Virus record (IMG/VR): IMGVR_UViG_3300032291_003007
Coordinates: 1 to 32,637 of that record
Source: a virus
Length of the DNA stretch: 32,637 bases
Direction: 5' to 3' (one strand)
Shown: positions 1 through 32,637 of the stretch, piece by piece
Layout: every line of letters starts with the position of its first letter
How positions within the stretch are numbered: position 1 is the first letter of the stretch
The notes under the pieces: model-generated
The model's input: only the letters and a program-made list of their open reading frames with translations
The model's database searches: none
What the model was told of the DNA's origin: nothing
Made by a program: the position numbers and the translations under genes

Positions 1-126
1 CAGGAAGAATATCAGGCAATGATTGAATTTGCTAAAATGCACGTGAAAGAAGCATTAGAAGCCGTCGCTAATGAATATTACCCAAAGGATAAAGAAAACT
101 TTGAGATAGTTGCTGGAAGATTTTAA
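1..126 (+). CDS. C-terminal end of a hypothetical protein (partial)
   Basis: The reading frame is open from the first base and stops with TAA at 124-126, leaving 41 residues that end in EIVAGRF. The visible part is helical and charged, with no recognised domain. The start lies outside the window. Its last 17 bases overlap the next gene, which begins at a TTG, so the two are probably translationally coupled. Confidence 0.6.
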   Translation, partial: QEEYQAMIEFAKMHVKEALEAVANEYYPKDKENFEIVAGRF

Positions 127-577
127 ACAACTTTTAGACGACACTAAAGATTATTTTACTGGTGAAAAGTATCGTGGACCAATGCAAGATCAAGTTACTT
201 TAAGAGGTGCTTGTTTGTTAGCAACTTGGGGACACGACCTTATAGAAGATTGTCGTGTCTCGTATAATGACGTAAAAGAAAAATTGGGTCAAGAAGCTGC
301 CGATATTATCTATGCGGTTACTAATGAAAAAGGTAAGAACCGTAAAGAACGAGCTAATGAAAAATACTATGAAGGTATTAGAAATACTCCAGGGGCTGTG
401 TTTGTTAAACTTTGTGATAGAATAGCAAACGTTCAATATTCAAAGATGACAGGTAGTCGTATGTTTGAGATGTATAAAAAAGAGAACATTGACTTTATGG
501 TTAGTTTGGGTAGACAAGTTGGTAACGACTACGAAGAAATGTATCAGTATTTGATTAAATTATTATTTGAGGATTAA
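110..577 (+). CDS. HD-domain hydrolase, SpoT/MESH1-like, N-terminally short
   Basis: 155 residues. The GHDLIED motif (H42, D43, E46, D47) and KLCDRIAN (D103) match the central and distal metal/substrate motifs of the RelA/SpoT-type (p)ppGpp hydrolase HD domain. The stretch of TNEKGKNRKERANEKYYEG is typical of phage members of this group. Known relatives have a further His-containing segment of roughly 40-60 residues before the HD pair; here it is missing, because an in-frame stop at 107-109 forces a start at TTG 110 (or ATG 182). The protein may be a trimmed, inactive or altered-specificity form. If active it would hydrolyse alarmones or other nucleotides. The family call is good; activity is uncertain. 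Confidence 0.75.
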   Translation: MLEDFKQLLDDTKDYFTGEKYRGPMQDQVTLRGACLLATWGHDLIEDCRVSYNDVKEKLGQEAADIIYAVTNEKGKNRKERANEKYYEGIRNTPGAVFVKLCDRIANVQYSKMTGSRMFEMYKKENIDFMVSLGRQVGNDYEEMYQYLIKLLFED

Positions 578-581
578 AAAG

Positions 582-815
582 ATGGAAAATAGAAGCACAC
601 ACTACGGAGACGTATCAAACTGGATTGAAAAGATAATTGATTCTTGTGAAACATACCAACAAACATTTACTGTTAAAAGATTAATTAGGAATTTTGAAAA
701 ACAACTAAGAACTAACACTCCTGATAAATATTGGAACAATTATCAATATACAGTTATTGACCCACTTAATGATTTGGTAAGAATTAAACGACAATCATTC
801 ATAAATAAAACTTGA
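582..815 (+). CDS. hypothetical protein, 77 aa
   Basis: Starts at ATG 582, five bases after the stop of the HD gene, behind an AAAAAG stretch; an in-frame TTG at 567 is a less likely start because it overlaps that gene. The product is basic and predicted helical, with many Lys/Arg/Asn and an aromatic patch near YWNNYQY. No domain recognised. It lies in a plus-strand run with the neighbouring nucleotide-related genes. Confidence 0.65.
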   Translation: MENRSTHYGDVSNWIEKIIDSCETYQQTFTVKRLIRNFEKQLRTNTPDKYWNNYQYTVIDPLNDLVRIKRQSFINKT

Positions 816-821
816 GGAACA

Positions 822-1130
822 ATGGAAGAAATAAAATACCCAATTGGTGGATTTGCTCCTGGTAATTATTGGCATAAAGGATGTGTAACCTGTAAACACG
901 AGTTCATTGGTGACAAAAGAGCTGTTCAATGTGAAACTTGTGCTATGGAAATGGTTAGAACTAAAATCACTAAAAGTGAAGAAGGTGGATTTGAAATTGA
1001 ACGTGATTATTTACAAGGGTTTATTGATCAGTTTGGTGATGGACCATTAGGTGAGTTGGACCCAAATGAATGGACGGCAGTTGATTTTTTAAGGTGGTTG
1101 AAACTTAACAAATATAAAATTGTTAAATAG
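822..1130 (+). CDS. small zinc-ribbon protein
   Basis: 102 residues. Two CxxC knuckles, C21/C24 and C37/C40, are separated by the block KHEFIGDKRAVQ, forming a compact zinc ribbon that recurs in Bacteroidetes phage hypotheticals (from memory). The C-terminal half (residues 55-102) is acidic then basic and helical. The stop TAG (1128-1130) overlaps the GTG start of the next gene by one base, so they form one translational unit. Binding target (nucleic acid or protein) cannot be read from sequence. Confidence 0.7.
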   Translation: MEEIKYPIGGFAPGNYWHKGCVTCKHEFIGDKRAVQCETCAMEMVRTKITKSEEGGFEIERDYLQGFIDQFGDGPLGELDPNEWTAVDFLRWLKLNKYKIVK

Positions 1131-1519
1131 TGAAAGAAAAACTCCAGAATATGATTAAAACTCTTGGTATTAATGCAACATCAAGGGTTGTTAATGGACC
1201 AAAAAATTTGGCTAAATTTGCTTTCGATAATAAACCAATTAACTTTTTAAATTTGTTTAACGATATTGAACCGGTAGACAGTGAATGTGGATCTTTTATT
1301 TTATATAGATACAAGAAAAATTGTAATTTAATGTGTATTGGAAAAAGTAGTAAACTTTTTTTTGTTACTGGAGATTTGTGGTCATTTTTGATAAGTGGTT
1401 TTGACCTTAATACAACACAAATCCAGAAACTTTTTAAAAAATGGTTAAAAAAACAACACAAAATTGAGGATTTAACACCAGTGGTTATTACGATACATCA
1501 TCATTATGATGTAATTTAG
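1130..1519 (+). CDS. hypothetical protein, 129 aa
   Basis: Begins at GTG 1130, sharing one base with the preceding stop. The fold appears mixed alpha/beta: a beta-rich middle (FILYRYKKN, LMCIGKSSKLFFV), then a basic helix LFKKWLKKQHK, and a C-terminal VVITIHHHYDV strand. No catalytic motif recognised. A later start at ATG 1151 is possible but would lose the coupling with the zinc-ribbon gene. Confidence 0.6.
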   Translation: MKEKLQNMIKTLGINATSRVVNGPKNLAKFAFDNKPINFLNLFNDIEPVDSECGSFILYRYKKNCNLMCIGKSSKLFFVTGDLWSFLISGFDLNTTQIQKLFKKWLKKQHKIEDLTPVVITIHHHYDVI

Positions 1520-1543
1520 TTTTATAAAATAAAAAAATACAAA

Positions 1544-2149
1544 ATGATTGACAACATAGAACTTATTAAACCTTTATTAAATTTTTCGGAACCCGGAGAT
1601 TTCTATATGCTTTATATCCTAAAAAGAAAAAAAGATCAACCGGAAGGAGAAAGAGATAATCACCAATCAGTTAGAACAATAAAAACTTATTGTGTGGAAT
1701 CTGTTGAGTATCTTGAAAAAAGGTATGATGAAATTAAACAACTTTGTGAAATGTTTAAGGCACGAGCTTACATCCATGTCCAAAAACAAAATCACCGGGA
1801 TGTATCGTTAAATATGATGGTTGCATTAGCACAAAGAATCCAGGACGGTAATCATAAACAGCAAGGGTTATTTGATTCGGTTGTTGGTCAATTAAAAACA
1901 TATGAAAAACGGTGGATTGTTGATGTTGACACTTTAGACGCTACTGAATTAATAGGTGTAATGTTAGCAATTAATATTTGTAAACCAACTGATGAGGATA
2001 AAATCATCACAAGTATTCCTACCAAGAATGGTTTTCATTTAATTACCAAGAGATTTGATGTTATGCAATTCTCCAAACAATATCCTAATATCGATATACA
2101 AAAGAAAAACCCAACACTTCTATTTTTACCAGATAGTTTGGAGGATTAA
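1544..2149 (+). CDS. hypothetical protein, possibly primase/polymerase-like
   Basis: 201 residues, conserved-looking. Residues 123-129 read RWIVDVD, a hydrophobic strand ending in DxD, and residues 160-167 read TKNGFHLI. In archaeo-eukaryotic primases (AEP) motif I is hhhDhD and motif II is sxH, about 35-45 residues later; the order and spacing here fit that pattern. The strand RAYIHV (74-79) could be the preceding core strand. No separate helicase or zinc module is attached, so this would be a minimal or degenerate AEP. Unknown function is the safe annotation. The next gene has its own promoter inside the end of this one. Confidence 0.6.
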   Translation: MIDNIELIKPLLNFSEPGDFYMLYILKRKKDQPEGERDNHQSVRTIKTYCVESVEYLEKRYDEIKQLCEMFKARAYIHVQKQNHRDVSLNMMVALAQRIQDGNHKQQGLFDSVVGQLKTYEKRWIVDVDTLDATELIGVMLAINICKPTDEDKIITSIPTKNGFHLITKRFDVMQFSKQYPNIDIQKKNPTLLFLPDSLED

Positions 2150-2168
2150 AAAGTTTTCCATATCTTTG
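2137..2168 (+). promoter_or_regulatory. Bacteroidetes-type promoter for the uvrC-like gene
   Basis: TTTG at 2137-2140, 20 bases, then TATCTTTG at 2161-2168, matching the Bacteroidetes TTTG/TAnnTTTG consensus. The start codon follows after only four bases (TTAA), so the transcript would begin at or next to the ATG. Confidence 0.6.
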
Positions 2169-2172
2169 TTAA

Positions 2173-3441
2173 ATGATATTAGAAAAACTTAAAGACATAC
2201 CAAAAAATGCAGGTTGTTATTTGTTTAAAGACAATAAAGACCAGATCATTTATGTTGGTATGTCAAAGTTTTTACCAAAAAGGGTAACATCCTATTTCCA
2301 AAAAAATCAAACCGGCAAAACAAAAGCTCTTGTTGAAAACATATCTGATGTTGAATTTAAAATAACCTCATCGGAACAAGAAGCAATTATCTTGGAAGAA
2401 GAACTAATCAAGTTATACAAACCAAAGTTCAATATCAAAGGAAAAGATGACAAGACCAGAAAATGGTCCTTATGTTTTACCGAAGAGGAATTTCCAAAAC
2501 TTGAAGTTGTAAGAGATAAACAAGACGACAGAGTAAGTCTTGATTTTACCTCCGGAATGTTATGTCGTGAAATCTATGACTTAATTCACGATGTGTTTGA
2601 ACTTCGTAGTTGTTCTTATGACCTTACAGAAGAAAATATTGAAAAAGAAAAATTCAAAACTTGTTTAGAGTTTCACCTTGGTAGATGTAATGCACCTTGT
2701 GTAAACAATATCAAAAAATTCTACTATAATGAAATCGTAAGAGATGTAAAAAAAGTTTTATCACTTGATTTCTCATCATTATACAAAAAGATTAAAAAGT
2801 CTATGAAGTATTACTCCGACAATATGGAGTTTGAAAAAGCAAACAATGAATTATCGAAACTTACAAATTTGACAAGTATCGATAAAAAACTTGATGTGTT
2901 GAGAATACAAAAGTATAGTAAGAAAGCTTTTGATATTAAAAACATTCTGGGTCTTAAAAACATTCCAGTATCAATTGAGGCTTTTGATAATTCACACAAC
3001 CAGGGGGATTCAAACGTTGCAGCATCTGTTAGATTTAAAAATGAAACTCCGGATAAATCAGAGTACCGTAAATATATTATTAGAAGTTTTACCGGTGTTG
3101 ATGACTACCAATCATTTGATGAGGTGTTAAACCGTAGATTCAAAAGATTGATTGATGAAAAACAAAAACTTCCGGATCTTGTAATCATTGATGGTGGTAA
3201 GGGTCAATTAGGTGTTGCAAAAAGAGTATTTGAAAATCTTGGAATTTTAAACCAGGTTGATCTTATTTCAATATCGAAAGATTCAAACCACAAATCATCA
3301 ATCATTCATAAAATTGATGGGTCCGAGTTTAACATAAAAGATGATATAAACTTTACTTTATTTGGTAAAATCCAGGAAGAAGTTCACCGTTTTGCGATTA
3401 AATTTCACAGAGAAAAACAATCAAAAAAGTTGTTTTTATAA
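2173..3441 (+). CDS. uvrC: UvrC-like nucleotide-excision nuclease lacking the HhH tail
   Basis: 422 residues. Residues 12-90 form a GIY-YIG domain (GCYLFKD, IYVGMSK, then E76 in LEEELIKLYKPKFNI). C147, C164, C172 and C176 reproduce the C-x7-C-x3-C end of the UvrC cysteine cluster, reported to hold a 4Fe-4S centre. Around residues 205-235 there is a short UVR-like helical segment. The rest is the RNase H-like UvrC endonuclease domain: FDNSH, GVDDY, VIIDGGKGQL and the terminal QEEVHRFAIKFHR. Both nuclease centres therefore look intact. Cellular UvrC is about 600 residues; the C-terminal tandem helix-hairpin-helix part is absent. Likely role: DNA repair or host-DNA degradation during infection. 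Transcribed from its own apparently leaderless promoter. Confidence 0.92.
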   Translation: MILEKLKDIPKNAGCYLFKDNKDQIIYVGMSKFLPKRVTSYFQKNQTGKTKALVENISDVEFKITSSEQEAIILEEELIKLYKPKFNIKGKDDKTRKWSLCFTEEEFPKLEVVRDKQDDRVSLDFTSGMLCREIYDLIHDVFELRSCSYDLTEENIEKEKFKTCLEFHLGRCNAPCVNNIKKFYYNEIVRDVKKVLSLDFSSLYKKIKKSMKYYSDNMEFEKANNELSKLTNLTSIDKKLDVLRIQKYSKKAFDIKNILGLKNIPVSIEAFDNSHNQGDSNVAASVRFKNETPDKSEYRKYIIRSFTGVDDYQSFDEVLNRRFKRLIDEKQKLPDLVIIDGGKGQLGVAKRVFENLGILNQVDLISISKDSNHKSSIIHKIDGSEFNIKDDINFTLFGKIQEEVHRFAIKFHREKQSKKLFL

Positions 3442-3464
3442 TATAAATAAATTATAATTTAAAT

Positions 3465-3584
3465 ATGGAAAAAGTAATAGAAGTAAATTTGGGAATTGGT
3501 ATGAATATGTTATTCCCGGAACCGGTTAAAATTGTTATTGAAACAGATGAAGAAGAAACCGAACAAGATGAAGAAAATAATTAA
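3465..3584 (+). CDS. acidic small protein, 39 aa
   Basis: ATG at 3465 follows an A/T-only leader that contains TATAAATA (3442-3449). The product has a hydrophobic first half (LGIGMNMLF, VKIVIE) and a strongly acidic tail (TDEEETEQDEENN). It overlaps the next ORF by 17 bases. No known family. Support is the start context and the tight overlap chain it begins. Confidence 0.5.
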   Translation: MEKVIEVNLGIGMNMLFPEPVKIVIETDEEETEQDEENN

Positions 3585-3678
3585 ATGGTTTGAAATAAAC
3601 CTAGGATGGTTCTTTGTTAACGGAAGAAAACAAGAAGATTGGGCCGAATATTTAAGAAAAAAATATGGTAATCAGTAA
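3568..3678 (+). CDS. small basic protein, 36 aa
   Basis: Starts at ATG 3568 inside the end of the acidic ORF and runs to TAA 3676-3678. The sequence begins MKKIIKWFEINLGWFFVNG and ends in charged AEYLRKKYGNQ. The WFEINLGWFF patch suggests membrane or protein-surface binding. A similar short peptide is seen in other Bacteroidetes phages, from memory only. It overlaps the next ORF by 14 bases. Confidence 0.55.
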   Translation: MKKIIKWFEINLGWFFVNGRKQEDWAEYLRKKYGNQ

Positions 3679-3772
3679 ATTACTATTATTTGGTTGGTTA
3701 TTAACTGTTGGGTTTGTTTTAAACCTAACCATCCAGTATTTTTATAACGAATGGAAAAATAAGAAAAAATGA
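3665..3772 (+). CDS. single-span membrane peptide, 35 aa
   Basis: One hydrophobic segment (residues 5-24, LLLFGWLLTVGFVLNLTI) followed by a basic tail ending NKKKK-like (WKNKKK), so probably an N-out/C-in membrane peptide. It overlaps both neighbours (14 and 4 bases). Role unknown; small phage membrane peptides can be host-takeover or superinfection-exclusion factors, which is inference only. Confidence 0.55.
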   Translation: MVISKLLLFGWLLTVGFVLNLTIQYFYNEWKNKKK

Positions 3773-3891
3773 AAATACTATACTGGACTATTAAAACAAT
3801 ATCTGTTTTATCATTAGTTATACCATTACTTTTATGTATACCTGGCGTTATATTACACATTTTATCAGAAGAACTTGAAGAAAATAGATAG
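3769..3891 (+). CDS. membrane peptide, 40 aa
   Basis: Overlaps the previous stop by four bases (ATGA). Residues 8-32 are hydrophobic (TISVLSLVIPLLLCIPGVIL) and the C-terminus is acidic (SEELEENR). One transmembrane helix predicted by eye. Its end overlaps the TTG start of the HNH gene by 17 bases. Confidence 0.55.
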   Translation: MKILYWTIKTISVLSLVIPLLLCIPGVILHILSEELEENR

Positions 3892-4240
3892 ACAAGAAAT
3901 ATACGATAAATGTTCAGGCCACTGTGCATATTGTGGTGTTGAAATCACTATGAAACAAATGCAGGTTGATCATATAAAACCATTATATCGTAATGATAAT
4001 GTAACAACACTTGAAGTGTGGGGTGTTGAACGAGGAACCGATGATGTGGATAATCTAAATCCATCTTGTCCTCGTTGTAATAAATGGAAATCCACATATT
4101 CCTTGGAAACGTTTAGAGAGATTGTCCAAACATCAATCAATAGATTAGAAAGAGACACACCAAATTTTAGATTGGCCAGAGATTATGGGTTACTTAAAGT
4201 GACTCCGGATCCAGTCATATTCTTCTTTGAACGAAAATAG
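3875..4240 (+). CDS. HNH endonuclease
   Basis: 121 residues starting at TTG 3875; no upstream ATG is available in frame. C17/C20 (CAYC) and C65/C68 (CPRC) form a zinc-binding pair around the HNH core VDHIKPL (D32, H33), with N62 in NLNPSC and K70. This is the standard beta-beta-alpha metal nuclease, here with no extra DNA-binding module. It may be a homing endonuclease or a nuclease acting in host DNA degradation. Its stop codon is followed at once by the first copy of a repeated hairpin/promoter cassette, as is the stop of the GIY-YIG gene at 12997. Confidence 0.88.
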   Translation: MKKIDRQEIYDKCSGHCAYCGVEITMKQMQVDHIKPLYRNDNVTTLEVWGVERGTDDVDNLNPSCPRCNKWKSTYSLETFREIVQTSINRLERDTPNFRLARDYGLLKVTPDPVIFFFERK

Positions 4241-4320
4241 TATTTATACTAATTTATGTAGGGGTTTACCCTATATTTTAAAAAATCACTTTTTTAATCA
4301 AAAAATATTATTTAATTTTG
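4241..4320 (+). promoter_or_regulatory. hairpin-promoter cassette, copy 1
   Basis: Begins TATTTATA directly after the HNH stop, then a small palindrome TAGGG-GTTTA-CCCTA (4259-4273), an A/T-rich linker with CTTTTTTAATCAAAA, and a -7-like TAATTTTG (4313-4320). The same order and much of the sequence recur at 12998-13078 and 13594-13676. Likely ends upstream transcription or binds a regulator, then starts transcription of the gene at 4338. Confidence 0.6.
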
Positions 4321-4337
4321 TGTAAGAAATATATAAA

Positions 4338-5237
4338 ATGAAAAACATACACGTATTGCCAACGGATAAACCAAGTAGATTAGGTTATCTAACAAAAAAA
4401 GGAAAAGAAGTTTTCAAAGATTTAAGGTTATTTGATAAACCTATGCCAAATATTTTAGATAGTGAGAACCAACACATCTACATCACCTCTGATGAAGAGA
4501 TTAAAATAGGAAATTGGTGTATTGATAAACACAACGCTGTTTATAAACAAGAAACAGATAAAATTTTTACAGAGTTTACTAACTCTAAAAAAATAATCCT
4601 AACAACAGACCCAGACTTAATTACAGATAGTGTTCAAGCTATTGATGATGAGTTCTTGGAGTGGTTTGTTAAGAATCCAAGTTGTGAGGATGTTGAGGTT
4701 AAGTCTTTATTATCTAACAATGGAAGAGTTTTTTATGGGTACAAAACCATCATTCCACAAGAAGATGCTATATTAGCTAAATGGGATAGACTTAATAAAG
4801 AACTTGATGATGCTTTAGAATCAGAATTTGGGTCTGAAGAACCTAAACAAGAAACAAGAGTATTTGGAACTAAAGATGATAAATCTTTTTGGGGTGATAA
4901 ACCTAAACAAGATCCTACACTAGAAAATAGTAAACTAGCGCTTAGAGAATATATTTTAGCAAACAAGGAAAAAGTTACTGAGGACTTACAAGAGATGAGA
5001 GAAAAGTCAGGTACTGGTAGAGACGAAACACTTGAAGAAGCTGCTTTATCATTCTTACCACGTTCAGAAGTTGAGCATGACACAGATTTTATTACTGGTT
5101 TTGAGTTTGGTGCTGAATGGCAAGCTAAAAGAAAGTATAGTGAGGAAGATATGTTAGATTTTGCTGAATATTGCTTAAAAAATGTAGATGCTTTCAGTAC
5201 ACTTAAAGATTTATTTGAACAATTTAAAAAGAAATAA
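4338..5237 (+). CDS. conserved phage hypothetical protein, 299 aa
   Basis: The opening MKNIHVLPTDKPSRL and the segments KKIILTTDPDLI and AIDDEFLEWFVKNPSCE are shared by many Bacteroidetes phage and prophage hypotheticals (from memory). The middle (about 160-200) is acidic and repetitive, with KPKQ-type linkers. The C-terminal part (about 235-299) contains TGFEFGAEWQAKRKYSEEDMLDFAEYC, also a common phage protein tail. No enzymatic motif. It is the first gene behind cassette copy 1, so it is probably strongly and early expressed. Confidence 0.8.
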   Translation: MKNIHVLPTDKPSRLGYLTKKGKEVFKDLRLFDKPMPNILDSENQHIYITSDEEIKIGNWCIDKHNAVYKQETDKIFTEFTNSKKIILTTDPDLITDSVQAIDDEFLEWFVKNPSCEDVEVKSLLSNNGRVFYGYKTIIPQEDAILAKWDRLNKELDDALESEFGSEEPKQETRVFGTKDDKSFWGDKPKQDPTLENSKLALREYILANKEKVTEDLQEMREKSGTGRDETLEEAALSFLPRSEVEHDTDFITGFEFGAEWQAKRKYSEEDMLDFAEYCLKNVDAFSTLKDLFEQFKKK

Positions 5238-5240
5238 CAT

Positions 5241-5525
5241 ATGTCATTTTACAGAATTAAAATAGAAGAAAAAAATAACGGAGAGAAGGGTTACATACCA
5301 CAAGCTTGTAAATTACAAAGTTATGGAGGTTGGGTTAGACGACAAGAAATTGTTTGGTATAATATAATTGATGATCATAGCAATACATTTGTATTATCCA
5401 GAACAATTACCGTCACTCATCGTACCGAAGAATCCGCATTAAAAGTTATTGAGGATTATAAAAATAAAGATGTTATAGAAGAAGATAATAAAGTTAAGTC
5501 AACAACATATAAAATGATTGACTGA
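5241..5525 (+). CDS. hypothetical protein, 94 aa
   Basis: Starts three bases after the previous stop. The N-terminal 70 residues look like a small beta-rich fold (FYRIKIEEK, GWVRRQEIVWYNII, TFVLSRTITVTHRTEE), followed by a charged helix. No family recognised. Its stop TGA overlaps the next ATG by one base (TGATG). Confidence 0.65.
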   Translation: MSFYRIKIEEKNNGEKGYIPQACKLQSYGGWVRRQEIVWYNIIDDHSNTFVLSRTITVTHRTEESALKVIEDYKNKDVIEEDNKVKSTTYKMID

Positions 5526-5611
5526 TGAAAAAATTTTATATATTCTTTTGGTGGTTACGGAATTATCCGGAAATAGTTTGGATGAAAATTAAATCAAAAT
5601 TTAAAAGATGA
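5525..5611 (+). CDS. tiny aromatic/basic peptide, 28 aa
   Basis: Residues 1-20 (MKKFYIFFWWLRNYPEIVWM) are hydrophobic and aromatic, and the tail KIKSKFKR is basic. It overlaps both neighbours through TGATG and ATGACGG junctions. It may sit at the membrane. Supported mainly by the uninterrupted chain of overlapping starts and stops. Confidence 0.45.
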   Translation: MKKFYIFFWWLRNYPEIVWMKIKSKFKR

Positions 5612-5754
5612 CGGAAGAAGAAAAGGATAATAGAATAAAAGAACTTGAGGAATTTCTTGAAAATGTTATTGAACATCCTTATATGTACGGATCACCAATA
5701 TGGGAAGAAGGTCGTAAATTACTAAACAAAACTGAAGATGATAATAGAAGTTAA
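5608..5754 (+). CDS. hypothetical protein, 48 aa
   Basis: Starts inside the previous stop (ATGA). The composition is acidic and helical, with HPYMYGSPIWEEGRKLL in the middle. It overlaps the following gene by 17 bases. Function unknown. Confidence 0.5.
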   Translation: MTEEEKDNRIKELEEFLENVIEHPYMYGSPIWEEGRKLLNKTEDDNRS

Positions 5755-5956
5755 AAAAGATTGTTTGTGTGAACACTATCGTCACGAACTATTGAATTAT
5801 AATAGACCAGGACTTGTTGAAAAAAGATTTAAAACCGGAGAACAATTTGAAGTTGTTAAAGAATGGCAGAATCTTTATGGAATGTATTACAGAGTAAAGG
5901 TTGATGGAAAATCACACGACATAGATGTGGATAATTGTAAAATAATATCAAGATGA
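5738..5956 (+). CDS. hypothetical protein, 72 aa, SH3-like
   Basis: Begins ATG 5738 behind GAAG. The pattern KRFKTGEQFEVVKEWQNLYGMYYRVKVDGKSHDIDVDNCKI is a run of short beta strands typical of a small SH3/KOW-like barrel. An N-terminal CLCEHYRH could bind metal, but only two Cys are present. It overlaps the next gene by four bases (ATGA). Confidence 0.6.
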   Translation: MIIEVKKDCLCEHYRHELLNYNRPGLVEKRFKTGEQFEVVKEWQNLYGMYYRVKVDGKSHDIDVDNCKIISR

Positions 5957-6255
5957 GTAATATAATATTAGACTCCAAAAATAGTTTAACAATAAATGTT
6001 AAACCAATTGTTGAAATTAATACCGGTATAACACTTGCCGGACATAAAAATGAATTACCGGTTAAAATAATTGCCGACTTCACAAATATCCCGAAAAGTC
6101 AACACCAAGTTTTTTTAAACACATTTAAGTATTTCTACGACACCGAGGTTAATCTTTATAACAATACATTCAAAGAGAAACCAACAACCATCAAAGAAAA
6201 GAAAAGAGATTGGACAATTAATAGAATTATTGATATATTATTTAAAAGAAAATAA
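5953..6255 (+). CDS. hypothetical protein, 100 aa
   Basis: The first half is beta-rich (NIILDSKNSLTINVKPIVEI, ELPVKIIADFT) and the second half helical and basic, ending DILFKRK. No recognised motif. Translationally coupled to the gene before it by an ATGA overlap. Confidence 0.6.
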   Translation: MSNIILDSKNSLTINVKPIVEINTGITLAGHKNELPVKIIADFTNIPKSQHQVFLNTFKYFYDTEVNLYNNTFKEKPTTIKEKKRDWTINRIIDILFKRK

Positions 6256-6257
6256 AG

Positions 6258-6500
6258 ATGGGTTACACAATTAAACATATCGGAGAAGGTAAATTTGAGG
6301 CAACAATCCACGAAACCGGAGAAGTTAAAGAGTGTGGTGAAAATATTCAAGGAATGATCAGGTATACGTATTTTGAAGATTATTCATTACCACCAATTGG
6401 GTGGGAAGTAACACAAAAACAATTACTTGAAGATTACCAACCAAAAGTTATGAAAGATATTCTGGATGGAAAAATTAAACCAGGAAAACACGAATTTTAA
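6258..6500 (+). CDS. hypothetical protein, 80 aa
   Basis: Starts MGYTIKHIGEGKFEATI. The N-terminal beta hairpin has paired Cys/Gly turns (GEVKECGENIQG), and the C-terminal helix is LLEDYQPKVMKDILDGK. Unknown function. Two bases separate it from the previous stop. Confidence 0.6.
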   Translation: MGYTIKHIGEGKFEATIHETGEVKECGENIQGMIRYTYFEDYSLPPIGWEVTQKQLLEDYQPKVMKDILDGKIKPGKHEF

Positions 6501-6510
6501 TAAAATAGAT

Positions 6511-6729
6511 ATGAACGCACAAGAAGCAAGAAAAATGGCTGAGGAGTTTGAGTGGACCCCTGAGATAGATGAAACCATAGAGTTGATTAAAAAATCCGCA
6601 AACAGAGGAGAGTTCTCAACAACAACAAATAGAATGAAACCATCAACACAGAAGTATCTTGAAAGAGAGGGATATAAAGTTCAGTGGTATGATGTTCAAA
6701 GAGACGGGTATTGGAAGGTAAGTTGGTAA
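6511..6729 (+). CDS. hypothetical protein, 72 aa
   Basis: Start set at ATG 6511, behind TAAAATAGAT and after the previous stop; an earlier in-frame TTG-type start would overlap the upstream gene. The pattern IELIKKSANRGEFSTTTN ... YLEREGYKVQWY ... GYWKVSW resembles a widespread family of small phage proteins ending in a GYKV/W-x-KVSW strand pair. Function unknown. Confidence 0.65.
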   Translation: MNAQEARKMAEEFEWTPEIDETIELIKKSANRGEFSTTTNRMKPSTQKYLEREGYKVQWYDVQRDGYWKVSW

Positions 6730-6741
6730 AAGAAAACAAAG

Positions 6742-6927
6742 ATGAAGATGACAAATAAAATGAAAGAGTTTCTTGATAAAGTGGATAAAATTTGTTATGA
6801 ATATCGTTATGAAATAAAACCCACCCATCCTGTTCCAGATGATGAATATCCCACTTTAACAATTATAGGTGATGGTGAAACGGTAAAGTTAATATACCTT
6901 GACGGAGAGGGAATTGGTATTAAATAG
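6742..6927 (+). CDS. hypothetical protein, 61 aa
   Basis: Two close ATGs (6742, 6748) follow AACAAAG; the first is preferred because AAAGATG is the common start context in this region. The product ends in a beta meander (YPTLTIIGDGETVKLIYLDGEGIGI). Unknown function. Confidence 0.55.
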   Translation: MKMTNKMKEFLDKVDKICYEYRYEIKPTHPVPDDEYPTLTIIGDGETVKLIYLDGEGIGIK

Positions 6928-6937
6928 TAAAAGAAAG

Positions 6938-7174
6938 ATGAGTAAAGAAGAATCTATTGTTGGTGATGTTGTAAATGTTACATCTAAAAATTTTGGACAT
7001 AAAGATAATAGTAAGGTTTGGTTTATAATTGAAAAAACTGATGATTATTTAGTTTTAGAGGCAGATGATAGTCACTTGATTAAACTTTCACCACCAAGAG
7101 GAAAACATAGAATTACGATACCATTTAAATATTGGGGTGATTTTGAAATCAATAAGATAATTAAACAAAGATGA
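6938..7174 (+). CDS. hypothetical protein, 78 aa
   Basis: Start placed at ATG 6938 (AAAGATGAGTAAAGAAG), the same start block found at 7755, 9800 and 10160, in preference to an in-frame codon at 6899 inside the previous gene. The fold looks beta-rich and SH3-like (VGDVVNVTSKNFG, KVWFIIEKTDDYLVLEAD). Overlaps the next gene by four bases. Confidence 0.6.
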   Translation: MSKEESIVGDVVNVTSKNFGHKDNSKVWFIIEKTDDYLVLEADDSHLIKLSPPRGKHRITIPFKYWGDFEINKIIKQR

Positions 7175-7617
7175 AAAACATTAAAGAACTAACAGAAGAC
7201 GAAGCAAAAGATATTTTAAAATTTGTCTATCCAAATGAGAAATATTATTGGTTTAAAAAATTATCATTTGAACCGGTAATCACTGAAAATGGTAAACAAC
7301 AAATAACATTTGGCGGTCGGTCAATTATAGGTATTGAGTTTCACGATGGTCAGGACAATTGCATATTACATTTTGATAATTCCAAAGTGGTTTTATGGTT
7401 ACATAAGAATGGTTATGATATTACAGAATTACTTGAAGCAAATTCTTACTTAAGCCAAATGGAAAAAGACTTTGAAAACTTTGCATTTGCAATTGAATGG
7501 ATGTCAAAAGGTGAAGAAGGATTTAAAGATGGTTTTAAACAAAATTGGACCTTGGAATATGTCACAAAAAAATGTAGAGAATTATTAGATAAATACTATT
7601 ATAAAGATTATGAATAA
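7171..7617 (+). CDS. hypothetical protein, 148 aa
   Basis: N-terminal LTEDEAKDILKFVYPNEKYYW resembles a recurring opening of Bacteroidetes phage hypotheticals, and a related phrase occurs in the gene at 9945. Residues 35-75 form strands and the C-terminal half is helical (KDFENFAFAIEWMSKGEEGFKDG). Unknown function. Its end overlaps the next small ORF by eight bases. Confidence 0.65.
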   Translation: MKNIKELTEDEAKDILKFVYPNEKYYWFKKLSFEPVITENGKQQITFGGRSIIGIEFHDGQDNCILHFDNSKVVLWLHKNGYDITELLEANSYLSQMEKDFENFAFAIEWMSKGEEGFKDGFKQNWTLEYVTKKCRELLDKYYYKDYE

Positions 7618-7762
7618 AGAAGAAATTTTAACATCGGTTTACAATATGATTTACGAGCAAAATACAACCGATAAGAAAGAATGTCTTTCATTGGCAGAAG
7701 AAATAACTGAATTTATAGAAGAATTAATTGACAACCAATCAAACAAAAACAAAGATGAGTAA
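7610..7762 (+). CDS. small helical protein, 50 aa, copy 1 of 2
   Basis: Encodes MNKEEILTSVYNMIYEQ..., ending NQSNKNKDE. A nearly identical copy (47 of 50 residues) lies at 9800-9952; the DNA is conserved across about 150 bases into the next start codon. Composition is helical and acidic. It overlaps the following ORF by eight bases. No known function; the duplication is the notable feature. Confidence 0.6.
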   Translation: MNKEEILTSVYNMIYEQNTTDKKECLSLAEEITEFIEELIDNQSNKNKDE

Positions 7763-7988
7763 AGAAGAAATTCCAGAAATAAATTTAAAACTGGAAGAAA
7801 AAACGGTGGAAGGTAAAACAATCACAGTACCATACATGGTTGTTGAAACACCGTACATCATTTATTCTGATAAAGATGGTACCAGAAAAATATGGACCAA
7901 GAATAAATGGAAAATAGTATTATGGTATTTATACCGAATAACTAGTATAACTTGGTTCATTAAGAAATATAATAAAATACCCAGATAA
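7755..7988 (+). CDS. hypothetical protein, 77 aa, possible membrane anchor
   Basis: Start set at ATG 7755 (AAAGATGAGTAAAGAAG). The N-terminal part is charged and beta-prone (TVEGKTITVPYMVVETPYII). The C-terminal part KIVLWYLYRITSITWFIKKYNK is aromatic and hydrophobic with flanking Lys, consistent with a membrane-associated helix. Confidence 0.55.
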   Translation: MSKEEIPEINLKLEEKTVEGKTITVPYMVVETPYIIYSDKDGTRKIWTKNKWKIVLWYLYRITSITWFIKKYNKIPR

Positions 7989-7989
7989 T

Positions 7990-8205
7990 ATGACTAAAAA
8001 ATCTAGATATAGGATAAAAGAATATAGTCTACCATATGGTAGAACCGAATGGGTTGTGCAAAAACGCTCGATATTTGGTTGGTGGTACAATCCTGATAAC
8101 GTATACGGTATGACAACGGGATGGTATAACACTTTAAAAGATGCGGAAATGGCATTAGAGGCAAAATTACATAAGGTCACGTCAAAAGTAATTAAAGAAG
8201 TTTAG
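7990..8205 (+). CDS. hypothetical protein, 71 aa
   Basis: Starts one base after the previous stop. Sequence features: RYRIKEYSLPYGRTEWVVQKRSIFGWW then GWYNTLKDAEMALEAKL, a beta-sheet plus one helix arrangement seen in small phage proteins (strand-strand-helix with a DAE helix cap). Very basic. No known function. Confidence 0.6.
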   Translation: MTKKSRYRIKEYSLPYGRTEWVVQKRSIFGWWYNPDNVYGMTTGWYNTLKDAEMALEAKLHKVTSKVIKEV

Positions 8206-8223
8206 TTTTAATTCAAAAGATAT

Positions 8224-8328
8224 ATGAACAAAGAAGAAATACAATTCTGGATTAATAGATGGAAAAAACTAACCCCATCACCACAGAGAGATATGACCAT
8301 AAAAATTTGGGAAAAATTATTAAAATAA
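8224..8328 (+). CDS. small protein, 34 aa, copy 1 of 2
   Basis: MNKEEIQFWINRWKKLTPSP... ends KIWEKLLK. A paralogue at 10160-10264 matches 24 of 34 residues by eye. Trp- and Lys-rich amphipathic helices separated by PSPxRDM. The pair belongs to the duplicated small-ORF set of this region. Confidence 0.5.
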   Translation: MNKEEIQFWINRWKKLTPSPQRDMTIKIWEKLLK

Positions 8329-8329
8329 A

Positions 8330-8361
8330 TTTGGATAATTAAAAAATTATCATTACCTTTG
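8330..8361 (+). promoter_or_regulatory. Bacteroidetes-type promoter
   Basis: TTTG at 8330-8333, 20 bases, then TACCTTTG at 8354-8361; the gap holds ATTAAAAAATTATCAT, nearly the same as in the promoter at 20495-20525. It would drive the membrane-protein gene at 8378 and probably the following tRNA-like genes. Confidence 0.65.
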
Positions 8362-8377
8362 TATAAATAAAAACAAT

Positions 8378-8542
8378 ATGGAAAGAATAACCACTTTAAT
8401 TTTATCAGGACTTGTTGGATTCTATGGAATAGCATTATGTATTGACGAACCCGAATTACTTATTTTTAAATCAAAAGTATTCTTTTGTGGGGTACTAGTT
8501 GTATGGGCATTAAAAATGGTTGATAATTCGAAAAAAAATTAA
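8378..8542 (+). CDS. small two-span membrane protein, 54 aa
   Basis: Hydrophobic segments at residues 5-21 (TTLILSGLVGFYGIALC) and 33-47 (VFFCGVLVVWALKMV) are separated by an acidic turn (DEPE), and the C-terminus is basic. First gene behind a good TAnnTTTG promoter, with a 16-base leader. It ends four bases before the first tRNA-like gene. Role unknown. Confidence 0.6.
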   Translation: MERITTLILSGLVGFYGIALCIDEPELLIFKSKVFFCGVLVVWALKMVDNSKKN

Positions 8543-8545
8543 CTT

Positions 8546-8648
8546 AGTCAGGTGGCGGAATTGGTTAGACGCTTAAGGGTAAGTTGGAGTGCAAATCTCA
8601 TAAAAATTTAGAACTATGCCCGTACAGGTTCGAATCCTGTTCTGACTA
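8546..8648 (+). tRNA. tRNA-like gene 1, unusual anticodon region
   Basis: Acceptor stem AGTCAGG/TCTGACT (one G-T pair), D arm GCG-GAATTGGTTAGA-CGC, T arm ACAGG-TTCGAAT-CCTGT and discriminator A are all clear; no CCA is encoded. The D arm is of the leucine type. The middle is 103-nt-class long: the best anticodon loop is GTGCAAA (anticodon GCA, Cys) on a weak GGA/TCT stem, with GGG/CCC and AGTT/AACT pairs outside it. The anticodon is therefore uncertain. It could be a real class II tRNA, a degenerate tRNA or a tRNA mimic. Confidence 0.6.
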
Positions 8649-8662
8649 CAAAAAATAAAATT

Positions 8663-8857
8663 ATGGATTGGATTAATTTTAAAGAAGAAAAAACAAGACC
8701 TAACAACGATACTTGGGTTTTGATACAAACATCGTTAAAATGGACACCAAAATATGAGGTATGTCATTTTAAGAATAATGAATGGTATTTACCCGCAAAT
8801 GATGATGACTGTCAAGAAGAAGACATTACTAAGTGGGCATATATAACAGAAGATTAA
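8663..8857 (+). CDS. hypothetical protein, 64 aa, DUF551-like
   Basis: Pattern W-INFKEEKTRPNNDTWVLIQTS ... YEVCHFKNNEWYLPAND ... DITKWAYI follows the DUF551 layout (a W near the start, a VLI strand, a W-containing turn and a final T-x-WAYI), as judged from memory. These are short phage proteins of unknown function. It is inserted between two tRNA-like genes. Confidence 0.6.
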   Translation: MDWINFKEEKTRPNNDTWVLIQTSLKWTPKYEVCHFKNNEWYLPANDDDCQEEDITKWAYITED

Positions 8858-8861
8858 ATAT

Positions 8862-8962
8862 AGTCAGGTGTACGGAATGGTTCGCACCCTTAGAAGACGC
8901 TCAACTCGTCATTAACAAATGGAGGCTTGGGGAGAATACAGGTTCGAATCCTGTCCTGACTA
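8862..8962 (+). tRNA. tRNA-like gene 2, unusual anticodon region
   Basis: Acceptor AGTCAGG/CCTGACT is a perfect seven pairs, and T arm ACAGG-TTCGAAT-CCTGT is perfect. The D arm (TACGGAATGGTTCGCA) pairs poorly. A possible anticodon arm is GACG-CTCAACT-CGTC, giving anticodon CAA (Leu) but with C at position 37 where a purine is normal; a CATT-AACA-AATG hairpin may be the variable arm. At 101 nt it is 10-20 longer than a usual class II tRNA. It shares its 3' third with the other copies. Confidence 0.55.
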
Positions 8963-8977
8963 CAAAATTTTTAAATT

Positions 8978-9187
8978 ATGATTTTAGACACTAAACTTAG
9001 AAAGTTTGCAGAAGAAACAACTGACATGCTTTATAATATTTACTATGAACAAATATTAAATGGTGAAATATCTCCAGATATACAAAAAGAAGAATATTCT
9101 TCTATTGTTGATGATACTATTAACTATTTTTTAAGAATTGAGGAGTATGAAAAGTGTTTAGAATTACAGGTTCGATTCCTGTCCTGA
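8978..9187 (+). CDS. small helical protein, 69 aa, tRNA-derived C-terminus
   Basis: Paralogue of the gene at 13407 (shared YFxxIEEYExCxEL core and a similar Met/Leu-Asp opening); both follow a tRNA-like gene by about 15 bases. Here the last eight codons (LQVRFLS and stop) are read from a tRNA T-arm and acceptor 3' fragment, so the native C-terminus was replaced. Weak similarity (LYNIYYEQ against VYNMIYEQ) to the duplicated 50-residue proteins. Function unknown. Confidence 0.55.
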   Translation: MILDTKLRKFAEETTDMLYNIYYEQILNGEISPDIQKEEYSSIVDDTINYFLRIEEYEKCLELQVRFLS

Positions 9188-9193
9188 CTACAA
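9161..9193 (+). repeat. tRNA 3' fragment (T arm and acceptor 3' strand)
   Basis: ACAGG-TTCGATT-CCTGT-CCTGACT-A at 9166-9190 plus flanks is nearly identical to the 3' third of the three tRNA-like genes. No matching 5' acceptor or D arm lies upstream, where a protein frame runs instead, so it is a relic of recombination or an incomplete copy. Confidence 0.75.
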
Positions 9194-9210
9194 AAAAACA
9201 AAAAATAAAT

Positions 9211-9468
9211 ATGAGTAAAAGAGTTTATAAAACGTGGGAAGACATTTACCCATTAACATTAATCACCATGAGATATGGTGGAAAATATGTTGTATTCAAT
9301 GCTGAAGAAGATTCAGGATTTGTACAAGATGTAAATACTGAGGAAGTATCCTATGAGCTTGAAGCTTGGTTGGAAAGAAACGTAGACCCATGTCCTTATG
9401 GTGTTGGTACAACAATCATGGATGCAATAAATAACTTATTAGAAGCAATGAATAAAGAACAACTATGA
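9211..9468 (+). CDS. hypothetical protein, 85 aa
   Basis: Start set at ATG 9211 after AAAAATAAAT; an upstream in-frame codon at 9154 would read through the tRNA fragment and is rejected. The N-terminal part is beta-rich (LITMRYGGKYVVFNAEEDSGFVQDV), and the C-terminal part has YGVGTTIMDAINNLLEA, a helix often seen in small phage proteins. Overlaps the next gene by four bases (ATGA). Confidence 0.65.
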   Translation: MSKRVYKTWEDIYPLTLITMRYGGKYVVFNAEEDSGFVQDVNTEEVSYELEAWLERNVDPCPYGVGTTIMDAINNLLEAMNKEQL

Positions 9469-9791
9469 AAATTAAAATTGGAAACGTTAGAAAAATCTTT
9501 TATTTTAAATATGAAAGAGTGAATGGTGAAGTAGAATTGTTATGGCAAATAGAAAATTCTAAAAAAAGATGGTTATGGTTGCATTATTCCAACTCAAAAA
9601 GGGATAAAAGAATCTGGGAAAAAGAAGTTGGTGACTACCACTTCTGTTTACAAATACCAAAGGTGATAACATTAAATACAGCTTATGTAGGTAAACAATT
9701 GTTTGGTAGCAGAATCAATTTAACCAGATTATTCAAAAAGGACTATCACGTATATAGTTCATCAGAAAATGAAGTTTATACACAAAATTAA
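9465..9791 (+). CDS. hypothetical protein, 108 aa
   Basis: Basic and aromatic: KIFYFKYERVNGEVELLWQI, then KKRWLWLHYSNSKRDKRIWEKE. Alternating strands and polar turns suggest a small beta fold with a positively charged face, perhaps nucleic-acid binding (inference). No motif recognised. Confidence 0.6.
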   Translation: MKIKIGNVRKIFYFKYERVNGEVELLWQIENSKKRWLWLHYSNSKRDKRIWEKEVGDYHFCLQIPKVITLNTAYVGKQLFGSRINLTRLFKKDYHVYSSSENEVYTQN

Positions 9792-9799
9792 AAATAGAT

Positions 9800-9952
9800 A
9801 TGAGTAAAGAAGAAATCTTAACATCGGTTTATAATATGATTTACGAGCAAAATACAACCGATAAGAAAAAATGTCTTTCATTGGCAGAAGAAATAACTGA
9901 ATTTATAGAAAAATTAATTGACAATCAATCAAACAAAAACAAAGATGAGTGA
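9800..9952 (+). CDS. small helical protein, 50 aa, copy 2 of 2
   Basis: MSKEEILTSVYNMIYEQ... ending NQSNKNKDE, differing from the 7610 copy at three residues (N2S, E24K, E38K, by eye). Repeat identity continues into the following start codon: here the stop is TGA and the next gene begins ATGAGTGAAC, whereas in copy 1 the stop is TAA and the next begins ATGAGTAAAG. A recent duplication is the simplest explanation. Confidence 0.6.
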   Translation: MSKEEILTSVYNMIYEQNTTDKKKCLSLAEEITEFIEKLIDNQSNKNKDE

Positions 9953-10163
9953 ACAAATTAAAATAGAACTTTCCTTTACTATGGAAGAAATGGAGAACTT
10001 CCTTTTATACAATTATCCCAAAAATTACCATTGGAAAGATAGGGTTAAAAAAGATGTGATGGTGTGGGGTGATGGAATAGTTGTTGAAGATATAAAAGAG
10101 GAATTTGTTAAGTGCTTCAAGGAAACATTATTGAGTCAAAGATTTAACGCAATATACAGATGA
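9945..10163 (+). CDS. hypothetical protein, 72 aa
   Basis: Start set at ATG 9945 within the end of the 50-residue ORF. SFTMEEMENFLLYNYPKNYHWKDRVKKDVMVWGDG is reminiscent of the N-terminus of the gene at 7171, and the C-terminal half is a helix. Both follow the same small-ORF arrangement, so they may be diverged duplicates. Ends in an ATGA overlap with the next ORF. Confidence 0.6.
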   Translation: MSEQIKIELSFTMEEMENFLLYNYPKNYHWKDRVKKDVMVWGDGIVVEDIKEEFVKCFKETLLSQRFNAIYR

Positions 10164-10264
10164 GTAAAGAAGAAATACAAGTTTGGATTGATAGATGGAA
10201 AAGTTTGGAACCATCACCAAAGAGAGATATGGTAATAAAAATTTGGAGTAAATTTATAAAATAA
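10160..10264 (+). CDS. small protein, 34 aa, copy 2 of 2
   Basis: MSKEEIQVWIDRWKSLEPSP... ends KIWSKFIK. Paralogue of 8224-8328. Two amphipathic Trp-rich helices around PSPKRDM. Overlaps the previous gene by four bases. Confidence 0.5.
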   Translation: MSKEEIQVWIDRWKSLEPSPKRDMVIKIWSKFIK

Positions 10265-10265
10265 T

Positions 10266-10448
10266 ATGAGTTGGAAGAAAACAATTAAAGAAGTAAAAGT
10301 AGGTGATCCTGTAGAGAATAACCGAAATGGTAAAGGTATGGTAATTGCAAAAACCGCAAGAACTGTTACGGTATTATTTGAAAATGGTAACAAAGTTAAA
10401 AACAGTTATAAATACTCCGATGATTATTTCTGGGAAACAGATTTTTAA
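10266..10448 (+). CDS. small SH3/KOW-like protein, 60 aa
   Basis: Residues 10-48 (KVGDPVENNRNGKGMVIA ... TVTVLFENGNKVKN) have the strand-turn-strand pattern and the GDxV...G.G.V...V.V.F..G signature of KOW/Tudor-like barrels found in small nucleic-acid or protein binders. One base separates it from the previous stop. Confidence 0.65.
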   Translation: MSWKKTIKEVKVGDPVENNRNGKGMVIAKTARTVTVLFENGNKVKNSYKYSDDYFWETDF

Positions 10449-10459
10449 ACAAAATAAAT

Positions 10460-10954
10460 ATGAATAAAGAAACAAAATTTAAAGTGGGGGACAAGGCTCA
10501 CAAACCAAAAGGTTATAAATTTCCTTGCACAATCGTTGGTGTATTTGAAACAATTGCCGGTGAAGTACGGGTGATTGGTGAAATGGATGAATACGGATTA
10601 TTACATATTTTTAACGAAGATCAATTGGAACATTATAATGAGGAACAACCAGATTTATTGAATGATGCTTATATGGGTTATTACTGGATAATGGGGGATA
10701 AAATTAAATTAACACAAAATGAATTTATCAACAAATGTAAAACAGATCTTGAGTTCTCTGAAAAGTGGGGATTAAAGATTGAAGAACAAGAGTTGAGTAA
10801 TGATGAAAGAAAATCAATTTACGAAAAGGAATATACTGATGGTGTTGAAGTCCCAAATAACAATTGGTTAAATTCAAAATTAACGACAAGAAACATCCCA
10901 ACCAAACTAATCACAATATCATACAACGATAAAAAAATAGAAAGTTATGAATAA
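10460..10954 (+). CDS. hypothetical protein with SH3-like N-terminus, 164 aa
   Basis: Residues 6-57 (FKVGDKAHKPKGYKFPCTIVGVF ... GLLHIFNEDQLE) form a KOW/SH3-like domain shared by many Bacteroidetes phage proteins. The C-terminal part carries EFSEKWGLKIEEQELSNDERKSIY, whose EKWGL phrase recurs in the gene at 14407. Its 3' end lies in a 33-bp direct repeat that is found again at the start of thyA. Confidence 0.65.
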   Translation: MNKETKFKVGDKAHKPKGYKFPCTIVGVFETIAGEVRVIGEMDEYGLLHIFNEDQLEHYNEEQPDLLNDAYMGYYWIMGDKIKLTQNEFINKCKTDLEFSEKWGLKIEEQELSNDERKSIYEKEYTDGVEVPNNNWLNSKLTTRNIPTKLITISYNDKKIESYE

Positions 10955-10956
10955 AG
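10924..10956 (+). repeat. 33-bp direct repeat, left copy
   Basis: CAACGAT followed by A7, TAGAAAGTT and ATGAATAAAG. The right copy at 11134-11166 differs at one base (CAACGAC). The repeats bracket the 67-residue ORF 10947-11150, and each ends with the start codon of the following gene. Confidence 0.85.
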
Positions 10957-11150
10957 AACAACAAGAATTATTAAATGAGGCTTTACATAGAGGTAAAAAT
11001 GTAAAACTTGGAAGTCCTTTTAGAACTCCAGGTGGCCCAAAGAAATTTGCAGTATATGTTAAAACACCTGGTGGTGGGGTTAAAAAAGTTACTTTTGGAG
11101 ATCCTAATTTAAGGGTAAAAAACGCAAATAAAGCAACGACAAAAAAATAG
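10947..11150 (+). CDS. small basic Gly/Pro-rich protein, 67 aa
   Basis: Contains ALHRGKNVKLGSPFRTPGGPKKFAVYVKTPGGGVKKVTFGDPNLRVKN. The block GGPKKFAVYVKTP.G.VKKVTFGDPN is shared by many phage and virus genomes of marine Bacteroidetes and algae (from memory); function unknown. Start ATG 10947 overlaps the previous stop by eight bases. The gene sits precisely between two 33-bp repeats. Confidence 0.7.
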   Translation: MNKEQQELLNEALHRGKNVKLGSPFRTPGGPKKFAVYVKTPGGGVKKVTFGDPNLRVKNANKATTKK

Positions 11151-11166
11151 AAAGTTATGAATAAAG
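11134..11166 (+). repeat. 33-bp direct repeat, right copy
   Basis: Near-identical to 10924-10956 at a distance of 210 bp. It ends in ATGAATAAAG, which opens the thymidylate synthase gene. Confidence 0.85.
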
Positions 11167-11987
11167 CCGATAAATATTATATCCAAAATCTATCAAATAT
11201 TATGTCAGATGGATCTTGGGATGAAAATCCAAGACCAAAATATCCTGATGGAATACCGGCAAATTCAAAATTTATTACAGGAGTTTTTGAAGAGTATGAC
11301 ATATCAAAAGATGAATTTCCAATTCCAACATTAAGAAATACTGCAATTAAAACCGGTATTAAAGAAATTTTATGGATATATCAAAAACAAACTTCATCAT
11401 TGAGAGTTGCTCGTGAAATGGGTATTAACTGGTGGGAAGAATGGAATATTGGTGATGATACAATCGGACAAAGATATGGTGCAACAATCGGAAGATACAA
11501 TCTAATTGATAGATTATTGGTAGGTTTAATTGATGATCCGTTTGGTAGAAGACATATCATCAATATGTTTCAGTATCAAGATTTATTTGAAACAAAAGGG
11601 TTATTTCCTTGTGCATACGAAATACTATTCTCGGTAAGAAAGGTTGGTGACGATAAAGTTTTGGATATGACTTTAATCCAAAGATCGTCAGATTATTTGA
11701 TGGCCAATACAATTAACAAAGGACAATATCTTTCTTTACAAATGATGGTTGCCGGACATTGTGGTTATAAAGTTGGTAAGTTTTGTCATTTGGTTCAGAA
11801 TCTACATATATACGATAGACATTTTGATTATGTATCTGAATTGTTGAAAAATGAAACAACAAACATTAGTCCATCATTCAGATTGAATAGTAATAAAAAC
11901 TTTTATGATTATACCCTTGATGATTTTGAGTTTTTTGATTTTGATAAATTAAAACCATTGAGTGGTAAATTGGAACTGGCGATATGA
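11157..11987 (+). CDS. thyA: thymidylate synthase
   Basis: 276 residues, about the usual ThyA length. It should convert dUMP to dTMP with methylene-tetrahydrofolate. Visible motifs: ILWIYQKQTSSL and NWWEEWNIGDDTIGQRYG (folate/dUMP region), RRHIINMF (R131/R132 phosphate site of the partner subunit), PCAYE with the nucleophile C152, QRSSDYLMANT (R176, D179), N187 and HLVQNLHIYDRH (H217, Y219). The residue aligned with the uracil-discriminating Asn appears to be N187, arguing for dUMP and against dCMP as substrate. A GIY-YIG homing endonuclease follows at once, recalling T4 td/I-TevI. Confidence 0.93.
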   Translation: MNKADKYYIQNLSNIMSDGSWDENPRPKYPDGIPANSKFITGVFEEYDISKDEFPIPTLRNTAIKTGIKEILWIYQKQTSSLRVAREMGINWWEEWNIGDDTIGQRYGATIGRYNLIDRLLVGLIDDPFGRRHIINMFQYQDLFETKGLFPCAYEILFSVRKVGDDKVLDMTLIQRSSDYLMANTINKGQYLSLQMMVAGHCGYKVGKFCHLVQNLHIYDRHFDYVSELLKNETTNISPSFRLNSNKNFYDYTLDDFEFFDFDKLKPLSGKLELAI

Positions 11988-12029
11988 TTTTTTTTTTGAT
12001 GGTTATATGAATATTTTGAGATATCAAGA

Positions 12030-12037
12030 TATTTATA
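12030..12037 (+). promoter_or_regulatory. TATTTATA motif (candidate late promoter)
   Basis: Exact TATTTATA, 12 bases before the GIY-YIG start codon, in the short gap after thyA. Same motif as before 17168, 19620, 23771, 24920 and 29951. Confidence 0.4.
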
Positions 12038-12049
12038 TTAAAAAGAAAT

Positions 12050-12997
12050 ATGACTGGTATCTATATGATTAAAAACAAAATTAATAAAAAAAAATATTAT
12101 GGTTCTGCGAAAGACATTAATAAAAGATGGAAACGCCACATAAATGATCTAAACAAAAACCAACACCAAAACATCAAGTTACAAAGATCGTGGAATAAAT
12201 ATGGTTCTGATAATTTTGAATTTATTGTTTTAGAAGAATGTTTATTTGAGGAATTATTAATAATTGAACAAAAATATTTAGATCAAAATCCTGAATTTAA
12301 TATAGGTAAAAAATCATCAGGTGGAGATAATTTATCAAATAACCCTAATAGAAAAAAAATAATTAAAAAAATAGTAAATGGATTGGTTAGAAGATATGAA
12401 AATCAAACAGAGGAAGAAAAAAAAGAAAGATCTGAAAAGTTAAAAGGTGATAAAAACCCTAATTGGAGGGGAGGGGCATCAAAAAAACATTGTAGTTGTG
12501 GTGTTGAAATTGGCCCAAGCAATAAAACTTGTATTAAATGTCGTGACATAAGTGGTAAAAATAACCCTAATTATGGGAAACCAATATCTGACGAACAAAA
12601 AAAATATTATAGTGAACTTTTTAAGGGTAGATGTTTACATAATAACACAAAAGAAATTACAATAAACGGTATTGATTATGTATCATTTAAGGAAGCCGAA
12701 AAATTATTGGGTATTGGGTGGAGTACGATAAGATATAGAGTTCTTAGTAAAAATCCTAAATATAAAGATTATAATTTTAAAGGTGAAATTAAAGTAGTAT
12801 ATAGTGATGAAGAATATAGAGAAAGATTTGCGGTATCAAAAAGAGGTAAAAAATACTATCATAATAAACCGTTTTATATTGATAATGTTGAATATAGGAC
12901 TTTAACAGAAGCTAGTGAGATTTTAAGCGTACATCGTATGACGATTAAGAGAAGATTAAAATCACCAAAGTTTGAAAATTACAAATATAAAGAATAG
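12050..12997 (+). CDS. GIY-YIG homing endonuclease with NUMOD modules
   Basis: 315 residues. Catalytic domain at 1-90: G3-I4-Y5, YYG (16-18), R26 and E73 in IIEQKYLDQNPEFN. Middle: two GD/GKNPNW/Y-type NUMOD3 repeats (GDKNPNWRGG, GKNNPNYGKP) flanking a Cys cluster (CSCGVEIGPSNKTCIKC) that may bind zinc. C-terminus: two NUMOD1-like DNA-recognition repeats, each with a helix-turn-helix (FKEAEKLLGIGWSTIRYRV; LTEASEILSVHRMTIKRRL). This is the SegA/I-TevI type of mobile nuclease. It probably spreads itself and flanking DNA into cognate sites; its location next to thyA suggests the thyA region as target. Confidence 0.9.
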   Translation: MTGIYMIKNKINKKKYYGSAKDINKRWKRHINDLNKNQHQNIKLQRSWNKYGSDNFEFIVLEECLFEELLIIEQKYLDQNPEFNIGKKSSGGDNLSNNPNRKKIIKKIVNGLVRRYENQTEEEKKERSEKLKGDKNPNWRGGASKKHCSCGVEIGPSNKTCIKCRDISGKNNPNYGKPISDEQKKYYSELFKGRCLHNNTKEITINGIDYVSFKEAEKLLGIGWSTIRYRVLSKNPKYKDYNFKGEIKVVYSDEEYRERFAVSKRGKKYYHNKPFYIDNVEYRTLTEASEILSVHRMTIKRRLKSPKFENYKYKE

Positions 12998-13078
12998 TAT
13001 TTACACCGATTTTCATAGGGGTTTACCCCCATTTTAACTAAAAATACTTTTCAAATCAAAATAGATTGTTTAAGTTTG
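12998..13078 (+). promoter_or_regulatory. hairpin-promoter cassette, copy 2
   Basis: TATTTACACC right after the GIY-YIG stop, palindrome GGGG-TTTA-CCCC at 13018-13029, then CTTTTCAAATCAAAAT and -7 element TAAGTTTG (13071-13078). From the palindrome onward it matches copy 3 over about 80 bases with two differences. A 44-base A-rich leader leads to the next ATG. Confidence 0.65.
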
Positions 13079-13122
13079 TATAAGAAATTAAAAAATAAAA
13101 AAAAACAAAAAAATAAAAAATT

Positions 13123-13299
13123 ATGAAATTAGAATTAGAAAATGCCCTTTGCATTATTAAAATGGGATGGCGTACAAAAGAAGAAAAAGAATTATTTGAT
13201 ATTGCTTATGATATTGTAAATAAAAAAAGTAAAATTCTTCATTTAGAATACCAAAAAAGTCAGATTGAAAATAAATTAGAAACCTTTAAATCCGAATAG
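13123..13299 (+). CDS. small charged protein, 58 aa
   Basis: First gene behind cassette copy 2, with an extremely A-rich leader. Sequence is helical: ENALCIIKMGWRTKEEKELFDIAYDIV, ending LETFKSE. The tail LETFKSE resembles the tail NETFKSE of the gene behind cassette copy 3, at DNA level as well. Unknown function. Confidence 0.6.
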   Translation: MKLELENALCIIKMGWRTKEEKELFDIAYDIVNKKSKILHLEYQKSQIENKLETFKSE

Positions 13300-13308
13300 A
13301 ATCAAAAT

Positions 13309-13391
13309 AGTCAGGTGGCGGAATGGTAGACGCTCTGGGGACGGGACACCAGTTAGTAACCCGATTACAGGTTCAAATCCTGTCCTGACTA
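13309..13391 (+). tRNA. tRNA-like gene 3, Leu-type with broken anticodon loop
   Basis: Acceptor AGTCAGG/CCTGACT perfect, D arm GCG-GAATGGTAGA-CGC, T arm ACAGG-TTCAAAT-CCTGT, discriminator A; 83 nt, normal class II length. The stem at the anticodon position is CTGG/CCAG, enclosing ten bases (GGACGGGACA) instead of seven and without the invariant T33, so no anticodon can be assigned. Either a decayed tRNA-Leu or a tRNA-shaped RNA with another role. Confidence 0.6.
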
Positions 13392-13406
13392 CAAATAATA
13401 AAGAAT

Positions 13407-13616
13407 ATGAGAGAAATATTTGATGCAGAAATTTTAGATAGATCAATGTGGAATATTTACCAAACTATGAAAGATGACAACTTTCAATTTGATGGATACT
13501 CAATTGAAGATAAAAGTATGATGATAAACTCTATACTACCATATTTTGAAAAGATTGAAGAATATGAGATTTGTCAAGAATTAAAAAACCAAATTACACC
13601 AGGTAATATCTCATAG
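13407..13616 (+). CDS. small helical protein, 69 aa
   Basis: Paralogue of 8978-9187: shared opening I-L-D, the middle Y-x-Y and the core YFEKIEEYEICQELKNQ. It lies 15 bases after a tRNA-like gene, as its paralogue does. The last codons (ITPGNIS and TAG) are already inside cassette copy 3, so the two elements share sequence. Function unknown. Confidence 0.55.
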   Translation: MREIFDAEILDRSMWNIYQTMKDDNFQFDGYSIEDKSMMINSILPYFEKIEEYEICQELKNQITPGNIS

Positions 13617-13676
13617 GGGTTTACCCCCATTTTAACTAAAAATACTTTTCAAATCAAAATAAATTATTTAAGTTTG
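13594..13676 (+). promoter_or_regulatory. hairpin-promoter cassette, copy 3
   Basis: TTACACC, then TCATAGGGG-TTTA-CCCCC (palindrome 13616-13627), CTTTTCAAATCAAAAT and TAAGTTTG (13669-13676). The first G of the palindrome is the last base of the upstream stop codon. It drives the genes starting at 13702. Confidence 0.65.
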
Positions 13677-13701
13677 TATAAGAAATTAAAAAACAAATAA
13701 A

Positions 13702-13926
13702 ATGAAAACAGCAGTAGAAGAATTTTTAAATGCAATTAAAGACCAAATTCCATTAAGCAATGAGCATTTGGAAATGATAGAATCTTATGCATTGCAATGT
13801 AAAGAAATGGAGAAAGAAAATACAATAAATTTTGCTATACAATATATGTTTGGTAGAACAGATATTGGTTCAAATTTAAGAAATGATTTTATCCAAAAAT
13901 ATAACGAAACCTTTAAATCAGAATAG
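13702..13926 (+). CDS. hypothetical phage protein, 74 aa
   Basis: Sequence VEEFLNAIKDQIPLSNEHLEMIESYALQCKEMEKEN resembles a common small phage protein class with a C-terminal NDFIQKYNETFKSE tail. Helical, acidic. First gene behind cassette copy 3, with a 25-base leader. Confidence 0.65.
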   Translation: MKTAVEEFLNAIKDQIPLSNEHLEMIESYALQCKEMEKENTINFAIQYMFGRTDIGSNLRNDFIQKYNETFKSE

Positions 13927-13927
13927 T

Positions 13928-14089
13928 ATGAAAGCAATAATGTATTCATTTTGGGTAAGAACAATACTATTTATAATTACTTTTTACTTTGTATGGACAA
14001 ATTGGTCATTTTTAACTATGATAATTTGGATGTTATTTATGGCTTTTTACATGAAAAAAGCTTTTACTTATAAAAATAAATCAGAATAG
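13928..14089 (+). CDS. small two-span membrane protein, 53 aa
   Basis: Start set at ATG 13928, one base after the previous stop. Two hydrophobic segments, residues 5-24 (MYSFWVRTILFIITFYFVW) and 27-42 (SFLTMIIWMLFMAFYM), are joined by a short turn; the tail KKAFTYKNKSE is basic. Topology fits a hairpin membrane protein. Role unknown. Confidence 0.6.
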   Translation: MKAIMYSFWVRTILFIITFYFVWTNWSFLTMIIWMLFMAFYMKKAFTYKNKSE

Positions 14090-14090
14090 A

Positions 14091-14405
14091 ATGACAGGAA
14101 AATACCTAATAACAACAGAAAAATACTTTACTGCACCAGATGGATTATCCTATCAAGCGGTTTGGGGTGATGTTAAAATCGTGGAGGACGCAATCCTTGG
14201 AGTTAAAACCAACAGGAATAGTGCCAACTGGTATGCGGTTGTTGGTGGAAATGGTAAAGAAATTATAATTGCGGGATGTCAGATCTTTTATGCGATTAAA
14301 TGTGAAGAGAAACCAAACACCGGTAGAGTAATGGAATGGCACAGTTCAGACAACGGAAGTGTTGTTGAGAATGAAAGACCAACTAAAATTTATATTGCCC
14401 AATAA
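14091..14405 (+). CDS. conserved phage hypothetical protein, 104 aa
   Basis: TEKYFTAPDGLSYQAVWGDVKIV, LGVKTNRNSANWYAVVG and AGCQIFYAIKCEEKP form a beta-rich pattern shared by many Bacteroidetes phage hypotheticals (from memory). No catalytic residues suggested. Starts one base after the previous stop. Confidence 0.7.
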   Translation: MTGKYLITTEKYFTAPDGLSYQAVWGDVKIVEDAILGVKTNRNSANWYAVVGGNGKEIIIAGCQIFYAIKCEEKPNTGRVMEWHSSDNGSVVENERPTKIYIAQ

Positions 14406-14406
14406 T

Positions 14407-14706
14407 ATGATACACCAAATAAAAACCTTTGATGATAAGACCCTTGTGGAACTGAAAGTTATTGATCACGGAACAGAATTTTATACTTCAAACGAACTTT
14501 CCGTTCTTAAACAAAAAATTACGGACGCAAACCGAGAACACGGTTTACAATTTGAGAATGACTTCTCATATTTAAATGGAATTAAAGAAGAAACAATAAA
14601 CGATAAATTCACTGAAATAAGTGAAAAATGGGGATTAACCTACGAAAAAATATTGAAATATGAAAAACACAAAAGAAAACGCGGAACAATTTATTCACGA
14701 ATATGA
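14407..14706 (+). CDS. hypothetical protein, 99 aa
   Basis: Start set at ATG 14407, just after the previous stop. Beta strands at 1-25 are followed by helices; residues 82-93 are EKWGLTYEKILK. The DNA for INDKFTEISEKWG (14602-14633) is repeated almost exactly inside the next gene (14981-15012). Its end overlaps the next gene by 47 bases, an unusually long overlap. Confidence 0.6.
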   Translation: MIHQIKTFDDKTLVELKVIDHGTEFYTSNELSVLKQKITDANREHGLQFENDFSYLNGIKEETINDKFTEISEKWGLTYEKILKYEKHKRKRGTIYSRI

Positions 14707-15271
14707 AAAGACACATTCAGCAGATTGGTTGAGTGGAACACCAGATTTAGTGAGGTTTTTGAATGAATATGGTTCTAAGATAGAAAACGAATTTATACCA
14801 AATGATGCACATTCTTTAGAAGTATTTAGTATCAAAAATTGTGAAGAATCACCAACAGGAAAACAAGCGTTCATTGGTTTTAAACTTGATAATGGGAACT
14901 TTCATTTTATTGGTGTACCATATACCGAACCTATTAAAGTTAAACAAAATTGGTTTTCTAAAATTTTTAAAAGCTTTAAGGATAAATTCACTGAAATAAG
15001 TAAAAGATGGGGACCACAAAAATATTTAAATATGAAATATAGAAAAAAACCGGTTGAGATTGAAGCAATCCAACTAACAGAAGAAAATGTTGATAAGATA
15101 ATGGAATTTTGTGGTGATAAAATTAAATCACATCCATTTACAGGTGTAGTTATTGAAACACTTGAAGGCAATATGACGGCTGACAAAGGTGATTACATTA
15201 TCAAAGGGGTTAAAGGTGAGTTTTATCCGTGTAAACCAGATATTTTTGAATTAACCTACGAAAAAGTATAA
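14660..15271 (+). CDS. fusion protein with C-terminal PGDYG-like domain, 203 aa
   Basis: Residues 1-110 are an unrecognised domain containing TGKQAFIGFKLDNGNFHFIGVPYTEP. From M125 onward, MKYRKKPVEIEAIQL ... ETLEGNMTADKGDYIIKGVKGEFYPCKPDIFELTYE is the classic stand-alone phage PGDYG-type protein, which normally begins at that Met. The join (110-124) falls in the repeated DKFTEIS..WG segment, pointing to fusion by recombination. It is also possible that the C-terminal domain is translated separately from ATG 15032. Confidence 0.75.
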   Translation: MKNTKENAEQFIHEYEKTHSADWLSGTPDLVRFLNEYGSKIENEFIPNDAHSLEVFSIKNCEESPTGKQAFIGFKLDNGNFHFIGVPYTEPIKVKQNWFSKIFKSFKDKFTEISKRWGPQKYLNMKYRKKPVEIEAIQLTEENVDKIMEFCGDKIKSHPFTGVVIETLEGNMTADKGDYIIKGVKGEFYPCKPDIFELTYEKV

Positions 15272-15273
15272 CT

Positions 15274-15486
15274 ATGAAAGAACTATCAAATAGACATATG
15301 AACGCACTTAAAAACACATTTCCTGACCTTGAAATTCAAAAGGAAGTTGAACCACAAACACAACTTGATGAACTAAACGACTATTTGAGGTTATTAGCAG
15401 ATATGGATAATATTACTATTAATAGAAAACTTTTTCTTCTTGAGGGATATATGAATAAAGTTATAAGTCAATTAAAAAATAAATAA
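15274..15486 (+). CDS. hypothetical protein, 70 aa
   Basis: Helical, acidic protein: NALKNTFPDLEIQKEVEPQTQLDELNDYLRLLADM ... LLEGYMNKVISQLKNK. Likely a small coiled-coil type. Two bases after the previous stop; no known family. Confidence 0.6.
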   Translation: MKELSNRHMNALKNTFPDLEIQKEVEPQTQLDELNDYLRLLADMDNITINRKLFLLEGYMNKVISQLKNK

Positions 15487-15487
15487 A

Positions 15488-15805
15488 ATGAAACTAGGAG
15501 AATTTATAGAAAAATTTAGTCATAATAATTTGATTAGATTACATTACAAGGAAAAAGGTGGAAACCGACTTGTTTTAGAAGATTGGAATGATGTATCAAT
15601 GGACTGGGAAGTTAATAAAGCAAAAGGAAATTTTAGACATTATGTAAACAATGAAGTTTTGGGGTTAGCATCAATACTTCTTTATGGTACCAAAGGTCAA
15701 TCCTACCCGGAAGCAATTAACATCGTAATTGAAGAATTGGAAAATCAACCTATGATTGATGAGTTTGAAGATGATATAACTAATATGTGTGAATCAGTAG
15801 AATAA
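15488..15805 (+). CDS. conserved phage hypothetical protein, 105 aa
   Basis: Opening LGEFIEKFSHNNLIRLHYKEKGG and LVLEDWNDVSMDWEV are recognisable as a recurring Bacteroidetes phage family (from memory), ending with an acidic helix. It lies one base after the previous gene. Function unknown. Confidence 0.65.
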   Translation: MKLGEFIEKFSHNNLIRLHYKEKGGNRLVLEDWNDVSMDWEVNKAKGNFRHYVNNEVLGLASILLYGTKGQSYPEAINIVIEELENQPMIDEFEDDITNMCESVE

Positions 15806-15806
15806 T

Positions 15807-15890
15807 ATGAAAAAACTATTCAAATTTTTAGGTTGGTTAGAACAACAAAGAATAAACGCGATGATTCACACCGGTAAAGGATTTTATTAA
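15807..15890 (+). CDS. tiny protein, 27 aa
   Basis: MKKLFKFLGWLEQQRINAMIH then TGKGFY and stop. One amphipathic helix with a basic N-terminus. One base after the previous stop and one before the next start, so the spacing supports translation. The ending TGKGFY is typical of tiny phage ORFs. Confidence 0.5.
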   Translation: MKKLFKFLGWLEQQRINAMIHTGKGFY

Positions 15891-15891
15891 T

Positions 15892-16263
15892 ATGTCAAAA
15901 CCAGATAACGTTTCAGATAACCCAGGATTATTACCGTATGCCTCAAATATTGGAGCACCGGCAATAAGAATTGAAAACATACAAAGTTGGAAAGAAACAA
16001 GAGTTCAAAATGTTAACAAACAATTTGAAGATAAGTTTATTAGTTTAAAAAAAGAATATGAAAAACTTGTTGATGAATATAAATGGAATGAACTTGTTTA
16101 TATGTCAAATTTTAACTTTGAACCGGTAATTGGAAAAACTTATCATCTTTATTATTCAAAAAATGAAACTATATTTTTATCACTAATTGAACCCAGTGAA
16201 TGGAAAAAAGAACACATTGGATCCTTTAAGTATAATCACGATAATAAATGGGTTAAAATATAA
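15892..16263 (+). CDS. DUF2452-like protein, 123 aa
   Basis: KPDNVSDNPGLLPYASNIGAP, IENIQSWKETRVQNVNKQFEDKF and the FEPVIGKTYHLYYSKN / FLSLIEPSEW strands match the DUF2452 family, recognised from memory. Family length is about 120-150 residues, so this copy is complete. Function unknown; common in marine phages and bacteria. Its stop overlaps the next ATG by one base (TAATG). Confidence 0.75.
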   Translation: MSKPDNVSDNPGLLPYASNIGAPAIRIENIQSWKETRVQNVNKQFEDKFISLKKEYEKLVDEYKWNELVYMSNFNFEPVIGKTYHLYYSKNETIFLSLIEPSEWKKEHIGSFKYNHDNKWVKI

Positions 16264-16895
16264 TGGCATATATAGAACACAATTTTTTTCCTTTAAAAGT
16301 TTTTGTAAGAAATGAATATTTCTATCAAGGAAAAAAAGGACACGGTGAATTAACCGAAGGTGTTATAATATCTGTAAGATGTATGCCAGGACAAGCAGCA
16401 CTTTTTCAAGTATTATTAAATAATGGTGTGATGAGAGATAAGTTACCTTGTCACGCACTACTAACGGATAATGAATTACCAGAACAAGACTTACCATTTC
16501 ATTATCTACAACTATGGAATTGTTTTTCCTATAACTTTACATTAATACATTTAAGTTATGTATATGACACACAAGTTGAGGTTTTTATGAAAGATAAAAA
16601 CTGGTATTCTGGAAGATATTATGCAACAATAAATTGGGGATCAAATGATTTAAATACAGATTTAACTTTGGCTGAAGACCCAATGGAACATAAATCACAC
16701 CACATAATTCTTTTGGATAATGGACAAATTGCACTCCAACCAAATAATAGAATTAAATGGTCCGAACCATCTTTTGTTACAAAACCATTTCCAGATAAAC
16801 CAGACTTTTTAGTTAACAAAGATTGGTTTAATTGTGAGGGACACGAAAAGTGGGCAACAGAAGATAGTGAAAGAATGTTTTATGATACGGAGTAA
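16263..16895 (+). CDS. conserved phage hypothetical protein, 210 aa
   Basis: Starts FFPLKVFVRNEYFYQGKKGHGELTEGVII, a beta-rich opening seen in phage hypotheticals with the pattern RCMPGQAALFQVLLNNGVMRDKLP. Rich in Trp, His and Phe. The second half has NTDLTLAEDPMEHKSHHIILLDNGQIALQPNNRI. No active-site motif recognised. Coupled to the DUF2452 gene by a one-base overlap. Confidence 0.65.
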   Translation: MAYIEHNFFPLKVFVRNEYFYQGKKGHGELTEGVIISVRCMPGQAALFQVLLNNGVMRDKLPCHALLTDNELPEQDLPFHYLQLWNCFSYNFTLIHLSYVYDTQVEVFMKDKNWYSGRYYATINWGSNDLNTDLTLAEDPMEHKSHHIILLDNGQIALQPNNRIKWSEPSFVTKPFPDKPDFLVNKDWFNCEGHEKWATEDSERMFYDTE

Positions 16896-16897
16896 GC

Positions 16898-17134
16898 ATG
16901 TCAAAAAAAAGAATACACGTTAACCAACACCACGTTAGGTCCAATAAAACAAAGGACACAGATCTTCCTGTTATTACAATTAAGGAAGGTAAAACAAATA
17001 CTTACTGTAATGAAGTTGAGATACTTGGACCAAGTAAAATAAAGTATTGTGGTAGTGGAGATAAAAAACCATTATTAAGTTGTGGGGCAAGAGTCGTTAT
17101 TGAAACGGAAAGTGAAATAAGGATAATTAGTTAA
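16898..17134 (+). CDS. conserved hypothetical protein, 78 aa
   Basis: KRIHVNQHHVRSN, PVITIKEGKTNTYCNEVEILGPSKIKY and LLSCGARVVIETES are the three signatures of a short, widespread phage/plasmid family (from memory). Beta-rich with two Cys. It ends directly upstream of the TATTTATA motif of the endolysin gene. Confidence 0.7.
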   Translation: MSKKRIHVNQHHVRSNKTKDTDLPVITIKEGKTNTYCNEVEILGPSKIKYCGSGDKKPLLSCGARVVIETESEIRIIS

Positions 17135-17142
17135 TATTTATA
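17135..17142 (+). promoter_or_regulatory. TATTTATA motif (candidate late promoter)
   Basis: Exact TATTTATA immediately after the previous stop codon and 25 bases before the amidase start; marks the beginning of the lysis genes. Confidence 0.45.
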
Positions 17143-17167
17143 AAAATAAACAAGAAAAATATAAATT

Positions 17168-18046
17168 ATGCAAGTATTAAAACTAGGAAGTAAAGGTGAA
17201 TCAGTTAAAACTTTACAAGAATTTCTTAAAATCACAGTAGATGGTGATTTTGGACCAAAAACTGAAACGGCAGTTAAGAACTGGCAAAAAACACACGGAT
17301 TATCTGCAGATGGTATTGTTGGTAAAAATACGTGGGCGGCAATGGGTATTTTGAACACAGATAATGCTGAAAACATTGAAGTTGTAAACGCATTAAGTAT
17401 TAAAAAATACTGGATGCAAGATGGTACGTACTTTAAGGGACCAGTACCAAAAGATTGGATTTTCTTACATCACACAGCTGGTGGACCAAATCCATATCAA
17501 GTAGCTGATATGTGGGCTAGAGATAACCGTGGTAATGTCGCAACAGAATACATTTTAGGTGGACAGTCAGTTGATGGTAAGTCAGCAAAATTTGATGGTG
17601 AATTAATCCAATGTTTTCCGGATGGAGGATATGGTTGGCACACTGGAACTGGAAACTCTGTAATGCACAGAAATTCAGTTGCAATTGAAGTATGTTCTAT
17701 GGGACAAATTGTTAATGGAAAAACTTATGTTAATACACCAGCAGACTCAAGTCAAATAATTAAATTAGCAAAACCATTTAGAGGTTTCCAATATTGGCAT
17801 AACTATTCTGAAGCACAATTAAAATCTCTTGAAAATTGGATTAAATTTATTGCTGAGAAATATTCTATTGACCCAAGAGTTGGTTTAGTTGAATATGTTA
17901 AAGCTAAAGGTGCTGACGGGTTTGATGTTTTAGATGTTGCAAAAGCAGAAAAAACACCTGGACTATATACACACACAAATGTAATTAGAGGAAAAGTGGA
18001 CATGTACCCACATCCAGATTTAATCGATATGTTATTAAGTTTATAA
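17168..18046 (+). CDS. endolysin: peptidoglycan-binding domain + N-acetylmuramoyl-L-alanine amidase
   Basis: 292 residues. Residues 5-60 (LGSKGESVKTLQEFLK ... DGDFGPKTETAVKNWQ ... DGIVGKNTWAAMG) are a PG_binding_1 domain. Residues 96-285 are an Amidase_2 domain: zinc-site candidates H101/H102 (FLHHTAGG), H158 (GYGWHTG), E174 (VAIEV), H269 (LYTHTNV) and D278 (GKVDMYPHP). It cleaves the MurNAc-L-Ala bond. No signal peptide is seen, so export would need a holin or equivalent, unless it is a virion enzyme. The following gene is a second cell-wall enzyme candidate two bases downstream. Confidence 0.92.
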   Translation: MQVLKLGSKGESVKTLQEFLKITVDGDFGPKTETAVKNWQKTHGLSADGIVGKNTWAAMGILNTDNAENIEVVNALSIKKYWMQDGTYFKGPVPKDWIFLHHTAGGPNPYQVADMWARDNRGNVATEYILGGQSVDGKSAKFDGELIQCFPDGGYGWHTGTGNSVMHRNSVAIEVCSMGQIVNGKTYVNTPADSSQIIKLAKPFRGFQYWHNYSEAQLKSLENWIKFIAEKYSIDPRVGLVEYVKAKGADGFDVLDVAKAEKTPGLYTHTNVIRGKVDMYPHPDLIDMLLSL

Positions 18047-18048
18047 TT

Positions 18049-18657
18049 ATGAGTTACACAAGAGAACAAATTAAAACTGCTGTTGAATCAAAAGGTTATA
18101 AATGGTTTAACGACAATGCCAATAAAGGTTACGATGTTAACATAATTGGTGTTAGAAATAATGCAAAAGACGTTTATAAAAAAGTAACAAACGTATTTGA
18201 TGACTTTATAACAATTTCATTTAAAGATGAAAACGGTGTGGAACAATTTTATTGTTGGAACGCAACAACAGATCCGGGTAAAAAGGGTGTACAACAATTC
18301 CATAATAAAAAGGGAGTTGCCAGACTTATTCCTAGGCAATATAGAACTACTTGGGCTATTGATTTACACCAAGGAAAATATAGTGCCCTTTGTCAAAGAT
18401 TGTCAAATGTTGACGTATGGAGAGACGGAAATAAAGATTTAATTTTTGATGAAGTCCTTAAAGATACTGGTATGTTTGGTATTAATATCCATAAAGCAGG
18501 ACAAGATTCAACTTGGGTTGAAAATTGGTCCGAGGGATGTCAAGTATTCAAAAGAGTAAAAGACTTTGATGTGTTTATGTCAATATGTAAAAAGGCCGCA
18601 AAAATTCACGGAAATAAGTTTTCTTACACACTACTTGAATCAACAGATATTAAGTAA
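18049..18657 (+). CDS. L,D-transpeptidase/YkuD-like cell-wall protein
   Basis: 202 residues. The C-terminal region has FGINIHKAG (H148) followed by ENWSEGCQVF (S161, G163, C164), the H...SxGC arrangement of YkuD-type L,D-transpeptidases, in which Cys is the nucleophile. Preceding strands (TWAIDLHQGKYSALCQR) fit the fold. The first 70 residues are unassigned. Located directly after the amidase, it probably trims or hydrolyses stem peptides during lysis or entry. The motif is clear but overall family membership is inferred. Confidence 0.7.
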   Translation: MSYTREQIKTAVESKGYKWFNDNANKGYDVNIIGVRNNAKDVYKKVTNVFDDFITISFKDENGVEQFYCWNATTDPGKKGVQQFHNKKGVARLIPRQYRTTWAIDLHQGKYSALCQRLSNVDVWRDGNKDLIFDEVLKDTGMFGINIHKAGQDSTWVENWSEGCQVFKRVKDFDVFMSICKKAAKIHGNKFSYTLLESTDIK

Positions 18658-18747
18658 TTATTTTTTGTTGTGAGACAAGTATGCTATCAATAAAATTGAT
18701 AACATAACTATTGGTGTTAGAATTGAAGCGATTATTGTTGAGTCCAT
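18658..18747 (-). CDS. single-span membrane peptide, 29 aa
   Basis: On the minus strand ATG at 18747 reads MDSTIIASILTPIVMLSILL, then IAYLSHNKK and stop at 18658, tail to tail with the YkuD-like gene with no gap. One transmembrane helix and a Lys-rich end. Size and location next to lysis genes allow a holin-like or regulator role, but plain membrane peptides are common. Upstream on its strand is A/T-rich with TATTTATT at about 18763-18770. Confidence 0.5.
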   Translation of the reverse strand: MDSTIIASILTPIVMLSILLIAYLSHNKK

Positions 18748-18805
18748 AATTATTGTTTTTATAATAAATAATAATTAAAAATCATAAAAACAAGTGAAAT
18801 GAATA

Positions 18806-18839
18806 GGATAGTGTTTTAAATTAACATTATCCTTTTTTT
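18806..18839 (+). terminator. rho-independent terminator
   Basis: GGATAGTGTT / AACATTATCC forms a 10-bp stem (one G-T pair) around TTAAATT, followed by seven T. Ends plus-strand transcription of the lysis genes ahead of the phosphoesterase promoter. Confidence 0.85.
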
Positions 18840-18855
18840 ATTTAATATTTCTTAT

Positions 18856-18863
18856 TATATTTG
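18856..18863 (+). promoter_or_regulatory. TAnnTTTG -7 element, leaderless spacing
   Basis: TATATTTG four bases before ATG 18868. No clear TTTG at the -33 position. The short spacing matches the promoters at 2161, 29908 (minus) and 32116. Confidence 0.5.
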
Positions 18864-18867
18864 TACT

Positions 18868-19566
18868 ATGAAAAAACGAATCACATTTATAAGCGACACA
18901 CATAATTTGCACAACAAGGTTAACGGTTTCTTACCTGGTGGCGATATACTTATTCATGCCGGTGACTTAACTAGTCGTGGTTATATTACTGAAATAGAAG
19001 AATTTGTTAAGTGGTATGATAAAATCAATAACTACGATACAAAGGCATTCATATGTGGTAATCACGATTTTGGATTCCAGGATGATAATGAAAAAGTTAA
19101 AGGATTACTTACCGGTTACAAAACCATCGAGTATCTTCAAGATGAACTATTAATGGTTGGTGAAGATTATGATACAATGATCAAAATATGGGGCAGTCCT
19201 TGGCAACCAGAATTTCATAACTGGGCCTTTAATCTTCCTCGTGGTGAAAAAATTAAAGAAAAATGGGATATGATACCAACTGATGTGGATATCTTGGTCA
19301 CTCACGGACCTGCGTTCGGTAAATTGGATTTTGTTCCATATGACGGAGTAAATGTTGGTTGTGAAGATTTATTAGTTCGTGTCCAAGAAGTTAAACCTAA
19401 AATCCACGTATTTGGTCACATCCATGAAGGGTATGGCTATGTGTTTGACGGTAATACTCACTACATCAATGCAGCTGTTTTAAATGGTCGTTATGAATAT
19501 CGTAATAAACCTTTAACAATTGATTGGGATCCGGAAACAAATGAAATTGAGTTTATTGAAGTTTAA
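18868..19566 (+). CDS. calcineurin-like metallophosphoesterase
   Basis: 232 residues with the full dimetal motif set: SDTH (D10, H12), AGDL (D33), CGNHD (N65, H66), LVTHGP and FGHIHEG. This length and the compact GxH ending place it with the small cytoplasmic phosphoesterases (MPPED-like or YfcE-like) acting on phosphodiesters or phosphomonoesters; the substrate cannot be read. It stands alone between a terminator and the next TATTTATA motif, under a TAnnTTTG element, so it is regulated apart from its neighbours. Confidence 0.9.
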   Translation: MKKRITFISDTHNLHNKVNGFLPGGDILIHAGDLTSRGYITEIEEFVKWYDKINNYDTKAFICGNHDFGFQDDNEKVKGLLTGYKTIEYLQDELLMVGEDYDTMIKIWGSPWQPEFHNWAFNLPRGEKIKEKWDMIPTDVDILVTHGPAFGKLDFVPYDGVNVGCEDLLVRVQEVKPKIHVFGHIHEGYGYVFDGNTHYINAAVLNGRYEYRNKPLTIDWDPETNEIEFIEV

Positions 19567-19592
19567 TTTACTTAAATTCACAACTTTCCTAA

Positions 19593-19600
19593 TATTTATA
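19593..19600 (+). promoter_or_regulatory. TATTTATA motif (candidate late promoter)
   Basis: Exact TATTTATA, 19 bases before ATG 19620, in the gap after the phosphoesterase. Confidence 0.45.
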
Positions 19601-19619
19601 ATAAAAATAAAAAAATATT

Positions 19620-20153
19620 ATGGAAAAGAATTTAACAGAAAAACTTTATGAAGAACTTAAAAAAAGAAATCTCTTTGAAGAAGAGGACGATGAAGATTTT
19701 GAAAAAGATGACGACACAAATGACGAAGACGTTGATGATGAGGATGAAAATGAAGAAGAAGAGGAAGATAGTGAAGATGTAGAATCAAACGATGATTTTT
19801 GTGAAATGGTTTGCAACATTCTACATTCGAGAAACCAAGCACACGTATTTCATCTTCAAACACAATCATTTGCTGAACATAAGGCATTGAATGATTACTA
19901 TGATGGAGTTGTTGATTTATTTGATGGGATTGTAGAGTCATACCAAGGTAAATACGGAATTATTAAAAACTTCAAGACATTTAAGATAGAACAATATAGG
20001 AATGGTAAAAAAACAATTTCTTATTTTGAAAGATTACTTGATATAATTGAAGAAAACAGAGATTCGGTTGATGACAGCTATATTCAAAATCAAATAGATA
20101 CCGTACAAGAATTGATTAACTCAACAATCTATAAATTAAGATTTCTTAAATGA
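19620..20153 (+). CDS. acidic-tailed ferritin/Dps-like helical protein
   Basis: 177 residues. Residues 19-58 are almost only Asp/Glu, giving a long disordered acidic arm. Residues 60-176 are helical: ILHSRNQAHVFHLQTQSFAEHKALNDYYDGVVDLFDGIVESYQ has the spaced H, H, E/H and D/E pattern of ferritin-like phage proteins (DUF5856 type, from memory). Canonical metal ligands cannot be confirmed. Possibly a structural or internal-head component, given the late-type motif and the leader-bearing neighbours. Its end overlaps the next start by four bases. Confidence 0.65.
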   Translation: MEKNLTEKLYEELKKRNLFEEEDDEDFEKDDDTNDEDVDDEDENEEEEEDSEDVESNDDFCEMVCNILHSRNQAHVFHLQTQSFAEHKALNDYYDGVVDLFDGIVESYQGKYGIIKNFKTFKIEQYRNGKKTISYFERLLDIIEENRDSVDDSYIQNQIDTVQELINSTIYKLRFLK

Positions 20154-20506
20154 AAATAGTTTTAAATGAAAACGAAAAGAATCAAATCTCCTCACAACAC
20201 GAGGAGATTGATTCTCGTTTATTTAATTTTTTAATTAGAAGAGTTAAAAAAGAAAAAAAAGATTTGGGTACTGATTGGCTTGATAATCAAAAATTAACTG
20301 TCACAGAATATACATTTGAAGGATTACCAGGTTTTGGTTGGAATAGTTACTCAACAAAAAAACAGATAGAAAATAGAATACTTGATATGTTAATTGAGGG
20401 TGATGTGATTGACTTTTGGCCTTATGAATTGGATGAAAGAGACCCAAGAAGGATTAAAATTGTAAAAACAGTTAGAAAATTTATAAATTTTATTTTGACA
20501 GATTAA
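20150..20506 (+). CDS. hypothetical protein with LNE leader, 118 aa
   Basis: Opens MKIVLNENEKNQI, resembling the MKxLITExQ openings of the genes at 28512 and 29178 and the internal ITESEQKNQL of the 619-residue protein; L-N-E at 5-7 could be a prohead-protease site. The rest is alpha/beta with FEGLPGFGWNSYSTKKQIENRILDMLI. Codons 8-23 fold into a long hairpin in the DNA/RNA (20171-20219). Function unknown. Confidence 0.6.
   Translation: MKIVLNENEKNQISSQHEEIDSRLFNFLIRRVKKEKKDLGTDWLDNQKLTVTEYTFEGLPGFGWNSYSTKKQIENRILDMLIEGDVIDFWPYELDERDPRRIKIVKTVRKFINFILTD
20171..20219 (+). other. long imperfect hairpin inside the start of a CDS
   Basis: AACGA-(AAA)-GAATCA-(A)-ATCTCCTC pairs with GAGGAGAT-TGATTC-TCGTT around the loop ACAACAC: 19 base pairs with two bulges on the 5' side. 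It begins 21 bases after the start codon. Confidence 0.8.
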
Positions 20507-20525
20507 AAAATTATTATTACATTTG
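20495..20525 (+). promoter_or_regulatory. Bacteroidetes-type promoter
   Basis: TTG at 20495-20497, 20 bases, then TACATTTG at 20518-20525. The spacer ATTAAAAAATTATTATTAC is nearly that of the promoter at 8330-8361. Serves the gene at 20559 with a 33-base leader. Confidence 0.65.
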
Positions 20526-20558
20526 TTTATTGTTTAACTTAAAAATATAAAAAAAGAA

Positions 20559-20807
20559 ATGGGTACAAAAACAGGAAACAAAGGTCGTTACATTTGTAAA
20601 GTTGGTTATTTAGATGTTTATGCAAAAGACTCTCATAAACCAAAAAAAGAATCAAAGTATAAATTCATTATACCAGATGTTAAATCAACAATTTACAATG
20701 TTCTTCACGGTAAAAAATTAGTAAAAGGAAACTTTGCAACAAAAGATGAAGCAGTAAAAAATGCGATTGAATTATTAGGAGATAAAAGGATTAACTATTC
20801 ACTTTAA
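20559..20807 (+). CDS. hypothetical protein, 82 aa
   Basis: Basic small protein: GNKGRYICKVGYLDVYAKDSHKPKKESKYKFIIPDVK, then NFATKDEAVKNAIELLGDKRINYSL. Beta hairpin plus a helix. A monocistronic unit with its own promoter and a terminator 14 bases after its stop. Unknown function, probably well expressed. Confidence 0.65.
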   Translation: MGTKTGNKGRYICKVGYLDVYAKDSHKPKKESKYKFIIPDVKSTIYNVLHGKKLVKGNFATKDEAVKNAIELLGDKRINYSL

Positions 20808-20820
20808 ACTTTAAAATTAA

Positions 20821-20845
20821 AACCGGATTAAGTCCGGTTTTTTTT
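20821..20845. terminator. bidirectional rho-independent terminator
   Basis: AACCGGA-TTAAG-TCCGGTT stem with T-rich flank on the right (seven or more T) and A-rich flank on the left, so it can serve both the plus gene ending at 20807 and the minus operon ending at 20849. Confidence 0.85.
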
Positions 20846-20848
20846 GTT

Positions 20849-21421
20849 TTAGTCAGCCCATTCCGATTCGACATCAAAAATATTAAGACCAAAGTCATAA
20901 CCTTTTCTTTGGACATATGCCTCAATTTCCCCCCTTAAATGATCAGTTATTTCAACCCACCACACATCTGAAAAATCATCACTTAACAATTCTTCATAAG
21001 TTTTCATACCATCTTCAGTTTCTAAATAACAATCGTTTATTTTAAAACCAAACTCAACGTCTAATTGTATTATCTCTCCAGAAAATTCAAGCCAAGGAAT
21101 ATATACCTCAAACCGGTCTTGACCAGTACCAATCCCAACACTCTTTAAATCTTTTTCGTCAGTACTCTCAATCGTTTTATGAAATAAAGTTTTAGCCTGT
21201 TCAAAACCATCACTAACACCATAATGTTCTTCCAAAAATTCAAAATACCACTTATCAATTAATTCAATGTATTGTGTAATTTTTTTTCTTCTTAAATCTT
21301 CATAAGGTATATGTGGTGTTAAACCAGATGAAACCTGTCTTTTAAAGGTTGTCATTATATACTTTTTAAGTGTGTTAACACTACTATCCTCTTTTAATAT
21401 TTGTCTAATTAAATCCTTCAT
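20849..21421 (-). CDS. leader-bearing module-A protein, 190 aa (candidate internal head protein)
   Basis: Starts MKDLIRQILKEDSS, an amphipathic leader ending in L-K-E. The remainder is related to two segments of the 619-residue neighbour: YIMTTFKRQ, LRRKKITQYIELIDKWYFEFLEEHYG, LKSVGIGTGQDRFEVYIPWLEFSGEI align with YFIKKWNKE, IKKLGLMKHFNKIRLGFIDYYEENIG and so on. No enzyme motif. By analogy with T4 internal proteins, the leader would target it to the prohead and be removed there (inference). A TATTTATA lies seven bases before the ATG, inside the end of the upstream gene. Confidence 0.65.
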   Translation of the reverse strand: MKDLIRQILKEDSSVNTLKKYIMTTFKRQVSSGLTPHIPYEDLRRKKITQYIELIDKWYFEFLEEHYGVSDGFEQAKTLFHKTIESTDEKDLKSVGIGTGQDRFEVYIPWLEFSGEIIQLDVEFGFKINDCYLETEDGMKTYEELLSDDFSDVWWVEITDHLRGEIEAYVQRKGYDFGLNIFDVESEWAD

Positions 21422-21427
21422 TACGTA

Positions 21428-21817
21428 TTATAAATATGAATATCCACCAAAAGAACGTTTAACTATTACATTGTAGGTTTTTTCAAAAATTTTACCAATC
21501 ATTTTACTATTTTCGTCAAGTAATCTTTTATCCGGAAAAATACGATATAATCTATTAGCAAAACTCGCTGTATATTCCAATGTGTTATTTTCGGTATCGT
21601 AAGTCATAACCAATTCTTCACCAATTTTATACCTAAATATAAGATTACCATCCGAATCAAAATGTAGTGCAGTATTATCTAATTTAAATCTTGGTATTAT
21701 GTTTTTAACAATAAAGTCGACTCTTTTATCCTCTGGTACATCCTTTGAAAAAAAGTTTTTGATTTTTTGTATCAAACTAGTTTCTTCTTTTAATATTTGT
21801 CTAATTAAATCTCTCAT
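21428..21817 (-). CDS. leader-bearing protein, 129 aa (candidate internal head protein)
   Basis: Start set at ATG 21817 so the protein opens MRDLIRQILKEETS, the same leader as its neighbours; a start two codons upstream would break this. Body: a helix KIKNFFSKDVPEDKRVDFIVK, then a beta-rich part (ALHFDSDGNLIFRYKIGEELVMTYD) and a C-terminal helix. Overlaps the stop of the 619-residue gene by one base (TAATG). Confidence 0.65.
   Translation of the reverse strand: MRDLIRQILKEETSLIQKIKNFFSKDVPEDKRVDFIVKNIIPRFKLDNTALHFDSDGNLIFRYKIGEELVMTYDTENNTLEYTASFANRLYRIFPDKRLLDENSKMIGKIFEKTYNVIVKRSFGGYSYL
21429..21436 (-). promoter_or_regulatory. TATTTATA motif, minus strand
   Basis: Plus-strand TATAAATA at 21429-21436 reads TATTTATA on the minus strand, seven bases before the ATG at 21421. 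May give the last gene of the operon its own transcript. Confidence 0.35.
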
Positions 21818-23676
21818 TACCACTTCACACTAATATAATCAATATCATTATTAATATTAAAACCAAATGATTCGATAAGTTCAAAAATAAAACTCTCAAC
21901 AATATCTTCAATAACTTCTTTAAATTCAAAATACTGTACAAAATCATCAAACGGATTTTCATCACTTGAAAAGTTTACAGTTTGACCTTCTTCTTGATTA
22001 TAAAATGAACCACTTAAAACTAAAAACTCAATGTCTAAATTTATATAATTTTTAACCTGATTTTCATTCTCTGAAAACTCAACTTTACTAAATCTTACTT
22101 TTATTTTACCATCATCAAAAGAATCTTTCATTTCTGTGATATCATTTTCATTAAAAGTATTATTTAATAAATAATTTTTAATTATCTCTGTTCTTCTATT
22201 TGTATCATTTGGATCAAGGTTCATAAATTGAGAATAATAAACTATAATCTCATTCATATATTTTGTTAAACCTAAACCTTTTATTTCTTTAAAATTAAGT
22301 TTTGGTAGTTGACCTTGTTCTTTTTGTTTTGTCCATTTTTTGAAGAAATAATCTTTTAGTTGATTTTTTTGTTCTGACTCTGTTATTTGTCTTGATTCGA
22401 TTAAAGTATCACTACTATCAATTTTACCCATCATATCTTGACTTTCATCATAAACATAACCCATATCAGCTAAATGGTACCGGTCAAGTAACCAACCAAT
22501 TATTTTTCTTCTTGTTTCTTTTTCTGTAAAATGTCTTTCTAACATTGACCAAATTAGTTCATAACTTACAGCAGTTTCATTCATCTGTGTATCTAAACTA
22601 ACTATAATACTTCCATTATCATTTGCAAGATAAATAAATCTACCATCTTCAGATTTGTATTTTTTTAAATCATTGTATTTTGAAAGCCAGGCTTTTGCAA
22701 ATTTGTTTTTTGGTAACATTTTTGCTTCTGTTAATTTTTTAGGCTCTTTTAATAATCCGTAATCTTCATCGTCACCAGGTTCAAAAAAACCAATACGGTC
22801 ATCTTTTTCAAAATACATAAATTCAGGTGGAGGTAATGTAAAACCTAAGTTCTTTAATTTATTCCAAACAAAACTTTCAACATATTTTTCTTTACCTAAA
22901 ATGTTTAATAACATCTCATATATTCTATTTTGTATTGTAATTGATTTAGAATGTGATAAAAATAAATAAATACCTTTTTTTGTTCCAAGAAATTCCATTT
23001 TATATCCTTTACTATGATATGGAATTAATTTTAAACTATTAAAAAAATTATTTGCAATATCTATTTTTTTATTATCAACACTTTCATTTAATGAATTTTT
23101 GTTCTTATACATATTAACAACAAGATCCAAGTCATCCAAATTAAATCCATATGAAAGAAGTTTCTTTTCTATAAAAAAAGTAATTAAGTCCTCAACCTCA
23201 TATTCAACATCATTCCAGTACTTGTGTTCTTCAGCGTTCTTTATATCGGTTAAATCAAAAGTTTCACCATCGTGTGTTACAGTACCTTCTTTAATTCTTG
23301 CGTATGGTTTTATCATACCAAAACTTCCCTTAATTTTTATTCCACCATAAACTAATATATCTTCAATATCAAATTTAAAATCATATCCACCAACATCAAT
23401 TCCTAATTTTTTAATATCATCGGTTGTAAAAGTAGTTTCTGTTAATTCTTTTAAGATATCCTCAAATGGGTCACCAATATTTTCTTCATAATAATCAATA
23501 AAACCTAATCTGATTTTATTAAAGTGTTTCATAAGACCAAGTTTTTTAATTTCACCCGGATTAAATGTTGGTTTACCATCACTATTCTTTTCTTTATTCC
23601 ATTTTTTTATGAAATAAGATAATAACTTATCATCACCGGATTCTTCCTGTAATACTTGTCTAATAATGTCGCGCAT
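21817..23676 (-). CDS. 619-aa modular protein with leader and repeated domains (candidate polyprotein)
   Basis: Leader MRDIIRQVLQEES at 1-13. Module A1 (about 14-190) and module A2 (about 437-619) are related: LLSYFIKKWNKEK/GEIKKLGLMKHFNKI against LKDYFFKKWTKQK/KEIKGLGLTKYMNEI. Between them lie two B modules (about 200-310 and 320-425) that look weakly alike (FFNSLK ... IYLFLS ... YEMLLNIL; WLSKYN ... FIYLAN ... WSMLERHF). LNE|S (196-199), LTE|A (315-318), LIE|S (425-428) and ITE|S (431-434) sit at the module borders and fit the T4 prohead-protease pattern (L/I)xE|(A/S/G). Suggested to be cut into internal head proteins; a plain multidomain protein is the alternative. Confidence 0.7.
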   Translation of the reverse strand: MRDIIRQVLQEESGDDKLLSYFIKKWNKEKNSDGKPTFNPGEIKKLGLMKHFNKIRLGFIDYYEENIGDPFEDILKELTETTFTTDDIKKLGIDVGGYDFKFDIEDILVYGGIKIKGSFGMIKPYARIKEGTVTHDGETFDLTDIKNAEEHKYWNDVEYEVEDLITFFIEKKLLSYGFNLDDLDLVVNMYKNKNSLNESVDNKKIDIANNFFNSLKLIPYHSKGYKMEFLGTKKGIYLFLSHSKSITIQNRIYEMLLNILGKEKYVESFVWNKLKNLGFTLPPPEFMYFEKDDRIGFFEPGDDEDYGLLKEPKKLTEAKMLPKNKFAKAWLSKYNDLKKYKSEDGRFIYLANDNGSIIVSLDTQMNETAVSYELIWSMLERHFTEKETRRKIIGWLLDRYHLADMGYVYDESQDMMGKIDSSDTLIESRQITESEQKNQLKDYFFKKWTKQKEQGQLPKLNFKEIKGLGLTKYMNEIIVYYSQFMNLDPNDTNRRTEIIKNYLLNNTFNENDITEMKDSFDDGKIKVRFSKVEFSENENQVKNYINLDIEFLVLSGSFYNQEEGQTVNFSSDENPFDDFVQYFEFKEVIEDIVESFIFELIESFGFNINNDIDYISVKW

Positions 23677-23681
23677 ATAAA

Positions 23682-23689
23682 AATAAATA
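23682..23689 (-). promoter_or_regulatory. TATTTATT motif, minus strand
   Basis: On the minus strand GTATTTATT lies five bases before the ATG at 23676, the only upstream signal seen for the three-gene minus operon; one mismatch to TATTTATA. Confidence 0.35.
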
Positions 23690-23759
23690 CTTCAAAATCC
23701 TAATAATGAAAGTATATTTAAAATTATAGATTAAAGTAGGATTTTACTTATTTTCCAGA

Positions 23760-23767
23760 TATTTATA
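23760..23767 (+). promoter_or_regulatory. TATTTATA motif (candidate late promoter)
   Basis: Exact TATTTATA three bases before ATG 23771, at the divergent junction with the minus operon. Confidence 0.4.
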
Positions 23768-23770
23768 TAT

Positions 23771-23917
23771 ATGAAGTCAAAAGGTAAAATAACAAAAGAA
23801 AAAATATCAATAACAGTTGATATTAGAATACTTGAAATGATGGAAAAAGAATTAGTTAATAAATCATCATTGATTAACAAACTATTGAAAGAACATTATG
23901 GAAAAAAAGAAATGTAG
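23771..23917 (+). CDS. ribbon-helix-helix DNA-binding protein, 48 aa
   Basis: Sequence KISITVDIRILEMMEKELVNKSSLINKLLKEHYG has the ribbon (ISITVDI), helix A (RILEMMEKEL), turn (VNKSS) and helix B (LINKLLKEHY) of MetJ/Arc-type repressors, which act as dimers. Length is typical. The last 20 bases overlap the HNH gene, so the two are co-expressed; autoregulation of the endonuclease operon is a reasonable inference. Confidence 0.75.
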   Translation: MKSKGKITKEKISITVDIRILEMMEKELVNKSSLINKLLKEHYGKKEM

Positions 23918-24548
23918 TAAATGTGGTGTTGAAAAAAATGTTTGTGAATTTCATAAGAGTAAATATTTTAAAGACGGTTATAAATCAACCTGTAAAGAGT
24001 GTAGAAAGTTAATCGAAAAACCATATAATAAAAAATATAAAGAAAAAAATAAGGAAAAAATTAAATTAAAAAAAGATTTATGGGAAAAAAATAATCCAGA
24101 TTATATGAAAAATTATCATAAAGAATATAATTTGAAAAATAGGGAAAAAATAAATCTAAAAGCAAAAAAATGGAGAGAAAAAAATCGAGAAAAATATTTA
24201 GAACGAGTAAAAAAAAAGAAAAAAGAAAAATATGATAACAATCTTGAATATAAACTTAAACATTTGTTAAGGTCAAGAATAAATAAAATTTTAAAATTTA
24301 AAAGAAATAAAAGTTCTATTGAAATTTTAGGTTGTACTACTAATGATTTTATTAAATATATTGAATCAAAATTTCTTGAAGGAATGTCTTGGGATAATTA
24401 CGGTTATTATGGTTGGCATATTGATCACATAATACCACTATCATCAGTTAAAACCGAAGAAGAACTACTAAAACTTTGTCACTACACCAATCTACAACCT
24501 ATGTGGGGGATAGATAATATTAAAAAATCAAATAAACTAATAAATTAA
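23898..24548 (+). CDS. HNH homing endonuclease with N-terminal zinc finger
   Basis: 216 residues. C6/C9 and C32/C35 form a zinc finger. Residues 40-125 are a Lys/Glu/Asn-rich helical DNA-binding arm with repeated K-x-REKN units. Around residues 172-216, WHIDHIIPLSSVKTEEEL ... HYTNLQPMWGIDNIKKSNK is an HNH core (D-H, then N and K ligands/lysines). Very AT-rich coding, as in other phage homing endonucleases. Probably a mobile free-standing gene inserted between the minus operon and the DUF6915-like gene. Confidence 0.88.
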   Translation: MEKKKCSKCGVEKNVCEFHKSKYFKDGYKSTCKECRKLIEKPYNKKYKEKNKEKIKLKKDLWEKNNPDYMKNYHKEYNLKNREKINLKAKKWREKNREKYLERVKKKKKEKYDNNLEYKLKHLLRSRINKILKFKRNKSSIEILGCTTNDFIKYIESKFLEGMSWDNYGYYGWHIDHIIPLSSVKTEEELLKLCHYTNLQPMWGIDNIKKSNKLIN

Positions 24549-24556
24549 ATATAATT

Positions 24557-24907
24557 ATGCACCCTTTAATTCACGCAAAGAGTTCCGTAAAGAAATACGG
24601 AGGAAAAGTTGAAGACTATATTCACATTCATAATTGGTTTGATGAAACCAAGGCATATATCGGCCATTCAACACATAGATTGTTCCGCCATCATTCGGAG
24701 GGTATATTTGAATGTGAAAAAATATTTGGTTCCTCATTTCAAAACAGCGATGGAAAAACGGTTTATACTCGTTACGTCGGTGAAGATCATGTGAAGGAAG
24801 ACTGTTTTAATCACATTCCGTCAGCAAAAGAATGGATAAAAGCTCTACAAGATAAAGAAAAACCTATGTGGATGATGAGAACTTTGGATCTTAAATTTGA
24901 TGATTAA
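24557..24907 (+). CDS. DUF6915-like protein, 116 aa
   Basis: MHPLIHAKSSVKKYGGKVEDY, IHNWFDETKAYIGHSTHRLFRHHSEGIFECEKIFG and NSDGKTVYTRYVGEDHVKEDCFNHIPSAKEW follow the His-rich DUF6915 family seen in bacteria and phages (from memory). The many conserved His/Asp/Glu (H2, H6, H24, H37, H44, H45, E48) suggest a metal-binding helical fold; the reaction is unknown. Full length for the family. Confidence 0.8.
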   Translation: MHPLIHAKSSVKKYGGKVEDYIHIHNWFDETKAYIGHSTHRLFRHHSEGIFECEKIFGSSFQNSDGKTVYTRYVGEDHVKEDCFNHIPSAKEWIKALQDKEKPMWMMRTLDLKFDD

Positions 24908-24908
24908 G

Positions 24909-24916
24909 TATTTATA
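24909..24916 (+). promoter_or_regulatory. TATTTATA motif (candidate late promoter)
   Basis: Exact TATTTATA three bases before ATG 24920, opening the four-paralogue operon. Confidence 0.45.
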
Positions 24917-24919
24917 AAT

Positions 24920-25600
24920 ATGAAAAGAAAGTTCAAGGCCTTATTAACATTTTTAAAAGCGTATAAAAAAAACACTATTATATTTAGTTGGACTTGTTAT
25001 GAAGGTGAAATACCGGAATGGGAATGGGCCCATTCTAGTGTTCAAAATATACCATCAAATATAGAATATATCGCAACAGAAATTGCTGAAATGTTTTGGA
25101 AAGAAGTATATGAAGAAGCACCAGGAAGTGACACAGAGTATTATAGAATTGTGTTTACAATATATCCATTCCAAAAAAAGGCAGAAGTTAGTTGTAATTA
25201 TGAAATGTATGCTGAACAATCAGAGTCTTACTCAAGAGACATCGGTAATGAAGAATTTATTGAAATGTTTAATAGAAAAGAAATTGATGAAATTACAGCA
25301 AGTTATAACGGTAGTGGTGATTCAGGAGACATCAACCGTATTCTAATTGACGGCAAAGCTTACGACCTATATTTTGAAGCAAATGAACCAGATGAAAATT
25401 TAACTTATAGTATATTATACGGTTACCTTGAAAATGCTTATAGTGGTTGGGAAATAGACGATGGGTCAAGAGGTGATATTAAAATATATAAACCATATGA
25501 TAGTAGCATTGTAATTGATATTGAACACACCTGGAATATGAAAGAAATGGAAGAATCCAGTTATAAAAAAGAAATAACAGAAAACGATTTTGAAGAATGA
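24920..25600 (+). CDS. paralogue array member 1, DUF6878-like, 226 aa
   Basis: Opening MKRKFKALLTFLKAYKK is an amphipathic basic helix. Residues 129-136 YNGSGDSG and 176-185 GWEIDDGSRG, then IEHTWN (201-206), reproduce the three signatures of DUF6878-type proteins (Y-x-GSGDSG, G-W-E-N/I-x-x-G, then a His strand), recognised from memory. Function of that family is unknown. Tandem with three relatives; ATGA overlap with member 2. Confidence 0.7.
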   Translation: MKRKFKALLTFLKAYKKNTIIFSWTCYEGEIPEWEWAHSSVQNIPSNIEYIATEIAEMFWKEVYEEAPGSDTEYYRIVFTIYPFQKKAEVSCNYEMYAEQSESYSRDIGNEEFIEMFNRKEIDEITASYNGSGDSGDINRILIDGKAYDLYFEANEPDENLTYSILYGYLENAYSGWEIDDGSRGDIKIYKPYDSSIVIDIEHTWNMKEMEESSYKKEITENDFEE

Positions 25601-26283
25601 AAGATAAATTAAAAATGTTATTTGCCTATTTTAGGGTTTTTAAAGATAAGAATGTTTTTACACATATAACTTTGGATAGGGATTATATTGAGGACTGGGG
25701 CGAAACATTTGATATTAACGGTAAAAGAGTAAACCCAGTAGGATCAGTAATTAAAATAATTGAAGAGTTAATTAAATTATATTATGATGAATTTTATAGA
25801 TATAATGATTATGATGTTGATGAATATTGGTATTTAGAAATACACATTAAACCATTTGAAAATAAATTAATTTTTACAAGTGAGTGTAAAGTAGAAAAAA
25901 CAACAAGAAATAGAAAACAATATGATTTTAAAGATTTAAATAGTAAAAACAAAGATTTTATAAATAAAGTATATGAAGAAAATGAAGGTTTAACAAAATT
26001 TGAAATACAGTTTAGCGGAAGATGGGATGATGGTAGTATAAACCGTGTTTATTTTGATGGTAGAAAACATAATTTTGATGATGATGATGGATTTTGGGGT
26101 TTAGTTGTTGATTTAATGCACAAAGCGGAAGGAGGATCTTATTGGAATGAAAGAAATGGTGCTGAAGGTGATTTAATTGTTTGGGATAGTGTTATGTTTT
26201 TAGATTATATAAAATTTGATGAAGAATATGAAGATACCGGAATGCGTATTGAAGTAACACCAGATAATGTAAAAGAAGAATAA
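25597..26283 (+). CDS. paralogue array member 2, diverged, 228 aa
   Basis: Same layout as member 1: basic opening MKDKLKMLFAYFRVFKDK, a helix before the middle (IEELIKLYYDEFY), beta strands (LEIHIKPFENKLIF), SGRWDDGSINRVYFDG (140-155) in place of GSGDSG, and NGAEGDLIVWD near the end. The signature residues have drifted, so it may have a changed partner or activity. Confidence 0.65.
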   Translation: MKDKLKMLFAYFRVFKDKNVFTHITLDRDYIEDWGETFDINGKRVNPVGSVIKIIEELIKLYYDEFYRYNDYDVDEYWYLEIHIKPFENKLIFTSECKVEKTTRNRKQYDFKDLNSKNKDFINKVYEENEGLTKFEIQFSGRWDDGSINRVYFDGRKHNFDDDDGFWGLVVDLMHKAEGGSYWNERNGAEGDLIVWDSVMFLDYIKFDEEYEDTGMRIEVTPDNVKEE

Positions 26284-26284
26284 T

Positions 26285-26983
26285 ATGAAAAAGAAAATAC
26301 AGTTTTTAATAGGTTTTATAAAGTCACTTAAATGTGAAGAGTTTAGTATTACAATTGATATTGATTATGACGATATACAATATGTAAACAACCCATACTG
26401 TAAAGGAAAAAATACTAATATATCATTACCTGCAAATCTTGAATCAATAGTTGAAGAAATTGTAAAACATTATACAGATGAATTATATGACCTTGGTCCC
26501 GGTAGTGCTGGTGACTCAAGTGCAAGTGATTATTATAACGTCGATCTTACTTTTTACTCAAAAGAAAATAAACTTGTTTTTGATAACATAACACATACCG
26601 AATATGTAAGTGAAGGAACTGGTATGTCATATGATATTAGTGATTATGAAGAAGGTGATAGTATGTATAATACATTTATGAAAGTTAGAAAATTTTTAGA
26701 ATATGAAGGAATTGAAGATATGACTGTAAATTATAATGGTAGTGGTGATTCCGGATACATTGAAAGTGGTTATACATCTAAAAATAAGAATGGACAAATA
26801 GATGAAGATATTGAACATATTTGTTATGATTTACTCCAAGAGTATGGAGGTTGGGAAATAAATGAAGGATCACAGGGTATAATAATATTTACCAAAGATG
26901 AGGTTGACATTCAACACGAATGGAATACTGAAGAAAGTTACACAAGTGATGAAATAATAGAAGTAAACCCAGATAACTTTTAA
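26285..26983 (+). CDS. paralogue array member 3, DUF6878-like, 232 aa
   Basis: MKKKIQFLIGFIKSLK opening, IVEEIVKHYTDELYDLGPG middle helix, YNGSGDSGYIESG (150-162), GGWEINEGSQGIIIF and DIQHEWNTEES near the end. Closest to member 1. Stop and next start share one base (TAATG). Confidence 0.7.
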   Translation: MKKKIQFLIGFIKSLKCEEFSITIDIDYDDIQYVNNPYCKGKNTNISLPANLESIVEEIVKHYTDELYDLGPGSAGDSSASDYYNVDLTFYSKENKLVFDNITHTEYVSEGTGMSYDISDYEEGDSMYNTFMKVRKFLEYEGIEDMTVNYNGSGDSGYIESGYTSKNKNGQIDEDIEHICYDLLQEYGGWEINEGSQGIIIFTKDEVDIQHEWNTEESYTSDEIIEVNPDNF

Positions 26984-28515
26984 TGAATAATCAATTAAAA
27001 ATATTTAACGGTTTAATGACATACCTAAGACCAATTGGTAGTGTTGGGACTAATTTTGATATGAATACCAATAAGGTTGAATATTTTGATGGTAGAATGT
27101 GGAGAGAAGATGGAAATGGGTTTAAACTAATTAAAATATTTAACGATTTTATTGTTGGTCTATGTAATGAAAATGGTAATGAAATGTGGGACTCAACAAA
27201 TAAAGAAGATACACTCTGGAATGTTGATGTAACAATTAATCCACAAGAAAAAGAAATTATTTTACAAACAAACTATTTTGAAACAACAAGAAATAAATAT
27301 AGACAAGATTGGGACTGGTGGGATATTCCAGCAATAGAAGTCGACTATATTTCAAATGTATTTAACAAAAATAAAAATGTAGAAAAGTTAATTTTTGATT
27401 GTAGTGTAAGATATAATGATTTTGATTTAACAAAATTTAGTTTACAATATAAAAATGGTAAAGTTATTAGTGGTGAAGTTAATGACCATTATATGTTACA
27501 ATCTGAAATTAAAAGATTATTAAAATTTGAAATACTTGGTGAAAATGATTATGATGATATTGCTGATGGTGATGGTTTTGATGCTGTTATTGTTTGTGGA
27601 AGAGAAGAAGAGACATCATATGTTAGCTTAGAAGTATATGATAGAGAATTTAGAAAAGGAAAAAGAATAATAATTGATGAAAGTTATTTTAAGGTAGAAA
27701 ATATTAATGAAAATCAAACTGAAATTGATTTTGATGATGAAAGTGATGATAAAATTTTTGATGAATATATTAACATTATAGAACCGGAGGATTCAGACCA
27801 AAGTAATTTAAATATTGAATCAATCCAAAAAAATACAAGATTTGGTAAGTTATTAAACACAATTCTATTTGAGTTATATGAAGATAACCTTGGTATGAAT
27901 GATGATGATAGCAAGTATGGTATTGTTGATATCTACCCATTAAATGAATTTACAAGTTGGTCAATCCTTAATTATTTTGGTGGTCACAAATTTGTAAAAC
28001 AAAGATTACTTGACCAATTCGGTAAGACAAATAGTGAACAAACACCAAAAGAATTTTATCGATGGTTAATTAATAATAAAGAGAGATTACTGAAGACTGG
28101 ACCAATATTAAAAGATTTAATTAGAACAAATTTCAACACATATAACAAAGGAACCATAACTGAAAAATATGTTATTGAAAAATTAAAAAATCTTAAATAC
28201 AATATTAAGTATTTTCCTCCAGGATCAAAAAAAGATAGAGAAGGTGGTGTTGATATCGAAATAAATGGTGTTCCATATCAAATTAAGGAATTAACCGGTG
28301 TTAGTAAAATGGAGGGTAAATTTTATTTAAAGACACCAATGCCAAAAAATTATTTAGGATTAGAAGTTAAAAAAATAATGTTGGTTGATGTTAGTAATGG
28401 TGATTTTGTCTCATTCCCAAATAAAAACTATGAAATCGACACAAAAGAAAATGCTTATGTTATAAATGAAGAATATAAAAAATCAATAAAAACCGGTAAT
28501 TTTAATAGGTTATGA
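26983..28515 (+). CDS. paralogue array member 4 fused to PD-(D/E)xK-like nuclease, 510 aa
   Basis: Residues 1-235 follow the array layout (MNNQLKIFNGLMTYLRP, VDVTINPQEKEIIL, IADGDGFDAVIVCG), with the GSGDSG loop lost. Residues 236-280 are an acidic linker. Residues 283-390 are an unassigned helical domain (YGIVDIYPLNEFTSWSILNYFGG). Residues 390-480 resemble a restriction-endonuclease fold: E394 (TEKYVIEKLKNL), D424 (GGVDIEING), Q433-I-K435 (YQIKELTG), then a strand LEVKKIMLVDV. The E...D...QxK order fits the PD-(D/E)xK superfamily. Suggested role: DNA or RNA cleavage guided by the N-terminal domains. Confidence 0.7.
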   Translation: MNNQLKIFNGLMTYLRPIGSVGTNFDMNTNKVEYFDGRMWREDGNGFKLIKIFNDFIVGLCNENGNEMWDSTNKEDTLWNVDVTINPQEKEIILQTNYFETTRNKYRQDWDWWDIPAIEVDYISNVFNKNKNVEKLIFDCSVRYNDFDLTKFSLQYKNGKVISGEVNDHYMLQSEIKRLLKFEILGENDYDDIADGDGFDAVIVCGREEETSYVSLEVYDREFRKGKRIIIDESYFKVENINENQTEIDFDDESDDKIFDEYINIIEPEDSDQSNLNIESIQKNTRFGKLLNTILFELYEDNLGMNDDDSKYGIVDIYPLNEFTSWSILNYFGGHKFVKQRLLDQFGKTNSEQTPKEFYRWLINNKERLLKTGPILKDLIRTNFNTYNKGTITEKYVIEKLKNLKYNIKYFPPGSKKDREGGVDIEINGVPYQIKELTGVSKMEGKFYLKTPMPKNYLGLEVKKIMLVDVSNGDFVSFPNKNYEIDTKENAYVINEEYKKSIKTGNFNRL

Positions 28516-28709
28516 AAATTCTAATAACAGAAAAACAGGCAGACAAATTATTTGGTGAAAAGATAAAATGTAAGTGTGGTCATTCTTGGGTTAAAGAAAA
28601 GAAAGACAAACATCCATATTTATGTCATATGTGTGGTTGGGACCAAATTTTGGAAAAATATAATGATAATGAGTTATTAAATTTCTGGAAAGGTGAATTA
28701 GATAAATAA
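28512..28709 (+). CDS. zinc-ribbon protein with ITE leader, 65 aa
   Basis: Opens MKILITEKQADKLFG, similar to MKYLITESQ of the gene at 29178. C20, C22, C38 and C41 (CKCGHSW ... CHMCGWD) form a small zinc ribbon. The C-terminus is helical and acidic. Overlaps the nuclease gene by four bases, so it closes the array operon and may act with it. Confidence 0.65.
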   Translation: MKILITEKQADKLFGEKIKCKCGHSWVKEKKDKHPYLCHMCGWDQILEKYNDNELLNFWKGELDK

Positions 28710-28716
28710 AAATTGC

Positions 28717-28724
28717 TATATTTG
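28717..28724 (+). promoter_or_regulatory. TAnnTTTG -7 element
   Basis: TATATTTG 15 bases before ATG 28740, with no obvious -33 TTTG at the expected place. Confidence 0.45.
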
Positions 28725-28739
28725 TAAAAAATAAAAATT

Positions 28740-28889
28740 ATGAAAAAAATACTTTTGGTCCTTTCTTTAATCGCAGTTTTAATTTCTTGTAAAACTAGTA
28801 AATCTAGTTGTGATGCTTACGGTAAAACTAATCACGACAAGAATACATTGAATAATGATAGTGTATCTGAACATCTGAAATCCCGTTAA
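28740..28889 (+). CDS. small lipoprotein, 49 aa
   Basis: MKKILLVLSLIAVLISCKTS is a typical lipoprotein signal peptide with the lipobox L-I-S-C (C17 would be lipidated), so the mature part is only about 33 residues (SKSSCDAYGK...). The SCK-S/T tail and CDAYG phrase look like Bacteroidetes host lipoproteins, so it may be host-derived. A phage lipoprotein on the cell surface could block superinfection (inference). Its last 62 bases overlap the end of a minus-strand ORF. Confidence 0.65.
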   Translation: MKKILLVLSLIAVLISCKTSKSSCDAYGKTNHDKNTLNNDSVSEHLKSR

Positions 28890-29130
28890 GGTGTACTTTG
28901 AAGAATGTAAAAAACTTATCTTCCAAAGTATTAATACCTGGAAAATAATTACTATTTACGCAATTGCATTCAATCAGTAATTTACGTTGAAATGTAACAG
29001 TAGTGTTAAAACCAGTACCGTAATGACCTGTGTTTGCTTGAACACTAAATGACTTAATGTTTATTATATTACCACCACTTTGTTTAATTAAAAAGTTTTG
29101 AAATGCGGAATGTAATTTTGAATCAAACAT
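28828..29130 (-). CDS. hypothetical protein, 100 aa
   Basis: MFDSKLHSAFQNFLIKQSGG, then beta strands (NIINIKSFSVQANTG, TGFNTTVTFQRKLLIECNC) and LEDKFFTFFKVHLNG read as a normal protein sequence. The final 20 residues overlap the lipoprotein gene in antisense. A TACTTATT-like stretch precedes the ATG on this strand. No family recognised. Confidence 0.55.
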   Translation of the reverse strand: MFDSKLHSAFQNFLIKQSGGNIINIKSFSVQANTGHYGTGFNTTVTFQRKLLIECNCVNSNYFPGINTLEDKFFTFFKVHLNGISDVQIHYHYSMYSCRD

Positions 29131-29165
29131 AAATAAGTATATTATTTTTTTTTAAAAAAAACAAC

Positions 29166-29173
29166 TATTTATT
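29166..29173 (+). promoter_or_regulatory. TATTTATT motif
   Basis: TATTTATT four bases before ATG 29178, one mismatch to the TATTTATA set. Confidence 0.35.
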
Positions 29174-29177
29174 TAAT

Positions 29178-29564
29178 ATGAAATATCTTATAACTGAAAG
29201 TCAATTTGATTCTGTTACACAAAAATTAATAAATAATACATTAAATGAGTTTAGAGATGTTTGTGAAGTTCCAGATGCAGAAACTTTTCCTGATTGGTTA
29301 GGTTTTGATGATTGTAATACTTTAGAATCAATTGAAAAAATTGAAGTTATAAATACACAAACTCTAACACTAACAAAAGGGTTTACAAAACAATACCCAA
29401 CATTTGGTGTTGACATAAACATATATTTTTCAAATATCTTTGCAAGTCAAGACTTTAGTGATTTTCTTATTGCTTTAGCTTATAGAATAAAACAAAAATA
29501 TAAAATCACCCTAATGTTTAATGAAAATGAATCAATTAATACCAATACAAATAGACAGTGGTAA
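29178..29564 (+). CDS. hypothetical protein with ITE|S leader, 128 aa
   Basis: Opens MKYLITESQFDSVTQKLI; I5-T6-E7|S8 fits the (L/I)xE|S cleavage pattern. The body is alpha/beta: LESIEKIEVINTQTLTLTK, TFGVDINIYFSNIF, FSDFLIALAYRIKQKYKITLMF. No enzyme motif. Tail to tail with the next minus-strand gene (stops adjacent). Confidence 0.6.
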   Translation: MKYLITESQFDSVTQKLINNTLNEFRDVCEVPDAETFPDWLGFDDCNTLESIEKIEVINTQTLTLTKGFTKQYPTFGVDINIYFSNIFASQDFSDFLIALAYRIKQKYKITLMFNENESINTNTNRQW

Positions 29565-29903
29565 TCATTTTAGGTTCTTCAAAATCATTTCCAACATATA
29601 GATAGACTCTTTATCTTTTTTTGTTTTAACATCCTTCGACTTCAAATATTTTAAAGATTCGATAACCTCATCTTTTTTTGATTTATTTTCCGGAACCTCA
29701 ACTTTTACGGTACCAAAAACTACTTCAACACAATATGGACAAGAATTAAATTCTTTTTTATAAAGGTGACCATCTTTACACATTTTATATGAATTATTAA
29801 GATATAACTTTTCAGTTGGAAAAACAATATCCATTACCTGTTTTGTTTTATCATTACAGTTAGTAAGCCTCTTAACAACTAATTCAAATAAATCCTTATC
29901 CAT
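29565..29903 (-). CDS. zinc-ribbon-like small protein, 112 aa
   Basis: Start set at ATG 29903, giving MDKDLFELVVKRL. C42, H46, C55 and C58 (CKDGHLY ... SCPYC) form a likely zinc site. The N-terminal helix and the basic C-terminal part (ENKSKKDEVIESLKYLKSKDVKTKKDKES) flank it. A TATCTTTG lies four bases before the ATG on this strand, so the transcript may be leaderless. Function unknown. Confidence 0.65.
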   Translation of the reverse strand: MDKDLFELVVKRLTNCNDKTKQVMDIVFPTEKLYLNNSYKMCKDGHLYKKEFNSCPYCVEVVFGTVKVEVPENKSKKDEVIESLKYLKSKDVKTKKDKESIYMLEMILKNLK

Positions 29904-29907
29904 AATA

Positions 29908-29915
29908 CAAAGATA
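29908..29915 (-). promoter_or_regulatory. TAnnTTTG -7 element, leaderless spacing (minus)
   Basis: Plus-strand CAAAGATA reads TATCTTTG on the minus strand, four bases (TATT) before the ATG at 29903. No TTTG at -33. Confidence 0.5.
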
Positions 29916-29938
29916 CAAATTTTATTTGAATTTATTAG

Positions 29939-29946
29939 TATTTATA
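29939..29946 (+). promoter_or_regulatory. TATTTATA motif (candidate late promoter)
   Basis: Exact TATTTATA four bases before ATG 29951, divergent from the minus gene at 29903. Confidence 0.45.
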
Positions 29947-29950
29947 AAAT

Positions 29951-31771
29951 ATGAAAAATTTAATTAGGAAAATTTTAAAAGAACACACTTTAATATTAGA
30001 ATCTGGTATTAGAGGAATAAAAGAATTGGCTAAAAGATACCCAAAAGCAAAAATATATTTTCACCAGGATTTAGATGGTGTTACAACAGCACTTGGGATG
30101 AAAAATTATTTGGAACAACACGGAATTAAAGTTGTTGACGCCGAAATAATCCAATACGGAGCAAAAGAGTTTGCGATTAAAAAACCGGATGCTTCCGGAG
30201 ATGTTATGCCAGTCCTTGTGGATTTTGCTCACGGAAAACCAATGTTTGAAATCCATACAGATCACCACGACACACAAGCTGGGGTTGAACAAGGGACAGC
30301 AACAAACTTTAAAGCTTCAAGATCAAATGTTGAAACAATATCACAAGTTATGTCACCAAAAGAAATATTCCCTTCAGATGACATATTACTCATTTCAACT
30401 GTGGATTCCGCAAACTTTGTTGAACACGATATTACACCAGAAATGGTTATGAATTATTTATTCAAATACGATAAAGATAAAACATTACAAAGAAATAAGA
30501 TGTTAATGGGTCTTGTTGTTAATAAATTGTTATTAGCATACAAGAATAAACCTGGTTTTATGGAGGAAGTTGTTTTAAATGCACAACCATCTTTAATTAG
30601 TATTTTAAATAATATTAGAAAACAAGCGGTTGATAAAGGTTTTGCAACACCGGAAGATATGATACAAAATCAAGCAAAGTATCTTGAGAGTAGAAAGGAT
30701 CCGGAAGCTGTAAAAACAATTGGTAATATAATAACACAATATGGGTTTGGTGGTACATCAAGACCTGGTGCTTATGATAGATACACACCATTTAGAAATA
30801 ATCCAAATGCTGACTTTATTGTTACCGGCATGCCAATGGGAATGGTACAATCATCTTGTAATCCATTTAAAAAAGAAAGAGCACTTAAAGGTATTAATTT
30901 AGGTGATGTAAAAGATGAGGTATTAGAAAGAATGAGTCCGGAATTAAAAGGACTTAAAGTTAGTTTTGGTGATATTAAAAGGGTTTCAGAATTTGAAGCT
31001 GAATACTCATCAGTTGGTTTCACATTAAAAGATATGATAGCAATATATAGTTCGGTACCATCATTTAAAGTAAATGGTGGAGAAAGACTATTTGAAATAC
31101 TAGATGATATGTCAAAAAAATTATATAGAACATTATCACCAAAACAAAAAGAACTATTTGAAAAAATAACAGTAAATGGTCTTGATGTAATTAAAGCAAA
31201 CTCTGGTGGTCACAAGTGTATAACAAATATATCTGGTATTAATTTACTTTATAGAAAAAAAGGTGGTAATACTGAAACACAAAATATACCAAACGAATTA
31301 AAACCAATTGCAAATTATGAAGGATCCGATAGATTTGTAAATGATATAAAATCAAAGTTATTAAGATTTGGTACTTTATCTGACAAACAAAAAGAAGCCG
31401 CATTTAGACAAATTGCAAAAGAAGGTTTACCAACAACATATGAAGATAATGAAAAAACAGAAAAGACTTATGTTGATCTTGTAAAAGAAATACAAAATTT
31501 ATTTGTTGATGTTTTACAAGAAAAAATAAATCAAGAAGGTGAAACAAAAGAACTTGGCGAGGAATGGTCAGAAAAATATAAAAAAAGTATTGACTGTGAC
31601 AACCCAAAAGGTTTTTCACAAAAAGCACATTGTCAAGGTAGAAAAAAAAGAGATTTGGATGAATACGCCAGAACATTAAAAATGGCCAGAAGACAAGGAT
31701 CTGGTACCAGATTTTCGGAACCGGCAATAAAGTCAAACCCTATGAGATTTAGACCTTCAACAAGAAAGTAA
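29951..31771 (+). CDS. DHH-family phosphoesterase with capsid-targeting-like leader, 606 aa
   Basis: Leader MKNLIRKILKEHTLILESG matches the minus-operon leaders; I15-L16-E17|S18 fits a prohead-protease site. Residues 30-110 show the DHH superfamily motifs: FHQDLDGVTTA (D40, D42), VLVDFAH (D91) and IHTDHHDTQ (D104-H105-H106), with a further Asp in LLISTVDSANF near 150. Such enzymes cut short RNAs, ssDNA or linear and cyclic dinucleotides with Mn. A 'GGHKC' loop near residue 420 resembles the substrate-binding GGH of DHHA1-type domains. The C-terminus WSEKYKKSIDCDNPKGFSQKAHCQGRKKR is a separate basic Cys/His module. Phage roles: nanoRNA recycling, or destroying defence signals. Confidence 0.8.
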   Translation: MKNLIRKILKEHTLILESGIRGIKELAKRYPKAKIYFHQDLDGVTTALGMKNYLEQHGIKVVDAEIIQYGAKEFAIKKPDASGDVMPVLVDFAHGKPMFEIHTDHHDTQAGVEQGTATNFKASRSNVETISQVMSPKEIFPSDDILLISTVDSANFVEHDITPEMVMNYLFKYDKDKTLQRNKMLMGLVVNKLLLAYKNKPGFMEEVVLNAQPSLISILNNIRKQAVDKGFATPEDMIQNQAKYLESRKDPEAVKTIGNIITQYGFGGTSRPGAYDRYTPFRNNPNADFIVTGMPMGMVQSSCNPFKKERALKGINLGDVKDEVLERMSPELKGLKVSFGDIKRVSEFEAEYSSVGFTLKDMIAIYSSVPSFKVNGGERLFEILDDMSKKLYRTLSPKQKELFEKITVNGLDVIKANSGGHKCITNISGINLLYRKKGGNTETQNIPNELKPIANYEGSDRFVNDIKSKLLRFGTLSDKQKEAAFRQIAKEGLPTTYEDNEKTEKTYVDLVKEIQNLFVDVLQEKINQEGETKELGEEWSEKYKKSIDCDNPKGFSQKAHCQGRKKRDLDEYARTLKMARRQGSGTRFSEPAIKSNPMRFRPSTRK

Positions 31772-32061
31772 TGGAAAATAAGTTATCACCGGAATTAACA
31801 AGAAGAATTGACCTTCATAAATTTGAAAAACTTATGAGAAAAGGTATTCCATATACTTATTATGATTCACCAGATTTAGAAACTTTTAAATATAAATTAT
31901 TTCACGTAACATTAGAAAATTATCTTTTTTATGCTTACAATATAAATTTAGAAGAAATACCAACCAATGATGTTGACAGTTTTATCCATTATTTAGGTGA
32001 AGCGTTTGGTGATTTACCTAAACATTATTATAATAACTTTAAAAAACAAGGTAGAGTATAA
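31771..32061 (+). CDS. hypothetical protein, 96 aa
   Basis: Starts within the stop of the DHH gene (TAATG). Helical: RIDLHKFEKLMRKGIPYTYYDSPDLETFKYKLFHVTLENYLFYAYNINLEEI, then FIHYLGEAFGDLPKHYY. No known family. Co-transcribed with the phosphoesterase and ended by a terminator 20 bases later. Confidence 0.65.
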   Translation: MENKLSPELTRRIDLHKFEKLMRKGIPYTYYDSPDLETFKYKLFHVTLENYLFYAYNINLEEIPTNDVDSFIHYLGEAFGDLPKHYYNNFKKQGRV

Positions 32062-32081
32062 TAATAAAACACAAAATATTT

Positions 32082-32116
32082 AATCCTCCGGTTTTTATAA
32101 TTGGGGGATTTTTTTT
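32082..32116 (+). terminator. rho-independent terminator
   Basis: AATCCTCC / GGGGGATT stem of eight pairs (one G-T), 13-base loop, then a run of eight T that runs straight into the following TATATTTG element. Confidence 0.8.
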
Positions 32117-32123
32117 ATATTTG
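32116..32123 (+). promoter_or_regulatory. TAnnTTTG -7 element, leaderless spacing
   Basis: TATATTTG four bases (TGAT) before ATG 32128, directly after the terminator T-run, so terminator and promoter share bases. Confidence 0.5.
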
Positions 32124-32127
32124 TGAT

Positions 32128-32376
32128 ATGGAAGATAGATACGATAAACTTGTCCCTATTATAGAAAAATTAATTAAGTTACATTTTAAAGATAAAATGA
32201 AGATGGTTAAGGTTTTTAGAGATAGAAGAGGTAAAAAACCAATTCGTATTGTTTTTAAATTATCAGATCAATGTCGTATAATTACTAGTATCGCTATTAA
32301 TGATAGAATGAGAACAATATTATATTCAGTTTTAAATTTAAATTCCTGGGAATATGAATTAACTAAAAAATATTGA
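32128..32376 (+). CDS. hypothetical protein, 82 aa
   Basis: Start set at ATG 32128, since the in-frame codon at 32101 lies in the terminator. Helix IIEKLIKLHFKDKMKMVKV, then strands PIRIVFKLSDQCRIITSIAI and a C-terminal strand-helix (MRTILYSVLNLNSWEYELTKKY). Basic. Unknown function. Confidence 0.65.
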   Translation: MEDRYDKLVPIIEKLIKLHFKDKMKMVKVFRDRRGKKPIRIVFKLSDQCRIITSIAINDRMRTILYSVLNLNSWEYELTKKY

Positions 32377-32378
32377 TA

Positions 32379-32637
32379 ATGGATTTAAACTTACAGGCAA
32401 ACTTATTTATTTACAACGCAAAAGTCGGTGACTCCTATCTTTCCGGAGGAAATAAAGTTGAGGTAACAAAAAGAACTGAAAAGAGAATATATTTTTCAAA
32501 TGGTGTAATTGTCTCAATAAAAACATTACCAAATGGAATGCTATACCTAACATCAAAATCTGTTGTAAGAAACAACAAATCATATCCGGTGGTAGGACAA
32601 ATGATTAGAGATATAGAAGGTTATTTACTGTATTTAA
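32379..32637 (+). CDS. hypothetical protein, N-terminal 86 aa (partial)
   Basis: ATG at 32379, two bases after the previous stop; the frame is open to the end of the window. Beta-rich: LQANLFIYNAKVGDSYLSGG, KVEVTKRTEKRIYFSNGVIVSI, GMLYLTSKSVVRNNKSYPVV. The VGD ... KVEVTKRTEKRIYFSNG pattern suggests an SH3-like barrel. Right end missing. Confidence 0.6.
   Translation, partial: MDLNLQANLFIYNAKVGDSYLSGGNKVEVTKRTEKRIYFSNGVIVSIKTLPNGMLYLTSKSVVRNNKSYPVVGQMIRDIEGYLLYL

Follow-up and report, generated by a model that had tools for sequence, protein, structure and literature searches.

A short N-terminal leader shared by unrelated proteins of large T4-related phages is probably a capsid-targeting and cleavage signal

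Several proteins encoded by a 32,637-base IMG/VR fragment of an uncultured phage (GC 29%), the whole of which is referred to here as the window, begin with short leaders that are selected as peptides, end in a protease motif, are spread over many unrelated bodies, are swapped on one and the same body, and co-occur in related phages with gp21, gp23 and scaffold-like genes. We interpret these leaders as a capsid-targeting and cleavage signal acting like the capsid-targeting sequence (CTS) of T4 in large T4-related phages, and we assign this reading a probability of roughly 0.8. Late in infection, the leader, which is 7 to 19 residues long and often an amphipathic helix (LIxxIL), would bind the scaffold core and, once bound, would bring the attached protein into the prohead. 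A gp21-type protease of family S77 would then cut after (L/I)xE, as at the gp23 propeptide, thereby releasing a mature protein that would remain with the DNA and could enter the next host. Core binding, cleavage, packaging and ejection are steps that we infer, and all of the computable tests able to overturn the capsid-targeting reading came out in its favour. We found no virion proteomics or cleavage data for leader-bearing phages in the papers searched. The original prediction that these proteins carry capsid-targeting leaders is partly supported by the peptide signal, the gp21 motif, and the gp21, gp23 and scaffold-like genes of relatives, with corrections of detail concerning gp67, the protease family and the paralogy of some bodies.

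Two types of leader are present in the window. Type A, with the consensus M(K/R)(D/N)(L/I)IR(Q/K)(I/V)L(K/Q)E, begins 4 of the 64 window ORFs, and type B, with the consensus MK(I/Y)(L/V)(I/L)(T/N)E, begins three; neither pattern occurs in any of the 121 stretches that follow internal methionines of window proteins. The type-B proteins, identified by pattern match, are all encoded on the plus strand and start with MKIVLNE↓N (20150..20506; orthologues in contigs G007 and G001), MKILITE↓K (28512..28709; orthologue in G001) and MKYLITE↓S (29178..29564; orthologues in G007 and G001), where the arrow, here and below, marks the predicted cut. In a motif-free test, N-terminal residues 2-12 were compared using BLOSUM62 and pairs with homologous bodies were dropped; the window yields 6 N-terminal pairs on non-homologous bodies compared to means of 0.1 when internal-Met stretches, and 0.05 when shuffled N-termini, serve as controls. 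The sharing of leaders among window proteins is real and above chance. The leader had initially been described as amphipathic, which is correct for type A, with a hydrophobic moment of 0.63-0.70 (top 3-8% of shuffles), and incorrect for type B, with a moment of 0.10. Because the type-B leader is not amphipathic, a docking mode shared by the two types is not obvious.

Three type-A proteins are encoded in a minus-strand cargo slot (20849..23676) that is inverted relative to its two conserved plus-strand neighbours (20559-20807 and 24557-24907), and the equivalents of this slot in G001 and G007 carry leader genes with partly other bodies. On the minus strand, a 190-aa protein (20849..21421) begins MKDLIRQILKED, with the leader MKDLIRQILKE↓ at 21389..21421; a 129-aa protein (21428..21817, with its ATG at 21817) begins MRDLIRQILKEE, with the leader MRDLIRQILKE↓ at 21785..21817; and a 619-aa protein of four modules (21817..23676) begins MRDIIRQVLQEE, with the leader MRDIIRQVLQE↓ at 23644..23676. 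The modules of the 619-aa protein span about residues 13-198, 199-317, 318-433 and 434-619, and sequence together with module boundaries suggests candidate internal cleavage sites, again on the minus strand, before module 2 (LNE↓S, 23083..23091), module 3 (LTE↓A, 22726..22734) and module 4 (LIE↓SRQITE↓S, 22378..22404). The ITES ahead of module 4 resembles a type-B leader.

The original prediction also held that the bodies behind these leaders differ. This is true of the 129-aa protein, the body of which has no relatives in the genomes searched, and of the DHH protein discussed below, but not of the 190-aa protein and modules 1 and 4 of the 619-aa protein, which are distant paralogues: module 4 matches module 1 with E=6e-6, the 190-aa protein matches module 4 with E=0.005, and all are connected via single-domain relatives in G013 and G001. 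Searching IMG/VR with the 619-aa protein gave two near relatives only. The 190-aa protein has an alpha/beta model in which the first 8 leader residues are the sole stretch with pLDDT below 50; Foldseek comparison of this model gave no match in the PDB (best E 0.4) and one unannotated viral model (A0A6J5L577, E 9e-6). A search of ten window proteins, the leader proteins among them, against Pfam and PHROGs gave only a sub-threshold DHH match for the leader set.

The 606-aa protein to which this match belongs (29951..31771, plus strand) begins MKNLIRKILKEH; this N-terminus and those of the three slot proteins are exactly as first read. Its leader, MKNLIRKILKEHTLILE↓ (29951..30001, plus strand), ends in (L/I)xE directly ahead of S/T-GIR. 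The DHH superfamily motifs HxDxDG, D, DHH and D, plus the GGH of the C-terminal domain (residues 419-421), are all present, and residues H38, D40, D42, D91, D104, H105, H106, D152 and G419-G420-H421 are invariant in an alignment of homologues. The Pfam DHH match has an E-value of 0.0036, below the cut-off, and a PDB sequence search with the body gave nothing significant; the structural model of the protein resembles the RecJ/DHH phosphodiesterase fold, with RecJ/DHH matches in Foldseek at E 3e-4. That this enzyme might act against nucleotide-signalling defences is a guess. A basic C-terminal module, EWSEKYKKSIDCDNPKGFSQKAHCQGRKKR (31562..31651, plus strand), is also seen in cyanophage proteins, for example MKSFKQFQE↓SWSNKYKKSIDC, and one cyanophage carrier is encoded near gp23.

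The DHH body exchanges its leader. Among its homologues, the leaders range from 7 to 19 residues and are of at least five kinds (MKRLIKE, MKIIITESQYKMLIKE, MKNLIRKILKEEGQRLLNE, MSTLLLEKKFLITE and MERIIKKILNEVILLNE), and the N-termini in the very large phages W01 and W02 (LR745206 and LR756502; 635 and 642 kb) are MISKYNQFINE↓E and MLRKYGQFINE↓E, respectively. Glu17 of the window leader is invariant in an alignment of 16 homologues, and all 38 distinct N-termini of the DHH family have a hydrophobic residue, any residue and Glu right ahead of the conserved body, so that (L/I)xE immediately precedes the body start in 38/38. The cleavage motif of T4 gp21 is L/I-x-E, and T4 leader residues 4, 7, 8 and 10 function in targeting and processing (PMC9026906). 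That the leader ends in the gp21 motif is borne out by these 38 N-termini and by the type-A leaders, in which a search fixing positions 1-9 only finds Glu at position 11 in 41 of 43 cases; one of the two exceptions has LLQE one residue later, and the other resembles a membrane segment. The motif is short and frequent, (L/I/V)xE being found at about 2% of positions, and many W01 leaders (MKYLKxFE) do not have an (L/I)xE end of their own. In type A, E or D often follows the predicted cut, versus A in T4, where IPII and IPIII begin MKTYQEFIAE↓A. Type-A and type-B leaders are dissimilar to this T4 sequence, the YxxFIxE spacing of which is common to the DHH starts of W01 and W02 and is not seen in the window. 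Given that the shared leader, its terminal motif and (in relatives) the gp23 site are present, that the protease is seen in relatives but not in the window, and that the leaders are unlike the T4 CTS in sequence, we regard the leaders as belonging to a functional variant of the T4 system rather than to a proven member of it.

Genes for the corresponding head proteins were sought in relatives. Among 18 contigs found via the leader alone, gp21 is present in 9 and a gp23 match in 10, these being raw counts from contigs that are not all independent. All six leader-bearing contigs larger than 230 kb have both gp21 (E 1e-22 to 1e-31) and gp23 (E 1e-62 to 1e-64). Besides a DHH homologue and three type-A leaders, G003 carries genes for gp21 (E=3e-29) and gp23 (6e-61) together with a scaffold-like gene, and one of its leader genes adjoins gp21; in G016, one leader gene is divergent from gp21 and another lies shortly downstream of gp23. 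Moreover, the gp23 propeptides of relatives end in LINE↓T, LISE↓T, LLNE↓A and LINE↓A. W01 and W02 have gp23 with weak gp21 matches (E 1e-4 and 2e-5), and the gp21-like protein of W01 appears to join protease and scaffold in one chain that contains many YSEYIAE-like repeats. The prohead protease for which the original prediction called is found in leader-bearing relatives and not in the window fragment, and it belongs to family S77 (Peptidase_S77) instead of S78. No head genes lie within the window fragment; gp21 and gp23 are also absent from the DHH-bearing contigs G001 (224 kb) and G002 (200 kb), which are possibly partial, and the PF03420 profile has no match in the window, G001, G002 and G004-G015, again possibly partial contigs.

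As judged by domain content, the cargo appears diverse, with a DHH phosphoesterase, a tRNA/polyA nucleotidyltransferase, peptidoglycan hydrolases and many domains of no known kind. Tagged bodies outside the window include PolyA_pol/CCA polymerase, GDSL with PG-binding and SLT domains, and VanY with PG-binding and M23 domains, together with proteins that read as HAD-like and have no Pfam match. These bodies bear on an alternative in which the leader does direct proteins to the core and to cleavage, yet the majority of the tagged proteins serve as core or maturation helpers, being degraded or retained in the head, with few entering the host. Small tagged proteins are located in part within the gp21-scaffold-gp23 cluster, as such helpers might be, and the T4 core proteins gp22 and gp67 are likewise gp21 substrates (PMC9026906). 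The same source corrects the list of T4 cargo in the original prediction, because gp67 belongs to the core and is cut into fragments rather than being cargo with a targeting peptide (PMC9026906). PolyA/CCA polymerase, DHH, GDSL, SLT, VanY and M23 bodies, however, have no evident role in building a head, and the turnover of cargo at a single genomic slot is as expected for host-directed proteins. We therefore consider it rather unlikely that most tagged proteins are helpers of this kind.

Some of the capsid-targeted cargo may be made as polyproteins, since (L/I/V)xE tends to be retained in fused proteins at the positions where leader and body meet in standalone relatives. In addition to the internal junctions of the 619-aa protein given above, G001:51079-52062 has NIQE↓S, G016:135696-138005 has KINE↓S plus NINE↓NVVRKKIN before PolyA_pol (the G003 counterpart being MKNLIRKIMKE↓EMVRKKIH), and G007:4462-6072 has an embedded leader-like stretch, HIKKVLRE↓EVNKK. 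(L/I/V)xE is seen at 14 of 25 internal junctions, some of them redundant, compared to 24% at random positions (binomial p=6e-4), and the excess is weaker when a wider interval is allowed (19 of 28 versus 43%). Because of this redundancy, and because the motif is common, the excess is suggestive only. Tentatively, and with somewhat less than even odds, these sequences might represent capsid-cargo polyproteins in which delivered domains are fused, one leader imports a string of effectors, and gp21 separates them inside the head. If so, polyproteins and tens of leader genes per genome would make the phage head a modular system for protein delivery.

Amphipathic helices at the N-terminus serve as localisation signals in general, and the high hydrophobic moment of the type-A leader would also suit a helix addressed to some other destination (membrane, tail or baseplate, or replication compartment), with (L/I)xE being coincidental. 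Such an explanation does not account for the invariant Glu with which unrelated leaders end at the body, for the matching site in gp23, or for the peptide being almost missing from bacterial genomes. Searching 84,980 bacterial and archaeal genomes gave one type-A match, which lies on a contig of 63,985 bases from a Prochlorococcus single-cell assembly; judging by its equal length, this contig is apparently identical to G031, where gp21 and gp23 are present. A different destination is, as a result, very improbable.

The extent to which the leader is spread was determined by searching IMG/VR with a DNA pattern of degenerate codons for M(K/R)(D/N)LIRxILKE(E/D). This search matched 43 stretches, giving 47 ORF starts in 20 body clusters that have no mutual similarity at E 1e-3; a control pattern composed of the same codons in scrambled order had no matches in IMG/VR. 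The motif-free test finds 74 non-homologous N-terminal pairs in G001 (about 1 in controls), 156 in G016 (about 3-5 in controls), a 318-kb contig in which 18 type-A leader proteins were counted, and 1366 pairs across 212 proteins in the 635-kb phage W01 (16-24 control pairs). Many unrelated bodies carry the leader, a mobile signal at the level of the peptide. Across 41 type-A leaders, L4 is encoded by 6 codons and R6 by 5, whereas the second positions of hydrophobic codons are fixed; third codon positions thus vary while the peptide is kept, which indicates selection on the peptide. This variation led us to drop the idea that the leader is a translated DNA or RNA element, such as a translation enhancer, a promoter overlap, or a homing or recombination site. 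Two window leaders do have a long identical DNA run in common, and a TATTTAT box often lies just 5' of the leader, but the box is not part of the leader and is found ahead of many untagged genes as well, and the third positions vary freely across the 41 genes, so that an element of this type is exceedingly improbable. Mere descent of one diverged family, with the N-terminus as its best-conserved part, has a negligible likelihood despite the paralogy described above for the 190-aa protein and two modules of the 619-aa protein, being refuted by the DHH, PolyA_pol and GDSL/SLT bodies, the lack of similarity between the 20 clusters, and the swapping of the DHH leader for unrelated ones.

The capsid-targeting reading places the window phage beside T4, in which the CTS of IPI, IPII, IPIII and the Alt propeptide, cut by gp21, is likewise a short N-terminal leader with an (L/I)xE end on unrelated proteins. 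Leader-bearing relatives share with T4 the S77 protease, gp23 and a scaffold-like gene, and homologues of window cargo in W01 and W02 share YxxFIxE. In contrast to T4, the leader sequences are different (LIRxILKE, MKIIITESQ and others) and of several types per genome, and tens of proteins are tagged instead of four or five, with enzymes and multi-module cargo among them; the packaging of these tagged proteins is predicted. To our knowledge, only a handful of T4 proteins carry capsid-targeting leaders. If our interpretation is correct, large environmental T4-like phages carry tens of tagged proteins, mostly of no known function, and would introduce into bacteria a large, changing repertoire of proteins, which would act on the host ahead of any phage gene expression. 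The leader would then be a marker, readable in sequence, with which delivered proteins encoded by unannotated genes could be listed for testing, possibly including those for counter-defence and cell-wall entry, and leaders of this type would provide naturally occurring tags by which proteins could be loaded into phage heads.

Other large phages offer partial parallels. The head ejection proteins of phiKZ and SPN3US are numerous inner-head proteins of large phages, some of which are processed by a gp21-like protease, and the SPN3US paralogues gp53 and gp54 have an identical 15-residue N-terminus (PMC5694885). The propeptides in these phages, however, are mostly longer than 100 residues, and no short tag is repeated over many unrelated bodies. 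The bS21 Bacteroidetes phages (up to 331 kbp) are also large and, according to the available part of the source, have a block of prohead protease, scaffold, portal, MCP and terminase genes (PMC9723584); that part makes no mention of leaders or capsid targeting, and these phages are possible relatives of G016 and G019. The cultured Flavobacterium phage vB_FspM_immuto_2-6A (NC_055915) has gp21, gp23 and N-termini common to unrelated proteins, and it has one small cargo body in common with G016 (E=4e-28). Its leaders are mostly of other types, namely MKKQILSEQFRRMQKLAGIITE↓S, DLKKFLVENKLTxNSxxLxE and MKKSQLRxIIKEA.

A TATTTAT box lies within 50 bases upstream of 28 of the 56 genes whose products carry the short shared N-terminal leader, compared to 103 of 543 other genes (p = 9e-7), and the distance from the box to the ATG of the leader gene is often a few to about 15 bases. 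In the window, such boxes are found at 29939-29945 (+ strand), upstream of the gene for the DHH protein, and at 23683-23689 (- strand), upstream of that for the 619-residue protein. Leader genes of the phage contigs G001, G007, G011 and G016 also have an upstream box, as does the gp21 prohead protease gene of G016. The box is perhaps a late promoter yielding leaderless or very short 5' ends. ARAGORN also predicts one tRNA-like gene in the window (13309-13392), whose anticodon is undetermined (cggg).

Type-B leaders (in the window, MK(I/Y)(L/V)(I/L)(T/N)E) are present on multi-domain peptidoglycan-degrading enzymes in G007 (13446-14972 and 15203-16741) and G013 (34169-35638), the domain sets being GDSL+PG-binding+SLT and VanY+PG-binding+M23, which suggests that the phage head delivers cell-wall enzymes.

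Across the whole of LR745206.1 (634,780 bp), which encodes 895 proteins, 212 share their N-terminus with at least one other protein that has a non-homologous body, possibly the largest set of tagged proteins in this analysis. The most frequent leader, MK(Y/H)LKxF(N/E)(E/S), has 47 strict cases versus 1 at internal methionines. At 198546-200669 (+ strand), the same record encodes a protein in which a protease resembling gp21 is apparently fused to an acidic scaffold with many YSEYIAE-type repeats, each similar to the T4 capsid-targeting sequence and to the gp21 site.

The T4-like phage contig QCKH01000009.1 (63,985 bp; apparently the same as G031), with type-A leaders, gp21 and the major capsid protein gp23, is contained in the Prochlorococcus single-cell assembly AG-409-L21, and this phage was perhaps co-sorted with that cell.
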